A DNA stretch of 64,000 nt from Fundidesulfovibrio putealis DSM 16056 (GTDB taxonomy: Bacteria; Desulfobacterota; Desulfovibrionia; Desulfovibrionales; Desulfovibrionaceae): contig NZ_AUBQ01000006.1 of NCBI RefSeq assembly GCF_000429325.1, positions 1-64,000 on the forward strand. The letters are read 5' to 3'. The stretch's first letter is position 1, and each line of letters opens with the position of its first letter. The translations under genes were made by a program, and so were the position numbers. The notes below the pieces were generated by a model, which was not told the origin of the DNA, did no database searches, and worked only from the letters and a program-made list of their open reading frames with translations. Below, one piece after another: positions 1 through 64,000 of the stretch.

Positions 1-495
1 CGTGTCGAGCGCGGCATCATCAAGGTCGGCGAGGAAGTCGAGATCGTCGGCATCAAGAATTCCGTCAAGACCACCTGCACCGGCGTGGAAATGTTCCGCA
101 AGCTGCTGGACCAGGGTCAGGCGGGCGACAACGTTGGCGTGCTGCTTCGCGGCATCAAGCGTGAAGACGTCGAGCGCGGCCAGGTTCTGGCCAAGCCCGG
201 CTCGATCACCCCGCACAAGAAGTACAAGGCCGAGGTGTACATCCTGAATAAGGAAGAGGGCGGCCGTCACACCCCGTTCTTCTCCGGCTACCGCCCGCAG
301 TTCTACTTCCGCACCACCGACGTGACCGGTGTGGTGACCCTGAACGAAGGCGTCGAGATGGTCATGCCTGGCGACAACGCCACCTTCAACGTCGAGCTCA
401 TCGCCCCCATCGCCATGGAGACCGGTCTGCGCTTCGCCATCCGCGAAGGCGGCCGCACCGTCGGCGCCGGTGTCGTTACCGAGATCATGGAGTAA
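1..495 (+). CDS. tuf: Elongation factor Tu, C-terminal part (5' end outside window)
   Basis: The reading frame is open from base 1 and ends with TAA at 493-495, so about 164 C-terminal codons are visible. EF-Tu delivers aminoacyl-tRNA to the ribosomal A site as a GTP complex; what is seen here is the end of domain II and all of domain III, including the diagnostic [15 protein letters not shown] and the GRTVGAGVV terminus. The GTPase domain lies upstream of the window. The stop is only 5 bases before rpsJ, so tuf heads or is cotranscribed with the S10 operon, as in many proteobacteria. Confidence 0.97.
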
Positions 496-500
496 TTGTA

Positions 501-809
501 ATGAACAGCGACCGCATTCGTATCAAGCTCAAGGCTTACGACTACCGCATCCTGGACAAAGCCGTAGCCGAGATCGTTGATACCGCCCGTAACACCGGCG
601 CGGGCATTGCCGGGCCGATCCCGCTGCCCACCAACATCCACAAGAACACGGTCAACCGTTCCGTTCACGTGGACAAGAAATCCCGGGAACAGTTCGAGAT
701 GCGCATCCACAAGCGCCTGCTCGACATCCTGGAACCGACTCAGCAGACCGTCGATGCTCTGGGCAAGCTCAGCCTGCCCGCCGGCGTTGACGTCGAAATC
801 AAGCTTTAA
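501..809 (+). CDS. rpsJ: 30S ribosomal protein S10
   Basis: A 102-residue protein of the usual S10 length, starting [19 protein letters not shown], which matches the conserved S10 N-terminus. S10 sits in the head of the 30S subunit and also serves as NusE in transcription antitermination. The ATG follows a GGAG in the end of tuf. First gene of the S10 ribosomal operon in this window. Confidence 0.98.
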
Positions 810-827
810 AGGAAGGGGTAGAGAATC

Positions 828-1463
828 ATGGCCAAGACAACCCTTGGCATCATCGGCCGCAAGCTGGGCATGACCCGTGTGTTCAGCGACGACGGCTCGG
901 TGGTTCCGGTGACGGTTATCGCCGCCGGCCCCTGTCCGGTGATGCAGATCAAGACCCAGGAGAAGGACGGCTACACCGCCCTGCAGATCGGGTTTGACGA
1001 ACGCGAGGAAAAGAAGCTGAACAAGCCCGAGCGCGGCCATCAGGCCAAGGTCGGCAAAGGCTTCTTCAATCAACTGCGCGAGATTCGCCTTGATTCCGTG
1101 GACGGCTACGAAGCCGGTCAGGAAATCACCGTCGACATCTTCGCCCCCGGCGACAAGATCAAGGTCACCGGCACATCTATCGGCAAAGGATTCCAGGGCC
1201 CCATGAAGCGCCATGGCTTCCATGGTCTGAAAGCCACGCACGGCACCGAAAAGGCTCACCGCTCCGGTGGCTCCATCGGTCACAACACCGAGCCTGGCAA
1301 AGTCATGAAGGGCAAGAAGATGGCCGGTCACATGGGTGCTCGCACCGTGACCAGCATCAATCTGGAGGTCTTCGACATCCGGCCGGAAAACAACATCATC
1401 CTGGTCAAAGGCCAGGTCCCGGGTCACCGCAACGGCCTGGTGATGATCCGCAAGCAGGGGTAG
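828..1463 (+). CDS. rplC: 50S ribosomal protein L3
   Basis: A 211-residue L3, an early 23S rRNA assembly protein. The extended central loop that reaches the peptidyl transferase centre is recognisable ([15 protein letters not shown] around residues 122-136), as is the conserved GHMGARTVT stretch. A good AAGGAAGGGG Shine-Dalgarno precedes the ATG. Lies 18 bases after rpsJ and 3 before rplD, in canonical S10-operon order. Confidence 0.98.
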
Positions 1464-1466
1464 CCA

Positions 1467-2087
1467 ATGGCCACCGTTAAGGTTTTCGATCAGACGAATA
1501 AGGAAGTGGGACAGATGAATCTGGCTCCCGAGGTGTTCGAGGTGGCGATCCGCCCCGAGATCCTGCACCTCGTGATCCGGGCTCAGCTGGCAGCCAAGCG
1601 CGCCGGCACCCACAAAGTAAAAACCCGTTCCTTCGTGGCCGGTTCCGGCGCCAAGCCCTGGCGCCAGAAGGGCACCGGTCGCGCCCGTTCCGGCGCAAAG
1701 CGTTCCCCCATCTGGAGGGGCGGCGCCATTGCGCACGGACCGCAGCCGCGCAGCTACGAGTTCAAGGTCAACAAAAAGATCAGGACTCTGGCGCTCAAAA
1801 TGGCTCTGTCCACCAAAGTTGCCGAGGAAAGCCTCATACTTGTGGACAAGTTTGATCTTCCTGAGATCAAGACCAAGCTCTTCGCTGGTGTCGCCGGGAG
1901 CCTCGGGCTGAAAAAAGCCTTGATTGTCCTGAGTGATTCCAATAACAATGTCGAGCTCTCCGCCAGGAACCTTCCTGGCATAAAGATTGTTCGGCAGGAC
2001 ATGCTGAACGTATACGATCTGCTGAAGCACCCCCAGCTGGTGATGGTGCAAGGCGCGGCCGAGGCCGTTCAGGAAAGGTTGAAATAG
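1467..2087 (+). CDS. rplD: 50S ribosomal protein L4
   Basis: A 206-residue L4 with the conserved extended loop [13 protein letters not shown] (about residues 70-82) that lines the nascent-peptide exit tunnel. In enterobacteria L4 autoregulates the S10 operon; the leader where that would act is outside this window. The ATG lies 3 bases after the rplC stop, indicating translational coupling. Confidence 0.98.
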
Positions 2088-2089
2088 CC

Positions 2090-2380
2090 ATGAGCTACGC
2101 GAACATTCTTTTGAAACCCCTGGTCTCGGAAAAGGCCACCAAGGCCAAGGAAGAATCCAATCAGGTTATCTTCTTTGTTGCCCCCCTGGCCAACAAGATC
2201 GAGATCAAGGCCGCTGTCGAGGAGGCCTTCAAAGTGAAGGTCACCGAGGTCAACGTCGTGCGCCGCCGTCCCCTGAAGCGGACTCGCGGCGGCCGCCCCA
2301 CGGCTCACGTCCCCGGCTACAAGAAGGCCTACGTGACTCTTGCCGAGGGCGACAAGATCGAATTCTTCGAGGGAGTCTAG
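2090..2380 (+). CDS. rplW: 50S ribosomal protein L23
   Basis: A 96-residue L23, the exit-tunnel protein that docks trigger factor and SRP. The N-terminal [12 protein letters not shown] and the basic [12 protein letters not shown] segment are typical. It begins 2 bases after the rplD stop and ends 2 bases before rplB. Confidence 0.97.
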
Positions 2381-2382
2381 CC

Positions 2383-3213
2383 ATGGCCGTGCGTACGCTT
2401 AAACCTACCTCCGCTGGACGGCGCTTCCAGACCGTCTCCGATTTCGCGGAGATCACCAAGGCCACGCCGGAGCGCTCCCTCACCGAGGGCATGAGCAAGA
2501 AGTCCGGCCGCAACAACCAGGGACGCATCACTTCTCGTCGCCGTGGCGCCGGTAACAAGACCCGGTACCGCATCATCGACTTCCGCCGCGACAAGTTCGA
2601 TATCCCTGGCAAGGTTGCCTCCATCGAGTACGATCCCAACCGTTCCGCTCGTATCGCTCTTCTGCACTATGCTGACGGCGAAAAGCGTTACATCCTCGCG
2701 CCAGTCGGGATAAATGTTGGTGACACGCTGTATGCCGGCGAATCCGTCGACATCAAGCCCGGCAACGCCATGCCCATGAGCAAGGTCCCTGTCGGCACCC
2801 TGCTGCACAACATTGAGATGCAGCCCGGTCGCGGCGGCCAGATGTGCCGCGCTGCCGGAACCTACGCCCAGCTGGTCGCCAAGGAAGGAAAGTACGCCCT
2901 GCTGCGTCTGCCTTCTGGTGAAGTGCGCAACATTCTGGCCACCTGCATCGCCACGGTCGGCCAGGTGGGCAACGTGACCCACGAGAAGGTTTCCATCGGC
3001 AAGGCCGGTCGTAACCGCTGGCTGGGCAAACGTCCTAAGGTGCGCGGCGTGGCCATGAACCCCGTCGACCACCCGTTGGGCGGCGGCGAGGGCAAGAGCT
3101 CCGGTGGACGCCACCCCGTTTCTCCCTGGGGCAAGCCGGCCAAGGGTCAGAAGACCAGAAATCGTAAGAAGGCCTCGTCGCGGCTCATCGTCAAACGCCG
3201 CAACGAGAAGTAG
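2383..3213 (+). CDS. rplB: 50S ribosomal protein L2
   Basis: A 276-residue L2 needed for subunit association and peptidyl transfer. The conserved C-terminal segment [16 protein letters not shown] (about residues 223-238) contains the invariant histidine found near the catalytic centre. Length and order in the operon are standard. Confidence 0.98.
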
Positions 3214-3224
3214 GAGCGTAGAAC

Positions 3225-3506
3225 ATGCCTCGGTCGCTCAAAAAAGGCCCCTTCATGGACGGCCACCTCGTCGCTAAGGTGGAGAAGGCCAACGACACAC
3301 AGGATCGCCGCGTGATCAAGACCTGGTCCCGCCGTTCCACCATCCTCCCCGAGATGGTTGGCCTCACCTTCGCCGTGCACAACGGTCGCAAATTCATCCC
3401 GGTCTTCGTTTCGGAGAACATGGTCGGGCACAAACTGGGCGAATTTTCGCCCACCCGGACCTTCCACGGCCACGCGGCCGACAAGAAGACCAAGGGCAAG
3501 AAGTAG
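3225..3506 (+). CDS. rpsS: 30S ribosomal protein S19
   Basis: A 93-residue S19 starting [10 protein letters not shown], the family signature; it pairs with S13 in the 30S head near the A and P sites. The TAGGAGCGTAGAAC before the ATG gives a clear ribosome binding site. Confidence 0.98.
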
Positions 3507-3519
3507 GGGAGCCTAAGCC

Positions 3520-3855
3520 ATGGAAGCCAAAGCCATAGCCAAGTACATCCGGGTCTCCCCCCAGAAGGCCCGCCTCGTGGCGGAGACCATCAAGGGCCGG
3601 GGCGTTGAGGAAGCCATGAACATCCTCAAGTTCACCCCCAAGAAGGCCGCCTGGATAATTGAGAAGGTGCTGCATTCGGCCCTGTCCAACGCTGAACAGA
3701 TGTCCGCCGACGTGGATACGCTCAAAGTGAAGGAAGTCATCGTGAACCAAGGCCCCACCTGGAAGCGCATCATGCCGCGATCCATGGGCCGTGCCAACCG
3801 CATCCTCAAGCGTACCAGCCACATCACCGTGGTGGTCGAGGAAGAGAAGGAGTAG
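3520..3855 (+). CDS. rplV: 50S ribosomal protein L22
   Basis: A 111-residue L22 with the long beta-hairpin that lines the exit tunnel (conserved [20 protein letters not shown]). Start chosen at the ATG 13 bases after rpsS, preceded by GGGGAG. Confidence 0.97.
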
Positions 3856-3860
3856 GGGCC

Positions 3861-4502
3861 ATGGGTCAGAAAGTACACCCGTACGGCTTCCGCCTGGGCT
3901 ACAACAAAAACTGGATTTCCCGCTGGTTCGCCAAGAAGGAATACCCCGCTTTTGTTTTCGAGGACAGCAAGATCCGCAAGTTCGTCAAGACCTCGCTGTT
4001 CCACGCCGGAATTTCCAGGATTGAGATCGAACGCGCCGGTGGTAAGATCAAGCTTATCATCCACACCGCCCGTCCGGGTATCGTCATCGGCCGCAAAGGC
4101 ACCGAGATCGAGAAGGTGCGCGCGGATCTCAAGAAGCGCTTCGGCCGCGAATTCGCCGTCGAAGTGAACGAAATCCGCCGTCCCGAAACCGATGCCCAGC
4201 TTGTTGCCGAGAACATCGCCCTCCAGCTGGAGCGCCGCGTCGCCTTCCGCCGTGCCATGAAGCGCACCGTGGGTCTGGCCCGCAAGTTCGGCGCCGAGGG
4301 CATCAAGGTATTTTGCGCCGGTCGTCTGGCCGGTGCTGAAATCGCCCGTTCCGAATGGTACCGCGATGGTCGCGTGCCCCTTCACACCCTGCGCGCCGAC
4401 ATCGACTACGGCTTGGCCACCGCCAAGACCACGTACGGCGTCATCGGCGTCAAGGTCTGGATCTTCAAGGGCGAGATTCTGGATAGCGAGGTCGCACAAT
4501 AA
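3861..4502 (+). CDS. rpsC: 30S ribosomal protein S3
   Basis: A 213-residue S3 starting [13 protein letters not shown], with the KH-domain motif [15 protein letters not shown] (about residues 73-87). S3 lies at the mRNA entry tunnel and contributes to helicase activity of the ribosome. Its TAA shares one base with the ATG of rplP. Confidence 0.98.
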
Positions 4503-4915
4503 TGCTCTCCCCCAACAGAACGAAATTCCGCAAGCGCCAGAAGGGCCGTCTTGATGGTCCCGCCACCGGTGGAACCGAGATCTCCTTCGGCGAAGTCGGC
4601 ATCAAGGCTGTGGAACACGGCAAACTGACCAGCCAGCAGATCGAGTCCGCCCGTATCGCCATCATGCGCCACATCAAGCGCGGCGGTAAGGTCTGGATCC
4701 GCATCTTCCCGGACTTCCCGGTTACCTCCAAGCCTGCAGAAGTGCGCATGGGTTCCGGTAAGGGTTCTCCGGTTGGCTGGTGCGCTCCGGTCAAGCCCGG
4801 TCGCGTGCTGTACGAAGTCAAGGGCGTGGAAATGGCCGTCATGATCGAGGCCCTCAAGCGCGCTCAGCACAAACTGCCGATCAAAACCAAGATCGTTACC
4901 AAGGAGCTGTCATAG
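4502..4915 (+). CDS. rplP: 50S ribosomal protein L16
   Basis: A 137-residue L16 ([16 protein letters not shown] start), which positions A-site tRNA and is essential for late 50S assembly. Overlaps the rpsC stop by one base, implying coupled translation. The conserved [18 protein letters not shown] segment is intact. Confidence 0.98.
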
Positions 4916-4917
4916 CC

Positions 4918-5115
4918 ATGTTGACCTCCAAGGAACTTCGTGAACTCGACGAGGCCAAGCTTGCCGAGAAGCTCTCCCAGACCGAGGAGGAGCTTTTCAA
5001 GCTGCGCTTCCAGCACGCCACGGCTCAGTTGGAAAAGACCCACCGCCTGCGCGAGCTGAAAAAGGACATCGCCCGCGTCAAGACGGTGATGACCCAAATC
5101 AAAAGCGGCAGGTAG
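4918..5115 (+). CDS. rpmC: 50S ribosomal protein L29
   Basis: A 65-residue L29 beginning at the ATG 4918, two bases after the rplP stop and behind AAGGAGCTG. The reading frame stays open upstream into rplP, so a naive start would be about 46 codons too early; MLTSKELRELDEAKL is the true family N-terminus. L29 forms part of the chaperone docking site at the tunnel exit. Confidence 0.95.
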   Translation: MLTSKELRELDEAKLAEKLSQTEEELFKLRFQHATAQLEKTHRLRELKKDIARVKTVMTQIKSGR

Positions 5116-5121
5116 GAAACC

Positions 5122-5382
5122 ATGGAAGAACACAAGAGCAACCGCAGAGTGCTGACCGGCATCGTGGTCTCCGACAAAGGCGACAAGACCATTGTCGTTC
5201 GCGTCGAGACCCTGGTCAAGCACCCCCTGGTGAAGAAGTACATCCGCCGCCGCAAGAAGTTCATGGCCCACGATCCGATGAACGAGTGCGGCATGGGCGA
5301 CAAGGTGCAGATCATTGAGCACCGCCCGCTGTCGGCTCGCAAGCGCTGGCATCTGGTGAAGATCATGGAGAAGGCGAAATGA
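5122..5382 (+). CDS. rpsQ: 30S ribosomal protein S17
   Basis: An 86-residue S17 with the OB-fold motifs [17 protein letters not shown] and RPLSARKRW. It is a primary 16S rRNA-binding protein. Ends with ATGA overlap into rplN. Confidence 0.97.
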
Positions 5383-5747
5383 TTCAGGTAGAATCTGTCC
5401 TCGACGTCGCCGACAACTCCGGTGCGAAGAAAGTTGCCTGCATCAAGGTGCTTGGCGGCTCGCGCCGCCGGTATGCCTCGGTGGGCGACATCATCGTGGT
5501 CTCGGTGAAGGAAGCCATGCCCCATTCCAAAGTGAAGAAGGGCCAGGTGATGAAGGCTGTTATCGTGCGGACCAAGAAAGAAGTTGGTCGTCCCGACGGC
5601 ACCTACATCAAGTTTGACAACAACTCGGCCGTGCTGCTCTCCAACCAGCTGGAGCCGGTGGGTACCCGCATCTTCGGACCCGTGGCACGCGAACTTCGTC
5701 TGAAAAACTTCATGAAGATCGTTTCGCTGGCCCCTGAAGTCCTTTAG
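5379..5747 (+). CDS. rplN: 50S ribosomal protein L14
   Basis: A 122-residue L14, exactly the usual length, with N-terminal [17 protein letters not shown] and the C-terminal [12 protein letters not shown] signature. L14 forms an intersubunit bridge and is the docking site of the silencing factor RsfS. Overlaps rpsQ by four bases. Confidence 0.98.
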
Positions 5748-5767
5748 AGCGTGAGCCTGAGGAAAGT

Positions 5768-6091
5768 ATGAAAACGTACCGCATCCGCAAGGACGACAAG
5801 GTTATTGTCATCGCGGGCAAGGACAAGGGCAAGATCGGCAAGGTCTTGAAAGTCCTTCCTAAGACTGACAGAATCTTGGTGGAAAAGGTGAACATGGTGA
5901 AGCGTCACCGCAAGGGCAACCCCTACGCCGGCCAGGCCGGCGGCATTGAGGAGAAAGAGGCTTCCTTGGCCATCTCCAACGTTGCTCTTATGTGTGATGC
6001 TTGCGCCAAGCCTACCCGCGTGGGCTACAAGTACACCGAAGACGGCAAGAAGCTCCGCTTCTGCAAGAAATGCAACGAAGTAATCAGCTAA
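5768..6091 (+). CDS. rplX: 50S ribosomal protein L24 with C-terminal zinc ribbon
   Basis: A 107-residue L24: the KOW motif ([19 protein letters not shown], about residues 7-25) is followed near the C-terminus by CDAC (about residues 77-80) and CKKC (about 99-102), which would make a four-cysteine zinc ribbon. L24 initiates 50S assembly. The zinc form is known in many phyla but absent from E. coli L24. A GAGGAAAG precedes the ATG. Confidence 0.96.
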
Positions 6092-6105
6092 AGGGAATCC
6101 TAACA

Positions 6106-6645
6106 ATGACTCGCCTCGAACAAGTCTACTCCGAGAAGGTCGTGCCGGCCTTGCAAAAGGAGTTCGGGTACAAGTCGCCCATGCAGATTCCCAAGTTCAA
6201 GTTCATATCCCTGAACATCGGACTTGGCGAAGCCTCGCAGAACTCCAAACTGATCGATGAGGCTGTGGCCGAGCTGACCGCCATTGCCGGCCAAAAGTCC
6301 GTCATCACCCGGGCCAAGAAGTCCATCGCAGCATTCAAGCTGCGTGAAAATCAGCCTGTAGGCTGCCGGGTGACGCTTCGCAATGAACGCATGTGGGATT
6401 TTTATGACAAGCTGGTGAACTTTGCTCTCCCGCGCGTCCGCGACTTTCGCGGCGTTCCGGACAGGGGCTTTGACGGCCGGGGTAACTTCACCCTGGGCAT
6501 CAAGGAACACACCATTTTTCCCGAAATCAATATCGACCGGGTCGAGCGCGTGAAGGGCATGAACATCACTATTGTGACGACAGCCCAGACCGACAAGGAA
6601 GGCAAAGTCCTTCTCGATCTTCTCGGCATGCCCTTCAGAAAGTAG
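6106..6645 (+). CDS. rplE: 50S ribosomal protein L5
   Basis: A 179-residue L5, the standard length, which with 5S rRNA, L18 and L25 forms the central protuberance. The start is the ATG 6106 ([14 protein letters not shown]); the open frame extends upstream into rplX but has no family similarity there. Conserved [18 protein letters not shown] is present. Confidence 0.96.
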
Positions 6646-6657
6646 GAGGAATCGACC

Positions 6658-6843
6658 GTGGCACGCACTGCTCTCAAGGTGAAAGCCCGGCGTAAAGCCA
6701 AGTTTTCGTCCCGGGCCTACAACCGCTGCCCCATTTGCGGCCGCGCCCGGGCGTTTTTGCGCAGGTATGGCATCTGCCGTATCTGCTTCCGCAACATGGC
6801 CCTGGCCGGCGAATTGCCCGGTGTCAGGAAATCGAGCTGGTAG
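6658..6843 (+). CDS. rpsN: 30S ribosomal protein S14, zinc-binding type
   Basis: A 61-residue short S14 (type Z) with CPIC and CRIC pairs (about residues 23-26 and 39-42) forming a zinc site. It initiates at GTG 6658 behind TAGGAGGAA. The short zinc form is typical of Gram-positives and many deltaproteobacteria, in contrast to the long cysteine-less enterobacterial form. Confidence 0.97.
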
Positions 6844-6852
6844 GAGGCCGAC

Positions 6853-7236
6853 ATGTCCGTGACCGATCCAATCGCCGATATGCTGGCCCGCATCCGCAAC
6901 GCATACCATGCGCTGCACAAGAAGGTCGCCATGCCGCACTCCCGTATGAAGGAGTCCATGGCCGGGATTCTGAAGGATCAGGGCTACATTGAGGAATTCG
7001 CAGTAGACGGGCGCGATCTGGTGATTACGCTCAAGTACGCAAAGGGCCGCCCCCTCATCGCGGGCCTGAAGCGCGTGAGCAAACCCGGACGCCGCATCTA
7101 CGTGGGGGCCCATGACATCCCCCGCGTGCAGAACGGACTTGGCATCTGCATTCTCTCCACCTCGCACGGCATCATGGACGGCATTGCCGCCAAGAACGCC
7201 AAAGTGGGCGGCGAGCTGCTCTGCGAAGTCTGGTAA
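6853..7236 (+). CDS. rpsH: 30S ribosomal protein S8
   Basis: A 127-residue S8 starting MSVTDPIADMLARIRNA, a primary 16S rRNA binder that in E. coli represses the spc operon. Conserved C-terminal ISTSHGIMDG-type motif (ILSTSHGIMDG) is intact. Ribosome binding site TAGGAGG. Confidence 0.97.
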   Translation: MSVTDPIADMLARIRNAYHALHKKVAMPHSRMKESMAGILKDQGYIEEFAVDGRDLVITLKYAKGRPLIAGLKRVSKPGRRIYVGAHDIPRVQNGLGICILSTSHGIMDGIAAKNAKVGGELLCEVW

Positions 7237-7248
7237 GAGGATTTAGCC

Positions 7249-7788
7249 ATGTCCCGCATCGGCAAAAAAGAAATCGCCATTCCCTCTGGAGTCGAAGTCA
7301 AGATTTCAGACGACATGGTGAACGTCAAGGGTCCCAAGGGCGCCCTTTCCACGCCCACTCACCCCAAAATCTCTTATGAGATGGAGGGTAACACCATGCG
7401 CGTCGGGCGCGTCGATGACACTCGCATCGCCCGCGCTCAGCATGGCCTGCGCCGCACCCTCCTGGCCAACTGCATCGAGGGTGTGACCAAGGGCTTCGCC
7501 AAGACTCTCGAAGTCATCGGCGTTGGCTACAAGGTCCAGGTTGCCGGCAAAGCCGTTGTCTTGACCGTAGGGTTCTCCCATCCGGTTGAATTCCCCCTGC
7601 CTGTCGGCGTTGAAGCCAAGGCCGAGGGCAACAAGCTGACCCTGTCGGGCATCGACAAGCAGCTTGTCGGCGAAGTCGCAGCCACCATCAGGCGCGTGCG
7701 TCCGCCCGAACCCTTCAAGGGCAAGGGCATCAAGTACGAAAACGAGCAGATTCGCCGCAAGGCCGGCAAATCTGGCGGCAAGAAGTAA
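7249..7788 (+). CDS. rplF: 50S ribosomal protein L6
   Basis: A 179-residue L6, beginning MSRIGKKEIAIPSGV, with the C-terminal PEPFKGKGIKYENEQIRRKAGKSGGKK signature visible as PEPFKGKGIKY. It binds near the sarcin-ricin loop. Preceded by AAGAGGA. Confidence 0.98.
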   Translation: MSRIGKKEIAIPSGVEVKISDDMVNVKGPKGALSTPTHPKISYEMEGNTMRVGRVDDTRIARAQHGLRRTLLANCIEGVTKGFAKTLEVIGVGYKVQVAGKAVVLTVGFSHPVEFPLPVGVEAKAEGNKLTLSGIDKQLVGEVAATIRRVRPPEPFKGKGIKYENEQIRRKAGKSGGKK

Positions 7789-7798
7789 GGGGCTGGCC

Positions 7799-8158
7799 AT
7801 GAAATTGACCAAACAAGCTGCACGTGCACGCCGCAAGGTGCGCATTCGCAAGAAGATCTCCGGCACGCAGTCGCGTCCCAGGCTGGTAGTGTACCGCTCC
7901 AACCTGCACATGTACGCCCAGATCGTGAACGACGAGACCGGCCAGACCCTGGTTTCCTCCTCCTCCCTGGCCTTGTCGAAGGCCGGGGAGGCCCTCAAGC
8001 CCAACAAGGAAACCGCCGCCAAGGTGGGCCGGGACGTGGCCGCCAAGGCCAAGGAAAAGGCCATTGAAATAGTGGTCTTCGACCGTAACGGCTACCTCTA
8101 TCACGGTTGCGTCAAGGCTATGGCTGACGGCGCTCGTGAGGGCGGACTGCAATTCTAA
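7799..8158 (+). CDS. rplR: 50S ribosomal protein L18
   Basis: A 119-residue L18 that binds 5S rRNA. The ATG at 7799 follows GGGGCTGGCC and gives the expected basic start [19 protein letters not shown]; the frame is open further upstream inside rplF but without L18 similarity. C-terminal DRNGYLYHG and GAREGGLQF are diagnostic. Confidence 0.96.
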
Positions 8159-8169
8159 CGGGGCTCATA

Positions 8170-8661
<492 letters not shown>

Positions 8662-8665
8662 GACC

Positions 8666-8842
8666 ATGAGCGGGCAAGTGACCATCACGCTCGTAAAGAG
8701 CAAGATCGGCTGCAATCCCAGGCAGCGGGCGACTCTTGAGGCCCTTGGCCTCAAGAAGATCCGTCAGGAGAAGACCCTGCCGGACACTCCCGACGTCAGG
8801 GGGATGATTTTCAAGGTCTCTCACCTTATTGAGGTGAAATAA
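8666..8842 (+). CDS. rpmD: 50S ribosomal protein L30
   Basis: A 58-residue L30 read from ATG 8666 to TAA 8840-8842: it begins MSGQVTITLVKSKIGC and contains the family motif LGLKKIRQEKTLPDTPDVRG. Short enough to be missed by gene callers. It sits in its canonical place between rpsE and rplO with 4 and 1 spacer bases. Confidence 0.95.
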   Translation: MSGQVTITLVKSKIGCNPRQRATLEALGLKKIRQEKTLPDTPDVRGMIFKVSHLIEVK

Positions 8843-8843
8843 G

Positions 8844-9302
8844 ATGTTACTGCATGAGCTTTATCCCTTTCCCGAGGACCAAAAGGACCGCAAGCGCATT
8901 GGTCGCGGTCGCGCCACCGGGCAGGGTTGTACTGCTGGCAAGGGCAACAAGGGTCAGAATGCGCGTGCCGGCACCGGCACCAAGGCTTGGTTCGAGGGCG
9001 GTCAGATGCCTTTGGCCAGGCGCCTGCCCAAGCGCGGCTTCAAGAACCCCTTCAAGGTTTCCTACGCCCCGGTGAACCTCGACAGGCTTGTCGAGGCTTT
9101 CCCTGAGAGCACGGAAATCACCCTGGACGCCATCTACGAACGCGGCATTGTTGCCCGTGGCTCGCTGGTGAAGGTCCTCGGCAATGGTGAGCTCTCCAAG
9201 GCAATCACCGTCGAGGCCCACAAGTTCAGCGCATCCGCCCTGGAGAAAATCTCCAAGGCGGGCGGTTCCGCAAAGCCTCTGGAAAACGTGACGGAAGGCT
9301 AA
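8844..9302 (+). CDS. rplO: 50S ribosomal protein L15
   Basis: A 152-residue L15. The glycine-rich N-terminal extension (RIGRGRATGQGCTAGKG, about residues 17-33) and GFEGGQ-like WFEGGQMPLARRLPKRG are characteristic. L15 is a late 50S assembly protein. Directly precedes secY. Confidence 0.97.
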   Translation: MLLHELYPFPEDQKDRKRIGRGRATGQGCTAGKGNKGQNARAGTGTKAWFEGGQMPLARRLPKRGFKNPFKVSYAPVNLDRLVEAFPESTEITLDAIYERGIVARGSLVKVLGNGELSKAITVEAHKFSASALEKISKAGGSAKPLENVTEG

Positions 9303-9303
9303 C

Positions 9304-10617
9304 GTGGCAATGCAAGGCGTGGAGAATCTGGCTCGTCTGCCGGAGCTTAAGAAGAAGATCCTTTGGACCTTCCTTATTCTGGCTGTTTACCGCGTGGGTA
9401 TCCATGTCCCGGTCCCCGGGGTGGATACTCTCGCTTTGGCGGACTTTTTCCAGAGCGCGAAGAACACCCTTTTCGGGCTCTTCGACATGTTCTCCGGCGG
9501 CGGACTGAACAAGCTCTCCATCTTCACCTTGGGCATCATGCCCTACATCTCCGCCTCCATTGTCATGCAGCTGCTGACCGTGGTCAGCCCCGAGCTGTCC
9601 AGACTGCAGAAGGAGGAGGGGGCGCAGGGCCGCAAGAAAATAACGCAATACACCCGCTACGGCACGGTGCTCATTACCCTTATCCAGGGTTTGGGCATCG
9701 CCGTCGGGCTCGAGAGCATGACCAGCCCGACTGGCGCGCCGCTTGTGCTTCATCCCGGTCTTGGATTCAAGTTCATGACCGTGATGACGCTTACCGCGGG
9801 CACAGTCTTCCTGATGTGGCTTGGTGAGCAGATCACCGAGAAGGGCATCGGCAACGGCATATCCCTGATCATTTTCGCGGGTATCGTGGCCGGCCTTCCC
9901 AGGGCCCTCATCAACACGTTTCAGCTTGTGGGACAGGGGGAAATGAGCCTCCTGGTCCTTCTTCTGCTGATCGTGGCCATGGGCGGCGTGCTTGTAGCAA
10001 TTGTCTTCATGGAACGTGGCCAACGGCGTATTCCGATCCAGTACGCCAAACGCATGGTAGGTCGGAAGATGTACGGCGGGCAGACTACTCACCTGCCCCT
10101 TCGCATCAACACCGCAGGCGTGATCCCTCCGATCTTCGCCTCGTCGATCTTGCTGTTCCCTGCGACCATCGCCAACTTTTATCAGGCGGAATGGGTGCAG
10201 ATGGTGTCCAGCTGGTTTAGCCCCAGCTCCATTGTCTACAACCTTCTGTTCATCGCCATGATTGTGTTCTTCTGCTACTTCTACACCGCGATCATTTTTG
10301 ATCCGAAGCAGATAGCGGAGAACATCCGGAAGCAAGGTGGTTTTGTGCCCGGCATCCGTCCTGGCCAGAAAACCAAGGAATACCTTGACCGGGTATTGGC
10401 CCGGCTCACCCTGTGGGGATCGATGTACATCTCCGCTGTCTGCGTGCTGCCCATGATCCTCATTGCTCAGTTCAACGTTCCGTTTTATTTCGGCGGCACG
10501 AGCATACTGATCGTTGTGGGTGTTGCCATGGACTTCATGAGCCAGTTGGAGTCCTACATGATCAGCAGGCAGTACGAAGGTCTGCTTGCCAAGGGTCGCA
10601 TCAAGGGCAGGGCTTAG
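9304..10617 (+). CDS. secY: Preprotein translocase subunit SecY
   Basis: A 437-residue ten-transmembrane channel protein of the Sec translocon in the inner membrane. Signatures include IFTLGIMPYISASIVMQ (second transmembrane segment) and GQKTKEYLDRVL in the cytoplasmic C5 loop. GTG 9304 follows GGAAGG; an ATG two codons downstream is an alternative start. Position at the end of the spc operon is standard. Confidence 0.97.
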   Translation: MAMQGVENLARLPELKKKILWTFLILAVYRVGIHVPVPGVDTLALADFFQSAKNTLFGLFDMFSGGGLNKLSIFTLGIMPYISASIVMQLLTVVSPELSRLQKEEGAQGRKKITQYTRYGTVLITLIQGLGIAVGLESMTSPTGAPLVLHPGLGFKFMTVMTLTAGTVFLMWLGEQITEKGIGNGISLIIFAGIVAGLPRALINTFQLVGQGEMSLLVLLLLIVAMGGVLVAIVFMERGQRRIPIQYAKRMVGRKMYGGQTTHLPLRINTAGVIPPIFASSILLFPATIANFYQAEWVQMVSSWFSPSSIVYNLLFIAMIVFFCYFYTAIIFDPKQIAENIRKQGGFVPGIRPGQKTKEYLDRVLARLTLWGSMYISAVCVLPMILIAQFNVPFYFGGTSILIVVGVAMDFMSQLESYMISRQYEGLLAKGRIKGRA

Positions 10618-10618
10618 T

Positions 10619-11392
10619 TTGAAGAAGTTCAGAGGCATTTTCATCAAGAACGACGCCGAAGTGAATATCATGCGCCAGGCTGGCGGCATTGTTGCCGCCA
10701 TTCTGGACGAGTTGGAAAAGGCCGTGCGGCCCGGCGTCAAGACGATGCTCTTTGAAGAAATGGCCATGCAGTTGTGCAAGGACTATGAGGTCAAACCTGC
10801 CTTTAAGGGGTACCTCGGCTATCCTTTCGCGCTGTGCTGTTCGGTCAACGAGGAAGTGGTCCATGGCTTTCCGTCCAACCGCGAGCTGCGGGACGGAGAC
10901 ATCGTGAGCTTCGACATGGGAGTCATCCATCGGGGATTTTACGGCGACGCCGCGAAAACCGTCCCGGTGGGCCAGATTCCTGATGAAGTCACCAGGCTTC
11001 TTCAGGTAACCAGGGATTCGCTCTTTCTCGGAATCGAACAGGCCAAGGTCGAGGCAAATCTGTATGATATTTCTCTGGCCATCCAAAAACATGTTGAAGG
11101 CCAGGGGTACTCTGTAGTAAGACGGTTCGTTGGCCACGGCATTGGACGGCATCTCCATGAGAAACCGGAGGTGCCTAATTTTGTCCCTACGGGGGCAGGT
11201 GCCGTGGTGCTTAAGCCGGGGATGACGCTGGCTATCGAGCCGATGGTCACCATGGGCGGCCCTGAAGTCGAGATACTGGCGGATAAATGGACCGCGGTCA
11301 CCAAAGATCGCAGTCTTGCCGCGCACTTCGAGCATACCGTGGTGGTCACCAGCGACGGACCTAAAATTTTGAGCCAGCGCCTCCCGGCGTAG
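10619..11392 (+). CDS. map: Methionine aminopeptidase, type I
   Basis: About 257 residues; removes the N-terminal methionine from nascent proteins using a dinuclear metal site. Metal ligands are in place: D in SFDMGV, D in FYGDAAKTV, H in GHGIGRHLHEKP, E in IEPMV and E in HFEHTVVV. I place the start at TTG 10619, two bases after the secY stop, giving the family N-terminus (M)KKFRGIFIKN; no ATG or GTG gives this. The frame is open upstream inside secY but unrelated. Confidence 0.93.
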   Translation: MKKFRGIFIKNDAEVNIMRQAGGIVAAILDELEKAVRPGVKTMLFEEMAMQLCKDYEVKPAFKGYLGYPFALCCSVNEEVVHGFPSNRELRDGDIVSFDMGVIHRGFYGDAAKTVPVGQIPDEVTRLLQVTRDSLFLGIEQAKVEANLYDISLAIQKHVEGQGYSVVRRFVGHGIGRHLHEKPEVPNFVPTGAGAVVLKPGMTLAIEPMVTMGGPEVEILADKWTAVTKDRSLAAHFEHTVVVTSDGPKILSQRLPA

Positions 11393-11419
11393 GCCATACC
11401 CATTTGTGGGAGAAAGAAA

Positions 11420-11533
11420 ATGAAAGTGCGGCCCTCGGTAAAGAAACTCTGTCCGAAATGTAAGATCATCCGTCGCCACGGCGTTCTGCGGGTGGTCTGT
11501 GAAAATCCCCGGCACAAACAGCGCCAGGGATAA
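11420..11533 (+). CDS. rpmJ: 50S ribosomal protein L36, zinc-binding type
   Basis: A 37-residue L36, [21 protein letters not shown], with the Cys-Cys-Cys-His zinc site (CPKC, C27 and H32). ATG 11420 follows GGGAGAAAG. It lies between map and rpsM; the infA gene often found here is not present. Confidence 0.95.
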
Positions 11534-11561
11534 GCCCAGAACCTAAGCGAGGTATCGAAAC

Positions 11562-11933
11562 GTGGCCCGTATTGCTGGAGTCGACCTTCCCAGGAACAAG
11601 CGCATGGACATCGCCCTGACCTATATTTATGGAATCGGGCGCACCACTGCACTGAAGATCCTGGATACCACAGGCGTGGACTGGACCAAAAGGACTGATG
11701 ACCTTTCCTCCGAGGAAGTGAACACCATCCGCAAAGAGATCGAAGCCAACCATAAGGTTGAAGGCGATCTTCGTCGCGAGGTCACAGCCAATATCAAGCG
11801 GTTGATGGAAATTGGATGCTATCGTGGACTGAGGCACCGTAAGGGCCTTCCGGTTCACGGTCAGCGCACCCATACCAATGCCCGTACCCGCAAGGGCCCC
11901 CGTCGCGCCGTGATGGCTAAGAAAAAGAAATAA
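11562..11933 (+). CDS. rpsM: 30S ribosomal protein S13
   Basis: A 123-residue S13 (start GTG 11562; [20 protein letters not shown]) with the IYGIGRTTA helix-hairpin motif and the C-terminal [16 protein letters not shown] tail that touches P-site tRNA. First gene of the alpha operon here. Confidence 0.98.
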
Positions 11934-11965
11934 CCGCGTAGCGCGTTATTCAATAGAGGATTATT

Positions 11966-12355
11966 ATGGCTGCTAGACCGCGCCGTACTGGCAAGAAAGA
12001 GAAGAAGAACATCCCGGTTGGGGTGGCCCACATTCAGGCCACTTTCAACAACACCATCATCACCTTCACCGATCCCCGGGGTAACGTGGTGAGCTGGGCT
12101 ACCTCCGGCGGTGCCGGTTTCAAGGGTTCCCGCAAGTCCACCCCCTTTGCCGCCCAGGTGGCCGCTGAAACTGCTGCCCGCAAGGCTCAGGACAACGGCA
12201 TGCGCACCGTCGGCATCTTCGTGAAGGGACCCGGCTCGGGCCGTGAGGCCGCCATGCGCGCCATCAATGCCGCCGGGTTCAAGGTGAGCTTCATCCGCGA
12301 TGTCACCCCTATTCCCCACAACGGCTGCCGTCCGCCTAAACGGCGCCGGGTCTAG
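11966..12355 (+). CDS. rpsK: 30S ribosomal protein S11
   Basis: A 129-residue S11 of the 30S platform. [22 protein letters not shown] and the C-terminal [18 protein letters not shown] are the family signatures (given in part: [14 protein letters not shown]). ATG follows AGAGGATTATT. Confidence 0.98.
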
Positions 12356-12373
12356 CTCAGGAGGACATCTACA

Positions 12374-13000
12374 GTGGCTCGCTATACCGGACCCAAATGC
12401 CGTCTCTGTCGCCGTGAGGGCGCCAAGCTCTTCCTGAAGGGCGACCGTTGCTTCACGGACAAGTGCGCTTACGAGCGCCGTCCCTACGCCCCTGGCCAGC
12501 ACGGCCGCATCCGCAAGAAGATGAGCGACTATGCCGTTCAGCTTCGCGAAAAGCAGAAAGCCCGTCGCGTTTACGGCATCCTCGAAGAGCAGTTCCGCAG
12601 CTACTTCGCCGAGGCCGACCGCCAGAAGGGCGTCACCGGCGCCAACCTGCTCATCAACCTTGAGCGCAGGATGGACAACGTCGTGTTCCGCATGGGCTTC
12701 GCCAACTCCCGTGACCAGGCTCGCCAGATGGTCCGCCACGGTCTGTTCATCCTGAACGGCCGCCGCGTGACCATCCCCTCGATCCAGGTTCGCGTGGGCG
12801 ACGTGGTCGAAGTGCGCGAAAAGAATCGCACGTCCCCCTCCATCCTGGAAGCCCAGCAGGTCATCGCCCGCCGTGGCTGCCCCGTGTGGCTCGAAGTCGA
12901 CGGCGCCGCGTTCAAGGGCAAGGTCAACGCCATGCCCACTCGCGAAGACATCCAGCTGGCAGTGAACGAGCAGCTCATCGTCGAACTGTACTCCAAGTAA
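12374..13000 (+). CDS. rpsD: 30S ribosomal protein S4, zinc-binding type
   Basis: A 208-residue S4 starting at GTG 12374. Four cysteines near the N-terminus (C9, C12, C26, C31 in the CRLC...CFTDKC segment) indicate the zinc form. The S4 RNA-binding domain ([23 protein letters not shown]) is intact. S4 nucleates 30S assembly and in many bacteria represses the alpha operon. Confidence 0.98.
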
Positions 13001-13009
13001 GAGGACACA

Positions 13010-14053
13010 ATGCTTATCCGTACAGGCGACAGGCTCATCAACACCCGCAACTGGTCCGAGCTGGTGCGTCCCGAAAAATTGGCGCGCGACTCAAAATCCA
13101 GCTCCACCTACGGCAGGTTCACTTGCGAACCGCTGGAGCGCGGCTTCGGCACCACGCTGGGCAATGCCCTGCGGCGTGTGCTGTTGTCCTCCCTGCAGGG
13201 TGCAGCCATCGTGTCGGTCAGTGTCGAGGGCATTCAGCACGAGTTCACCACCATCCCCGGAGTTATCGAGGATGTCACCGACGTCGTGCTGAACCTCAAG
13301 CTGGTGCGTCTTGCCATGAATACGGACGCTCCCCAGCGCCTCACCCTTTCGGTGAACAAGCAGGGGCCCGTCACCGCCGGTGATATCGGCGTCAACCAGC
13401 ATGTCACCGTCCTGGATCCCACCCAGCACATCTGCACCCTCTCCGAGGCCCGTGACCTCAAGATGGAGTTCGAAGTGCGCATGGGCAAGGGCTACGTCCC
13501 GGCCGACATGCACGAAAACATCGGCCAGGACATCGGCCTGATCACCCTGGACTCCAGCTTCACTCCGGTGAAGAAGGTGGCCTATACGGTGGAGCAGGCC
13601 CGCGTCGGGCAGATGACCAACTACGACAAACTCGTTCTCGACGTCTGGACCGATGGTTCCGTGACTCCCGAGGACGCCATCGCGTACAGCGCGAAGATCC
13701 TCAAGGACCAGCTCTCGGTGTTCATCAACTTCGACGAGAAAGAGTCCGAGACGGAAGGTTCGCGCAGCGGCGACGACCATGACCTGAACCCCAACCTGTT
13801 CAAGTCCATCGATGAGCTGGAGCTTTCGGTTCGCGCTACCAACTGCTTGAAGAGCGCCAACATTTCCCTTGTTGGCGAGCTGATGCAGCGCTCCGAGAAC
13901 GAGATGCTCAAGACCAAGAACTTCGGTAAGAAGTCTCTCGAGGAGATCCGCCGCGTTCTTGAAGACCTTGGCCTCGACTTCGGCATGCGTATCGATAACT
14001 TCGAAACGAAATACCAGGAATGGGTGAAGAGGAAGCAGACCAATGAGGCATAG
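13010..14053 (+). CDS. rpoA: RNA polymerase alpha subunit
   Basis: A 347-residue alpha subunit: N-terminal dimerisation domain ([20 protein letters not shown], about residues 42-61) and C-terminal domain (about residues 265-330) with [14 protein letters not shown] and [10 protein letters not shown], which bind UP-element DNA and activators. An acidic linker, [12 protein letters not shown], joins them. Its last codons overlap the start of rplQ by 11 bases. Confidence 0.98.
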
Positions 14054-14450
14054 CAAAGGCGGAAAAAAGCTCGGGAGAACCAGCTCCCACCGCAAGGCCA
14101 TGTTCCGCAACATGGCGCGGTCGCTTCTCACCTACGGCCAGATCAAGACCACTGAGACCAAGGCCATGGAGCTGCGCAAGGTTGCCGACAACCTTGTCAC
14201 TCTTGGACTGCGCAACGACCTGCATGCTCGTCGTCTCGCCTATAAGGTGCTTGAGAATCACCAGCTGGTGCAGAAGCTGTTCGACGAGATCGCTCCCCGT
14301 TTCAACGGTGCGGGCGGTGGATACACCCGTGTCTACAAGCTTGGCCTCCCCCGCGTCGGTGATTGCGCCTCCATGGCCGTGATCGAACTGACCCGCCGCG
14401 AGGACGCTGCCGAGGCGGCTCCTGCTGCTGAGCAGGCCGGCAAAGAGTAG
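14043..14450 (+). CDS. rplQ: 50S ribosomal protein L17
   Basis: A 135-residue L17 starting [20 protein letters not shown], the family signature. The C-terminus is extended by an alanine/glutamate-rich tail (about residues 118-135). Overlaps rpoA and is the last gene of the supercluster; a strong terminator follows 21 bases after the stop. Confidence 0.97.
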
Positions 14451-14471
14451 ACGGGGTCAGCACTTCGTCTT

Positions 14472-14503
14472 AAAGCGGAGCAGCTTGCTGCTCCGCTTTT
14501 TTT
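14472..14503 (+). terminator. Rho-independent terminator of the ribosomal supercluster
   Basis: A perfect 12-bp stem (AAAGCGGAGCAG / CTGCTCCGCTTT) with a CTTG loop, followed by an uninterrupted T tract. It ends the rpoA-rplQ transcription unit and separates it from the LysR-selD pair. Confidence 0.95.
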
Positions 14504-14544
14504 ATGCTTTACTATCGGGTTTGTTGATTGTAAGAATTTGACCT

Positions 14545-15456
14545 ATGGATATCAGGCGACTTGAAGCCTTTCGAAAGGTATACGAACTCGGCAGCTTCTC
14601 CAAAGCCGGACAAGACCTGTTCTTGTCGCAACCAACCATCAGCGCGCACGTCCTCTCCCTGGAGCAGGAACTGGGCACGCAGCTTTTCGACAGACTGGGG
14701 CGGACGATCCTGCCTACCCAGGCCGGGGACATCCTCTACAAACACGCGCTTCAGGCTTTTGCCGCGTTGGAAAGCGCAACTGCCGAGATTGGCCTCCTGC
14801 AGCAGCGCGTGGCCGGTGAGATCCTGATCGGCGGAAGCACTATCCCTGCGACCTACCTCCTCCCACAGCGACTGGCGGAGTTCAGGAAGCTCTATCCCGA
14901 TGTCCGCGTTCGCCTCACGGTTGGGGATTCGCAGGACATCATCACGGCCATCCAGAACGGGGCTCTGGCTTTGGGTGTGGTGGGGGCCATGCTCCCTGAC
15001 CCTGATCTCGTGTTCACGCACCTTCAGGATGACGACCTGATCATTGCGTGTTCCCGCTCGCTTCCGGAGTACCAGGCCTTCGTGAAGTCCGGGGCCGAGC
15101 AGTTGCCTGCCGACCTGCTGCACAAGTGGCCTTGGGTGTTGCGCGAACAGGGCTCTGGAACCAGGCGCGCCTTGGAGCTTGCCTTGTCGTCACTGGGGCT
15201 TGACCTGCGGACCTTTTCTCCGGCCATTGAGGCACGCAGCCACGAAGCCGTGGTCCAATGCGCCCTGCACGGCCTGGGGCTTTGCGTCACCTCCCGCATC
15301 GCTGCCGCGCCTTGTCTGGCCAAGGGTGACCTTATTCCCATCGAGATCCCCGGCCTCCAGATGCAGCGCTCATTTCAGATTGTTCGTCACGCCAAACGCC
15401 ACCTCTTCCCAGCCATGCGTTACTTCATTGATTTCCTCAATTCCAGCAAAGGGTAG
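14545..15456 (+). CDS. LysR-family regulator of the selenium-metabolism-associated type
   Basis: A 303-residue LysR regulator: N-terminal winged helix-turn-helix (about residues 1-60, GSFSKAGQDLFLSQPTIS) and a periplasmic-binding-protein-like effector domain (about 88-295; GEILIGGSTIPATYLLP). It lies 5 bases upstream of selD in the same direction; LysR proteins of this type beside selD are a recurrent arrangement in sulfate reducers and clostridia, so a role in selenium supply is inferred from family and neighbourhood. The effector is unknown. Start at ATG 14545. Confidence 0.9.
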   Translation: MDIRRLEAFRKVYELGSFSKAGQDLFLSQPTISAHVLSLEQELGTQLFDRLGRTILPTQAGDILYKHALQAFAALESATAEIGLLQQRVAGEILIGGSTIPATYLLPQRLAEFRKLYPDVRVRLTVGDSQDIITAIQNGALALGVVGAMLPDPDLVFTHLQDDDLIIACSRSLPEYQAFVKSGAEQLPADLLHKWPWVLREQGSGTRRALELALSSLGLDLRTFSPAIEARSHEAVVQCALHGLGLCVTSRIAAAPCLAKGDLIPIEIPGLQMQRSFQIVRHAKRHLFPAMRYFIDFLNSSKG

Positions 15457-15461
15457 ACTCC

Positions 15462-16514
15462 GTGCTCAAGCATCCGCGCCTTGTGGATACAGTCAAAGCC
15501 GCCGGTTGAGCCGCAAAGCTCGCCCCAGGGGACCTGGCGGCTGTTCTGCGCGATCTTGATGTCGCTGATGACCCTCGCTTGCTGACTGGAACAGGAGACA
15601 ACGAGGACGCTGCTGTGTTGTCTTTTCCTCCCGGCAAAGCCCTGGTGCAGACCGTCGATTTTTTCACGCCAGTGGTGAACGATCCTTACCGTTTCGGCCA
15701 GATAGCCGCCGCCAACGCTCTCTCCGACGTCTATGCCATGGGTGGTGAACCCTTCGCCGCCATGAACATCGTCTGCTTCCCCGCAAAGTGCATGTCTCTC
15801 GACATCCTCAAAGAAGTCCTGCGCGGCGGGTTCTCCAAGATCAAGGAAGCCGGGGCAGCCATGGCTGGCGGACATAGCGTCGAGGACGCGGAGATCAAGT
15901 ACGGCCTCGCCGTGTCAGGGCTGACCGACCCGGATAATTTTGCCACCAACCGGGGGCTGCGTCACGGCGACAGGCTGCTGCTCACTAAACCGCTCGGGAC
16001 TGGGATTCTGGCCACGGCGGTAAAGGCTGCGCTCCCCGATTCTGACCGGTATGAGGACGCAATCTGGCGGGTTGCTTCGCGTTTGAACAGCGTTCCGGGC
16101 AGGCTCATACGTGAATATGGCCTGCGCGCGGCAACAGATGTGACTGGCTTCGGGCTGGGCGGGCACTTGTTGGAGATGTCCAAGGCGTCCGGCCTAGAGG
16201 TGGAGCTCTTTGCCCATGCCGCGCCTGTGATTCCTGACGCGTACGACCTTGCGCGTCAGGGGTTTGTTCCTGTGGGCAGCCATGCAAACCGCAAATATTT
16301 TGCGCAGGGGTGTGTTGTGGACAATGGGGTCGACCCGCTCCTTCTGGACCTCTTGTTCGATGCCCAGACCTCGGGAGGGCTGGTCCTCGCCGTCCCTGAG
16401 GCCTTGGTGGAGTCAGTCAGCCAAGCGCTGATCGATGCCGGGGACCTCGCGGCGCCGGTGGGACGCGTGCTCGATCACACCTCGCTTCCAGGGCTCTTGC
16501 GTGTCAGTCCGTAG
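15462..16514 (+). CDS. selD: Selenide, water dikinase, itself a selenoprotein (Sec16)
   Basis: SelD makes selenophosphate, the selenium donor for selenocysteine synthesis, from selenide and ATP. The frame from GTG 15462 runs 350 codons and is broken only by TGA at 15507-15509. Translating TGA as selenocysteine gives VKAAG-U-AAKLAPGD, exactly the SelD active-site motif G(C/U)xxK, with Lys19 in the catalytic position. The rest (TGTGDNEDAAV, QTVDFFTPVVNDPY, ANALSDVYAMGG, GGHSVED) is full-length SelD. A caller that treats TGA as stop would begin at 15579 and lose the catalytic residues. A SECIS-like hairpin follows the UGA. Five bases downstream of the LysR gene. Confidence 0.93.
15509..15542 (+). 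promoter_or_regulatory. Bacterial SECIS-like hairpin in selD
   Basis: Immediately after the selD UGA, AGCCGC (15509-15514) can pair with GCGGCT (15537-15542, sharing one base with the inner stem), and inside it CCAGG (15525-15529) pairs with CCTGG (15533-15537) around a GGA loop at 15530-15532. The apical loop is 21-23 bases after the UGA and carries guanines, as expected of bacterial SECIS elements read by SelB. The outer and inner helices cannot both use base 15537, so the exact fold is uncertain. Confidence 0.7.
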
Positions 16515-16635
16515 TCGGCGTCAGTCTCGATGGAGCCATGGCGCTCTGGACAGATTGAGATAAAAATGACACACTCCTCGAACCGTGTCCCTTTCTTTGG
16601 GGCACCTCGCCAGCCATATCTGAAGGAGGATATAC

Positions 16636-17049
16636 ATGAAGCCCGAGGAAAAGGTTGTTTCCATGGACGATTACCGCAACAATAAGGAGAATGACGTGCC
16701 TTCGATGTCGGAACTTAATGCAAAAACGTCCCAGGACATCAGCCGTATGGCTCTGTTGCTGGCACTGTTGGCAGTTCTTCTGGCTGGCGTATTGTTCTTC
16801 AAGGCCAATCAGAACCTGAATGTTCTCTCTAAGGATGTGAGCGGAATCAGCTCCAAGATCGGCACCATCGACGCCAAAATGGCCGAGCTCGAGAACCTGC
16901 CTGCCAAGTCCAAGCGTATGGTCATGGGCACCATGATCATGGAAATGGCACAGAAGGCTTCCTATCTTTCCACCCAGGTGGATAACCCCGAGCAGGCAGC
17001 CAAGCTTCTTCAGGCCATGGAGCTCATGCAGCAGGCCAAGCCCGAGTAG
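16636..17049 (+). CDS. Small single-pass membrane protein with coiled coil, function unknown
   Basis: 137 residues, not recognised. A charged N-terminus with SMDDYRNNKEND is followed by one hydrophobic segment (about residues 38-56, ALLLALLAVLLAGVLFF) and then a helix-rich, probably coiled-coil region ending in QAAKLLQAMELMQQAKPE. A strong AAGGAGG lies before the ATG. Monocistronic: 121 bases after selD and closed by its own terminator. I infer an inner-membrane anchor with a soluble helical tail; no function is assigned. Confidence 0.75.
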   Translation: MKPEEKVVSMDDYRNNKENDVPSMSELNAKTSQDISRMALLLALLAVLLAGVLFFKANQNLNVLSKDVSGISSKIGTIDAKMAELENLPAKSKRMVMGTMIMEMAQKASYLSTQVDNPEQAAKLLQAMELMQQAKPE

Positions 17050-17073
17050 TAGCCTCATCCTCGTCGTCTTTTT

Positions 17074-17108
17074 GCCCGGTTCCTCTGTTGAGGAACCGGG
17101 CTTTTTTT
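17074..17108 (+). terminator. Rho-independent terminator
   Basis: Perfect 12-bp stem (GCCCGGTTCCTC / GAGGAACCGGGC), TGTT loop, then seven T. Ends the small membrane protein gene. Confidence 0.95.
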
Positions 17109-17415
17109 GTGTCGCGCAGCATGTTGTTGCGATATCAGGTTTGCGATTCCCTGTGCAGTTGTGCATGCTCAAGCCATTGCCGTCTGTGCGGCGCGCACCC
17201 AAGCCTTGGGGGCAGGAGGCACGCGCATGCTTTGGGATGCGTCAATCATTCTCTTCAGCGGCATCGCTCCCCTTGGCATCGTCGCGTTTCAGGCGCGGGA
17301 TTCCTCACGTCATTTCTGGCAAACTCGTTTCCCTCCGGGGTCCTCTGTTTACATGTCTACATTATTGGCGTAATCTTTCCGAACGGTTGGGGGGATCATC
17401 AGCAAAGGGGTCGTC
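17109..17415. other. Intergenic region upstream of the chemoreceptor
   Basis: About 300 bases with no convincing gene; open frames across it show no family similarity. It must contain the promoter of the downstream chemoreceptor, but I see no clear sigma70, sigma28 or sigma54 match. The chemoreceptor ribosome binding site is AAAGGGG just before 17416. Confidence 0.5.
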
Positions 17416-19443
17416 ATGCGTATCTCGTTCTCTTTGAAGATCGCGCTGCTTCTGGTGGCAAGTATCGTTGTGGTGAGCCTTGGCATCTTTTTTACCACTA
17501 ACTATTTCATATCCGATGGTTTCGACCGGCAGGCCGTACTGGAGCTTGAGGGCAGGCAGAAATCCGTCCAGTCCAAGCTTCAAAGCCTGAAAGATGAGAC
17601 GCTGGCTGAGACGTTCCTGATCGCTTCCGACCTTGCGATCGCCCAGGCAATCGAAAAGGGTGACTCCACGTTCCTTAAAAAGCACGCCAAGACGATCCTG
17701 GAGAAAACCGGGATAGATTTCCTGACCATTACCGACGCTAAGGGCATCGTCGTAGCCCGTGGGCATTCCGACCAGACCGGCGACTCCGCGCTCGGGCAAC
17801 TTGCCATCAAAAAGGGCCTTCAGGGCCAGGAATCCGTGGGCCTGGAAGAAGGGACCGTGGTCAAGCTGTCGGTTCGTGGCGGCGCTCCGGTGAAGCTCGA
17901 CGGCAAGATCGTCGGAGCGGTGTCCGTCGGCGAAAACCTCGGCACCCATCAGTTTGTGGACCAGATCAAACGCGACATGGGCGTGGAGTGCACCATCTTC
18001 AATGGCGACACCCGCATGAGCACGTCCCTTCTGAACGAGGGCAAGCGGGCCGTCGGCACCAAGATGACCAACCCCAAGGTGATCGAGGCCGTCCTACAGA
18101 AAGGCGGCGTGTTCAACGCGCGAAATACCATCCTGAATGTCGAGTACGACACGTACTATTGGCCTCTCACCATGGCTGATGGCAAAATCGGCGGCATGCT
18201 GTTCATCGGCAAGGACCGCAAAAGCATCGAAGCCACCCAACTCGGCATCGTGTGGAGCGTCCTGGGCAGTGCAACTCTTGTTGGCCTGCTGATGCTGGCT
18301 ATCGGTCTGTTCGCTTCCCGCAGGCTGACCAAACCCATCATCACCACCATCTCCTTTGCCAAGGCCGTGGCCGAAGGCAGGCTTGATGAGACCCTTGCCG
18401 TCAAGCGCAACGACGAAGTAGGCGACCTCGCCGACGCCTTGCGCACCATGGTGGCAGCAATCAAGTCCAAGATCAACGAGGCTCAGGAAAAAACCCACGA
18501 GGCCGGTGTCCAGGCGAAGATGGCGGAAGAGGCCAAGTGCGCAGCCGAAGCGGCCTATGGGCAGGCTGAGGCGGCCCGATGCGAGGGAATGCTCTCTGCT
18601 GCCATTCAGCTTGAGGGGGTCGTGCAGGGCATAAGCGTGGTCAGCACGCAGCTGTCCCGACAGATCGATCTCACCACCCAGGACATGAGCGTCCAGGAGC
18701 GGCGCACCGCCGAGGCGGCAACCGCCATGGAACAGATGAACGCCACAGTGCTCGAGGTTGCCCGAAGCGCCTCCAACGCGGCTCAACAGGCCTCCCTGGC
18801 CAAGGGCAAGGCCGAAGAGGGCAAGGGAGTCGTCAGCCGTGCAGTCTCGGCCATCGGCCAGGTGGACCGCATGGCGGGCGAGCTGGAGCAGGACATGTCC
18901 ACCCTGGGCGAGCAGGCCCGCTCCATCAGCGGCATTATGAGCGTCATTTCCGACATCGCCGACCAGACCAACCTTCTGGCCCTGAACGCGGCCATCGAGG
19001 CCGCCCGCGCGGGTGACGCCGGGCGCGGCTTTGCCGTGGTGGCGGACGAGGTGCGAAAGCTCGCCGAAAAGACCATGACCGCCACCAAGGAAGTGGGCGA
19101 TTCCATCCATGCGATCCAGAACGGGACCACCCGCAACGTGGACCGGGTAAAGTCCGCCGCCGGAGCCGCCAAGAACGCCTCGGACCTGGCGGAACAGTCC
19201 GGACTCGCGCTGGAGGAGATCGTCTCCCTGGTGGATGAGACCACCGCCCAGGTGCAATCCATAGCCGCCGCCTCAGAAGAACAGTCGGCTTCCAGCGAAG
19301 AGATCAACCGTATCGTGGAGGAAGTGAGCCGGATTACCTCCTCCACGGCCAACGGGATGCGCGGGTCGTCCCAGGGCGTCGCCGAGCTGGCGGAGCGCTC
19401 CAGGCAGCTTGAGTCCCTGATCAACTCCTTCAGGAGCAGTTAG
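17416..19443 (+). CDS. Methyl-accepting chemotaxis protein with periplasmic Cache-type sensor
   Basis: 675 residues. Topology: transmembrane helix at about residues 7-27, a periplasmic sensor of about 250 residues resembling a single Cache domain ([19 protein letters not shown], then VSVGENLG and a second half), transmembrane helix at about 280-300, HAMP domain, and a cytoplasmic signalling domain with the invariant hairpin tip ([20 protein letters not shown], about residues 510-530). It would relay a small-molecule signal to CheA/CheW. No CheR-docking pentapeptide is seen at the C-terminus (ends SLINSFRSS). The ligand cannot be predicted. Confidence 0.95.
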
Positions 19444-19448
19444 TGGAG

Positions 19449-19484
19449 CATCCCTGAAAAACGTGAACGTGTTTTTCAGGGATG
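19449..19484 (+). terminator. Long 3'-end hairpin with GAAC loop (hairpin A)
   Basis: Five bases after the chemoreceptor stop, 14 Watson-Crick pairs (CATCCCTGAAAAAC / GTTTTTCAGGGATG) plus two inner G-T pairs close a GAAC tetraloop (19465-19468). No T tract follows, so it is not a classic terminator; it may stabilise the 3' end. Its inner part recurs in hairpins at 52748-52778 and 58846-58879. Confidence 0.75.
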
Positions 19485-19645
19485 TGAAGAATTCCAGCGA
19501 GTTGTTCAGTATGACGATGCTTTGATCCTGAGGGCGCCGCACGAATGCCCGGACAAGGCCTGGGAATCCGCCATGCCTCCGGCAGGGGAGAGGGGCCAGA
19601 GGAAAGCTCTCCTGAATAACACGCCCAGGAACGGGCGAAAGGAAG

Positions 19646-20236
19646 TCAGGCGAGTATTTCGGCCAGTTCCGCCGGGGTGTTCACGTTGAAGAAGGGGCGG
19701 GACTCCTTCATCGAATAGGGCACGCAATGACGACAGGCTGCCGGAATGGCTCGGGAGAGCTTCCGGCAGCCTTCTTCGTTGGCTTGGCGTAGCAGAATCG
19801 CCGCCTCGGGTTCGTAGACCGACACCAGGGCCTCGATGAAGCCCGTTTCGGTCTGTTCGAATGTGGTGAGCACAGCATGGGCGGGGCGGACGCGCCATGC
19901 GGCCAGCAGGGTCTCCAGGGTGCCTGCGTCCAGCAGGGGAAGGTCGCAGGACAGGACGAGGCAGGGGGTCCGGAAGCGCTCCAGGGCAGTGATGATGCCC
20001 CCCATGGGACCAAGGCCGGGCGCGTCATCCAGGAACCAGGGCACGCCCGTCACCAGGGGGGCGGGGTCGCGTCCGGAAACTGCCACGGCCGGGCAGAAGC
20101 GCCGGGCGAGCGCGACCATCCTGGCCAGCATGGGTTGCCCATCGATTTCCACGGCGGCCTTGTCCCGGCCCAGGCGGCGGCTTTTTCCTCCGGCCAGGAC
20201 GACCGCAGTATCAGGATTCGTCGCCGATGCGGCCAT
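19646..20236 (-). CDS. mobA: Molybdenum cofactor guanylyltransferase, MobA-like
   Basis: About 196 residues. MobA joins GMP to molybdopterin to form the guanine dinucleotide cofactor used by formate dehydrogenases and related enzymes. The nucleotide-binding signature LAGGKSRRLGRDKA is at the N-terminus, with WFLDDAPGLGPMGGI and LSCDLPLLD also conserved. I take ATG 20236 as start (MAASATNPDTAVVLAGG); the frame is open 15 codons further upstream. It overlaps fdhD by 26 bases on the same strand, so the two are translated together. Confidence 0.9.
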   Translation of the reverse strand: MAASATNPDTAVVLAGGKSRRLGRDKAAVEIDGQPMLARMVALARRFCPAVAVSGRDPAPLVTGVPWFLDDAPGLGPMGGIITALERFRTPCLVLSCDLPLLDAGTLETLLAAWRVRPAHAVLTTFEQTETGFIEALVSVYEPEAAILLRQANEEGCRKLSRAIPAACRHCVPYSMKESRPFFNVNTPAELAEILA

Positions 20237-20924
20237 GCGTGTCGGTGAAGATGCTGAAGCGGTTCTCGCGGGAGAAGCCAAGCAGTGTCATGCCTGCCTT
20301 GCGGGCCGTCTCGACTCCGGCAGTGGTCACGGCCGAACGGCTGACCATGACCGCATACCCGGAGCGGACCGCCTTGCCCACCAGCGAGGCCGTGGCGCGC
20401 GCCGTGACGTAGAGCACCTGCCCGGCCAGGGGGTGGCGTCCGGCCAGGGCCCAGCCTGCAAGCCGGTCCAGGCAGTTGTGGCGCCCGATGTCTTCCACGT
20501 GGTGCACGAAGGTCTTCTGGGATGGGTCGTACAGGGCTGCCCTGTGGAAGCAGCCGGTGGCGTCCCAGCGTCCGGCCATGCCCATGAACTGAGCCGCTCC
20601 CCGCAGCACGTCTTCGGGCGAGAGCGCGCCGGGCCAGGCGGGCGCGGCAGGAGGCGAGCCCGGCTCGAAGCGCACGCTGAACTCCTGCGTCCCCAAGGTG
20701 GTCAGCACGGGGATCATGCCCGCCGGACAGATGTCCAGCAGGGCGTGCCCGAGCGCCAGGTCGGGCAGTCCGTCGGGGAAGGCCCAGAGGGTTTTGTCGC
20801 GTCCGCCCTCAACGGCGAGGGCGACGGGGATTTCCGGGGCCGCTTCATCCTGGAAGGTGCGCCAGGAGCCGTCCTTGAACTGCCTGCACGGTAAATGCGC
20901 GAGGTCCGAGTCGTGTACTGTCAT
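20211..20924 (-). CDS. fdhD: FdhD-like sulfurtransferase, lacking the usual CxxC
   Basis: About 237 residues from ATG 20924. FdhD passes sulfur from IscS to the molybdenum/tungsten cofactor of formate dehydrogenase. The C-terminal half is typical: DIGRHNCLDRLAGW (about residues 145-158) and ARATASLVGKAVRSGYAVMV. In the middle, where family members carry GTHAAAL, this protein has GCFHRAAL, and the CxxC loop that carries sulfur in E. coli FdhD is not found; the cysteines present are C13, C66, C125 and C151. It is either a divergent functional FdhD or a paralogue. The frame is open far upstream, antisense to tupA, which is not real coding. Divergent from tupABC. Confidence 0.85.
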   Translation of the reverse strand: MTVHDSDLAHLPCRQFKDGSWRTFQDEAAPEIPVALAVEGGRDKTLWAFPDGLPDLALGHALLDICPAGMIPVLTTLGTQEFSVRFEPGSPPAAPAWPGALSPEDVLRGAAQFMGMAGRWDATGCFHRAALYDPSQKTFVHHVEDIGRHNCLDRLAGWALAGRHPLAGQVLYVTARATASLVGKAVRSGYAVMVSRSAVTTAGVETARKAGMTLLGFSRENRFSIFTDTHGRIGDES

Positions 20925-20934
20925 GTGGTGTGAT

Positions 20935-20977
20935 TGACATAAGTTGTATTGATCTGGCAAGCCTGTCAGAAATGTCA
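20935..20977. promoter_or_regulatory. Candidate operator between fdhD and tupA
   Basis: In the 69-base divergent spacer, TGACAT (20935-20940) and ATGTCA (20972-20977) form a widely spaced inverted repeat, and a perfect -35-like TTGACA overlaps the first arm. Sulfate reducers control tup genes with tungstate-responsive regulators, so this is a reasonable place for such a site, but I did not recognise a specific known motif. Confidence 0.25.
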
Positions 20978-20993
20978 TAGGAGGCGGAGTGAA

Positions 20994-21815
20994 ATGAAGC
21001 AGACAATACAGACGGTTGTCGTCTTGTGCGTTCTTATGTGCGCGTTCCCGGTGCTGGCTCAGGACAAGGTCCTGATGATGGCCACAACCACCAGCACGGA
21101 AGACACGGGCCTCCTGCCTGTGCTGGCGGAAGCGTTCAAGAAGAAGTCCGGTTTCGAGCTGCGCTGGGTCGCCGTGGGCACGGGCAAGGCTTTGGAGATC
21201 GGCAAGAACTGCGACGCCGACCTGCTCATGGTGCACGCTCCCGACGCCGAGAAGAAGTTCATGGAAGAGGGCGCCGGCAAGGCCAGGACGCAGATCATGT
21301 ACAACGACTTCGTGCTGATCGGCCCCAAGGCCGACCCGGCCAAGGTGAAGGGCAAGAGCGTGGCCGACGCGCTGAAGGGCCTCGCCGCCGCCAAGGCCAC
21401 CTTCGTGAGCCGTGGCGACAAGTCCGGCACGCACATGGCCGAGCTCAAGCTCTGGAAGGTGGCCGCCATGGACGCCCCTGACAAGGAAACCTGGTACGTT
21501 TCCAGCGGGCAGGGCATGCTTCAGTGCCTGCGCATGGCTGCCGAAAAGGGCGGATATGTCCTGGCTGACCGGGGCACCTGGATCCAGTTCGAGTCCTCGC
21601 CGGAGTCCAAGAGCATGGACATCCTGGTGGAGGGCGACCCCTCCTTGCGCAATCAGTACAGCGTGCTGACCCTGAACCCCGAGAAATGTCCCAAGGCCAA
21701 GCTGGCCGCAGCTGAAGCCTTCGCCTCCTGGATCGCCTCTGCCGAGGGCCAGAAGGTCATCGGTGACTTCAAGCTTATGAACAAACAGCTCTTCTTCCCC
21801 AACGCCGGGAAATAA
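20994..21815 (+). CDS. tupA: Tungstate ABC transporter, periplasmic binding protein
   Basis: 273 residues from ATG 20994, behind TAGGAGGCGG. An N-terminal signal peptide (about residues 1-23, ending VLAQD) is followed by the TupA hallmark TTTSTEDTGLLP, whose Thr/Ser residues coordinate tungstate, and by VSRGDKSGTH and YVLADRGTW, all typical of TupA rather than ModA. It captures tungstate for tungsten-containing formate dehydrogenases. First gene of a tupABC operon; the stop overlaps the tupB start. Confidence 0.93.
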   Translation: MKQTIQTVVVLCVLMCAFPVLAQDKVLMMATTTSTEDTGLLPVLAEAFKKKSGFELRWVAVGTGKALEIGKNCDADLLMVHAPDAEKKFMEEGAGKARTQIMYNDFVLIGPKADPAKVKGKSVADALKGLAAAKATFVSRGDKSGTHMAELKLWKVAAMDAPDKETWYVSSGQGMLQCLRMAAEKGGYVLADRGTWIQFESSPESKSMDILVEGDPSLRNQYSVLTLNPEKCPKAKLAAAEAFASWIASAEGQKVIGDFKLMNKQLFFPNAGK

Positions 21816-22510
21816 TGAACTACCTCCTTGATGGTCTTTCGCGCGCCGGGGGCCTTCTGGCCTCCGGCGACGCCGAGACCTTTTCCGCCGTTTCCGCCAC
21901 CCTGGAGGCGACAGCCCTGGCCATGGGCGCGGCCCTGATTCCAGGGCTGCCCGCCGGGTTCTGCCTGGGTTATTTCCGCTTTCCGGGGCGGCGTTTCCTG
22001 CGCATGATTTCCGATGCCCTCATGGCCTTCCCCACGGTGGTAATCGGCCTGCTGGTGTACGCCATGCTGTCGCGCCGGGGACCCTTCGGCGAATTCGGCC
22101 TGCTGTTCACCGTGCCCGGCATGGCCCTTGGCCTGACGCTCCTGGCCCTGCCCATGATCGTGAGCCTCACGGCCTCCGCCGTGGAGCAGATGGATTCGCG
22201 GCTTCGCCTGACCCTCCTGACCCTCGGCGCCGATTCGCGCCAGCTGCTCCTGGGGGTGCTGTGGGAGGCCCGCTTCGGTGTTTTGGCCGGGGCCGTGGCC
22301 GCGTTCGGGCGGGTGGTGTCCGAGGTGGGCATAGCCATGATGGTCGGTGGCAACATCAAGTGGCACACCCGCACCATCACCACAGCTATCGCCCTGGAGA
22401 CCGGCAAGGGCGAGTTCGCGCAGGGCGTCGCCCTGGGCGTGGTGCTCCTGGGGATTGCGCTCGGGGTCAACGCGGCCCTGGCGGTGCTCAAACGCAGGAT
22501 GGGGCCATGA
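21815..22510 (+). CDS. tupB: Tungstate ABC transporter, permease
   Basis: 231 residues with about five or six transmembrane segments and the ABC permease EAA-loop region LTLGADSRQLLLGVLWEARFG, followed by AAFGRVVSEVGIAMMVGGNI, which is characteristic of TupB. Its ATG shares a base with the tupA stop and its stop overlaps the tupC start. Confidence 0.92.
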   Translation: MNYLLDGLSRAGGLLASGDAETFSAVSATLEATALAMGAALIPGLPAGFCLGYFRFPGRRFLRMISDALMAFPTVVIGLLVYAMLSRRGPFGEFGLLFTVPGMALGLTLLALPMIVSLTASAVEQMDSRLRLTLLTLGADSRQLLLGVLWEARFGVLAGAVAAFGRVVSEVGIAMMVGGNIKWHTRTITTAIALETGKGEFAQGVALGVVLLGIALGVNAALAVLKRRMGP

Positions 22511-23196
22511 ATTCTTCCGCAAGTCTCGTCTATGACCTCAGTGACGTGGAGCACCGGTTCGGCGGCCATCTGGCGCTACGATGCTCCGGGCTTCAGGTGG
22601 CGCGGGGAAGCATAGTGGGCATTCGCGGCCCTAACGGCGCGGGCAAGAGCACCTTGCTTTCCATCATGTCTTTTCTGATGCCCCCTGCCTCAGGCACCGT
22701 CACATTCTGCGGCGAGCCGGGCCGCAGCGGCGACGTGCGGCTGCGTAGGCAGGCTGTGCTCATGCCGCAGGATCCGGCGCTTCTGCGCCGCAGGGTGGAG
22801 GCCAACGTCCTGTACGGATTGAAGGCCAGGGGCGTTCGAAACCCTGACGCCGCCGCCCAGGCGTTGGAGCGCGTGGGCCTTGATCCGGGGCGTTACCTGC
22901 GCCGCTGGTGGTGGCAGCTCTCCGGCGGGGAGGCGCGCCGCGTGGCCCTGGCCGCGCGACTGGCCCTTGAACCCGTGGCTCTTCTTCTGGACGAGCCCAC
23001 GGCCGGGCTGGACCCGGAGAGCGCCGAGATGGTGCGCCGGGCCGTACTGGCGGATCGGGAACGTCGGGGGCTGACCGTGGTGGCCGTGAGCCACGACCGG
23101 GAATGGCTGGACTCGCTGTGCGACGAGATGTACCGTCTCGCCCCCAGGACCGGGATCGAAAAACTGCCTCAGGAGGGTGCCGCATGCGAGCCGTGA
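22507..23196 (+). CDS. tupC: Tungstate ABC transporter, ATPase
   Basis: 229 residues from ATG 22507, overlapping the tupB stop by four bases. Walker A GPNGAGKST (about residues 43-51), signature LSGGEARR, Walker B LLLDEPTAGLD and the switch histidine in VSHDRE are all present. The frame is open upstream inside tupB but that part is not ABC-like. Its end overlaps the next gene by 13 bases. Confidence 0.92.
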   Translation: MNSSASLVYDLSDVEHRFGGHLALRCSGLQVARGSIVGIRGPNGAGKSTLLSIMSFLMPPASGTVTFCGEPGRSGDVRLRRQAVLMPQDPALLRRRVEANVLYGLKARGVRNPDAAAQALERVGLDPGRYLRRWWWQLSGGEARRVALAARLALEPVALLLDEPTAGLDPESAEMVRRAVLADRERRGLTVVAVSHDREWLDSLCDEMYRLAPRTGIEKLPQEGAACEP

Positions 23197-23897
23197 ACAT
23201 CGTGGGATTCAAGAATACGGGCAAGACCACTCTTTGCGCCAGCGTGATCCGCGAGCTCGCCGCCCTGGGCATCCCGGCCTCGTCGCTCAAGTTCACCCAC
23301 CAGGCAGGCCTGGACAAATCCTCCACGGACACGGCCAAGCTTTTGGAAGTGAGCCCCGCAGTTGGGGCCATCGGCGAGTCCGAATCCGCCATCTTCTGGC
23401 GTGAGCGCAAGCCTTTCATGGACATGTTGCCGCTTCTGGGCCAGGACATGCTGGTGGTGGAGGGCGGCAAGACCCTCGGCGTGATGGGACGCATCGTCAT
23501 CGCCCGCGACGCCGAAGAGGCGCGCAGGCTGGGCGCGGGGCAAGACGGTCTGGCCTTCGCGGTCTACGGGCCTGAGGGCGTGGACGGCGTTCCTGCCGTG
23601 AGCGACGTCCGCGAGCTGGCCCGCATCGTGTCCGAGCGGTCGTTCCTGCTGCCCGGTCTCGATTGCGGTGGCTGCGGCAGGGAGAACTGCCGCCAGTTGG
23701 CCGTGGAGATCGTGTCCGGAGCAGCCTCTCCTGCGGACTGCACCGCCGTCGGCGGCGAGCTGTCCATAACGGTGAATGGCGCGCCTCTGCCGCTCAATCC
23801 CTTCGTCGGGCGCATCCTGCAGGCGGGTATTGCAGCCATGCTGGGCCAGCTCAAGGGCTACGCCCCAGGCGAAACTGTCATCAGTCTGAAACAGTAG
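23184..23897 (+). CDS. MobB-like P-loop protein with C-terminal cysteine cluster
   Basis: 237 residues from ATG 23184. The N-terminal half resembles MobB, the GTP-binding accessory of molybdopterin-guanine-dinucleotide synthesis, with Walker A VGFKNTGKTTL (about residues 6-16). The second half carries CGGCGRENC (about residues 159-167) and a further C at about 181, spaced like a [4Fe-4S] site. Translationally coupled to tupC, which ties it to tungsten/molybdenum cofactor use, perhaps metal insertion into formate dehydrogenase; this role is inferred. Confidence 0.8.
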   Translation: MRAVNIVGFKNTGKTTLCASVIRELAALGIPASSLKFTHQAGLDKSSTDTAKLLEVSPAVGAIGESESAIFWRERKPFMDMLPLLGQDMLVVEGGKTLGVMGRIVIARDAEEARRLGAGQDGLAFAVYGPEGVDGVPAVSDVRELARIVSERSFLLPGLDCGGCGRENCRQLAVEIVSGAASPADCTAVGGELSITVNGAPLPLNPFVGRILQAGIAAMLGQLKGYAPGETVISLKQ

Positions 23898-23981
23898 AAA
23901 TCCCTCTTCTTCTTGTCATTGATACTGTGTCCGTGTACTGCTTTGGGTAGAGCTCGATAGAGAATACGCCAGGAGCCGGAC

Positions 23982-25406
23982 ATGGACAACATCGAGAACT
24001 CCCCTCCCCCGGTAGCGGAACCCTCACGGGAGGATCTGCACCAGTCCCGCCTGGAACTGGTCGAGAGGCGTATTCGTGACAAGCTCGGAAGCTATCGCTC
24101 GTATAATTTCACGCAGCTTCAAAGCGTCGCCCTGAACATCTTCTTCGATCTGGCCCAGGAATTCACCGATGTGGAGGACGTGTACGCCGTGTGCGTCATG
24201 ATCCCCAAGTCGCTTTTCAACCTGGAGTGCACCCTCTACGTCATCGACGGCCAGCAGGACATCCTCAGTTGCTGCGCCTCCCATTGTCCTCGCACCGACG
24301 GCAAGATCACCTTCGCCGAAGAGATCATGGTAAAGGACGGGCACCTGCTCATCCCCATCAAGGCCAACAGGGAGCTTATCTCGCAGCTGCCCTTCACTCC
24401 GCAGGGTGACATAATCGGCATGCTGGAGATATTTCCGGCGGACAGCCTCACCCAGCACGACACGCTCTTCTGGGGCCGTTACGCCAACAGGATCGGCTTC
24501 CAGCTTCACAACCGCTTCATAAGCCTCAAGAACAAGGAACACGTCCAGTTCATACGAAATCTTGTGAAGGACATCGGGCATAACGTCATAGTCCCGAACA
24601 TGTACTTCAAGCTCTTCTACAAGCGGCTCGAGGCGAGAATTGGCCTTATTAAACCGTTTCAGGTGAAGTTCAAGAGCATGATGCAGGATCTTTCCCAGAA
24701 TGGGCAGGAGTTGTCCGGAGAATGGGACAGACTCGACCAGGACATCGACTATATTTACAACGCCATCCATGACCAGTTCAAGGAAATATACAGCCACTAC
24801 CAGAACACCAGCCTGTTCCTGGAGACGCTGCTGCGGACCAGCCACTTCGAGGAAGGGCGCTACGTCCTGGAAAAGCGCAAGTGCAACTTCAAGAGCCAGG
24901 TGATCGATCCCCAGGTGGAACGGTACCGCTCCAGGCTCACCGACCGGGGGATCGAGATCGACACCTCCATGGGCGGAGTGCCGGATCAGGAGATCGAGGT
25001 GGTGGTGGACGTGGGCCTGGTGTCGCAGGTGTACGCCAACCTGTTCTCCAACGTGGTGAAATACACGCGTGAAGTGGAGGAGAGGGGCCATAGGCGTAAG
25101 TTCATGTCCTACGGCTGGGAGATTCTGAAGGATTATTTCGAGCCGGGGCGCGACGGCATCAAGCTGAACGTGTTCAGCTCCGGCCCGCCCATGAGCCCCG
25201 AACAGAGCGAGCGCCTCTTTTCCGAAGGCTACCGGGGCGAGAACTCCCAAGGTGAATACGGCACTGGCCACGGGTTGTACTTCATCCGGGAGGTCGTCAC
25301 CCTGCACGGCGGCAGGGTCGGCTACGAGGCGACGCCCTTGGGCAACAACTTCTACATCATCCTCCCCATCGATCCCCAGGGCCAGCGGATGACTCAGGCG
25401 GTCTGA
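23982..25406 (+). CDS. Soluble sensor histidine kinase with GAF-like input domain
   Basis: 474 residues with no membrane segment. An N-terminal GAF-like domain (about residues 40-190) precedes a helical phosphoacceptor region with the probable H-box histidine at 200 (VKDIGHNVIVPN), then a HATPase domain: N box NLFSNVVKYT (about residues 350-360), and G box GTGHGLYFIREVV near 425-437. The H-box is atypical, and a long helical insert separates it from the ATPase domain. No response regulator is adjacent. It would sense an intracellular signal; partner unknown. Confidence 0.85.
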   Translation: MDNIENSPPPVAEPSREDLHQSRLELVERRIRDKLGSYRSYNFTQLQSVALNIFFDLAQEFTDVEDVYAVCVMIPKSLFNLECTLYVIDGQQDILSCCASHCPRTDGKITFAEEIMVKDGHLLIPIKANRELISQLPFTPQGDIIGMLEIFPADSLTQHDTLFWGRYANRIGFQLHNRFISLKNKEHVQFIRNLVKDIGHNVIVPNMYFKLFYKRLEARIGLIKPFQVKFKSMMQDLSQNGQELSGEWDRLDQDIDYIYNAIHDQFKEIYSHYQNTSLFLETLLRTSHFEEGRYVLEKRKCNFKSQVIDPQVERYRSRLTDRGIEIDTSMGGVPDQEIEVVVDVGLVSQVYANLFSNVVKYTREVEERGHRRKFMSYGWEILKDYFEPGRDGIKLNVFSSGPPMSPEQSERLFSEGYRGENSQGEYGTGHGLYFIREVVTLHGGRVGYEATPLGNNFYIILPIDPQGQRMTQAV

Positions 25407-25409
25407 ACC

Positions 25410-25841
25410 ATGCCGACAGCGTATCTCGAAGCCGTCCGCAAGCCGGGACAGGCCGTGAATCCCTTGTTCGCCTTTCTTGGAATCTCCGTGCAGGAGATCG
25501 GCCCGGAGCGCGTGGTGCTGCAAGTCCCCTTCAGGCCGGAGTTCATCCAGGGGGCGGGAGCCGTGGCCGGAGGCATCGTGGCCGCCCTGGCCGACGAGGC
25601 CATGGCGCACGTGGTGCTGGCCAATCTGGAGCACGAAGAGAAAACGGCCACCATCGAGATGACCATGCGCTATTTCCGGCCTGTCCTCTCGAGCGGGCTT
25701 TGCGCCACGGCCACGCTGGTGAACAAGGGCAGGCGGATCATCTCCGCCGAGGCGCTGGTGACCGACGACGCAGGCCGCCTGGTGGGCAAGGCGGGCGGGT
25801 CGTTCTTCGTGATCGCGCCTTCGGGATCCAAGACCGGCTAG
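25410..25841 (+). CDS. PaaI-like hotdog-fold thioesterase
   Basis: 143 residues of the PaaI/YdiI thioesterase family: GAGAVAGGIVAALADEAMAH carries the acidic catalytic residue of this clade, and TIEMTMRYFRPV is the conserved beta strand. It would hydrolyse an acyl-CoA; the substrate is unknown. Starts 3 bases after the histidine kinase and is probably cotranscribed with it. Confidence 0.85.
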   Translation: MPTAYLEAVRKPGQAVNPLFAFLGISVQEIGPERVVLQVPFRPEFIQGAGAVAGGIVAALADEAMAHVVLANLEHEEKTATIEMTMRYFRPVLSSGLCATATLVNKGRRIISAEALVTDDAGRLVGKAGGSFFVIAPSGSKTG

Positions 25842-25869
25842 CCTGCTGGAAGAATCGCTTTGAAACAGA

Positions 25870-25908
25870 GACTCCCCGCGACGGACGAGCCGTCGCGGGG
25901 AGTCTTTT
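25870..25908. terminator. Terminator between convergent genes
   Basis: A perfect 15-bp stem (GACTCCCCGCGACGG and its complement) with an ACGAG loop, followed by TTTT on the + strand. It stops the thioesterase transcript and may act on the opposite uspA transcript as well. Confidence 0.9.
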
Positions 25909-25929
25909 CGTGCCGGAATGCAATTCGCG

Positions 25930-26343
25930 CTAGCGGAGCACCATTACCGAGCAGGTGGAGTGCGCCACCACCTTGCTGGCCACGCTGCCGATAAGGAAGC
26001 GGTCCAACCCGGTCTTGGCCCTGCTGCCGAGAACGATCAGGTCCACGCCTTCCTTCTCGGCGAAGGTCAGGATGGAGTCTGCCGGTGACGATCCGTAATC
26101 CATGACCGTCCGCGCCGTGATCCCCATGTCCTGGACCTTCTTCCCGGCTTCCTCAAGGCGTTTCTGGGCCTGCTCCTTGATCTGTTCGGTCAGGGCAAGG
26201 GTCACTCCTTCGCCGAAATCGATGAAATCCTCCGCGACCGTGAAGATGATGAGTTCCGCTTTTTTCCATTTGGCCAATTCGGCGGAGTTTTCAAGAACAG
26301 TCTGGGCCTGGGTGGACAGGTCGATGCAAGCGAGCACTTTCAT
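25930..26343 (-). CDS. Universal stress protein UspA family (operon-distal copy)
   Basis: 137 residues starting MKVLACIDLS. UspA domain proteins are small dimeric, often ATP-binding, stress-related factors. The nucleotide motif GxxG-x9-GS is here GSRAKTGLDRFLIGS, with the second glycine replaced by alanine, so ATP binding may be altered. It is clearly a paralogue of the uspA gene at the other end of this operon (MKILAALDLS...), sharing AQTVLE and VAEDF. Last gene of the seven-gene operon. Confidence 0.92.
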   Translation of the reverse strand: MKVLACIDLSTQAQTVLENSAELAKWKKAELIIFTVAEDFIDFGEGVTLALTEQIKEQAQKRLEEAGKKVQDMGITARTVMDYGSSPADSILTFAEKEGVDLIVLGSRAKTGLDRFLIGSVASKVVAHSTCSVMVLR

Positions 26344-26388
26344 GGCGCAACCTCCTGCCGATTCAGGATCGGTCTGCGGTGTTGGTGA

Positions 26389-27210
26389 TCACCCCTGACG
26401 GGGCAAGCCTCCCTTGAAGTCGGGCAGGACGGCCAGATCTCCCATGGTGCAGGAGCCGGACGTGATGGTGGCGGTGGAATCCGTAAGCTGGCTCTCGACC
26501 ACATGGCCTTGGCCGGTCCGGTGTCCGGCCTGGTCCACGAAGATAACGTCCATCCCGGGAGTAAGGCCGTGCTCACGCCCCAGTGAAAAGGTGGCGCGCG
26601 TGCCTTCCTCGGACTTCTTTACCATATACACTATGGCTTTTCCCTCAAGAGTCAACAGCTGCTCGATCCGTCTGGAGAGCAGGAATCCGGCGAGCCCGCC
26701 GGGAAGGGCCAGCCCGGCCAGCAGGGCGCTTACCGCAAAGGGTTCGTACCCGCTGTGGCGCGTGATGAAGGATGCTGAGGCCTTCTGCTGGGCCATGGCG
26801 TCCTCGTGGACGGTCACGGTGAAAATTACCGGGAGCATTCCCTTGGGTTTTTCGGCCAGAGGCGGTCCTTCCAGGGTCAGGGTCCAGGTGCCGGGGCTCG
26901 CGTCGGGGGATACGACCACACTGCCGCGCCACATGGTTCCGCCAAGCCAGAAGCCGGTGTAGACCTCTTCCGGAACCAGGGTGACCTTGTCATCGCCGCC
27001 AAGGACGCGAATTTCCTTGATCGATTCCGCGCCAGGGGGCAAGGGGGCGTTGATGGGCAGCGTTGATCCGGGGATTCCCTGGAGAATGCGGGTCTCGCCT
27101 TTGAAACCGGCGGCGAGCGCGTCGGCCAGGCAGGCCAGGGCGGTAAACAGGAGGGCTGCGGTCAGCCAACCGATGAGCTGTCGCAGTCCTTGAGCCTGGG
27201 AAATGTTCAT
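26389..27210 (-). CDS. Exported/membrane protein of the TauE operon, function unknown
   Basis: About 273 residues from ATG 27210. An N-terminal hydrophobic segment (about residues 14-34) acts as signal or anchor; the following periplasmic part (GETRILQGIPGSTLPINAPL) looks beta-rich; a second hydrophobic segment (about residues 170-190, AVSALLAGLALPGGLAGFLL) precedes a C-terminal cytoplasmic domain. In alphaproteobacteria a two-segment protein family also accompanies TauE/SafE permeases, so I infer a partner role in export of a sulfur anion. The frame is open 30 codons upstream, which I judge non-coding. Confidence 0.7.
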   Translation of the reverse strand: MNISQAQGLRQLIGWLTAALLFTALACLADALAAGFKGETRILQGIPGSTLPINAPLPPGAESIKEIRVLGGDDKVTLVPEEVYTGFWLGGTMWRGSVVVSPDASPGTWTLTLEGPPLAEKPKGMLPVIFTVTVHEDAMAQQKASASFITRHSGYEPFAVSALLAGLALPGGLAGFLLSRRIEQLLTLEGKAIVYMVKKSEEGTRATFSLGREHGLTPGMDVIFVDQAGHRTGQGHVVESQLTDSTATITSGSCTMGDLAVLPDFKGGLPRQG

Positions 27211-27304
27211 GCGTGCCCGCCTGTGTCGTCCATGGGCGTCGCGCGTGCCGCCTTCATGGACCTTTTGGAAATGCTGCGCGCGCAGAGTGCGGGAAGACAT
27301 TTCG

Positions 27305-27538
27305 TTACGCCGCTTCAGGTGTGGTCTGCTGTTGCTGGGCGGTCTGCGGCTTGTCGCGCAGCAACCTGATCAGGACGATACCCGAAAACAGGGTCGGCAG
27401 GAACAGCATGAAAAAGCTTTTGCAGAATGCGGCGGTGAAATTGTCGGGATCAAGCGAGGCGGCGCGCATGCCGACGCAGAGTTCGGCGAGGATGGCCACG
27501 TCCACTGCGATCAGGGTGATTCTCTGTCTGATGTTCAT
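27305..27538 (-). CDS. Small two-helix membrane protein
   Basis: 77 residues, not recognised: two hydrophobic stretches (about residues 7-25 and 38-60, FFMLFLPTLFSGIVLIRLL) and a glutamine-rich cytoplasmic tail (QTAQQQQTTPEAA). The start ATG follows GGAGCAATGCATC. Member of the uspA-TauE operon. Confidence 0.65.
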   Translation of the reverse strand: MNIRQRITLIAVDVAILAELCVGMRAASLDPDNFTAAFCKSFFMLFLPTLFSGIVLIRLLRDKPQTAQQQQTTPEAA

Positions 27539-27557
27539 GATGCATTGCTCCTGAAGT

Positions 27558-27617
27558 GTCTGGACCGGAGGGGCGGCGGAGTGGGGGGGCCGTTTAAGAC
27601 GACCCTCCGGTCCAGAC
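27558..27617. repeat. Perfect 15-bp inverted repeat in the TauE operon
   Basis: GTCTGGACCGGAGGG (27558-27572) and its exact complement (27603-27617) enclose a 30-base loop with a run of G. It lies between two same-strand operon genes, so it may attenuate, process or stabilise the polycistronic message rather than end it. Confidence 0.8.
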
Positions 27618-27659
27618 GGTATGGAAACCTGGCTGTGGCGGGGTCAGCCGAGGATTCCC

Positions 27660-28262
27660 TTACTTCTTGAAGATGTCCGTCTTGCTGATGTTCATGAACC
27701 GCAAGGACTTGCCGTCTTCCTTGTAGTACACGCGGACTTCGTCGCCGGCATCCCAGGTGCTGTCGGGCCAGGACATGTATTCCTCGGGCACGCTGAAGGT
27801 GACGAGCATCTTCTGGCGGGCGGAGTACACGGTGACGGTCTTCTTGGTCTTGTCAACCATCGGGAACACCTTGGCCTTGCCGGACTCCTTGTCGAAGACC
27901 AGCGGATGGTCTCGGTCCACGTTCTCCTGCATGTCGTGGATCTTGAACACGATGGTCTTGAAAGCCTGGGCCTGCGGATCGTATATGATGATCTGGCTCT
28001 TCTGGGTGTCCAGCTTCATGCGCAGCCCGGCCTTGGGATCAGGACCCATTTCCGCAGGGTCGGTCGGGATGGTGTAGGTCACGGGCGGCAGCCCGGTATA
28101 GTCTGGGTTCAGGGGTTCAGCTTTCTTGTCGCGGATGAAGGTGACCTTGCCAGCCTGCTTGTCGAAGGCCACCACACGGCCCTGGTCCACCTTCCCGAAG
28201 TCGGTGCATCCCATGAGCGAGGCCAGCGCCAGGGCGGCCACGAAGAGAGATATGCGCTTCAT
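27660..28262 (-). CDS. Lipoprotein of the TauE operon
   Basis: About 200 residues. I start at ATG 28262 (MKRISLFVAALALASLMGC), eight bases after AGGAG; an upstream ATG two codons earlier is too close to that site. The lipobox LMGC marks a lipoprotein. The mature part contains short beta-like repeats (GRVVAFDKQAGKVTFIRDKK, later TVTVYSARQKMLVTF) and no cofactor motif. Function unknown; probably periplasmic and linked to the permease. Confidence 0.75.
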   Translation of the reverse strand: MKRISLFVAALALASLMGCTDFGKVDQGRVVAFDKQAGKVTFIRDKKAEPLNPDYTGLPPVTYTIPTDPAEMGPDPKAGLRMKLDTQKSQIIIYDPQAQAFKTIVFKIHDMQENVDRDHPLVFDKESGKAKVFPMVDKTKKTVTVYSARQKMLVTFSVPEEYMSWPDSTWDAGDEVRVYYKEDGKSLRFMNISKTDIFKK

Positions 28263-28286
28263 GTTCATTGCTCCTTGGCTCATAGC

Positions 28287-29342
28287 CTAGTTCGCGGCCT
28301 TCTTGGCGGCCAGTTCAGCCTTGGCGCCCTGGACCATCTTCACGGCGATGTAGGCACTCATGCCAAACACCAGGCCGAGAATGAGGACCGTGGATGCGAT
28401 GTCCATGGCCTGATACAGGTTCTTGTACGCGGACCCGATCATCTTCATGGCGATGGAGACCGCGCAGCCGACGACGGCCAGGCCGAAGGCGATACGGATG
28501 CCGTAGCCCTTGATGTACTTGGTGGCCACGGTGCCCACCTGAGCGCCGATGGAGGCGCCGCAGAGCATGACGATGGCCGCGACCAGCTCGGTACGTCCCT
28601 TGAAGGTGAAGGAGGCCGCGCCGTACAGGCCGGAGATCATGACTTCGAACAGGTCGGTGCCGACGGCCACGTGGGTGGGGCAACCGAGCAGGTAGATGAG
28701 GGCGGGCATGCGGATCAGGCCGCCGCCGATGCCCAGGATGCCTGCCAGCCAGCCGGTGAGGAAGCTGACGCCGATGGGCAGCCAGGCGGAGCAGTAGATG
28801 CCGGCCACGTGCAGGTGCACCATGGGGGGAATCTTGATCTTGTGCAGGGTCTTGTGCCACTCGATGCCGGTGGCCAGGGCGTCCACTTCCTGTCCGGCGG
28901 CCTTGGCGGCCTTTTCCTTCATGCGGCGCTTGTTCACATCGTGGAAGACCATCCAGGCGATGAGGAACAGCAGGATAAGATAGATGTAGCGGACGACCTT
29001 ATCGACGCTGCCCAGCCGTTCCAGCCACATGACCATCTGTGCGCCCACCTCGAAACCGCCGACCGTGCCGACGATCATGATGACGCCCAGTTTGTAGTCA
29101 ACGTTGCCGAACTTGCCGTGGCGCATGGTGGCGATAAGGGACTTGCCCGCCATGTGGGCGATGTCCGTACCGATGGCGAAGGCCATGGGGAAGCCGAGGA
29201 TGTTGAGGCCGGGGGTGACCATCCAGGCGCCGCCCATTCCGAAGAAGCCGCCGATGATTCCCACGCCCACGCCCAGGATGACCAGGCCGGGCCAGAAAAT
29301 TTTCACGCCCGCAATGGGCATCAGAATGTAGAGCCATTCCAT
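28287..29342 (-). CDS. TauE/SafE-family permease (putative sulfite/sulfonate exporter)
   Basis: 351 residues with about eight transmembrane helices in two repeats: GVGVGIIGGFFGMGGAWMVTP near the N-terminus and GWLAGILGIGGGLIRMPALI in the second half, both the TauE/SafE glycine-rich signature. Members export sulfite, sulfoacetate or related anions, or import organosulfur compounds; in a sulfate reducer, handling of a sulfur oxyanion is plausible but not shown. Central gene of the sigma54-driven operon. Confidence 0.9.
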   Translation of the reverse strand: MEWLYILMPIAGVKIFWPGLVILGVGVGIIGGFFGMGGAWMVTPGLNILGFPMAFAIGTDIAHMAGKSLIATMRHGKFGNVDYKLGVIMIVGTVGGFEVGAQMVMWLERLGSVDKVVRYIYLILLFLIAWMVFHDVNKRRMKEKAAKAAGQEVDALATGIEWHKTLHKIKIPPMVHLHVAGIYCSAWLPIGVSFLTGWLAGILGIGGGLIRMPALIYLLGCPTHVAVGTDLFEVMISGLYGAASFTFKGRTELVAAIVMLCGASIGAQVGTVATKYIKGYGIRIAFGLAVVGCAVSIAMKMIGSAYKNLYQAMDIASTVLILGLVFGMSAYIAVKMVQGAKAELAAKKAAN

Positions 29343-29363
29343 GGTATTTCTCCTTCGCGCGGC

Positions 29364-29654
29364 TTAGTGTTCCGCCAGGTCGCGGGACTTGAGGTCCAGG
29401 CCGATGAAATGCATCACGATGTCCGCCAGCACGCCGAACAGGATGCCGATGGTGGGAATCATGACGATGGTCAGAATGGTGAAGTACAGGTGGCTCTCGT
29501 TGTAGAGGTTGGCCCACCAGGCCATGATGCCGTCAAGCTTGCGGGTGTCGGCCACCAGGACGATGGGAGCGCCGCCGCCGCCAGCCGCCAGGGCCAGTCC
29601 GGGAACGGTCAGGGCCAGAAAGACCATCGTGCACAGTTGCGTTATTCTCTTCAT
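29364..29654 (-). CDS. Small membrane protein upstream of TauE permease
   Basis: About 96 residues from ATG 29654, six bases after GAGGAG. Signal-like N-terminus (about residues 1-24, ending ALAAGGGG), a predicted periplasmic/amphipathic segment and one transmembrane helix (about residues 57-80, FTILTIVMIPTIGILFGVLAD). Not recognised. Its position directly before the permease suggests an accessory subunit. Confidence 0.7.
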   Translation of the reverse strand: MKRITQLCTMVFLALTVPGLALAAGGGGAPIVLVADTRKLDGIMAWWANLYNESHLYFTILTIVMIPTIGILFGVLADIVMHFIGLDLKSRDLAEH

Positions 29655-29677
29655 GGTCTGCTCCTCGATCTTCGGAT

Positions 29678-30094
29678 TTAGCGGATAACCAGGATGGAAC
29701 ACGGGGCATGCGCGACGACTTTGGACGTGACGCTTCCCACCAGGAACCGGTCGATGGCGCTCTTGCCACGGCTGCCCATTACGATCAGGTCGATGGCCTT
29801 GTCCGTGGCGTAGCGGACGATGATGTCGGCCGGGGAGACGCCCTGCTCAACTTCAACTTTTGCGTCCACACCCATGGCTTTTGCCGAGGCCTTGGCTTCT
29901 TCCATGGCCTTCTTCGCGGCGGTCAGCAGCTTTCCGGTCACGCTCGCGGAATCCATGTAGTCGCCGATGTCCATGAAATCTTCAGCCACGCAAAGCAAGG
30001 TCAGTTCCGCTCCTTGCTGCTTGGCCGTTGCCACCGCTTTCTCGAGTACGGTCTGGGCCGTTGCCGAGAGGTCCAATGCCGCCAGTATCTTCAT
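29678..30094 (-). CDS. Universal stress protein UspA family (operon-proximal copy)
   Basis: 138 residues from ATG 30094 behind GGAGGAGC. The ATP-binding motif GxxG-x9-GS is complete (GSRGKSAIDRFLVGS), unlike in the distal paralogue at 25930-26343. First gene of the operon, about 40 bases downstream of the expected start of a sigma54 promoter. Confidence 0.93.
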   Translation of the reverse strand: MKILAALDLSATAQTVLEKAVATAKQQGAELTLLCVAEDFMDIGDYMDSASVTGKLLTAAKKAMEEAKASAKAMGVDAKVEVEQGVSPADIIVRYATDKAIDLIVMGSRGKSAIDRFLVGSVTSKVVAHAPCSILVIR

Positions 30095-30145
30095 ATGCTC
30101 CTCCTCCACGTTGGGGGTTTTTCAGCGACGCGATTGCCCTGGAAT

Positions 30146-30161
30146 AGCAACTGGCGTGCCA
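30146..30161 (-). promoter_or_regulatory. Consensus sigma54 (-24/-12) promoter of the uspA-TauE operon
   Basis: On the minus strand the sequence TGGCACGCCAGTTGCT matches the sigma54 consensus TGGCACG-N4-TTGCW at every defined position, with GG at -24 and GC at -12. It lies 52 bases upstream of the proximal uspA start, so transcription would begin near 30135. It predicts that the seven-gene operon needs RpoN and an AAA+ activator. Confidence 0.85.
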
Positions 30162-30177
30162 CGCGATAGAACTTGAC

Positions 30178-30194
30178 GAAATTATTGGTATTTC
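30178..30194. promoter_or_regulatory. Small inverted repeat upstream of the sigma54 promoter
   Basis: GAAAT-TATTGGT-ATTTC is an inverted repeat 17 bases upstream of the -24 box on the minus strand, in the AT-rich part of the divergent spacer. It could be an activator or repressor site, though classic enhancer sites usually lie further away. Confidence 0.3.
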
Positions 30195-30291
30195 ATAGTT
30201 TCACGCAACGTGTCTGGATGTCGCGGGAGTTTGATCAGCGCGATAGTGGCGCAATTAAACGATTGTTCGCGCAAACAAGGGGGCGAGGAGA

Positions 30292-32796
30292 ATGGGTTTT
30301 TTCGGTCCTCAAAAGCCGGTTCATGGAAGCCTGCTGGCAAGCATGGGCGCCCTCTCACAGTGGAGCATCCGGAAAAAGCTCCTTTTGACCGTAATCCCGT
30401 TGATCGTCCTGGTGCTGGCCGTCACGGGATACGCCACCAAGGTGGTGTCCAGCCGGTATCTGAGCATGGCCCTGGAACGGACCACCAAGGTACTGACCAT
30501 GGGGCAGGCGGATGCGTTGAGCGATCTGTTCGACCAGGCGCGGCAGGATATTCTCCTGCTGGCGAGTTCCGATCGGACAGATGATACTGCCAAAAGATTC
30601 ATGGAAGTTCAGTCCGGCATAAGGCCGGGCGTTTACAAGGAGCTGGCATTCATGTCGGTTGACGGCGAATCTCTCCAGCTTTGCGTGGACAACGGACGCG
30701 AAGTGCATTGCGTCCGCAAGGATCAGGCCGGGCGGGTGAGCAACTCTCCCCTGCTTGCGCCATCGCGCCTGAGCGAGGCGCGTCCTGGCGTGGTCACCTT
30801 GCAGGGACTCACGGAGACCGTGTACCCGCCGGGCATTCTCCCCGGTGCTGAAGCCGGGATCGGATTCAATGTGTTCCGGCTGACGACGCCCGTTGCAGAC
30901 CAGCAGGGAAAAATCACGGGATTCTGGGTGCTCTCGGTGGATGGCAAGGCAGCCAGGGAGATCCTGTCGTTATACAACTCTCCCAGGTCGCCGCTGGCGG
31001 CGTTCCCCCGCACAGCGGTAAAGCGCTACAGTTTCTTCTTCGACAGCCAGGGGTGGATGCTTTTCCAGTCGGGCAACCTGGAGGAGCGCGAACTGCCTCT
31101 TTCGACGGACATGGCACGGTCGGGCTTTGCCGGCGATCATGGCATGCCGGGCTTTGCCGGGGCGTTTCGCCCCGCTGCGAGCAACGAAGCGTATTGGAAC
31201 ATGGTAGTGAACATCCAGGGCGCGCAGACCGGAGTCGAGACCGTCAGCATCGACCTGGACCTGGGCGTCTTCGGGCACGACAACTATTCGCTGGGTTATG
31301 CCCCGGTGCTCTTCAAGACGTATCCCGACAAACCCCTCGAGGTAGTGGGCGGTGTGGCCTTCATGGACAAATCCCGTCTTCTGCTTGCGGCAGATTACCG
31401 GATATTCGATGTTCTTTTGGTGATATTCCTGTCGGCAACCACGCTTACCATCGGTGTTATTGTGCTCTTGTCCCGCATCATCACCAGCCCGATCCTTGAT
31501 CTTGCGGCCGCAGTGAGGGCCATGCCCCAGGATGGCATGCTGATGCCTATCAATCTTCCGGAAAAGGATCGCGAGACGACCCTTCTGAAGGAATCCATAA
31601 ACCATCTTGTGGAGTCCATACAATATCAGAAGGAGGAGTTGCGTCTGAAGGACGCGCACATTGAAGATCAATTCCGGCGACAGCCTTTGGATATCGGCGA
31701 CAAGCTGCCGCCTCCCAAAGAAGTCGACGCCATGGAGGGGGTCATCGGTGCCAGCCCGGCCATGCGGGACCTGAAGTGGCTCATCCGCAAGGCTGCCTCG
31801 GTGGACCCGGACGTGCTCATCATCGGCGAGACAGGCACGGGCAAGGAAGTTGCGTCCCAGGCCATCCACAGGCTGTCTCGGCGCGCTGAAGGCCCGTTCA
31901 TCTCCATAAACTGCGGTGCTTTGGACGAGAATCTGCTTCTGGACGCCCTGTTCGGCCACGTCCGGGGGGCATTTTCCGAAGCCAAGGGAGACAGGAAGGG
32001 GGCCTTTCTGGCGGCACAGGGTGGTACCATCCTGCTCGACGAGATCGGCAACGCCTCGCCCAAGGTTCAGCAGGCCCTGCTGCGCGCCCTGGCAGCACGG
32101 ACGATCATCCCGCTCGGCAGCGACATCGAGACGCCCTTCGACGCCCGCGTCATCGCCGCCACAAACGTGGATCTGCTGGAATGCGTCAACAAGGGCACCT
32201 TCCGGGAAGACCTCTATTATCGCCTGAGGGTCCTTACCCTGCACACCCCGCCATTGCGGGAGCGCCTGGAGGACATCCCCCTGCTGGTGGACGCCTTCCT
32301 CAAGGAAACGGCGGCGGTGATGAACAAACCGGCCATGACCCTCTCGCGCGGAGCCTGGGAGCGCATCGCAACGCACAGCTGGCCCGGAAACGTCCGCGAG
32401 CTCAAGCATTGTCTCATGCGCGCGGTGGCCATGGCCGACTCCGACGTTATTCATGTGGAGGACCTGCGCTTCGATGCCCAGAACCAGGGTGCGATACGAA
32501 GCCCATCCCCGAGCTTCCGGCTCCCTGAAACCGCGCGCAAGGATTCATCCGAGAAGCTCCCGGCACAGGACTCGGCAGTGGAACTCAGCGAGCGCCAGAG
32601 GATCGGGATAGCGTACCTGCGGGAGCACGGAAGCATGTCCCGCTCACAGTACCAGACCATTGTCGGGCGCAACGTACCCCCTCGCACTGCGCAGTATGAT
32701 TTGCGCGATCTGGTGGAACGGGGATTGCTTCAGGTTAAGGGCAAAGGCCCGGCGACACGCTATGTGCTTGTCTCCGAGGGTGTTCAGAACTGGTGA
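30292..32796 (+). CDS. Membrane-anchored AAA+ regulator related to sigma54 activators, degenerate GAFTGA
   Basis: 834 residues. Transmembrane helix at about 27-48, a large extracytoplasmic sensor of about 320 residues, a second helix at about 370-393, a short HAMP-like linker, then an AAA+ domain of the sigma54-activator class (about 484-715): Walker A GETGTGKE near 512-519, Walker B GGTILLDEIG near 578-587, and the arginine-finger region FREDLYYRL. The sigma54-contact loop reads GAFSEA (about 559-564) in place of GAFTGA. The C-terminus is not a Fis-type helix-turn-helix but a winged helix (about 770-830, RTAQYDLRDLVERGLL) as in RecG-like/Fic-associated regulators. Divergent from a sigma54-promoter operon and directly upstream of the phosphotransferase gene. 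Confidence 0.88.
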   Translation: MGFFGPQKPVHGSLLASMGALSQWSIRKKLLLTVIPLIVLVLAVTGYATKVVSSRYLSMALERTTKVLTMGQADALSDLFDQARQDILLLASSDRTDDTAKRFMEVQSGIRPGVYKELAFMSVDGESLQLCVDNGREVHCVRKDQAGRVSNSPLLAPSRLSEARPGVVTLQGLTETVYPPGILPGAEAGIGFNVFRLTTPVADQQGKITGFWVLSVDGKAAREILSLYNSPRSPLAAFPRTAVKRYSFFFDSQGWMLFQSGNLEERELPLSTDMARSGFAGDHGMPGFAGAFRPAASNEAYWNMVVNIQGAQTGVETVSIDLDLGVFGHDNYSLGYAPVLFKTYPDKPLEVVGGVAFMDKSRLLLAADYRIFDVLLVIFLSATTLTIGVIVLLSRIITSPILDLAAAVRAMPQDGMLMPINLPEKDRETTLLKESINHLVESIQYQKEELRLKDAHIEDQFRRQPLDIGDKLPPPKEVDAMEGVIGASPAMRDLKWLIRKAASVDPDVLIIGETGTGKEVASQAIHRLSRRAEGPFISINCGALDENLLLDALFGHVRGAFSEAKGDRKGAFLAAQGGTILLDEIGNASPKVQQALLRALAARTIIPLGSDIETPFDARVIAATNVDLLECVNKGTFREDLYYRLRVLTLHTPPLRERLEDIPLLVDAFLKETAAVMNKPAMTLSRGAWERIATHSWPGNVRELKHCLMRAVAMADSDVIHVEDLRFDAQNQGAIRSPSPSFRLPETARKDSSEKLPAQDSAVELSERQRIGIAYLREHGSMSRSQYQTIVGRNVPPRTAQYDLRDLVERGLLQVKGKGPATRYVLVSEGVQNW

Positions 32797-32850
32797 ATTG
32801 CGTGATGTAGACAACCTGTTGCGCGAAACAGCGCGACCACGGGAGGTCAC

Positions 32851-35472
32851 ATGCCCGGCTTGCAGAGCCCTATTATCAATAATTTAAAAAAAATGTTCCG
32901 GCCCCTGTTCAGGAACTCAAAAACCTCGCCGGAGAAGGGGCAGGCTTTCTTTCGATTCAAGTACGTCAACTTCCAGGAATTGCTGGAATCGAACGCCGAG
33001 CTCCTCCGCATCATCACGGCCATTGAGGAAAAACTTCAGGGGCGTGAAGTTTTCGGCATGGCCTTCCTGCACTCCATGGCCAGCCAGGCCGTGTTCCACA
33101 GCCTGCGCATGGTGCGCGGGTTCGAGAACCTTTCAGGGAAGGAGCAGGCGATACTGCGCCGCCGTATCGAGGCCATCCGCGCCGACATGAAAGAGGCACT
33201 CTCGGTTATTTCCCATGCAGACGGCGTTTGGTTCAAGACGCTCGAGGACATCTCTTCCGTCGATTCAGAGCTGTTCGGCGGCAAGTGCGCCAACCTCGGC
33301 GAGGTGCGCAACAAGGCCGGGTTGCCCGTCCCCGAAGGGTTTGGCATCAGCACGGCGCTCTTCCACGCGTTCCTGAGCGAGTCCGACCTGTCATCGGAGA
33401 TCGCAAAGCGGACCATGGCGCTCGATCTCGCAGACCCAGTGTCCATCCAGGAAGCCAGCGAGGAGATCCAGCGCCTCATGTTGCTGGCTCCATTTCCGGC
33501 AGGCTTCGAGGAACAACTGCTTGCGCATCACGCATCCCTTGCCGCGCGACTTGGCAAGGACCCCGACGCCATCCGCGTGGCCATGCGTTCCAGCGCAGTT
33601 GGCGAAGACGGCGAGCTGTCCTTCGCCGGGCAGTACCTGTCCGTTCTTAACGTCACGCGCGAAAAGCTCGCCGAGAGCTACCGCTATGTGGCGGCCAGCC
33701 TGTTCACTCCGCGCGCCATGGCCTACCGGCTGCTCAAGGGCGTTCCCGAGGAGGCGGCGGTCATGGGCGTGGCCTGTCTGGCCATGGTGCCATCGCGTTC
33801 CAGCGGCGTCATGTACACGCACCATCCCTTTGACCCGGCCGACGATTCCATTCTCATAAACGCGGTATGGGGCCTTGGGCCGTATGCCGTGGACGGCATG
33901 GTCACCCCTGACCGCTATATTGTCCGTAAATCCGGCCTGGAGATACTCTCCCAGGAGATCGCGCAAAAGTCCGTGCTGCTCTCTTCCAAGGCCGCCGGAG
34001 GAGTGGAGCAGGAGCAAGTCTCCCCGGATCAGGCGCGCCAGGCCTGCCTGAGTCCAGATCGCATCCGGCAGCTTGCTGGCTGGGGGGCTTTGCTGGAGAA
34101 GCATTACGGCAAAGCTCAGGACGTCGAGTGGGCCGTGGACGACCGTGACGAACTTATTCTTCTTCAGTCGCGCCCTCTTGCGGGGCTCGAATCAAACCTC
34201 ACCCAAAGCCAGCCGTCCCAACCCGCCATTCCCGGACACACGGTGTTGCTTGAAGGCGGCGACACAGCCTGCCCCGGGGTCGGCTCCGGCGAGGTCTTCC
34301 AGGTGCGAAACGACGACGATCTGGCCGCTTTTCCTGCGGGGGGGATTCTGGTCGCCGTGCACTCATCCCCGAAATTCATGGTGGCCATGACCAAGGCCAA
34401 GGCCATCATCACTGATCACGGCAGCGTCACCGGCCACATGGCGTCGCTGACCCGCGAGTTCGGCGTGCCCACCATCCTTGGACTCACCCAGGCCACCAGC
34501 AGGCTGCAGACGGGCCTCACCGTCACTGTGGACGCAGCCAACCGAAGGGTCTACCACGGCACAGTCGAAACCCTCCTCTCCGACGTCAGCACCCCTCCGA
34601 CGCCCATGTTGGGAACGCCTGTGCACCATCTGCTCAGTTCCCTGTCTGCGCTCATCGCGCCGCTCAATCTGCTGGACCCCAAATCGTCCGACTTCGCCCC
34701 CAGCAACTGCAAGACCCTGCACGACATCACACGCTATCTTCACGAGCGTTCCTACACCGAAATGTTCACTCTGGGGGATCAGGCCTGCGGCGAGGGCGGC
34801 ATGGCCGTGCGCCTTGACGTAGGCGTCGGCCTCGATCTGCACGTCATCGACCTGGGCGGGGGTCTGGCCTGCGAGAACGTCAAAAATGGCATAGCCGCCC
34901 GTACGGACGTGGTCTCTCGCCCCTTCGTCGCGCTGCTGGCCGGATTGGCCGATGAGGCGTTCGTGGCCAAAGGCCCGCGCCCCGTTCATCTGCGCGGTTT
35001 CCTCTCCGTGGTGGGACGCCAGATGGTGGACGGACCAAACCTCGGGGCCGAGCGGTTCGGCGAACGCAGCTACGCCATCATCTCCGACAAGTACCTGAAC
35101 TTCAGCTCCCGCGTGGGCTATCACTACGGCGTGCTGGACGCCTACTGCGGCAAGACCGTCAACAAGAACTACATCACCTTCGCCTTCAAGGGCGGCGCTG
35201 CCGGGGAAGATCGCCGCGAACGCCGCGCCCGTGCCATCGCGCTCATACTTGAACGCCTGGGGTTCAACGTTACCGTTACCGCCGACCGCGTGGAGGGACG
35301 CTTCCAGAAGTACACCCCCGAACTGATCGAAGACCGGCTCGTGCAGTTGGGCAAGCTTCTGCAGTTCACGCGTCAGACCGACATGCTCATGACCAGTGAG
35401 CAGGCCGTGGTTGCCATGGCCGACAGTTTCATGCGCGGCGAGACGATCTTTGGTGTGACCGGGGTAGAGTAG
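32851..35472 (+). CDS. PEP-synthase-like phosphotransferase with replaced C-terminal domain
   Basis: 873 residues. After an N-terminal helical part (about 1-130) comes an ATP-grasp PPDK-type nucleotide-binding domain (about 140-450; ELFGGKCANLGEV, AMRSSAVGEDGELSFAGQY, QDVEWAVD...LLQSRP) and the swivelling phosphohistidine domain (about 470-560) with catalytic His529 in TDHGSVTGHMASLTREFGVP. The PEP/pyruvate-binding TIM barrel expected next is missing; instead there is a 300-residue C-terminal domain (about 580-873; AIISDKYLNFSSRVGYHYG) that I do not recognise. Like rifampin phosphotransferases it may move phosphate to another acceptor. Probably cotranscribed with the AAA+ gene 54 bases upstream. 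Confidence 0.85.
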   Translation: MPGLQSPIINNLKKMFRPLFRNSKTSPEKGQAFFRFKYVNFQELLESNAELLRIITAIEEKLQGREVFGMAFLHSMASQAVFHSLRMVRGFENLSGKEQAILRRRIEAIRADMKEALSVISHADGVWFKTLEDISSVDSELFGGKCANLGEVRNKAGLPVPEGFGISTALFHAFLSESDLSSEIAKRTMALDLADPVSIQEASEEIQRLMLLAPFPAGFEEQLLAHHASLAARLGKDPDAIRVAMRSSAVGEDGELSFAGQYLSVLNVTREKLAESYRYVAASLFTPRAMAYRLLKGVPEEAAVMGVACLAMVPSRSSGVMYTHHPFDPADDSILINAVWGLGPYAVDGMVTPDRYIVRKSGLEILSQEIAQKSVLLSSKAAGGVEQEQVSPDQARQACLSPDRIRQLAGWGALLEKHYGKAQDVEWAVDDRDELILLQSRPLAGLESNLTQSQPSQPAIPGHTVLLEGGDTACPGVGSGEVFQVRNDDDLAAFPAGGILVAVHSSPKFMVAMTKAKAIITDHGSVTGHMASLTREFGVPTILGLTQATSRLQTGLTVTVDAANRRVYHGTVETLLSDVSTPPTPMLGTPVHHLLSSLSALIAPLNLLDPKSSDFAPSNCKTLHDITRYLHERSYTEMFTLGDQACGEGGMAVRLDVGVGLDLHVIDLGGGLACENVKNGIAARTDVVSRPFVALLAGLADEAFVAKGPRPVHLRGFLSVVGRQMVDGPNLGAERFGERSYAIISDKYLNFSSRVGYHYGVLDAYCGKTVNKNYITFAFKGGAAGEDRRERRARAIALILERLGFNVTVTADRVEGRFQKYTPELIEDRLVQLGKLLQFTRQTDMLMTSEQAVVAMADSFMRGETIFGVTGVE

Positions 35473-36052
35473 TCGGGGGGATGCCTCGAAGGCAGCTGGG
35501 CTCCGCCCAGACCCGCCAGGGCTCTGCCCTGGACCCGGCGGGCTCTGCCCTGCACCCGCCAGGGGAGAAGCCTCCCCTGGACCTGGCTTTCCGCTTCGCG
35601 TCGTGCGCGTGAGTTTTGAGTTGGGACTGGCGGCTGGTGGCTGTCCCGTTCGTGTTCAGCGGGCGGGCTCGAACCGATTTGAAGACGATTCGTCGCCCGC
35701 CCGCCAGAACCCGACCGTAACAGCCACCAGCCCCCGCCGAAAACGTACGTTGCAGTGACAAAACGTACGCCAGAGTATAGTCGCGGGGTCGTTCGGGAGT
35801 GTTCAATGCAGCGTATCCTGATCACCTCCATCATCTATTCTCGTGAATTCAAGAATAAATAAGCCCTGAAGCGCGGCTATGCGCGCTTCAGGGCTCATAA
35901 TTTGGCAAGAGACTAAGTAGGAGCAGGGCGTTACGCGAAGCGGATGCAGGGTCCAGGGGGATCATCCCCCTGGCGGGTCCAGGGCAGAGCCCTGGTGGGG
36001 GCTGGGGCGAAGCCCCAGTAGCATCGCCCTCTTTGCCAGCCGGAGGCATTGC
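35473..36052. repeat. Gene-free region with GC-rich repeats and nested palindromes
   Basis: No gene seen. Two related GC-rich repeat blocks lie in inverted orientation at about 35490-35580 (contains CCAGGGCTCTGCCCTGG) and 35940-36022 (contains CCAGGGCAGAGCCCTGG), the kind of element scattered between Desulfovibrio genes. Between them are a 13-bp inverted repeat (35632-35644 / 35720-35732) enclosing a 10-bp one (35659-35668 / 35695-35704), a direct repeat AAAACGTACG at 35740-35749 and 35760-35769, and a 14-bp hairpin at 35862-35895. Confidence 0.7.
35862..35895. terminator. Hairpin between convergent genes
   Basis: AGCCCTGAAGCGCG pairs with CGCGCTTCAGGGCT (14 bp) around a GCTATG loop. A T-rich stretch follows on the minus strand (TTATTTATT), so it fits a terminator for the minus-strand esterase gene, though 160 bases past its stop; on the + strand no T tract follows. 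Confidence 0.55.
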
Positions 36053-37027
36053 TTACTTCAACGCCTCTCGCAGTATCGAACCTGCCAGGGTGACGCAGGC
36101 GCGGCAAGCGGGGGTCTGCGCCAGGGCGTTGTTGGCCATGAAGCCGTGGATGGTTCCCAGCATGCGCGTGGCGGTGACGGCGACTCCGGCCTGTATCAGC
36201 TTGCGCGCGAATGCTTCGCCTTCATCGCGCAGCACGTCGAACTCGGCGGTGATGATGAGCGCCGGGGGAAGGCCGGCCAGATCGTCGAGGGAGGCGTTCA
36301 GCAGGGTGGCGGTATCGGCGTTCTTTTGCCCGGCGTCGGGGGCGTACTGGTCCCAGTACCACTGCATGGCGCTGCGGGTGAGGTTGGGGCCGTTCTCGAA
36401 TTCGAAGTAGGACGGCAGCGAGCAGGACGCGTCAACGACCGGATAGATGAGCACCTGCTGGCGGATGGCGGGGCCGCCCCTGCGCTTGGACAGGAGGGCC
36501 ACGGCGGCGGCGATGTTTGCTCCGGCGCTGTCTCCGGCGACGGCGAGGCGGGAGGCGTCCAGCCCGACCGCGCCGCTGTGCTCGGCCAGCCATTCGCACA
36601 CGGCGTAGGCCTGTTCGAGAGCTTCGGGATGGCGGGCTTCGGGTGAGCGGGAGTAACGCACCATGGCCACGGCAGCGCCGGAAGCGACGGCGAGGTCGCG
36701 GCCCAGGCGGTCGTGAGTGTCGGGGCTGCCCAGAACCCATCCGCCGCCGTGCATGTAGACGACCACGGGGCGCTTGCCGAGCACGCCAGACGGGCGGATG
36801 AGTCGCACGCCCACCGTGCCGGAGGGGCCGACGGGGATATTGACGTCGTCCACGAGGGCGGAGGGTTTGTCCTTGAGTTGCGCCTGAGCCTCTTCGAGCG
36901 CCTCGCGGGCTTCTTGAAGCGGTCGTTCGGAAATAGGGGGCTGGTTCAGCGCCGCCCTGGCCTTGATGGCCGCCAGGGTGACGGGTTCGATTCCCATGTC
37001 GTCCAGGGGGATGGAAGGAGTTTTCAT
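36053..37027 (-). CDS. Alpha/beta hydrolase of the hormone-sensitive-lipase (esterase) family
   Basis: About 324 residues from ATG 37027 (MKTPSIPLDDMGIEP). The oxyanion motif HGGGW (about residues 91-95), nucleophile elbow GDSAGAN (about 165-171), acid in AEFDVLRDEG and catalytic histidine in GTIHGFM identify the HSL/class IV esterase family. Substrate unknown; likely a short-chain ester or acyl hydrolase in the cytoplasm. The frame is open 67 codons upstream but compositionally unlike the protein. Confidence 0.88.
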   Translation of the reverse strand: MKTPSIPLDDMGIEPVTLAAIKARAALNQPPISERPLQEAREALEEAQAQLKDKPSALVDDVNIPVGPSGTVGVRLIRPSGVLGKRPVVVYMHGGGWVLGSPDTHDRLGRDLAVASGAAVAMVRYSRSPEARHPEALEQAYAVCEWLAEHSGAVGLDASRLAVAGDSAGANIAAAVALLSKRRGGPAIRQQVLIYPVVDASCSLPSYFEFENGPNLTRSAMQWYWDQYAPDAGQKNADTATLLNASLDDLAGLPPALIITAEFDVLRDEGEAFARKLIQAGVAVTATRMLGTIHGFMANNALAQTPACRACVTLAGSILREALK

Positions 37028-37085
37028 GGGCAAGGGGCTGTCAGAAGAGGGGCGCGTTGTCAAATCCGGCACGTGTACGGAGGGA

Positions 37086-37116
37086 AAACAAAAAGGCCGC
37101 AGGTTTCCCTGCGGCC
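37086..37116 (-). terminator. Rho-independent terminator after pal
   Basis: On the minus strand GGCCGCAGG / CCTGCGGCC (9 bp, four-base loop) is followed by TTTTTGTTTT, 27 bases past the pal stop. Ends the tol-pal transcript. Confidence 0.9.
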
Positions 37117-37142
37117 CTTCGCACATGCGTGACGAGGCGATT

Positions 37143-37649
37143 TTAGTAGCTGGGCTTGAACTCGTCGCGGCGGTTCTTGGCCCAGGCGGCTTCGTTGTTG
37201 CCCGGATCCAGGGGGCGTTCCTTGCCATAGCTCACGATGGAGAGCTTGGCGGTGGGGACGCCCAGGTTGACCAGGTAGTCGGCGGCGGCGCGGGCGCGAC
37301 GTTCGCCAAGGGCCAGGTTGTACTCGGCGGTGCCGCGCTGGTCGCAGTGACCTTCGACGACAAGCTTGATCTCCGGGTACTGCTTCATGATCTCGGCCTT
37401 GCGGGTCAGGACCTGACGGGCTTCGGGCTTGAGGTCATAGCGGTCGAAGTCGAAGTGGATCATGGTTCCAAGCTCACCGGCGACGCGGCCGAGCTTCTCG
37501 CGCAGTTCGCGCTCACGAGCCAGGCGCTCGCGCTCCTGCTCTTCCCAGTTGTCCTTGTCGGGACCGGCCACCTTCTTGCTGGCGCAGCCAAAGCTCATCA
37601 GGGACAGGCACAGAAGCGCCATAACAGCCAACAACAGTCTGCTCTTCAT
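37143..37649 (-). CDS. pal: Peptidoglycan-associated lipoprotein Pal
   Basis: 168 residues: lipoprotein signal with lipobox SFGC (cysteine about residue 22), a charged linker (EEQERERLARERELREK) and an OmpA-like domain (about 62-168) with FDFDRYDLKPEA and EGHCDQRGTAEYN, which binds diaminopimelate in peptidoglycan. Anchors the outer membrane to the wall together with TolB. Start ATG follows GAGGAGG. Last gene of the tolQRAB-pal series. Confidence 0.95.
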   Translation of the reverse strand: MKSRLLLAVMALLCLSLMSFGCASKKVAGPDKDNWEEQERERLARERELREKLGRVAGELGTMIHFDFDRYDLKPEARQVLTRKAEIMKQYPEIKLVVEGHCDQRGTAEYNLALGERRARAAADYLVNLGVPTAKLSIVSYGKERPLDPGNNEAAWAKNRRDEFKPSY

Positions 37650-37828
37650 TGAGTTTTCCTCCTCTTGCGGTATATGACGGAGCCACCCTCTACCGCGTTA
37701 CATCGTACGGAAACAAACATCTACCGCCGACGGCGGAACTCATACTCTCTTGCATAAAAAAGGCAAGTGTCGTCTCAGGCCCGCCGTGCAACTACGCCTT
37801 GGATGACACGATTGAAACCAATAAAGCA

Positions 37829-39151
37829 TTAGTCCTTTGCCGCGACGGGGCTGAAGGACGGCATCAGCGCATCGCCTTCGCCAGTGGGAATCTGGACCGC
37901 ACCATCCCCGTTGCGGGTGGTCAGGTATATCTTCCGGCCGCCGGAGCGGCTGGTGGAGAAGGCGATGAAGTAGCTGTCGGGCGCGAAGCTGGGGTTCTCG
38001 TCGGAGCCGGGGCCGAAGCTGACCTGCTTTTCCGTGTCGGTGGCCAGTTCGTAGACGAAGATCCTGTGCCCGCCGCCTGCCTGCTTGGAGTAGGCGATGT
38101 ACTTGCCGTCCGGGCTCATGGACGGGTTGGTGTTGTAGCCGGACTTGGAGGCCCGGCGCACGGAGCCGCCCGAGAGGTCCTTGACGAAGATGTTGGGGTT
38201 GCCCAGGCGGTCGGACACGAAGGCCATCAGGTTGCCGGACTGGTCGAAGCTGGGCGACACGTCGATGGAGGAGTCGGCCACGAGAGTTCCGGCGGTGTTC
38301 TTGAACGAGCTGTCCAAAGAATAGATGTCGGTGTTGCCGCGAATGTTGAGCGCGACGGCGATGGTGCCGTTTGGCATGTAGTGCGGGCTGATGACCGTGG
38401 AGGAGGGCAGGGTGAACACGTTGGCCTTGCCGCCGCTCCAAACGCCCAGATAGTGCGAGGTGGACCCGATGAGCGTGAAACAGATGCGCCCGCCGTCCCA
38501 GGACCAGGCCGGGGAGATGGCCATGCCCAGGTCGCCGTAGCGGGTCACCTGGGACAGGTCGCGCCCCATGGCTCCGACCATCCAGATGTCCTTGCCCTTG
38601 CCGGAGGGCTTCACGAAAGCCAGCTTGGCCTTGAAGATGGTCCCCTGGCCGGTCAGGAGCGCCATGAGCTCCATGCAGAAGCGGTCGGCCACCTCGGGGA
38701 GCTGGTCGCGGGTGACGCTGCCGTAGACCTTGCCCAGCAGAAGTTTCTGGGAGAACACCTCGAAGGCGCGCAGTTCAACATCCCCAAGGCCTTTGCCGGG
38801 CTTCCACACGGCGGTGACCAGCAGGTCCACCTTGGCCAGGGAGAAGGGCTTGAAGTCGATCTGCTCGGCCTTGGGGCCGGGCAGGGTGGCCCCGCCGAGG
38901 ATATCCGTGTCGCTCATGACCTTGAGGAAGGGCATGAAGGCCAGGTTTTTGCGGATGAGTTCGTTCAGGTATTGGGCGTCGGCGGGCATGTTGCCGTCGG
39001 CGAAGGGCTTGGACTGGACGATATTCATGCGCGCCTGTCCGGGCCCCTGGATCTCGATGGCAAGGGTGTCCTGCGCACGGGAATCGACAACCGTGGCCGC
39101 CAGGGCGAGCACGGCGAAAGCGCATACGAGCAAGCTGCGAAGTGACGTCAT
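37829..39151 (-). CDS. tolB: Tol-Pal system beta-propeller protein TolB
   Basis: 440 residues with an N-terminal signal peptide (about 1-26) and an N-terminal alpha/beta domain, followed by repeated beta-propeller blades seen as DVSPSFDQSGNLMAFVSDR, PSMSPDGKYIAYSK and ENPSFAPDSYFIAFSTSR. TolB is periplasmic and shuttles between Pal and TolA during cell constriction. Separated from pal by 179 bases, so pal may have an additional promoter. Confidence 0.94.
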   Translation of the reverse strand: MTSLRSLLVCAFAVLALAATVVDSRAQDTLAIEIQGPGQARMNIVQSKPFADGNMPADAQYLNELIRKNLAFMPFLKVMSDTDILGGATLPGPKAEQIDFKPFSLAKVDLLVTAVWKPGKGLGDVELRAFEVFSQKLLLGKVYGSVTRDQLPEVADRFCMELMALLTGQGTIFKAKLAFVKPSGKGKDIWMVGAMGRDLSQVTRYGDLGMAISPAWSWDGGRICFTLIGSTSHYLGVWSGGKANVFTLPSSTVISPHYMPNGTIAVALNIRGNTDIYSLDSSFKNTAGTLVADSSIDVSPSFDQSGNLMAFVSDRLGNPNIFVKDLSGGSVRRASKSGYNTNPSMSPDGKYIAYSKQAGGGHRIFVYELATDTEKQVSFGPGSDENPSFAPDSYFIAFSTSRSGGRKIYLTTRNGDGAVQIPTGEGDALMPSFSPVAAKD

Positions 39152-39153
39152 AG

Positions 39154-40314
39154 CTAACGTTTTTCCTGTGAGTTGAAGGTCAGTTCAAGGCGTTCGACAC
39201 CAGATGGCGGTTGCGGCAGGTCTCCGGTCTCCTGAACTGCCCGCATCGCCGAGTTGTCGAAGTCGGCACGTCCCGACGGCTGAGTGATTCGTGCCGATTG
39301 GATACGCCCATCGCGTCCTATTTGCAATTCCACAACACAAATAAGCTTCAGGTTGGAAAACTGGGGGAAACGCCAGTTGCGCTTGATGAGCTGATTTATG
39401 ATTGCGCCGTAAGTGGCCTTGGATTCAGGGCTTCCGCCGCCTCCTCCGCCACCGCCGCCCTGGCCGGCCTGCTGGCGCAGCTTGGCCAGTTCCTGGTCCA
39501 CGGCGCTGGGGCCGGAGGTGCTGCCCTGGCCAGCCTTGGATTTCGCATCCTTGAGGGCCTGGCTGAGCACGTCCTGGCGCTCCTTGGCGGCCTTGTCTGC
39601 AGCGTCCTTGGCGGCTTTTTCCTTTGCGGCCTTGTCGGCGGCTTCCTTCGCCGCCTTGTCGGCAGCATCCTTGGCAGCCTTGTCCTTGGCGTCCTTCTCG
39701 GCCTTTTCCTTGGCTTCTTTCTCCGCCTTGTCCTTTGCGGCCTTGTCGGCGGCGTCCTTGGCGGCTTTCTCTTTTTCGGCCTTCTCTTTGGCTTCTTTTT
39801 CAGCCTTTTCCTTGAGGGCCTTCTCGGCAGCGATGCGCGCGGCCTCGGCAGCTGCCTTTTCGGCTGCAGCTTTTTCAGCCGCAGCTTTCTCGGCAGCGGC
39901 CTTCTCGACGGCAGCCTTCTTGGCGGCGTCCTCGGCCACGGCCTTCTTGTGGGCTTCCTCGGCTGCAGCCTTCTCGGCTGCGGCTTTTTTGGCGGCGTCT
40001 TCCGCAGCCTTTTTCGCCGCGTCGGCAGCCTGGTCGGACAGGGGCTTTGCGTCCTGCTGGGGGCTGGGAGGCAGGTCGGCCTTGGGGCCGGGAGGTTCGG
40101 GGGTGGGTTGTTGCCCCGGTTGTCCGGGACCCTGCCAGCCGGGGGCTGCTTCGGGTTTCGCGCCGGGGCCGGGCAGGCGCAGATCCACGAGTTCGACCTC
40201 GTACACCGGCACGTCCAGCCTGATCTTGTGCATCTCCATGTTGGAGAGAAGGATGCCCCCCAGCACCACGGTCAGGTGCAGAAAGAGCGAAAAGAGCCAG
40301 CTGAGATAGCGCAT
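39154..40314 (-). CDS. tolA: TolA, inner membrane anchor with long lysine/alanine helix
   Basis: 386 residues: N-terminal transmembrane helix (about 4-24), a proline-rich segment (about 48-90), a very long Ala/Lys/Glu helix with AAEKAAAEK and AKDAADKAAKE repeats (about 95-265), a nine-glycine run (about 297-305) and a C-terminal TonB-like domain (about 310-386, INQLIKRNWRFPQF). TolA spans the periplasm and couples TolQR proton energy to TolB-Pal. The glycine run and helix repeats are a likely hotspot for length variation. Confidence 0.92.
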   Translation of the reverse strand: MRYLSWLFSLFLHLTVVLGGILLSNMEMHKIRLDVPVYEVELVDLRLPGPGAKPEAAPGWQGPGQPGQQPTPEPPGPKADLPPSPQQDAKPLSDQAADAAKKAAEDAAKKAAAEKAAAEEAHKKAVAEDAAKKAAVEKAAAEKAAAEKAAAEKAAAEAARIAAEKALKEKAEKEAKEKAEKEKAAKDAADKAAKDKAEKEAKEKAEKDAKDKAAKDAADKAAKEAADKAAKEKAAKDAADKAAKERQDVLSQALKDAKSKAGQGSTSGPSAVDQELAKLRQQAGQGGGGGGGGGSPESKATYGAIINQLIKRNWRFPQFSNLKLICVVELQIGRDGRIQSARITQPSGRADFDNSAMRAVQETGDLPQPPSGVERLELTFNSQEKR

Positions 40315-40350
40315 TGCCTTACAATATCATTCCTGAGGACCGGCGGGCGG

Positions 40351-40797
40351 TCATTTCTTTGCGCGGCCCTGGGACTTGTCGTCCTTGACGGGTTCCGGCT
40401 CGGCCACCACGCCCAGCTTATCGACGCCCGCGCCCTTGATCTGCCCCATGGCCTGCACCACGATGCCGTAGGGCACTTCGCGGTCGGCGCGCAGGAAGAG
40501 CATCTTCTTCTGGTCGGTCACCAGCCTCTTCACGTGTGCGGGCAGTTCTTCCATGGTCACCTGGTAATCGGCCAGGTGCAGGGAGCCGTCCTTGCGGATG
40601 GAGAGCACCAGGTTCTCGGAGTCCTGGGGCAGGCTGGTGACGGTCTTGGTCTGGGGGAGGTCCACTTCCAGGCCCTGGGTCATCATGGGGGCGGTGACCA
40701 TGAAGATGATGAGCAGCACCAGCATCACGTCCACGAAAGGCGTGACGTTGATGTCGGCCAGGAAGCCGTCTCCGCCTCCGCCGGTGGACATGCCCAT
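40351..40797 (-). CDS. tolR: TolR/ExbD-family proton channel subunit
   Basis: 148 residues with one transmembrane helix (about 18-38) that carries the essential aspartate in INVTPFVDVMLVLLIIF, and a periplasmic domain (VTDQKKMLFLRADREVPYG). It forms the motor with TolQ. A glycine-rich MGMSTGGGGDG leads the protein. One base separates it from tolQ. Confidence 0.94.
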   Translation of the reverse strand: MGMSTGGGGDGFLADINVTPFVDVMLVLLIIFMVTAPMMTQGLEVDLPQTKTVTSLPQDSENLVLSIRKDGSLHLADYQVTMEELPAHVKRLVTDQKKMLFLRADREVPYGIVVQAMGQIKGAGVDKLGVVAEPEPVKDDKSQGRAKK

Positions 40798-40798
40798 G

Positions 40799-41551
<753 letters not shown>

Positions 41552-41555
41552 GTCT

Positions 41556-42320
41556 TCACCTTGTGGTAGTGTTCCTGTGTTCCAACAGCAGCCGCGCAAG
41601 CTCGGGGAGGGCTTCTTCGGCCTTTGCCGCCACGCGTGCGTCGCAGAGATGCGCCATGCGGCCGGGTTCCAGGTTTATTTCGGCCAACCTGCCGCCGTAC
41701 TGTTTGGTGAGTCCCGGCAGGGAACTTGCCGGGGTGACCTCGCAGGACGTTCCGACGATGAGCGTAAGCTCCGCGCCGCAGGCCAATTGACCGCTTTTGT
41801 GCAGTGCGTCAAGTGGGATGGCCTCCCCGAAGAACACAATGTCGGGGCGCACCACCCCGCCGCAGTCGCAGCGCCAGGGGGCCGTGGCCAGGGTTATGGA
41901 CCTGGCGAGGGCCGCGTCGTGCGGCTTTTCGCAGGAATTGCAGCGGTAGCGCGACATTGAGCCGTGGAACTCCAGCACGTTCTGCGATCCTGCCCTCTGA
42001 TGCAATCCGTCGATGTTCTGCGTGACCACGGCTTCCAGCATGCCCGCGCGTTCCAGTTCGGCCAGCGCCAGATGCGCCGGGTTGGGCTCGGCCCGCGACA
42101 TGACCCACACCGCGTCCATCAGGAACTTCCAGACCGCCATGGGATTGTTGTCCAGGGCGTCTGCGGTGGCCACCTGCATGGGATCGTAGACCGACCACAG
42201 GCCGCCGGGACTGCGAAAGTCCGGGATGCCGCTGGCGACGGAGATCCCCGCGCCCGTCAGTACGAGCACTTTCCCTGAGGTCGGCCAGAGCCGTGCGATC
42301 TTTTTCAGTTCATCCATCAT
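41556..42320 (-). CDS. Sir2-family NAD-dependent deacylase (sirtuin)
   Basis: 254 residues. NAD-binding GAGISVASGIPDFRS (about 23-37), catalytic TQNIDGLHQRAG and EFHGS, and a four-cysteine zinc site (CNSC ... CDCGG) are all present, so this is a complete class III/U-like sirtuin. It removes acyl groups from protein lysines, releasing nicotinamide. It heads the tolQRAB-pal group in the same direction with a 4-base gap, probably by transcript sharing rather than shared function. Confidence 0.93.
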   Translation of the reverse strand: MMDELKKIARLWPTSGKVLVLTGAGISVASGIPDFRSPGGLWSVYDPMQVATADALDNNPMAVWKFLMDAVWVMSRAEPNPAHLALAELERAGMLEAVVTQNIDGLHQRAGSQNVLEFHGSMSRYRCNSCEKPHDAALARSITLATAPWRCDCGGVVRPDIVFFGEAIPLDALHKSGQLACGAELTLIVGTSCEVTPASSLPGLTKQYGGRLAEINLEPGRMAHLCDARVAAKAEEALPELARLLLEHRNTTTR

Positions 42321-42613
42321 GGAAGGAAAGACTGTCCTTGGGGTACGTGCATGGCGGGGCTATAGCCGCGTCCAGAGCGGCGGTAGCAGATTGGTCCCTG
42401 TAAGCAAAGGGTTTCCGGCGTCCGGGCGGCTGGACACGCGTGGCAAGTTCTTCCCAACCCATGATAAATACGGAATATATTCAAAAAATTTCCGTGTGGC
42501 ATGTCACGATTACAATGTGTTCATGCTGTTTGTCATGTAAACGTAACCAGGATTTCTGACCGATGCAGTATGCATGTGTGGCAACAGCGCATCAATCCCA
42601 TAAGGCACGTACG

Positions 42614-43039
42614 ATGAAGAAAAAAATACTGTTCCTGTGCACGGGCAACTCCTGCCGCTCCCAGATGGCCGAAGGATGGACCCGCGCGCTCAAGGGCGAC
42701 CTGTTCGACGCGTATTCCGCCGGGGTCGTCCGGCACGGCATGAACCCGAACGCCGTGCGCGTGATGGCAGAGGCCGGGGTGGACATCTCCGGCCAGACCT
42801 CGAAAACCGTGGACGACCTGCCCCCTGTGGAGTTCGACGCCATCATCACCCTGTGCGGGCATGCCAACGAGACCTGCCCGTTCTTCAGGGGCAACGCCAG
42901 GCGCATGCACGCGGGCTTCGACGATCCGCCCGCCCTGGCCGGGGACGCCGCCTCAGAGGAGGAAGCGCTCGGCCATTACCGGCGTGTGCGCGACGAGATC
43001 CGCGCCTTCGTGGAGGCCATGCCGGACAATCTGGGCTGA
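42614..43039 (+). CDS. arsC: Arsenate reductase, low-molecular-weight phosphatase (thioredoxin-coupled) type
   Basis: 141 residues from ATG 42614. The P-loop CTGNSCRSQMAEGW holds the nucleophilic cysteine (about residue 10); two further cysteines (CGHANETC, about 77-84) fit the relay pair of thioredoxin-dependent ArsC. It reduces arsenate to arsenite in the cytoplasm. No arsR or arsenite pump is adjacent. The 290 bases upstream (from 42321) show no gene. Confidence 0.9.
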   Translation: MKKKILFLCTGNSCRSQMAEGWTRALKGDLFDAYSAGVVRHGMNPNAVRVMAEAGVDISGQTSKTVDDLPPVEFDAIITLCGHANETCPFFRGNARRMHAGFDDPPALAGDAASEEEALGHYRRVRDEIRAFVEAMPDNLG

Positions 43040-43089
43040 GGCCGCTTGCGGTCAAGCCGGTTGGACAGGCTCCGGGACAACACCGGGCG

Positions 43090-43506
43090 CTATCCCAAGC
43101 CGGGGGCGTCACACGAGGAACGAATGACTTCCAGGAGTTCCTTGTGCGCCCGTTCCTGGGCGATTGCCCTCTTCAGCAGCGCCTTGTCCTCCGGGCTCTC
43201 CATAAGTTCCACGAGCGCCGTGTAGCGCGTGATGGAGTCGTCCTCGCGGGCGGCGCTGCGGCAGAAGAAGTCGCCCAGGCTGTCCGCCCGGATGAAGTCC
43301 GGCCTGCCGACGCTGACCGCGCCGCCAGTCCTTAAGATCATGCCCATGAGCATGTTGACGTGTTCCAGTTCCTCATGGGCGAAATCCAGCAGCCGCTCCC
43401 GGACGGGGTGTCCCTCCGGGAGGCTGGCGTGCAGGGAAAATTCGAGCATGGACTCGATTTCGGTCAGGAGCATTTCGTTGAGGTATTTGTGAAGCGTCGG
43501 CGACAT
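43090..43506 (-). CDS. Ferritin-like/rubrerythrin-type diiron protein
   Basis: 138 residues, all helical. The spaced acidic/histidine motifs (EIESMLEFSLHA, AHEELEHVNM, DSITRYTALVEL, AQERAHKELLE) match a four-helix diiron site. It lacks the rubredoxin CxxC domain, so it is an erythrin-like protein rather than full rubrerythrin. Probable role in peroxide or iron handling, useful to an anaerobe; inferred from fold only. Confidence 0.75.
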   Translation of the reverse strand: MSPTLHKYLNEMLLTEIESMLEFSLHASLPEGHPVRERLLDFAHEELEHVNMLMGMILRTGGAVSVGRPDFIRADSLGDFFCRSAAREDDSITRYTALVELMESPEDKALLKRAIAQERAHKELLEVIRSSCDAPGLG

Positions 43507-43538
43507 CGCGCAACTCCTGCCTGGGGCGTTCCCACGCG

Positions 43539-44453
43539 TTAGGATTCCTGTGTGGACTGGTCCTGTCCGCCGGATTGGCCGGATTCGCCGTGCTCTTCCT
43601 GCCCACTCTGTCCTTCCGGGACATCCGAGCCTTCCGGAGTCACGGCGTCCGCTTCGGGTTCGACCGGCTCAGGATTTACGATCTCCAGGCCCTTGTGCCG
43701 CGCGAAAACCAGGAAGCCCGTGTGGGCGACCATGCGGTCCTCGGGGCGCAGGCGGTCGGGGACGGCCTTGTAGCGGCGCAGCATGATCTCAAGCACCTCC
43801 ACGTCCTCGAAGTCCGAGGTCTCCAGGGCGCGCAGGAGGTCAGTGATCTGGTTGGTGGTGGGCAGCAGAAAGCCGATGGGCGCGCCGGGGCAGACGATGT
43901 CTGCGGCCTGCTGGAGGTATTCCGCCGGGGTGCGCACGTCCAGGAACAAGGCGTCCGCGCCGCGCGCCTCCTCGGGGAAGCCGTCGGCGATGTCGCGGTG
44001 GAAGAAACTCACCCGGTGGGACAGGCCCGCGCGCTCGATGTTCTCCCTGGCCAGCTTGGAGAACTCCTCGCGGCGCTCGCAGGTATAGACCCGGCCAGTG
44101 TCACCGGCCATCCAGGCCAGGGCTGTGGTCAGCCCTCCGGAGCCGCTGCCCGCCTCCACGATGCGCCTGCCCGGTCCGGCCCCGAGTTTCAGCAGGACGT
44201 AGCCGATCTCTTTAGGATACATGATGGTGGTGGAGCGGCGAACGCCCTTGATGCAGTCGTGCAGGGTGGGTTTCAGGATGCGGAAGGCGAAACCCTTGTG
44301 GGTGCGCACCACCGAGCCGAATCCGGCCTCGGCCACTTCAGCCATTTTCAGCAGGCCTTCCTGGGTGTGGAAGGTGTGCGCGGGGTCGAGGGTGCGAAGA
44401 TAGCGCTTGCCCTCGGGACTTATGAGAAGTACCAACTCTCCGGTCTGGATCAC
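43539..44453 (-). CDS. trmI: tRNA (adenine-58-N1)-methyltransferase TrmI-like
   Basis: 304 residues. An N-terminal beta domain is followed by a Rossmann fold with the AdoMet loop VEAGSGSGGLT (about residues 99-109) and the TrmI signature MYPKEIGYVLLKLGAGPG. It methylates A58 in the T loop of tRNA. The last about 45 residues are acidic and Gln/Gly-rich (EEHGESGQSGGQDQ), probably disordered. Confidence 0.9.
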   Translation of the reverse strand: MIQTGELVLLISPEGKRYLRTLDPAHTFHTQEGLLKMAEVAEAGFGSVVRTHKGFAFRILKPTLHDCIKGVRRSTTIMYPKEIGYVLLKLGAGPGRRIVEAGSGSGGLTTALAWMAGDTGRVYTCERREEFSKLARENIERAGLSHRVSFFHRDIADGFPEEARGADALFLDVRTPAEYLQQAADIVCPGAPIGFLLPTTNQITDLLRALETSDFEDVEVLEIMLRRYKAVPDRLRPEDRMVAHTGFLVFARHKGLEIVNPEPVEPEADAVTPEGSDVPEGQSGQEEHGESGQSGGQDQSTQES

Positions 44454-44546
44454 TGTGAAACGATTCCTTATTTATGCATTCCATGCGTTGCGCGAAGCGC
44501 ATCACCATGGCCCCACTGGCCCCACCTGTCAAGCCGAGGCACCCTC

Positions 44547-45650
44547 ATGCGCCTTGACGACCACGGCCTGATCTTCGGTCCCGTGCGTTCGGGCCGCCTG
44601 GGCACGTCCCTGGGCCTGGACCTTCTGGGCGCGAAGATCTGCTCCTTCGACTGCCTCTATTGCGAGGTGGGACCAACCCGCGCGCTGACCTCGGCGCGAA
44701 AGCCGTACGTTCCGGCCGACAAGATTCTGGGAGAGCTGGCCTACTGGCTCTTCAACCCCCATCCCGAGTTCGACGTCGTCACCCTGGGCGGCATGGGCGA
44801 GCCTACCCTCAATTCCGACATGGGCCGCATCATCGAGGGCGTGCGCGAGCTGGTCCCCGGCGTGCCGGTGGCTGTGCTCACCAATTCGAGCCTCATAAAC
44901 GATCCCCGGGTGCGCACCGAGCTGGCCCTGGCCGATCTGGTGCTGCCCTCCATGGATTCGCTGGTGCCTTCCGAATTTGCGCTCATCAACAAGCCCGTAT
45001 CCGGCCTGTCGCTCCTGGACATCCGGCGCGGGCTTTTGGAGTTCCGCAAGCTTTTTTCCGGGCGGCTCTGCCTGGAGGTGCTGGTGCTGGCCGGGGTGAA
45101 CGACTCCCAGGAGAACCTGGACCGCCTGAGCGCCTTCTGCACGGAGCTTAAGCCGGATCGTGTGGACGTGGTGACCATGACCCGGCCAGGAGCCTACATC
45201 CAGGCCATGCCCGCGCCCCCGGCCACGCTCGAGCGTTTCCGGCAGGCCCTGTGCGCCCCCGGAACCGGGCGTGAGGACGTCAGGCCATCGCAGCACACTC
45301 AGGCGACCCAGGCCTGCCGGGACTCGGCGCTGGAAGATGAGGCCGGGCAGGCAGGGCAGGGTGAAGCGCAGGACGACGCGGCGACTCCGGAAAAAGCCCG
45401 GCATTTCGCGCATCCACTGGACAACCAGACCGGGGAAGGGCTACAGGCCCTGAGCATGAGGGTGCTCGATTCCCTGGCGCGCAGGCCGCAGTCCGCAACG
45501 GACCTGGCCCGGGTGCTGGGCGCGACGGACAGCGACCTCAGGAATTTACTCGACGATTTTCAGGCGCAGGGCCTTGTGCAGGTCCGGCGCTTAAACGGCG
45601 GCGCGTTTTACTTCCGAACCAGGAAGGTGCGCCGCCCTGGGCAAGAATAA
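44547..45650 (+). CDS. Radical SAM protein with C-terminal winged helix
   Basis: 367 residues from ATG 44547. C32, C36 and C39 (CSFDCLYC) bind the [4Fe-4S] cluster and TLGGMGEPTLNSDM is the AdoMet GGE-like motif; the family is the COG0731-like radical SAM proteins. A low-complexity linker (about 240-300, rich in Gln, Ala and Glu) joins it to a winged-helix domain (about 300-360, SLARRPQSATDLARVLGATD). Reaction unknown. The frame is open almost 1 kb upstream, antisense to trmI, which is not coding. Confidence 0.85.
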   Translation: MRLDDHGLIFGPVRSGRLGTSLGLDLLGAKICSFDCLYCEVGPTRALTSARKPYVPADKILGELAYWLFNPHPEFDVVTLGGMGEPTLNSDMGRIIEGVRELVPGVPVAVLTNSSLINDPRVRTELALADLVLPSMDSLVPSEFALINKPVSGLSLLDIRRGLLEFRKLFSGRLCLEVLVLAGVNDSQENLDRLSAFCTELKPDRVDVVTMTRPGAYIQAMPAPPATLERFRQALCAPGTGREDVRPSQHTQATQACRDSALEDEAGQAGQGEAQDDAATPEKARHFAHPLDNQTGEGLQALSMRVLDSLARRPQSATDLARVLGATDSDLRNLLDDFQAQGLVQVRRLNGGAFYFRTRKVRRPGQE

Positions 45651-45798
45651 TTTACGGCATCAACGTGCCGCCTCCGGGTAGCGCTTTGCGCGCCCGCAGG
45701 GGCAACACCAGACCGGACGCCCGCCCCCGAGGGGGATACCTGAGACGCACCGCGCCATATCAATCGGCGCAGAGGGCGGTCCGGCAGGAGAATTTCGC

Positions 45799-47256
45799 AT
45801 GGCAGTCAAGAAGCGCAAGCGCAAGATGTTCGTCTCCGTGCTTCCCGGTGAGGAAGTGGAGGTCGCGATAGCCGAAGACGGCGTCCTCCAGGAATACTAC
45901 GTGGAGATGACCCATCAGGCCAAGACGCGCGGCAACATCTACAAAGGCAAGATCCACAACGTCGATCCCTCCCTCCAGGCGGCCTTCATCAACTACGGGG
46001 CCGAACGCAACGGATTCCTCCAGATCGACGAGGTCCACCCCGAATACTACCAGGAAGAGGCCAATCCAGAGCGCCGGGGCAAGTATCCGCCCATCCAGAA
46101 GGTGCTGAAAAAGGGTCAGGAAGTGCTCATCCAGGTGGTGAAGGAACCCACCGGCAACAAGGGCGCGTTCGTCACCAGCTATTTGTCGCTTCCCGGGCGC
46201 TACTTCGTGCTGACTCCCGGCCGCGAGCAGAAGGGCATCTCCCGCAAGGTGGAGGACGACGAGGAGCGCAAGCGCCTGAAAGAGATCGCCGGTGGCGTCA
46301 AGCTGGACGAGGGCATCGGCATCATCGTGCGCACCGCCTCCATCGGGCAGTCCAAGACCGCCCTGGAACGCGACATCAACTATCTCAAGCGCCTCTGGAA
46401 GGACGTGCGCGGGCGCGGCACCAGCGTGCCCACCCCGAGCATGATCTACCAGGAGCCGGATCTGTCCGCGCGCGCCGTGCGCGACTACCTCACCGACGAC
46501 GTCAACGAGGTCTGGGTGGACGACAAGGAGACCGCCGAGCGCGTCTCCGAGATGGCCGCCCTGGTCTTTCCGCGCCGCCAGGGACTGGTGAAGCTGCACA
46601 CCGACCACGAGCACTCCATGTGGGAGCGCTTCAACCTGCGCAGGCAGATCGACCAGCTGCACGGGCGCGAGGTGATCCTGCCCTCCGGCGGGCGCCTGGT
46701 GATCGACCACACCGAAGCCCTCACCGCCGTGGACGTGAACTCCGGCAAGATCGGCGGAGAGACCAACTTCAAGGAGATGGCGCTGCGCACCAACATGGAA
46801 GCCGCCGCCGAGGTGGCCAACCAGCTGCGCCTGCGCGACATCGGCGGACAGGTGGTGGTGGACTTCATCGAGCTCAAGGAGCGCAAGCACGTGGCCGAGG
46901 TGGAAAAGGCCATGAAGACGGCCATGAAGATCGACCGCGCGCGCCACGACGTGGGCAAGATTTCGCGGTTCGGCCTCATGGAGATCGTGCGCCAGCGCAT
47001 GGGCTCCTCTGCCATGTCCGTCTCCACCGAGACCTGCCCCGAATGCCGGGGCACGGGCACCCGGCGCAACCTGGAGTGGCAGGCCCTGCAGGCCCTGCAC
47101 GATCTTTACCGGCTGCTGCGCCGCCCCGGTTCGAGCGACGCCGTGCACTACAAGACCACGCCGGAGCTGGCCTTCTACCTGCTGAACCAGAAGCGCGAAC
47201 GGCTCCAGGCGCTGGAAAGCCAGTACAACAAGGCCATCCACATCATGCCGGAGTAG
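45799..47256 (+). CDS. rng: Ribonuclease E/G
   Basis: 485 residues of the RNase E/G catalytic core: S1 domain (about 40-125; GNIYKGKIHNVDPSLQAAFINYG), 5' sensor/RNase H region, DNase I-like catalytic part with GGRLVIDHTEALTAVDVNSG carrying the magnesium-binding aspartates, and the zinc-link CPECRGTG (about 414-421). No long degradosome scaffold follows, so it resembles RNase G. It processes rRNA and decays mRNA. The unusually basic start MAVKKRKRKMF fits ATG 45799. Confidence 0.93.
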   Translation: MAVKKRKRKMFVSVLPGEEVEVAIAEDGVLQEYYVEMTHQAKTRGNIYKGKIHNVDPSLQAAFINYGAERNGFLQIDEVHPEYYQEEANPERRGKYPPIQKVLKKGQEVLIQVVKEPTGNKGAFVTSYLSLPGRYFVLTPGREQKGISRKVEDDEERKRLKEIAGGVKLDEGIGIIVRTASIGQSKTALERDINYLKRLWKDVRGRGTSVPTPSMIYQEPDLSARAVRDYLTDDVNEVWVDDKETAERVSEMAALVFPRRQGLVKLHTDHEHSMWERFNLRRQIDQLHGREVILPSGGRLVIDHTEALTAVDVNSGKIGGETNFKEMALRTNMEAAAEVANQLRLRDIGGQVVVDFIELKERKHVAEVEKAMKTAMKIDRARHDVGKISRFGLMEIVRQRMGSSAMSVSTETCPECRGTGTRRNLEWQALQALHDLYRLLRRPGSSDAVHYKTTPELAFYLLNQKRERLQALESQYNKAIHIMPE

Positions 47257-47259
47257 CCG

Positions 47260-47799
47260 ATGCTTCTGGTGCACGCCTGCTGCGGCCCCTGCGCCATCAC
47301 GGTCTTTCGGGAACTTCTCGGCCAGGGGGAGGATGTCCTGGGGTTTTACTACAACCCCAACATCCACCCCCTGGCCGAATACCTTCGCCGCCGCGACGCC
47401 TTAAGGCAGGTGGGCGAGCGGCTTGAAGTCCCCCTGGTCGTGGCGGACGCCGAATACGACCCCGTCCAGTTCCTGCGTTTGGCGGCCTTCCGCGAGAAGG
47501 ACCGCTGCGGCTCCTGCTACGAGCTGCGCCTGGACCGCGCCGCGCGCGAGGCGAAATCCCAGGGCTGCACGGCGTTCACCTCCACGCTGCTCTACAGCAA
47601 ATACCAGGACCACCAGGCCATCCGCGACGCTGGCGAGGCCGCAGGCCGTACTCACGGCGTACCCTTTTTCTACCAGGACTTCCGCCCCGGCTGGGAGGAA
47701 GGAATACGTCTTTCCAAGGAGTGGGAGCTCTACCGCCAGCCCTATTGCGGTTGCATCTACTCCGAGTTCGACCGCTACCGGAAGAAGCTGGGGCGGTAG
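47260..47799 (+). CDS. queH: Epoxyqueuosine reductase QueH
   Basis: 179 residues with the QueH (former DUF208) cysteine pattern: HACCGPC at the N-terminus, DRCGSCYELRL in the middle and YCGCIYSE at the C-terminus, which bind a [4Fe-4S] cluster and a second metal. It catalyses the last step of queuosine synthesis in tRNA. Three bases after the rng stop, so cotranscribed; the pairing of two RNA enzymes is sensible. Confidence 0.92.
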   Translation: MLLVHACCGPCAITVFRELLGQGEDVLGFYYNPNIHPLAEYLRRRDALRQVGERLEVPLVVADAEYDPVQFLRLAAFREKDRCGSCYELRLDRAAREAKSQGCTAFTSTLLYSKYQDHQAIRDAGEAAGRTHGVPFFYQDFRPGWEEGIRLSKEWELYRQPYCGCIYSEFDRYRKKLGR

Positions 47800-48107
47800 T
47801 GTCAGGGGTCGATGACCATGAAGCGCGGGTTTCACGCACAATCAACGACCAGAAGAGTCTTCGGGCATAAGGATCTGCGCCTTGGAATCCGAATACGCTT
47901 GGCCCGCACGGGAGACACCCTGTACGTCAATGCAACGGTCCACGAGATTTGCGCACATATCTTGCTTTCGAGGGCATAAGTCGGGGAATGGCTCGCACTT
48001 CATTGCGCTCAAGGCCGCGTTGTGCGGCGGAAATCATCAGGGGCGTCCGCAACCGACTGAGCGGGTTCATCTTTTGAAGCAGTAAGCAGAGCAGAGGCAA
48101 GATCAAG
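47800..48107. other. Intergenic region between queH and the GGDEF gene
   Basis: About 308 bases with no gene, RNA or clear hairpin that I can support. Short open frames here have no family features. Confidence 0.4.
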
Positions 48108-49898
48108 ATGTGTCCGATATTGCCCGGATATGACCGCGGAGTGGCGAAGCAACGCCTGGTATTCATATTGTTGCTGATGTTCGTTTGGCCGGGCGCGAGG
48201 GGCTTTTGCGCGGACCGGTCTGACAGCCCCGGCCGTGCGCCGGATGCTGGCGAAAAGAGCATCGTGATGATCCTTCCGTTCTCCCAGGATTATCCCGTTC
48301 ACCTGCAACTGGTGAAGGGGTTTCGCGACAGCGTCCTTAAAGCGCGTGCCGACGTCCGGATCAGCTACGAATACCTGGATCTGGCGCGCTTCCCCAACGA
48401 GCAGGGCTATCTGGCGGACGTGGCGGCCTTCCTCAAAGCGAAGTACGCCCGCTTGAGGCCGGACGTGGTGGTCTCCGGCGGCCCCATACGGCAGTTCATG
48501 GACGAATACGGCAACGCGATGTTTCCCGGCGTGCCTGTGGTGTTCCCCAGGGACGAGAGCGCCGCGCTGGAGGCTGCCGTCAAGGGCGGCGTGGATACCT
48601 CCCGCAATTCAGAATACATGAAGAGCGTGGAAGTGATTTTCCGCACCCGGCCCGCCACGAAGACGGTGTACGTGGTCTTGGGCGATTCCGACGAGGAACG
48701 AAGCATCCTCAAGGACATGTCCCGCGTGGCTGAGGCCTATCGCGAGCGGGCGCGGTTCGTGTTCACGAACGATCTGACGCATGCCCGGATGCTCGACCTT
48801 ATGGGCGAGGCTGGCGAGGACAGCGCGATCCTGTTCATGCGTTGGCACAGGGACGTGCAGGGCGAGTCGTTCATTCCCGACGATGTGGCGCGCGAGGTGG
48901 CTGAGCGGGCAAAGGCCCCGGTGTACGGCGTTGTGGCCCATGCTCTCGGCGGCGGTATGCTGGGGGGGTATCTCTTCAGCTTCGAGCTTTTCGGGCGCAG
49001 GCTGGCGCAGCAAAGCCTGGAGATACTCGGGGGAGACAAGTCCGCCGGTCCGTCCGTTCCCAGCCCGGTCAGCGAATACGCATTCGACTGGCGGCAACTC
49101 AAGCGCTGGAACATCGATGAGAAGGTCCTGCCCGAGGGCAGCCGCATCGAGTTCAGGGAGCTCTCCGCCTGGGACCAGCACGGGGCGTACATCCTTGGCG
49201 GCATAGTCGTGCTGTTGCTCGAGACGGCCCTGATAGTCGGGCTGGGCGTCAACAGGACGAGACGCAAGCGGATGGAACGCGAACTGGTGGGGCTGAACGC
49301 CTCTTTGGAAGAAATGGTCGCCAACCGGACGCGCCAGCTTCAGGAGGCCAATGCGGAACTCGAGCAGGCCAAACGCACGCTTGAGGACATGAACATCCGC
49401 CTGGGAATGGCTTCGAGGACGGACATCCTCACAGGCCTGTTCAACCGCAGGCATTTTGAAGAGTCCGCCCCGCAGGAGCACGCCCGCTACGTGAGGACCG
49501 GCAAACCCTTTTCCGTGGTGCTTTGCGACATCGATTTCTTCAAGAACGTAAACGACCTGCACGGGCACGACGCAGGCGACAGCCTGCTGCGCATGATCGG
49601 CCAGGATATTTCCCAGGCCGTGCGCCCGTACGACATTCTGGTCAGGTGGGGAGGGGAGGAGTTCCTGCTGTTCCTGCCCTCCACGGAGCCGGATCTGGCC
49701 AGGGCTATCGCTGAACGCATCCGCCTGGACATCGGGGAGCGGGTTTACGCCTACGAGGGACACTCCCTGCGCCTGAGCGCGACGCTGGGCGTCGCCACGG
49801 TGCGGGACGGGGAGTCCGTGGCCGATGTGATCCGGCGGGCGGACGTGGCGTTGTATGAGGGCAAGCGTTCCGGCAGAAATCGCGTAGTAGCGTCTTGA
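48108..49898 (+). CDS. Diguanylate cyclase with periplasmic ABC-type substrate-binding sensor
   Basis: 596 residues. Signal/anchor helix at about 18-36, a periplasmic domain resembling ABC substrate-binding proteins (about 50-335; KSIVMILPFSQDYPVH, PDVVVSGGPIRQFMDEYG), transmembrane helix at about 357-377, coiled coil, and a GGDEF domain with active site GGEEF. The autoinhibitory I-site RPYD lies five residues before it, so activity should be feedback-inhibited by c-di-GMP. An extracellular small molecule probably sets c-di-GMP levels. Confidence 0.92.
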   Translation: MCPILPGYDRGVAKQRLVFILLLMFVWPGARGFCADRSDSPGRAPDAGEKSIVMILPFSQDYPVHLQLVKGFRDSVLKARADVRISYEYLDLARFPNEQGYLADVAAFLKAKYARLRPDVVVSGGPIRQFMDEYGNAMFPGVPVVFPRDESAALEAAVKGGVDTSRNSEYMKSVEVIFRTRPATKTVYVVLGDSDEERSILKDMSRVAEAYRERARFVFTNDLTHARMLDLMGEAGEDSAILFMRWHRDVQGESFIPDDVAREVAERAKAPVYGVVAHALGGGMLGGYLFSFELFGRRLAQQSLEILGGDKSAGPSVPSPVSEYAFDWRQLKRWNIDEKVLPEGSRIEFRELSAWDQHGAYILGGIVVLLLETALIVGLGVNRTRRKRMERELVGLNASLEEMVANRTRQLQEANAELEQAKRTLEDMNIRLGMASRTDILTGLFNRRHFEESAPQEHARYVRTGKPFSVVLCDIDFFKNVNDLHGHDAGDSLLRMIGQDISQAVRPYDILVRWGGEEFLLFLPSTEPDLARAIAERIRLDIGERVYAYEGHSLRLSATLGVATVRDGESVADVIRRADVALYEGKRSGRNRVVAS

Positions 49899-49953
49899 GG
49901 TTCCGGCCTACCCGACAGCTTTCCGCCCACTACGCGAAGCGGAGAGGGTGTGC

Positions 49954-49995
49954 AGAGGGCGGAGCCCTTTGCCCGCCGGAGGCTTCCGAAAACAA
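49954..49995 (+). repeat. Intergenic GC-rich repeat, copy left of hemW
   Basis: Contains CCCTTTGCCCGCCGGAGGC followed by TTCCGAAAACAA. An inverted copy lies at 51254-51299, so the two bracket the hemW-like gene. The same kind of element is scattered in Desulfovibrio genomes. Confidence 0.7.
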
Positions 49996-50036
49996 TAGTT
50001 GACTATATTGCTGTAATAACAACAGGTCCTATACAA

Positions 50037-51176
50037 ATGCTCCTCTACGTCCACGTCCCCTTCTGCGTCAGCAAGTGCCGCTACTGCGCCTTCTCCTCCC
50101 AGGTGATGGACATGGACGTGCTGGAAACCTGGGAGCAGACGGTCTCCGCCGAGGCGGCCCACTACGGCGCGCTCCTCAAGAAACCGTCCGTGGAGACGGT
50201 GTACCTGGGCGGCGGCACGCCGAGCCTGCTGCCGTCCTGGGCTTTTGACAGGCTTATGAAGTCTCTGCGGCGCAACTTCACCATCCCCAAGGACATCGAA
50301 TTCACTCTGGAGGCCAACCCGGACTCCGCCGTGGACAAGGACCTCATGCACCAGTGGCGCTCAGCGGGCGTGAACCGCATATCGCTTGGGGTGCAGTCCA
50401 TGAACGAGGCCGAGCTTGTGATGCTGGGGCGGCCTCACGGCGTGGCGGACGTTTTGACCGCCGTGCAGCGCCTGCGCGCGGCAGGCTTCGCCAACCTCTC
50501 CGTGGACCTCATCTGGGGGCTTCCCGGCCAGCGCCTGAAGCAGTGGATGGATACCCTCAAGGCGGCGGTGCGCCTGGGGCCGGAGCACATCTCGGCCTAC
50601 GGGCTCACCCTGGAGGAGGGAACTCCCATGGCCCGCATTGCGGAAGAGGGGGCACTGGTCATGCCGCCCGAGGACGAGGCCGCCAAGATGTACGTGCATG
50701 GCGGGGATTTCCTTGAGGAACAGGGCTATCTGCACTACGAGATAAGCAACTTCGGGCGCATGGGGTTCTCCTCGCGCCACAACCAGGGCTACTGGGAGGG
50801 CAAGGACTACCTGGGGCTGGGGCCGTCGGCGGTGTCCACGCTGGCCGGGCGGCGCTGGCAGAACCCGTCCGACGTGGCCGGGTACGCGGCCCTGGCGCGG
50901 AGCAAGGGATGGGGGCGCGAGGCAGAGACGCTCACGCCCGAAGTGCGGGCCAGGGAGCTTCTCATGCTGTCGCTGCGCACCTCCAAGGGCGTCCGGCTGG
51001 CGGAGTACCGGCGTCTCACCGGGCGCGACCTGGCCACCGCCGAGCCCAAGCTTATGAGCGCGCTTCGCCAGAAGGAGCTGATCCGAATCAAGGACGGCTG
51101 CCTGCGCCTGACACGCCAGGGCATGCTGGTGAGCAACCTGATAATCGGACGCCTGCTCTTCCCGGACGGGAATTGA
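50037..51176 (+). CDS. hemW: HemW-like radical SAM protein (coproporphyrinogen oxidase family)
   Basis: 379 residues from ATG 50037, giving the standard N-terminus MLLYVHVPFC. C10, C14 and C17 (CVSKCRYC) bind the radical-SAM cluster; VYLGGGTPSLL and SLGVQSMNE follow. The short N-terminus and C-terminal winged-helix domain fit HemW, a haem chaperone, better than the decarboxylating HemN. This is relevant in an organism with many cytochromes. A 29-codon upstream extension runs into repeat sequence and is not taken. Confidence 0.87.
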   Translation: MLLYVHVPFCVSKCRYCAFSSQVMDMDVLETWEQTVSAEAAHYGALLKKPSVETVYLGGGTPSLLPSWAFDRLMKSLRRNFTIPKDIEFTLEANPDSAVDKDLMHQWRSAGVNRISLGVQSMNEAELVMLGRPHGVADVLTAVQRLRAAGFANLSVDLIWGLPGQRLKQWMDTLKAAVRLGPEHISAYGLTLEEGTPMARIAEEGALVMPPEDEAAKMYVHGGDFLEEQGYLHYEISNFGRMGFSSRHNQGYWEGKDYLGLGPSAVSTLAGRRWQNPSDVAGYAALARSKGWGREAETLTPEVRARELLMLSLRTSKGVRLAEYRRLTGRDLATAEPKLMSALRQKELIRIKDGCLRLTRQGMLVSNLIIGRLLFPDGN

Positions 51177-51253
51177 GGGGAAGCGGGGGACCGGCAGGCC
51201 GGGCGAAGCGTCGGGTTGCAGGAAGTGGGGGAGTAATTGTCGGGCGCGGAGGG

Positions 51254-51299
51254 CGTTTTGTTGCAGAAGCCTCCGGCGGCCAAAGGGGCGAGCCCCTTT
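51254..51299 (-). repeat. Intergenic GC-rich repeat, inverted copy right of hemW
   Basis: Contains GCCTCCGGCGGCCAAAGGGG, the reverse complement of the element at 49954-49995 with few differences. The two form long inverted repeats around a single gene. Confidence 0.7.
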
Positions 51300-51395
51300 G
51301 GAATCCCTTATAGTTCTGCGACATATGGCAGGTTGGCCGCGTTGCGACAGGCCAGTGTGAGAGCGAACATCACTGGAATCAGGGAGCTTGATGAA

Positions 51396-51866
51396 ATGAA
51401 CAAAAGACTTTTCGGATCGATAGCCGCATGTTTCGTCGCCGCGCTGCTGTGTTGCGCGCCTGCCGGGGTAGCCCAGGCCCAGGACGCGCCGAGCGGTTCC
51501 GACGGCCCGTCATCCGGGCGCGTGAGTATGACCGTGGGTCGCGGCGCCATGCTGATCAGCGCCACCGGCGGCAGGGGCGTCTTGACCTTCGAGGGGCAGA
51601 CCTATCCCTTCAAGCTGGGGGGGCTCGGCATCGGGCTTCTGGGCATCACCACTGTGGACGCCGAGGGCGACGTGTACAACCTCGCGCGGCTTGAAGATTT
51701 CTCGGGAGCCTACGTCCAGGGCGGGGCGGACTACGCCGCCGGGAACGGCGAGGGCATCCTGTGGCTGAAGAACACCAAGGGAGTCGTGCTCAAGCTGCGC
51801 TCCAAGACCAAGGGACTGTCGCTGGCCGTGGGCGGCGAGGGCCTCATCATCCAGGTGGTCAAGTAA
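51396..51866 (+). CDS. Secreted beta-rich protein, first of two tandem paralogues
   Basis: 156 residues from ATG 51396. A signal peptide (about 1-30, ending AQAQD) precedes a single domain of glycine-rich strands: RGVLTFEGQTYPFKLGGLGIG, DVYNLARLEDFSGAY and NTKGVVLKLRSKTKGLSL. The pattern resembles the DUF1134/EipA group of envelope proteins, but I am not certain of this. The next gene is a clear paralogue with the same domain. Function unknown. Confidence 0.75.
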   Translation: MNKRLFGSIAACFVAALLCCAPAGVAQAQDAPSGSDGPSSGRVSMTVGRGAMLISATGGRGVLTFEGQTYPFKLGGLGIGLLGITTVDAEGDVYNLARLEDFSGAYVQGGADYAAGNGEGILWLKNTKGVVLKLRSKTKGLSLAVGGEGLIIQVVK

Positions 51867-52132
51867 CGAGCGGCAAATCCCGGACCAAAGCGGATCCGAC
51901 TGGATACTCGACGGCGGACCACTCCTGCCGACGATTCCGGTGCGTCGAAGCGGTTTGTGCCCTGCTGTGGCGGGTCTTGGTGCAGTGGACGGCTTTTAAG
52001 CTGAGCGAAGTTTCCGGGCGAGCTGAGCGCCGAAGGCTTGCCATGGGCCCGTGCGTGGAATAGCGTGTCATGACGGATCGTTGGGATAAAGGCTTTCCCG
52101 GCGGCGACACGCAGAGCGGAGGTCTTCCGGGT

Positions 52133-52618
52133 ATGGTCACGAATCGACGGTTTCTTTCCGGCATGCTTGGCAGCTGTCTGATCCTCATTTCACTTTTGTG
52201 CTCCGCGCCCCTCCAGGCAGCTGAAGCGGCCAAGGTGGAACCCGGCGACAAGCCCACCGGCAGCGTGACCATGAAGTTCGGGCAGGGCGGTTTCATCCTT
52301 GGGGTCAGCGGCGGCGAAGGAACGCTGACGTTCAAGGGCCGCAAGTATCCCTTCAAGCTGGGGAGCCTGGGCGTCGGCGGCTTTGGCGTCTCCAAGACGA
52401 CCGCCACCGGAGAAGTGTACAATCTCAACAATGTCGAAGAGTTCCCCGGAGCATTCTTCCAGGTCCGCGCCGGATACGCGGCGGTGGAGGGCAAGGGAGT
52501 CCAGTGGCTGGAGAACTCCAACGGAGTGGTCATCAAGCTGCGCACCACCACCAAGGGCCTGATCCTGAACCTGGGGGCGGACGGCCTTATGATTGATATG
52601 AAGCCTGGGAAAAAATAG
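52133..52618 (+). CDS. Secreted beta-rich protein, second tandem paralogue
   Basis: 161 residues from ATG 52133 (behind GGAGGTC); the frame is open 21 codons earlier without a better start. Signal peptide about 1-30 (ISLLCSAPLQAA). The domain repeats the first paralogue strand by strand: EGTLTFKGRKYPFKLGSLGVG, EVYNLNNVEEFPGAF and NSNGVVIKLRTTTKGLIL. The two are separated by 266 bases and may be independently expressed. Function unknown. Confidence 0.75.
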   Translation: MVTNRRFLSGMLGSCLILISLLCSAPLQAAEAAKVEPGDKPTGSVTMKFGQGGFILGVSGGEGTLTFKGRKYPFKLGSLGVGGFGVSKTTATGEVYNLNNVEEFPGAFFQVRAGYAAVEGKGVQWLENSNGVVIKLRTTTKGLILNLGADGLMIDMKPGKK

Positions 52619-52625
52619 ACTCCGT

Positions 52626-52643
52626 CCCGCCCGGGCGGGGTTT
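52626..52643 (+). terminator. Short GC hairpin after second paralogue
   Basis: CCCGCCCGGGCGGG is a perfect palindrome seven bases after the stop, followed by GTTT. A plausible but weak terminator because no loop bases separate the arms. Confidence 0.4.
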
Positions 52644-52747
52644 CGCTGCTGTCTGGGCGGTTGTTCCAGAGGAGCGAGCCCCAGTGTGGAGCCCTCAAAA
52701 TGCGTTCATACAGTGTGTGGTTCTAAGCCAAGAGAACCATACATTTT

Positions 52748-52778
52748 GTTGGTGAAAAACATGTTGTTTTTCACCAAC
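52748..52778 (+). repeat. Hairpin C of the 3'-end family
   Basis: GTTGGTGAAAAAC pairs over 13 bp with GTTTTTCACCAAC around an ATGTT loop. The inner half TGAAAAACATG...GTTTTTCA matches hairpins A (19449) and B (58846), whereas the outer base pairs differ. It lies in the gene-poor spacer 52619-52885, which also contains an ATAAATG/CATTTAT hairpin near 52803-52819. Confidence 0.7.
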
Positions 52779-52850
52779 GCGACACACGTGTGGATTCCTC
52801 TCAATAAATGCACATTTATGAGGAGGATAAAAATCTAAGCCGCTATTATC

Positions 52851-52876
52851 CTTGACAAACATGTTCAGTTGTCAAG
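52851..52876 (-). terminator. Hairpin D downstream of the coiled-coil gene
   Basis: CTTGACAA / TTGTCAAG (8 bp) with a ten-base loop that on the minus strand reads CTGAACATGT. It lies 10 bases past the stop of the minus-strand gene at 52886 and shares the GAACATG core with hairpins A-C. Confidence 0.5.
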
Positions 52877-52885
52877 GCCGCTGCA

Positions 52886-53170
52886 CTAAAACTTCTCCTT
52901 GGCCTTGCCCACAGCCTCTTTCAGGTCGTGGAAGGCGTTCTCGAAGCCCGTCTTCAGTTCGCTCCAGGCCGACTTCCCGCCCTTGCGCAAGAGCGTCAGC
53001 TTGTAGCGCGCCAGCTCATACTTGGATTCCAGCTTTTCCAGGTCCTGCTCGTAGCCCTTGATGAACTCCTGACCCCTGTTCTCGGCCTTGGCCTTGGTGG
53101 CGTCGATCTTTTCCTTGAAGTGCTTGAGCTGCTCTTCCATCTGCTTGGTGAATTTTTCATGTTCAGGCAT
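52886..53170 (-). CDS. Small coiled-coil protein, function unknown
   Basis: About 94 residues from ATG 53170 (MPEHEKFTKQMEEQLKHF), eight bases after GGAG; an ATG two codons upstream is too close to that site. The sequence is highly charged with continuous heptads, likely one long coiled coil, with no signal peptide. Monocistronic. Similar small helical proteins occur in sulfate reducers, but no function is assigned. Confidence 0.7.
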   Translation of the reverse strand: MPEHEKFTKQMEEQLKHFKEKIDATKAKAENRGQEFIKGYEQDLEKLESKYELARYKLTLLRKGGKSAWSELKTGFENAFHDLKEAVGKAKEKF

Positions 53171-53321
53171 GTGCATCGCTCCTGCGTGAATTATTTCTTT
53201 AGCGTGTACTACTTAGCGCTTCCCGGTGGATATGGTCAAGGGTGGGTTTGGTCCTCGCCGTATCGCAAGACGCAGGCTGGACCGCCTTGGAGACGGCTCC
53301 GGCGGCTTGCAGACCGCCGCG

Positions 53322-54755
53322 TCAGGAGGCGACGGTCCGCTCGCAGGTGACGCCGTGTTTGCGCATCCGGTTGAGGACAGTCAGCCTGCTGACCCCGAGC
53401 ACGCGTGCGGCCTGGCTCTTGTTGCCCCCGGTCTGGCGCAGGGCCTCCACCAACGCCGAGCGTTCATCACCGGGCGATCCAGGCGCGGCTGCCGTGGAAG
53501 CGAAGCTGGGGGGCGCGGCGCTGCACGCTGGGGCAACTGCCGGGCCAGCAGGCGGGGAGGCGCACGCAGCCCGATTGGCGCGACCAATGCCCGGCGGCAG
53601 GTGCGAGGCCTCGATGCGCCCTGAATCCGCCAGCACCAGCGCATATTCCAGGGCGCTGCGCAGCTCGCGCACGTTGCCAGGCCAGGTGTGCTCCATGAGA
53701 AGCCGCATGGCCTCGGGCGATATCCGGGCCGCGTCCCCGCCGGTCTTGGCGGCGCTGGCGTGCAGGAAATGCCCGGCCAGCAGGGGCAGATCCTCCATGC
53801 GGGCGCGCAGCGGCGGCAACTCGATGGGGATCACGTTGATGCGGAAGAAGAAGTCCTCCCGGAAACGTCCCTGAGCGATCAGGGCGCGCAGGTCCTGGTG
53901 GGTGGCCGTGATCAGGCGCACGTCCACCGGGATGGGCCGGTTCGCGCCCACGCGCTCGATCGAGCGCGTCTCCAGCACGCGCAGGAGCTTCACCTGTATG
54001 GAGACCGGGGCGTCGCCGATCTCGTCCAGGAAGATGTCGCCGCTGTGGGCGGCTTCGAAGCGGCCCTGGCGCTCGCGATAGGCTCCGGTGAAGGCCCCTT
54101 TGGCGTGGCCGAACAGCTCGCTCTCCAGGAGTGATTCGTTGAGCGCCGCGCAGTTGAGCTGTACGAACGGGCCGGCCCGGCGCGCGCCGAGCTCGTGGAT
54201 GGCCCGCGCGGCCAGCTCCTTGCCGGTGCCGGATTCTCCCAGCAGCAGCACCGGCGCGTCCGAGCGCGCGGCCTTCTCCAGGATGTCGAACAGCCTGCGC
54301 ATGGCGGGCGACGCCCCCACCATGCCGTGAAAGCTGTCAGGCCGGTCCAGAAGGCGAGAGAGCTCCTCCACCCTGCGGTCCAACCGGTCCAGTTCGCTTA
54401 GGTCCATCACGCTCTCCACCGCGCCGATCACCGTGCCGTCCTTGTCGTGGATAAGCGACTGGTTCTTGAACACCGGCAGGAGCGAGCCGTCCTTGCGGCT
54501 GATGAAGCAACGCTTGGCCTGGCTCTCTCGCCCGGCGAACAGCGGGCACCATGCACCCGTGACGCCCTTCCGCTGCGTGGCGCAGACCTCGCAGCCAAGC
54601 ACCGCGCAGGAGCGCTCCATGAGCTCATCGCGTGAATACCCCGTGAGCCGCGTCATGGCGTCGTTGACCATGACGATCCGGCCTTTCGGGTTGACGATGT
54701 ACACCCCTTCCTGAATGGCGTGGCAGATTTCCTGCCAGTGCTGGCTGATGTCCAT
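53322..54755 (-). CDS. PAS-sigma54 activator controlling the divergent cytochrome operon
   Basis: 477 residues. An N-terminal PAS domain (about 8-115) contains clustered cysteines ([16 protein letters not shown] and KRC between about 49 and 83), suggesting a redox or metal signal. The AAA+ domain (about 143-370) has Walker A GESGTGKE, an intact [15 protein letters not shown] and [13 protein letters not shown] Fis-type helix-turn-helix ends the protein (about 445-468, [20 protein letters not shown]), preceded by an Ala/Pro-rich linker. It is transcribed away from the ferredoxin-cytochrome operon 90 bases distant and is its obvious candidate activator. Confidence 0.93.
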
Positions 54756-54762
54756 GGGTTAC

Positions 54763-54796
54763 CACCTGTCTATGCACCTGTGTATATATACAGTGG
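54763..54796. promoter_or_regulatory. Repeated CACCTGT sites upstream of the cytochrome operon
   Basis: CACCTGT occurs at 54763-54769 and again 12 bases on at 54775-54781, and ACAGTGG (54790-54796) approximates the inverted form. These could be binding sites for the adjacent Fis-type activator. The block lies directly at the putative sigma54 promoter. Confidence 0.35.
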
Positions 54797-54809
54797 CCGG
54801 AAAGAGGCA
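54794..54809 (+). promoter_or_regulatory. Weak sigma54-like promoter for the cytochrome operon
   Basis: TGGCCGGAAAGAGGCA keeps GG at -24 and GC at -12 with exact spacing of ten bases between them, but the -12 element is AGGC rather than TTGC. Transcription would start about 25 bases before ATG 54846. The adjacent sigma54 activator makes such a promoter expected. Confidence 0.4.
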
Positions 54810-54845
54810 AGTCGTGTGGAGTTGTACGTAATTTCAAGTGTTTAG

Positions 54846-55937
54846 TTGATGGCATGCATGCTGCTTATGAAAGACATGCTTACAACGCTCGCACCCAACT
54901 CCCGGTTCTCGCGCAGAACCCTGTTCAAGGCCCTGGGCCTGGGCGGGGCGGCGGCGCTCATGCCCGCCCGCTCCCGCGCTGCCGTGCTCCCCGAAACCGG
55001 CCAGGAAATGGCCACGCTTCTGGACTTAAGCAAGTGCATAGGCTGCGGGGCCTGCGTGGACGCCTGCCGCGAGGCCAACGCCGCGCGCTATCCCGAGCCC
55101 AAGAAGCCCTTCCCCCAAATGTACCCGCCGCGCGTGAAGGCCGAGGACTTCTCGGACAAGCGCGGCGTCACGGACCGCCTCACGCCATACAACTGGCTCT
55201 ACATTCAGACCGCCAGGGCGGAAGGGCGCGAGGTGTTCATCCCCCGGCGCTGCATGCACTGCCAGAACCCGCCCTGCGCCAACCTCTGCCCCTGGGGCGC
55301 GTCTTCCAAACAGACTGACGGCGCGGTGTCCATAGATCCCGACATCTGCCTGGGCGGGGCCAAGTGCCGCGACGTCTGCCCCTGGGAGATTCCCCAGCGC
55401 CAGACCGGCGTGGGCCTGTACCTGGACCTGATGCCAAGCGTCGCGGGCAACGGCGTGATGTACAAGTGCGACCGCTGCGCCCCACGCGTGGCTGCCGGGA
55501 AGCTCCCGGCCTGCGTGGAGGCCTGCCCGGAGGGCGTGCAGGAGTACGGCCCGCGCGAGGTGATCGTGGCCAAGGCCAAGGCCCTGGCCAAGAAGAGCGG
55601 CGGCTATCTCTACGGCCTGGAGGAGAACGGCGGCACCAACACCATCTACCTCTCGCCCGTGCCTTTCGAGAAGCTGAACGCCTCGCTCATGGAGGACAAG
55701 CACGGCGGGCGGGGCAGGGAATCAAAGCCCGGCAGGATGCCCCAGCAGGGTTTTGGCAGGCCTCACCTGGCCGCCACGGCGGACGTGATGGCCGGGTCCA
55801 ACACGTTGGCCTGGGCGGTGCTGCTGGCTCCCCTGGCTGGGATCGCCTCGGTCTTCCTGAAGGGATCGCGCAGGGTGCTGGACGCTTCCCGCCGGAACGC
55901 CCCCGTCGCCGACACGAAGGAGGACCGCAATGTCTAG
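54846..55937 (+). CDS. Tat-exported ferredoxin-like subunit with four [4Fe-4S] clusters
   Basis: 363 residues. The twin-arginine signal SRRTLFK (about residues 22-28) is followed by cysteine motifs for four clusters: CIGCGACVDAC, CMHCQNPPCANLC, CLGGAKCRDVC and CDRC...CVEACP (between about 64 and 230). A transmembrane helix near 315-335 may anchor it. It is the TtrB/HybA/FdnH type of periplasmic electron-transfer subunit. Several in-frame ATG codons precede the Tat motif, so the exact start is uncertain. Its stop overlaps the next gene by eight bases. Confidence 0.88.
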   Translation: MMACMLLMKDMLTTLAPNSRFSRRTLFKALGLGGAAALMPARSRAAVLPETGQEMATLLDLSKCIGCGACVDACREANAARYPEPKKPFPQMYPPRVKAEDFSDKRGVTDRLTPYNWLYIQTARAEGREVFIPRRCMHCQNPPCANLCPWGASSKQTDGAVSIDPDICLGGAKCRDVCPWEIPQRQTGVGLYLDLMPSVAGNGVMYKCDRCAPRVAAGKLPACVEACPEGVQEYGPREVIVAKAKALAKKSGGYLYGLEENGGTNTIYLSPVPFEKLNASLMEDKHGGRGRESKPGRMPQQGFGRPHLAATADVMAGSNTLAWAVLLAPLAGIASVFLKGSRRVLDASRRNAPVADTKEDRNV

Positions 55938-56343
55938 CCTGACCCTCTACCGCTGGACCGTGGCCGCACTGGCCATCTCCGGCGTCGCCCAGATGCCCAT
56001 CTTCAAGCGCTACTACATCGCGGACATTCCCGGCCTGGGCTGGACCGCCGATTATTTCTTCACCCACAAGATGCACTATGTGGCGGCCGCCGTGCTACTG
56101 TTCTGGCTGGCGCGCCGTCTGCTGTCCGAGGGCGTCTCGTCCCTCGGGGCCGGGCGGCTGACGCTTCTGGCGGCGCTCGTCGCCACGGGCGTCCCCCGCG
56201 TGCTGAAGAACATGCCCGACGTGAGCTTCTCGCCCACAGCAACCATGCTTATCGACTGGTCGCACCTGGCGGCGGCCATGGCTCTTGGAATCACGGCCCT
56301 GGTCATGCTTGTGAAACGGCGTCCCCAAACAGCAAGGAGGTAG
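55930..56343 (+). CDS. Small integral membrane subunit of the cytochrome complex
   Basis: 137 residues with about four transmembrane helices and histidines inside the membrane parts (THKMHYVAAAVLL, DWSHLAAAMALG), which could ligate haem b. Not matched to a named family. It overlaps the ferredoxin gene by eight bases and ends 3 bases before the cytochrome start, so the three are one translational unit and probably one quinone-linked complex. Confidence 0.75.
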   Translation: MSSLTLYRWTVAALAISGVAQMPIFKRYYIADIPGLGWTADYFFTHKMHYVAAAVLLFWLARRLLSEGVSSLGAGRLTLLAALVATGVPRVLKNMPDVSFSPTATMLIDWSHLAAAMALGITALVMLVKRRPQTARR

Positions 56344-56346
56344 CCC

Positions 56347-58839
56347 ATGTTCGCGCTCCGGGCGCTCGCGGCGCTCATCTTGTTCGTGTCCCTGGCGGCG
56401 GAGGCGCAGGCGAAATCAAACGCCTGTCCGCCCTTTTTCCTGCGCACGGAGGACGGCGCGGTCATAAACCCCGTCACCGGCGAGAACGCCGACAAGCCCA
56501 TCTCCACGCGCCAGACCTGCGGCGCGCAGGGCTGTCATGACTACGCGGCCATCACCAAGGGCTACCATTTCCAGCAGGGCTGGGACAACATCTCGGACTC
56601 CTTCAACAAAGACAAACCCTGGATGCTCTCGCCCGGCATGATGGGCAAGCTGTGACCCCCCTCCTTTCGCCAGTTGGCGAAAAAGCAGAACGACAATCCC
56701 GACCAGATCGACATGACCCCCTTCGCCTTCGCGGCAGACGGCCCCAAGGACCCCAAGATGCTTGGCGTTCCCGGCTGCGGCGGCTGCCATCCGGGCGGCG
56801 GCGGCATGGAGTATGACCGCGACGGCCAGCGCTACGACGTGCGCCTCAAGGGCGACCCCTCGCTTTCGGCCTCCCTGGACGGTGACTACCACAAGAGCCA
56901 GTGGGACAAGACCGGCGTGCTCGAGGCCGATTGCTTCATCTGCCACCTGCCGGGCTACGACTTCAAGGAGCGCAACAAGCAACTGAAGAAGCTCAATTTC
57001 CGCTGGTCCGCTACGGCGGCCTCCGGCATAGGGCAGGTGCAGGGCTTCGTGGACGAGGGCAAAACCCCGACCGTGGCCTACAACCTGCGGCTCTTCAATC
57101 AGGACGGCAAGGTGGCCCTGAACCTGACCGACACACCGCCCAGCGAGAATTGCGTCTTCTGCCACGGCATGTCCGACATGAAGAAGCGCGGCTTCTCCTG
57201 GAACGACCCGGTCAACCACGACGTGCACAACATGCGCGGCATGTCCTGCGTCAGCTGCCACCCCGGAAACATCAACCACAACTTCGCCAAGGGCCAGGAA
57301 AACGTCTCCACGGTGCGAGACGACCTGGACAACACCATGAAGAAGTGCGCCGACTGCCACACCACCGGCTACATGGGCGCGCCAAGGCCCCAGCACGCCA
57401 GCGTGCGCCCCAGCCACCTGGAGAAGATGGCCTGCGAGGCCTGCCACATCCCGGCGCTGAACCGCGCGGGCGGCGAGGGCTTCGACGTGACCACCGGGGC
57501 CATGGTCAACTATTCCAAGATCGGCTCCAAGGGCATGGGCGCGGAGTTCAAGTGGGAGCCGCGCATGCAGCTGGTGAAGCGCGGGCAGATCACCCCGGTG
57601 AATCCCCTGCTGGTGACCACCTGGACCAACAAGGACGCCGACGGCACGTACTATCCGCTCTTCATGCGGGAGCTCAAGAAAGCCTGGGAGATCGCCTCGC
57701 CACAAATCAAGAACCAGAAGGCTCCCGGCAAGCCCGAGCTGCACACGCCTGAAGACATCAAGGTCATGATCCTCGCGGTATCCAAGGCTCTTGAGGGCAA
57801 CAAGCGCTTCAAGCAGGTGAGCCCGGTCTATCACAAGGGCGGCGAAGTGCACTTTCTCGGCCCTGACGGATCGGTCGTCACCGCCAAGGACCAGACCTGG
57901 GTGGGCCATGTGGAGGGCTTCAACATCAACCACAACGTGGCCCCGGCCAAGCTGGCCCTGGGCGCGAACGGCTGTCGCGACTGCCACTCCGACACCGGCA
58001 ACGTGTTCGCGGGCCGCATGGTCACGGACATGTTCGGCAAGGACGGCAAGCCCGTCTACACCACCAACGCGGCGCTTCTGGGCATCAGCCACACTGCGCT
58101 GGCCATGAACGACGCCTATCAGGCCGTGGTGGTCCCTTACGGCAGCTGGGCCATCCTCATCGTGGCCTTCATTCTGACGCTGCATTACACAGGCCAAGGC
58201 CCCAAGGGCCTGGACATGCGCCACGAGCCGGGCGAGATCGTCCGCTTCAACCTGGCCGAGCGCTGGTCGCACCTTGTGCGCATGCTGGCCTTCGTGGTGC
58301 TGGCCGTCACCGGGTATGTGTTCTTCGTGAGCAACGCCACCCTGGCCAAGGCCCTGTTCGGGTCCTACCACGCGGCATCTGTCTGGCACTGGGCCGCCGG
58401 GCTGGTCTTCACCCCCGCCGGACTGTACAGCCTGGCTTTGTGGGCCAGGGACGCGGTGTTCAAGCCCTACGACTCCAAGTGGTTCGCCATGAGCGGCGGG
58501 TATCTTGGCTGCAGGGATTCAGGCGAGCACGCCCCGGCTGGCCGCCTGAACGCCGGGCAGAAGGTGTTCTTCTGGCTGTCGCTGGCCCTGACGCTGGTCA
58601 TGGCAGGGACGGGCATCCCGCTCATCTGGAAGGAGGCCCTGTCGGCCAGCACCGCCCTGGTGCTGTCCACCATCCACGGCGTGGCGGGCGTCTTGTTCGT
58701 GGCCAGCGCTCTGGCGCACGCCTACCTGGGAACCATCGGGAACCCCGGCACGTGGCGCGTGCTGGTGGACGGCAGGGTCAGCCGGGCCTGGGCCAGGGAG
58801 CATCACTCCGAGTGGTATCGGGAGAAGGAAGGCAGATAG
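56347..58839 (+). CDS. Octahaem cytochrome c fused to FdnI-like membrane domain; probable selenoprotein (UGA at codon 103)
   Basis: One frame of 831 codons, interrupted only by TGA at 56653-56655 (codon 103). Before it: signal peptide (about 1-22) and an unusual CX4CH haem motif (C58-H64). After it: seven CXXCH motifs starting at C144, C196, C269, C301, C334, C363 and C543, a transmembrane helix (about 599-617), and a C-terminal FdnI/cytochrome b-like domain (about 640-830). Neither half stands alone: the first piece has a signal and half a haem domain, the second lacks a start codon, ribosome site and signal peptide. A perfect stem-loop follows the UGA. The neighbours resemble octahaem (Ohc-type) respiratory complexes of sulfate reducers. 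A nonsense mutation cannot be excluded from one sequence. Confidence 0.75.
56665..56682 (+). promoter_or_regulatory. SECIS-like stem-loop after the in-frame UGA of the octahaem cytochrome
   Basis: TTTCGCCA (56665-56672) pairs perfectly with TGGCGAAA (56675-56682), giving seven or eight base pairs and a G/U-bearing loop (AGTT) at 56672-56675, that is 17-20 bases after the UGA. Position, stem length and a guanine among the first loop bases fit bacterial SECIS rules. The same bases encode FRQLAK, so the hairpin lies in coding sequence as expected for bacteria. Confidence 0.65.
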
Positions 58840-58845
58840 TGTCAC

Positions 58846-58879
58846 GTTCTTGAAGAACATGAACATGTTTTTCAAGAAC
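58846..58879 (+). terminator. 3'-end hairpin B with GAAC loop
   Basis: Fifteen pairs (one G-T) from GTTCTTGAAGAACAT and ATGTTTTTCAAGAAC close a GAAC tetraloop (58861-58864), six bases after the cytochrome stop. The inner half and loop match hairpin A after the chemoreceptor gene; the outer stem differs but stays paired. Confidence 0.75.
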
Positions 58880-58931
58880 AGATTGAACGATTCTCCTGGC
58901 TTAGGCTCAGGACTTGTATGACGATAAACCG

Positions 58932-58957
58932 AAAGGGGGGCGACGGCCCCCCTTTTT
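58932..58957 (+). terminator. Rho-independent terminator of the cytochrome operon
   Basis: AAAGGGGGG pairs with CCCCCCTTT around a short CGACGG loop, continuing into five T. It separates the + strand operon from the minus-strand DapB-like gene. Confidence 0.9.
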
Positions 58958-58984
58958 CATGCAGACGAGATAAGCTCAGGAAAG

Positions 58985-59659
58985 CTAGAGCCAACCCTTT
59001 TCGATGAAGTCCATGACGCTGTATCGCGTGTTCTCAAGCGCGTTGGAACGAACGGCGGAAATGATCTTGGCGACACCCTCCGCATAGGGGGCGTTGCCGA
59101 ATACCTTCGTTTCAAATGAAAGACTGGTGACGGGGTCTTCGATCTCGATGCGGTGGTAGGCGTGCCTGGAGAGATACTCCTGCGGAATTTTCAAGCTCTC
59201 CTGCTGCACGTGCGGATCACGGATGGAGCGTATCCGGTCGCCGGGCAGGCCCAGGGACGCGGCCATGTTCACTGCGGTTCCGGGCACGGATGTCTTGTCC
59301 GCCTGATGGGACTCGGTGACCCGGACGGTGTAGTCCTTGAACTGGTGGCCGCTTGCGGCGAGCATGGCCATGAATTTCAGCATGAGGATGTTGGTGTTGG
59401 GACACACCACCACCGGGAAATCCGTCTTGTGATCTGCGATGCTTGACCCGGTGGCCAGTTCGATGAGCGGTGAGCCCGTCCTGCCGCAGTAGGACACAAT
59501 GCTTTCCAGCTCCCGCCCGGACCCGGCGTGGACCACCACGCACGGCGTCTCGGCCTTTGCCGCGTCAGCCCAGGCGAGAACTTCGCCCGAAACCATGCCT
59601 GGCAGGACATTCAGGAGCTCCGTGGCCAATTTCCCGGAACCGGCTATTATGATCGTCAT
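58985..59659 (-). CDS. DapB-like NAD(P)-binding protein with altered active site
   Basis: 224 residues related to 4-hydroxy-tetrahydrodipicolinate reductase: an N-terminal Rossmann-type segment (MTIIIAGSGKLATELLNVL, with GSGK in place of GxxGxMG) and a C-terminal domain containing ESHQADKTSVPGTA. In true DapB the catalytic loop reads E-x-HHxxKxDxPSGTA; here the histidine pair is SH, while the lysine and GTA are kept. The length is shorter than usual DapB. It may act on another substrate. Upstream of thiL in the same direction with 98 bases between. Confidence 0.7.
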   Translation of the reverse strand: MTIIIAGSGKLATELLNVLPGMVSGEVLAWADAAKAETPCVVVHAGSGRELESIVSYCGRTGSPLIELATGSSIADHKTDFPVVVCPNTNILMLKFMAMLAASGHQFKDYTVRVTESHQADKTSVPGTAVNMAASLGLPGDRIRSIRDPHVQQESLKIPQEYLSRHAYHRIEIEDPVTSLSFETKVFGNAPYAEGVAKIISAVRSNALENTRYSVMDFIEKGWL

Positions 59660-59757
59660 CTGTCCACCTGCTCAGCTGCCAATATCTGGCGTGGTCGGAT
59701 TGAAATACGAAAGCACCTCGGACAGCCAGGCGCGGGCAAGAGAGCTGCCCTGGGGCA

Positions 59758-60726
59758 TCAGGAAAAGTGGTCGAAGCCTTTGCGCGTCAGCGTGCGGCCG
59801 TTCAAGGTGATGCCGGGCGAGTCCGTCACCGTGCCCAGCGCCCACACGCCCGGAACCTGGGTGTAGATGTCCAGGAAGCGCATGTGGTGGCAGGCCCCAA
59901 GCAGGGCGTAGTCCTCGCCGCCCACCACGGCAAGCTCGGCTGGGTCCGTGCCCGTCTCCTTTGCGCGGTGCAGCACCTCCGGGTGCAGGGTGTCCGGCTC
60001 CACGCACAGGTCGGCCCCGAGTTTCTGCCCCAAAAGGCGCGGCAGGTCGCGCGCCAGCCCGTCGGACACGTCCATCAGGCAGCGTACCCCGCGAAGGCCG
60101 GACAGAGCCAGCCCCTCGGCGATCTTCGGAGCCGGGCGCAAGTGCGCGGCCACGCTGTCGGGCCACTGGGCCTTGGCGTCCGGCCCGTGTTCTTCGAGCA
60201 CCGATAGGCCCACGGCGGAAAGCCCCACGTCCCCCACCGCGAACAGCACGTCTCCCGGCATGGCCCCTTCCCGCAGGATCATCCGCCCGGACGGCCCGGC
60301 CTCGCCCCACAGGGTGACGGAGACCACGATCTTGGCGCAGGCGTTCAGGTCGCCTCCCACCAGGGGGATGTCCTGCGACGCGGCCAGCGCGGCCATGCCG
60401 TCCAGCAGCGATTCCCAGTAGGCGGCGGGGGTGTCCGGCGGCCCGGCCAGACCCAGGCTGAAGCCAAGCGGTTTGCCGCCCATGGCGGCGATGTCGCTCA
60501 GGTTCACGGCCAGGGATTTGTGCCCGACGTCCTGCGGGGAAAAGTACCCGCGCCGAAAGTGCACGTCCTCCACGAAGAGGTCCGTGGTCATGGCCATGGT
60601 GCCGGGGCAGTTGAGCAGGGCGCAGTCGTCCCCGCGCCCCAGTATCATGTGGGGGTGGACGTTGGGGAACCGGGCCGTGATGGCGGCCAGAAAGTTGTCC
60701 TCGCTGGCGAAGGGGGCTGTGGTCAT
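59758..60726 (-). CDS. thiL: Thiamine-monophosphate kinase
   Basis: 322 residues from ATG 60726, which overlaps the end of the flippase gene by four bases. ThiL phosphorylates thiamine phosphate to the active diphosphate cofactor. It belongs to the same AIR-synthetase-like fold as SelD: GRGDDCALL (about 28-36), TTDLFVEDVHFRRG and NLSDIAAMGGKPLG are the metal/ATP-binding motifs. The frame is open 88 codons further upstream inside the flippase gene, which is not ThiL. Confidence 0.93.
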   Translation of the reverse strand: MTTAPFASEDNFLAAITARFPNVHPHMILGRGDDCALLNCPGTMAMTTDLFVEDVHFRRGYFSPQDVGHKSLAVNLSDIAAMGGKPLGFSLGLAGPPDTPAAYWESLLDGMAALAASQDIPLVGGDLNACAKIVVSVTLWGEAGPSGRMILREGAMPGDVLFAVGDVGLSAVGLSVLEEHGPDAKAQWPDSVAAHLRPAPKIAEGLALSGLRGVRCLMDVSDGLARDLPRLLGQKLGADLCVEPDTLHPEVLHRAKETGTDPAELAVVGGEDYALLGACHHMRFLDIYTQVPGVWALGTVTDSPGITLNGRTLTRKGFDHFS

Positions 60727-61949
60727 GCTGGTGTCCGATGTTTGGGCGTTTTGCGCGCGTAGACCCCGAAGGCAAGCCCGGCGGTCAGCGCCGCTTCGGT
60801 GAGCACCGTGGCCAGGGCCGAGCCTTTGGCTCCCAGCCAGGGGATGAGGGCCACGTTCAGGATGATGTTGGCCAGCGCCGTGGCCAGGGTGACGCGCGCG
60901 TAAAATCCCTCGCGTCCCACGGCGATCAGCGCCTGGGTGAGGATGCCGTTTGGCAGGATGAACAGGAGCGAGGGAAGAAGCCACAGGCACAGGGTCTGGG
61001 CCGGGAGGAACTTCTGGCCGTACGCCAGATCAATGATCCATGGCCCCAGGAGCATGGCCAGGGTCGTGCCCGAGGCTGCCAGGGCGCACATCACGCCCAT
61101 CTGCACGCGGAAGGCGCGCCGGAACACTTCCGGCTGGTGGATGGTCATGCGCAGCTTGCGAAAAAAGAGCTGGGTCAGCGGCGTGCAGAACAGCACGGCG
61201 GCCTCCACCAGCCGGTAGGCTGCGGCGTATTGCCCCACTGCGCCCGGATCGTCGGTCAGGTGGGTGAGCAGGATGATGTCGGACTTGAAGTAGATGGTGG
61301 TGGCTGCGCTTATGAGCAGGAACGCCCCGCAACTCTTGTAGAGCTCCGGGTTGATGCGAAAGCTCGGCATCATGCGGATGGGTGCGGCCATGGGCAGGCA
61401 CAACGCCGCCCCGAATCCGGCCACCCACCCGGCGAAGAGCAGCGCCGGCCCGGTGGAGGGCAGGGCCAGGGCCAGCCCCACGGCGCTCACGGTGAAGGTA
61501 CGCACCAGGATGCGCCATTTGGCCTCGCGCTCAAAGAGGCCGTGTCCCTTCATGTCCGCCGCGAGGTAGTTCCCCACCGCGAACAGGCCGTAGTACATCA
61601 CGGCAAAGGCAAGCGCCGTCTTGTGCTCCAGCGGGAACAGCCACACCAGCGCAAGCCCCGCCCCCGTGACCATGACGGCGTGCCCCAGGGCCTGGCGCTC
61701 GATGGGCGCTCCGCCCGCGAGATGCTCGGAGCGCTGCGCCGCCTCCCGGAAGATGAGCGTGGAGAAGCCGCCGTCCTGCAGGATGGCGAACAGCGAGGCC
61801 ATGGTCAGGATGTAGGAGTACGCCCCGAAGGACTCCGGGCCGAGAAAGCGTCCCAGCGCAAACGACAGCAGGGTGGAGAGCACCGCCGAATACAGGGTGG
61901 CGGCCCACTGCCCGGCCAGGGCCGAGGCGAAGCGTTTTGCCGCGCTCAT
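60723..61949 (-). CDS. Polysaccharide/oligosaccharide flippase (MOP superfamily)
   Basis: About 408 residues from ATG 61949 (MSAAKRFASALAGQW) with roughly twelve transmembrane helices. GRFLGPESFGAYSYILTMASLF near the N-terminus is typical of Wzx/PST-type flippases that move lipid-linked sugars across the inner membrane. Adjacent gmhB suggests a link to lipopolysaccharide core or O-antigen assembly. An ATG 11 codons upstream is possible. Confidence 0.87.
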   Translation of the reverse strand: MSAAKRFASALAGQWAATLYSAVLSTLLSFALGRFLGPESFGAYSYILTMASLFAILQDGGFSTLIFREAAQRSEHLAGGAPIERQALGHAVMVTGAGLALVWLFPLEHKTALAFAVMYYGLFAVGNYLAADMKGHGLFEREAKWRILVRTFTVSAVGLALALPSTGPALLFAGWVAGFGAALCLPMAAPIRMMPSFRINPELYKSCGAFLLISAATTIYFKSDIILLTHLTDDPGAVGQYAAAYRLVEAAVLFCTPLTQLFFRKLRMTIHQPEVFRRAFRVQMGVMCALAASGTTLAMLLGPWIIDLAYGQKFLPAQTLCLWLLPSLLFILPNGILTQALIAVGREGFYARVTLATALANIILNVALIPWLGAKGSALATVLTEAALTAGLAFGVYARKTPKHRTPA

Positions 61950-61998
61950 GGGATGGCCGCCCGTCTGGTGGTGAGTGCGCAAGGATTGCTGTGGCAGG

Positions 61999-62622
61999 TC
62001 ATGAAGATTTTCCGCTGTGATTATCCAGGATGAAGTCCACTGCCGCGCCCAGGTCGCGCGCCAGGGCCGTGGGCTGGCCGGGGCCGGGGGCGTCCAGTCG
62101 CAGCCAGCCGGGCGTGCTCCCGGCGGGGATCTCCTCGGGCAGGCCGAAGCTCTGCGCGAAGCGTTTGCCGTGCCCGGTCAGCACCAGCACGGACTGCGCG
62201 AAGCCGCAGTTTCGCCCAAAGGCCACGTCCGAGGCGTTGTCGCCGATCATCACGCTCTCTTCGGGCTTGAGCCCATGGGCGGCGCACAGGTCGTCCCACA
62301 TGCCAGGCTCCGGTTTGCGGCAGCCGCAGGCCTCGTCCGGGGCGTGGGGGCAGAAGGCCACATCCTCGAAGGCGACTCCGAACGGGGCCAGGAACTGCGC
62401 GAGGCGCTCCTGTACGGCTCGGAAATCCGCTTCGCTGTAGTAGCCGCGCCCGATGCCGGACTGGTTGGTGACCACGAACAGGCGCACGCCCGCCCGGCTC
62501 AGGCGGGCCAGGGCCTCGCCCGCGCCCGGAACCAGCTCCACCTGCTCCGGGTCGTGCAGATAGTGGCGCTCCACGATGATGGTGCCGTCGCGGTCGATGA
62601 GGGCGTTGGCCACAGGGGTCAT
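61999..62622 (-). CDS. gmhB: D-glycero-beta-D-manno-heptose-1,7-bisphosphate 7-phosphatase
   Basis: 207 residues from ATG 62622. HAD phosphatase: nucleophile motif DRDGTII (about 9-15), VTNQSGIGRGYY, and the zinc loop CPHAPDEACGCRKPEPGM that defines GmhB. It supplies ADP-heptose for the lipopolysaccharide inner core, so the organism makes a heptose core. Its start overlaps the stop of the upstream gene by four bases; the frame runs on upstream but only as antisense/overlap. Confidence 0.92.
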   Translation of the reverse strand: MTPVANALIDRDGTIIVERHYLHDPEQVELVPGAGEALARLSRAGVRLFVVTNQSGIGRGYYSEADFRAVQERLAQFLAPFGVAFEDVAFCPHAPDEACGCRKPEPGMWDDLCAAHGLKPEESVMIGDNASDVAFGRNCGFAQSVLVLTGHGKRFAQSFGLPEEIPAGSTPGWLRLDAPGPGQPTALARDLGAAVDFILDNHSGKSS

Positions 62623-64000
62623 CTGGTCCTCCGCAAGTGGTCCGGGAAGGGCTGCGGCGCGTCCAGGAGCATTACGTCCAGGGGCGAGGCGTGGCGAAGC
62701 CCCAGGCGCACGGGCCACTTGTCCATAAGCGGCGCGGGCAGGGCGGATGCGTCCAGCCGGGCCTCGAAGCGCATCAGGGCGTCTGGCGCTGACCACAGCT
62801 GGGTCTTTTGCCCGGCCAGCTCGAAGCGCACCAGCACCTCACGCGCGGGCTTGTCCAGGCGCACCCGCGTGTACTGGGGAATCTTCCAGCCCTCCCAGCG
62901 CCCGGAACCGGTGCTGCGGTAGCTGTTCACCTCGCGCCAGGAGAGGCCGTCCGTGGAGATCAGGGTGCGCACGGCGTTCTTGCCGCCCGCGTCGCTGTAC
63001 ACGCGGGGATAGGCCCGGATGCGAAGCGAGGTGACCGGCATCTCCGAGCGCATGGAGTAGGTCAGGGAGCAGGGCCGATCCTGGTCGCAGGTCAGGCAGT
63101 CCTCGTCGGGGATGCGCTTGATGTTTTCGGACGACGCAAGCGTGGCCGGGTCGAATTGCGCCGCCGTGTACAGCGGCGTAAACACCAGCTCTCCCTGGCC
63201 GTTGGGGTTCACCGTGAGGGTGGCCGGGGCTGGGCAGGTCACCGGCAGGGGGATCTCCATGCGGTCCAGGGTGAGGACGGGCTTGTCCAGCGCGCCCGCG
63301 AGCTTCATGGAGGCGATGATCCGGCGCGAGGACGGAAACGCCTCCAGGATGCGCTGCGAACCGGGCGTCACGCGCAGGGCGGGATGCGCCAGGGCCGGGT
63401 CGTACAGGGCGATGGCCGGGCTGCCGTCAGGGTAGGCCAGCACGCGCACGGGTTTGTCGCCGGGATACGCGCGCTGGTAGGCCTCGTGCGCCTGGGGGGA
63501 ACCCAGGCCGGGACGAGACAACTCCGGATCGAGGCTGAAGGCGTACAGAGCGCGCGAGAGCGTCAGGTCGACCTTGGGAGTCCAGGGGACCACGGGCAGC
63601 TGCTCCAGGAGCGCCAGGGGCAGGGCCTCGCGCCCGGCCTGCTGTCCGGCGAGGCTCGCCTCCAGCCGGAAATCCTCGAGCTCTATCGGCCCTGAGCGCG
63701 TTGCCGAGGGCTGCTCCAGCCTGAGGTCGAACGAGCGCGCTCCGGCCAGATCACGGTCCAGGTTCAGAGAGAGGGTAACGGAGCGTTTGCGTTCGTGGTT
63801 GGCGGGAATCAGGTTGCCGTCTGGCTGCCTGAAGGAGTCCATGGACACTTCAGCCAGTTTCCGGGGCTCTTTCCCGTCCACGGACAAAATCAGCGCGGCT
63901 CGGTCGTCCGTTGTGATGCCTGGGGCCAGTATCACCGAGAAGGTCGCCGTGAGCGTGGCTCCGGTGATCTCGCTGCCGGGCTGGGGTTGGAAGCGGTATT
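62619..64000 (-). CDS. Large hypothetical protein, 5' end outside window
   Basis: At least 460 codons, open to the edge of the window (the frame continues through 64000 upstream of the first in-window GTG at 63935), so the N-terminus is missing. The visible part has a beta-rich look with IELEDFRLEA and DCLTCDQDRPC (three cysteines near residues 285-292 of the visible portion), then ISTDGLSWREVNSYRSTGSG, similar to a discoidin-like/carbohydrate-binding domain. Not recognised; translationally coupled to gmhB, which points to envelope polysaccharide biology. Confidence 0.7.
   Translation of the reverse strand, partial: YRFQPQPGSEITGATLTATFSVILAPGITTDDRAALILSVDGKEPRKLAEVSMDSFRQPDGNLIPANHERKRSVTLSLNLDRDLAGARSFDLRLEQPSATRSGPIELEDFRLEASLAGQQAGREALPLALLEQLPVVPWTPKVDLTLSRALYAFSLDPELSRPGLGSPQAHEAYQRAYPGDKPVRVLAYPDGSPAIALYDPALAHPALRVTPGSQRILEAFPSSRRIIASMKLAGALDKPVLTLDRMEIPLPVTCPAPATLTVNPNGQGELVFTPLYTAAQFDPATLASSENIKRIPDEDCLTCDQDRPCSLTYSMRSEMPVTSLRIRAYPRVYSDAGGKNAVRTLISTDGLSWREVNSYRSTGSGRWEGWKIPQYTRVRLDKPAREVLVRFELAGQKTQLWSAPDALMRFEARLDASALPAPLMDKWPVRLGLRHASPLDVMLLDAPQPFPDHLRRTR

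Follow-up and report, generated by a model that had tools for sequence, protein, structure and literature searches.

An octahaem cytochrome gene contains a single in-frame UGA codon

The DNA analysed here (the window) is a stretch of 64,000 nucleotides from Fundidesulfovibrio putealis DSM 16056, positions 1 to 64,000 of contig NZ_AUBQ01000006.1. On its forward strand (+), nucleotides 56347-58839 form a single frame of 830 residues whose sole interruption is a TGA at codon 103 (56653-56655), the proposed selenocysteine (Sec103). The translation reads as an octahaem c-type cytochrome with a C-terminal, FdnI-like cytochrome b membrane domain. It begins with a Sec-type signal peptide, recognised by eye in residues 1-22 of the translation and ending in AQA (56347-56412), and haem 1 follows as a CX4CH motif spanning C58-H64 (CGAQGCH, 56518-56538). 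Downstream of the UGA come a bSECIS-type hairpin, UUUCGCC-AGUU-GGCGAAA (56665-56682), and seven CXXCH motifs: haem 2 at residue 144 (CGGCH, then PGGG; 56776-56790), haem 3 at 196 (CFICH, 56932-56946), haem 4 at 269 (CVFCH, 57151-57165), haem 5 at 301 (CVSCH, 57247-57261), haem 6 at 334 (CADCH, 57346-57360), haem 7 at 363 (CEACH, 57433-57447) and haem 8 at 543 (CRDCH, 57973-57987). The cytochrome b domain occupies nucleotides 58237-58830 and has four invariant histidines (H642, H681, H777 and H791), candidate ligands of haem b. All these features are on the forward strand. According to the alignment, haem 1 is of the CX4CH type within the genus, and many relatives outside the genus have CXXCH there. 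Among Pfam families, Ni_hydr_CYTB matches residues 633-801, with generic c-haem families in between. The predicted structure of the cytochrome has a mean pLDDT of 46.7, with values mostly below 40 in the haem region. The anatomy given in the original prediction (signal peptide, CX4CH, seven CXXCH, FdnI-like domain, single TGA) was confirmed on translation, and automatic ORF calling splits the frame, as it expected of standard annotation.

Two further genes precede the cytochrome gene on the same strand. The first (54846-55937, +) encodes an HmcB/HybA/OhcB-like protein that contains 4Fe-4S dicluster domains and may in fact start downstream of the listed TTG; the second (55930-56343, +), adjoining this FeS gene, encodes a small hydrophobic, presumably membrane-located protein of 137 aa, to which no Pfam or NCBIfam family could be matched. 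A divergent gene for a PAS/sigma-54 activator is found at 53322-54755 (-). There is a sigma-54 promoter candidate at 54850-54865, but it is weak, since the pattern occurs 12 times in the window against 7.1 expected.

Codon 103 is conserved as UGA or replaced mainly by cysteine

A search of the class at E 1e-30 gave matches in seven of 348 genomes, namely the window's own, four from congeners and two from a different family. Within the genus the gene is thus carried by five of the seven genomes searched, the window's own counted; of the two without a match at this threshold, one is only 66% complete. All seven class matches have TGA at the site, that of L008 being shifted by one frame through an apparent 1-nt indel. 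The TGA base of the window is identical in the four congeneric genomes, therefore a sequencing error is very unlikely. The gene was also found in other classes. On contigs of named genomes 15 loci were confirmed: 13 of them (L009-L021) have TGA at the site, L022 stops short of it, and L023, a Desulfuromonadaceae protein of 1268 aa which matched no NCBIfam family, has TGA at the matching place (YGKWU SPSLRQ) together with a hairpin. Two loci, L021 and L048, are frameshifted. Overall, the TGA and the frame beyond it are kept in the five genus genomes, in Desulfobacca-type lineages and in others, at about 60% identity, and TGA is present in distant lineages.

Counting the window and duplicate genomes, we read TGA at the site in 39 loci, which represent 32 distinct sequences over the next 48 nt. 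Eleven homologues without UGA were read as well. Eight of these, all more distant loci, have cysteine in the codon 103 column (L053, L056, L058, L062-L065 and L067), and three, which belong to one distant clade, have serine, phenylalanine or glutamine (L066, L068 and L069); this clade, devoid of both Sec and Cys, still has K279 and eight haems. Tryptophan was found at the site in none of the 39 TGA and 11 UGA-less loci read. Thus, the alignment of homologues at codon 103, which had been proposed as a check, favours selenocysteine. These counts describe the loci read: the phylum search matched 110 of 395 genomes, many of them in the FdnI part only, loci were fetched for 30 matches, and of the rows beyond those 30 some have one TGA and many have none, so that other states of the site may exist among them. 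In a quick tree of 42 rows, calculated with the site left out, the states Sec, Cys and other need three changes, and Sec appears as two groups. The tree program warns of long-branch joins here, and L023 and the second fragment of L048 were left out of the tree because they are too distant.

A bSECIS-type hairpin accompanies UGA and is lacking in UGA-less homologues

In a 2026 review of selenoproteins (PMC13188914), the bSECIS rule is given as a hairpin located 16-37 nt downstream of the UGA, with a G early in its loop. The window hairpin satisfies this rule. It consists of 7 bp and a 4-nt loop, AGUU, which starts 16 nt after the UGA, and its energy is -9.7 kcal/mol (z -2.75; three of 200 shuffles were as good). 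The hairpin of the original prediction is therefore real, but it is better described in this form than as the 8-bp stem with a 2-nt loop that had been drawn.

On its own, the hairpin of this single gene is only mildly unusual. Within the window gene, a rule stem of 5 bp or more is present at 316 of 809 codons, and a rule-satisfying hairpin of -7.5 kcal/mol or lower at 74 of 809. When the region was recoded synonymously, 179 of 20000 recodings matched the MFE and had 7 bp or more in the stem, the codon usage for this null being taken from 11 long window ORFs which were chosen by length and some of which are perhaps not real genes. Because this background is high, the evidence lies in the conservation of the hairpin and in the contrast between UGA and UGA-less genes, and not in one hairpin. 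Most relatives share this hairpin, at a distance of 16 or 22 nt; in the main clade its stem hardly varies, and in the FPQLAEK clade its register shifts. A rule-satisfying hairpin was found in 26 of the 32 distinct UGA sequences (23 with an energy of -7.5 kcal/mol or lower, three weaker) versus none of the 11 UGA-less homologues; the six UGA sequences that fail the rule are L007, L008, L047, L052, L055 and L061. Four of the 11 UGA-less homologues encode a near-identical peptide (RQLA, then P or K), yet have no rule hairpin. When the rule was relaxed with respect to distance and the loop G was dropped, six of the 11 UGA-less homologues showed some stem of 5 bp or more, and the other five showed none. 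The hairpin test suggested with the original prediction thus came out in favour of selenocysteine.

The genome encodes a complete selenocysteine system

Genes for SelA (588 bits) and SelB (366 bits) and a tRNA-Sec with the anticodon TCA were found in the same genome. The window itself contains the gene for SelD (15480-16400, +), in which we confirmed an internal TGA, as had been noticed originally; this protein needs UGA decoding for its own synthesis. Four marks of a bacterial selenoprotein are therefore present at the sequence level, namely the UGA at codon 103, homologues with cysteine, the hairpin and the Sec machinery. Judging from these, the product of 56347-58839 is almost certainly a selenoprotein, in which selenocysteine would be inserted at position 103 and the eight c-type haems would be loaded. 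The earlier proposal of a cytochrome with Sec between haems 1 and 2 is thus supported by the homologues, by the hairpin contrast and by the Sec genes.

Explanations which do without selenium were weighed against these data. The UGA might be read through as another amino acid, might serve as a programmed stop with two products, one short and one long, or might be bypassed by an internal start. Read-through of UGA without Sec exists in other organisms. As to an internal start, the original statement that the second part has neither a start codon nor a ribosome site is not quite right: in-frame starts do occur downstream of the TGA (TTG 56674, ATG 56713, ATG 56758 and later ones), and AAGGA, 7 bases upstream of ATG 56758, is a possible ribosome site. 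The ATG of the first part, for its part, is preceded by a strong Shine-Dalgarno sequence (AAGGAGGT). However, methionine is present at the position of ATG 56758 in only two of 16 alignment rows, the window and L003, and a product starting there would be without the signal peptide, and hence without an export signal, and without haem 1. Moreover, the complete Sec system with its UGA-containing SelD, the replacement of UGA mainly by cysteine and never by tryptophan in the loci read, the association of the rule hairpin with UGA and not with cysteine, and the occurrence of TGA in distant lineages all argue for selenium, and we regard its absence as very improbable. Splitting of the frame by automatic ORF calling would also agree with a nonsense mutation, a pseudogene or two separate genes. 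Here, the second part lacks a signal peptide, and the conservation of the TGA and of the frame beyond it, across the genus and in other lineages, refutes them in practice; the chance that any of these holds is negligible.

Profile comparison relates the cytochrome to octahaem tetrathionate reductase

Enzymes of the octahaem tetrathionate reductase (OTR) family reduce tetrathionate, nitrite or hydroxylamine. The structure of OTR was reportedly described by Mowat in 2004, and we take Cys64 and Lys153 of this enzyme to be located at its active haem 2. As judged by profile alignment, the cytochrome is a distant relative of OTR. Comparison of our family profile (A3) with an OTR profile (A2) by hhalign gave a probability of 99.4% over haems 3-7, and this alignment pairs D277 and K280 of the element D277-x-K279-K280 (57175-57186, +) with D150 and K153 of Shewanella oneidensis OTR (PDB 1SP3), directly after a three-residue gap. 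In the wide alignment, K279 occurs in all 15 rows and K280 in 14 of them. The whole protein scores 36.8 bits with the OTR family model TIGR04315, versus a cut-off of 375. Both kinds of protein have eight c haems, and the OTR genes examined have a conserved cysteine codon or a TGA between haem 1 and haem 2, an exchange that the window family shows in this interval as well. The window family differs from OTR by a longer spacer between these two haems, by GK[FL]U or GGRWU in place of NNF[CU], by the fused cytochrome b domain and, within the genus, by CX4CH at haem 1.

TIGR04315 has matches in 92 of the 395 phylum genomes, 68 of them over the cut-off, and among the matches listed 30 over the cut-off carry one TGA. 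Six OTR genes with TGA were located, five of them belonging to these 30 (L088, L092, L093, L098 and L099) and L146 being additional. In all six the TGA, which lies in NNF-U or NSF-U in the stretch from haem 1 to haem 2, falls in the column of 1SP3 Cys64. A rule hairpin of -7.5 kcal/mol or lower follows in six of six UGA genes versus none of the 10 Cys genes examined, three of which have a weak rule hairpin. In PMC13188914, a Sec form of the OTR-type octahaem protein (TIGR04315) is listed as annotated in GenBank.

In a global hhalign comparison, haems 1 and 2 of the two families pair, but residue 103 does not land on Cys64. Therefore, we claim only that both residues lie in the same interval between haem 1 and haem 2. 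That Sec103 takes the position of Cys64 is suggested by the order of the haems and by the shared Sec/Cys exchange, and selenium seems to sit at the place of a key cysteine in a related respiratory enzyme. Since the site lies between the same two haems as Cys64 does in OTR, its likely role can be stated more specifically than in the original prediction, where a redox centre, a haem ligand and a substrate site were all considered.

The membrane domain is FdnI-like and the family differs from known selenium cytochromes

The C-terminal domain matches TIGR01583, the model of FdnI (gamma subunit of formate dehydrogenase-N), at residues 631-828 with 116.0 bits against a cut-off of 115.85. H642, H681, H777 and H791 are present in 15 of the 15 wide-alignment rows that reach this region, and by comparison with FdnI we presume them to be the haem b ligands. 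A search of the PDB with the full-length profile retrieved FdnI (1KQF chain C, 2e-26) and did not find OTR, while the wide profile gave only weak matches to FdnI, to NrfA-type proteins and to one designed cytochrome. Unlike in FdnI, the domain is here fused to an octahaem c domain, and no formate dehydrogenase alpha subunit was seen among the neighbouring ORFs scanned.

Another multihaem c cytochrome with a predicted Sec is ExtKL of Geobacter (NF040886), as described in PMC5877670. ExtKL has five haems, and in the loci where it could be located its Sec lies after haem 5, in IPDGUPTPNR. This motif is absent from the window cytochrome, the Sec of which is elsewhere, and ExtKL was accordingly ruled out as the parent family; NF040886 gave no match to the cytochrome at E values up to 1, and none to its own genome at E 1e-10. 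In the table of the review cited above, which covers 119 selenoprotein families, those with haem motifs are TIGR04315, ExtKL and GSU2204, and the window family is absent (PMC13188914). For the nine proteins tried, no model of the NCBIfam release searched scores at or above its cut-off in the octahaem part, nor did we find the family described in the open-access literature searched. The original remark that no named family of this kind was known thus stands for the window family, as far as the table in PMC13188914 goes, but not for the kind as a whole, since TIGR04315 and ExtKL are listed there as Sec cytochromes.

The gene neighbourhood resembles the Ohc operon

According to PMC4641369, Desulfovibrio has an ohcBAC operon with a divergent gene for the enhancer-binding protein (EBP) DVU3142. 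The two loci agree, as far as that description extends, in having an FeS protein, a divergent sigma-54 activator, and an octahaem c and a haem b membrane component in one operon. They differ in that the octahaem and cytochrome b parts form one polypeptide here and not a separate OhcA and OhcC, in that the octahaem part belongs to another family, and in the extra small membrane protein. This likeness is one of gene kinds, set against the published description. From its neighbourhood, the fused gene therefore looks like an Ohc-like module in which cytochromes c and b have been joined.

The distribution of the components was compared in 218 genomes of the class. The FeS gene is strongly matched in 144 of them. 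The octahaem profile gives full-length genes in five genomes, all belonging to this genus, plus three matches that are weak and partial; the class search at E 1e-30 adds two partial octahaem matches in another family. In seven class neighbourhoods that were fetched, the small protein adjoins the FeS gene in all seven, and a similar activator is present in three (L144, L145 and L150). Behind the pair of FeS and small-protein genes, an OTR-type octahaem gene follows in two of the seven, L145 (with Cys) and L146 (with TGA), and in L146 it is itself followed by a further ORF, which by eye looks like a cytochrome b. The remaining five neighbourhoods show no haem protein behind the pair, as far as they were read. 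Outside the genus, the FeS and small proteins were not found in the flanks of octahaem loci, flanks that are often short; L010, L017 and L019 have a similar activator nearby, and L020 has a partial match to one.

A possible selenium-dependent catalytic site at haem 2

The reading that we favour, and consider moderately probable, is that the selenoprotein has an OTR-like catalytic site formed by Sec103, haem 2 and Lys280 and acts as a quinol-linked respiratory reductase. SelB and tRNA-Sec would read UGA103 as selenocysteine, aided by the hairpin directly downstream. The exported domain would carry the eight c haems and be held at the membrane by the fused FdnI-like cytochrome b domain, which should exchange electrons with menaquinone. 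Electrons from menaquinol would then pass through the b haems (H642, H681, H777 and H791) and the haem chain to haem 2, where Sec103 and Lys280, the counterpart of OTR Lys153, may form a periplasmic catalytic site. A candidate substrate is an S-S, S-O or N-O compound, which would be reduced with selenium acting as a nucleophile or redox partner, for example via a selenosulfide intermediate; the latter is conjectured from the S-thiosulfonate step described for TsdA. Electrons could also run in the reverse direction.

It is also possible, though clearly less probable, that the protein is a selenoprotein whose Sec103 lies outside any OTR-like catalytic site. The cytochrome would then be an electron conduit from quinone to periplasmic or outer partners, in which Sec would ligate a haem, sense the redox state or connect to a partner protein. 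Below residue 600, six histidines outside the haem motifs are conserved in at least 90% of wide-alignment rows, for eight haems, so that one haem besides the Lys-ligated one may need another ligand. Retention of all eight CXXCH motifs in the Ser/Phe/Gln clade, the neighbouring FeS and membrane electron carriers, and the failure of the alignment to pair Sec103 with Cys64 would fit a conduit as well. Against it, the lysine aligned with OTR Lys153 is retained, and OTR too has a Sec/Cys exchange in the interval between haems 1 and 2. We continue to prefer the catalytic site at haem 2.

Whether the family may go further and count as a selenoprotein superfamily absent from the PMC13188914 catalogue is for us an evenly balanced question; its members would be membrane-fused octahaem cytochromes in which a selenolate takes the place of the active-site thiolate at an OTR-like, Lys-ligated catalytic haem.

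In such a superfamily, selenium would serve for reductive cleavage at a c-type haem, in a quinol-driven respiratory complex of sulfate reducers. To our knowledge, this chemistry has not been described for any selenoenzyme, and selenoproteins in which Sec possibly acts beside a c-type haem have hardly been studied. As plain ORF calling splits such genes, a possible respiratory reductase of sulfate reducers would be missed in genome-based metabolic models. The family offers a natural comparison of Sec and Cys in one scaffold (39 UGA and eight Cys loci), and a crystal structure is available for a distant Cys relative. Finally, Fundidesulfovibrio agrisoli strain SG106 carries a copy of the gene (L009), which makes the original claim directly testable.

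In-frame TGA codons in octahaem tetrathionate reductase genes

Six octahaem genes of the tetrathionate reductase (OTR) family TIGR04315 (loci L088, L092, L093, L098, L099 and L146) carry an in-frame TGA within NNF-U/NSF-U, a position held by Cys in other genes of the family. Each of the six has a stem-loop fitting the printed bSECIS rule 3' of the TGA, and no strong hairpin of this type (at most -7.5 kcal/mol) was found in the Cys versions examined. Further TIGR04315 matches from the search of phylum genomes also carry an in-frame TGA.

A TGA was also located, in YGKW-U-SPSLRQ, in a 1268-aa multihaem protein of a Desulfuromonadaceae MAG (L023:2329-6132), for which an NCBIfam search returned no family; the hairpin of this gene is TTCGCC-AGGT-GGCGAA. 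In one clade of octahaem homologues (L066, L068 and L069) the Sec/Cys site is occupied by Ser, Phe or Gln, and eight CXXCH motifs are retained.

The proposed selenocysteine gene and its surroundings

Between the UGA and haem 2 of the proposed selenoprotein gene (56347-58839) lies an in-frame ATG (56758-56760), preceded by AAGGA seven bases 5' and common only to the window and L003 among 16 aligned rows. The window's SelD gene (15480-16400) itself requires UGA decoding.

Strong matches to the upstream FeS protein (54846-55937) were given by 144 of the 218 class genomes searched. In all seven neighbourhoods fetched it is accompanied by the small hydrophobic protein (55930-56343), and the cytochrome downstream of the pair varies or is absent. 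Since the FeS and small membrane genes remain in another genome of this genus, G200 (L144), and no octahaem gene was found behind them, this gene has likely been lost there.
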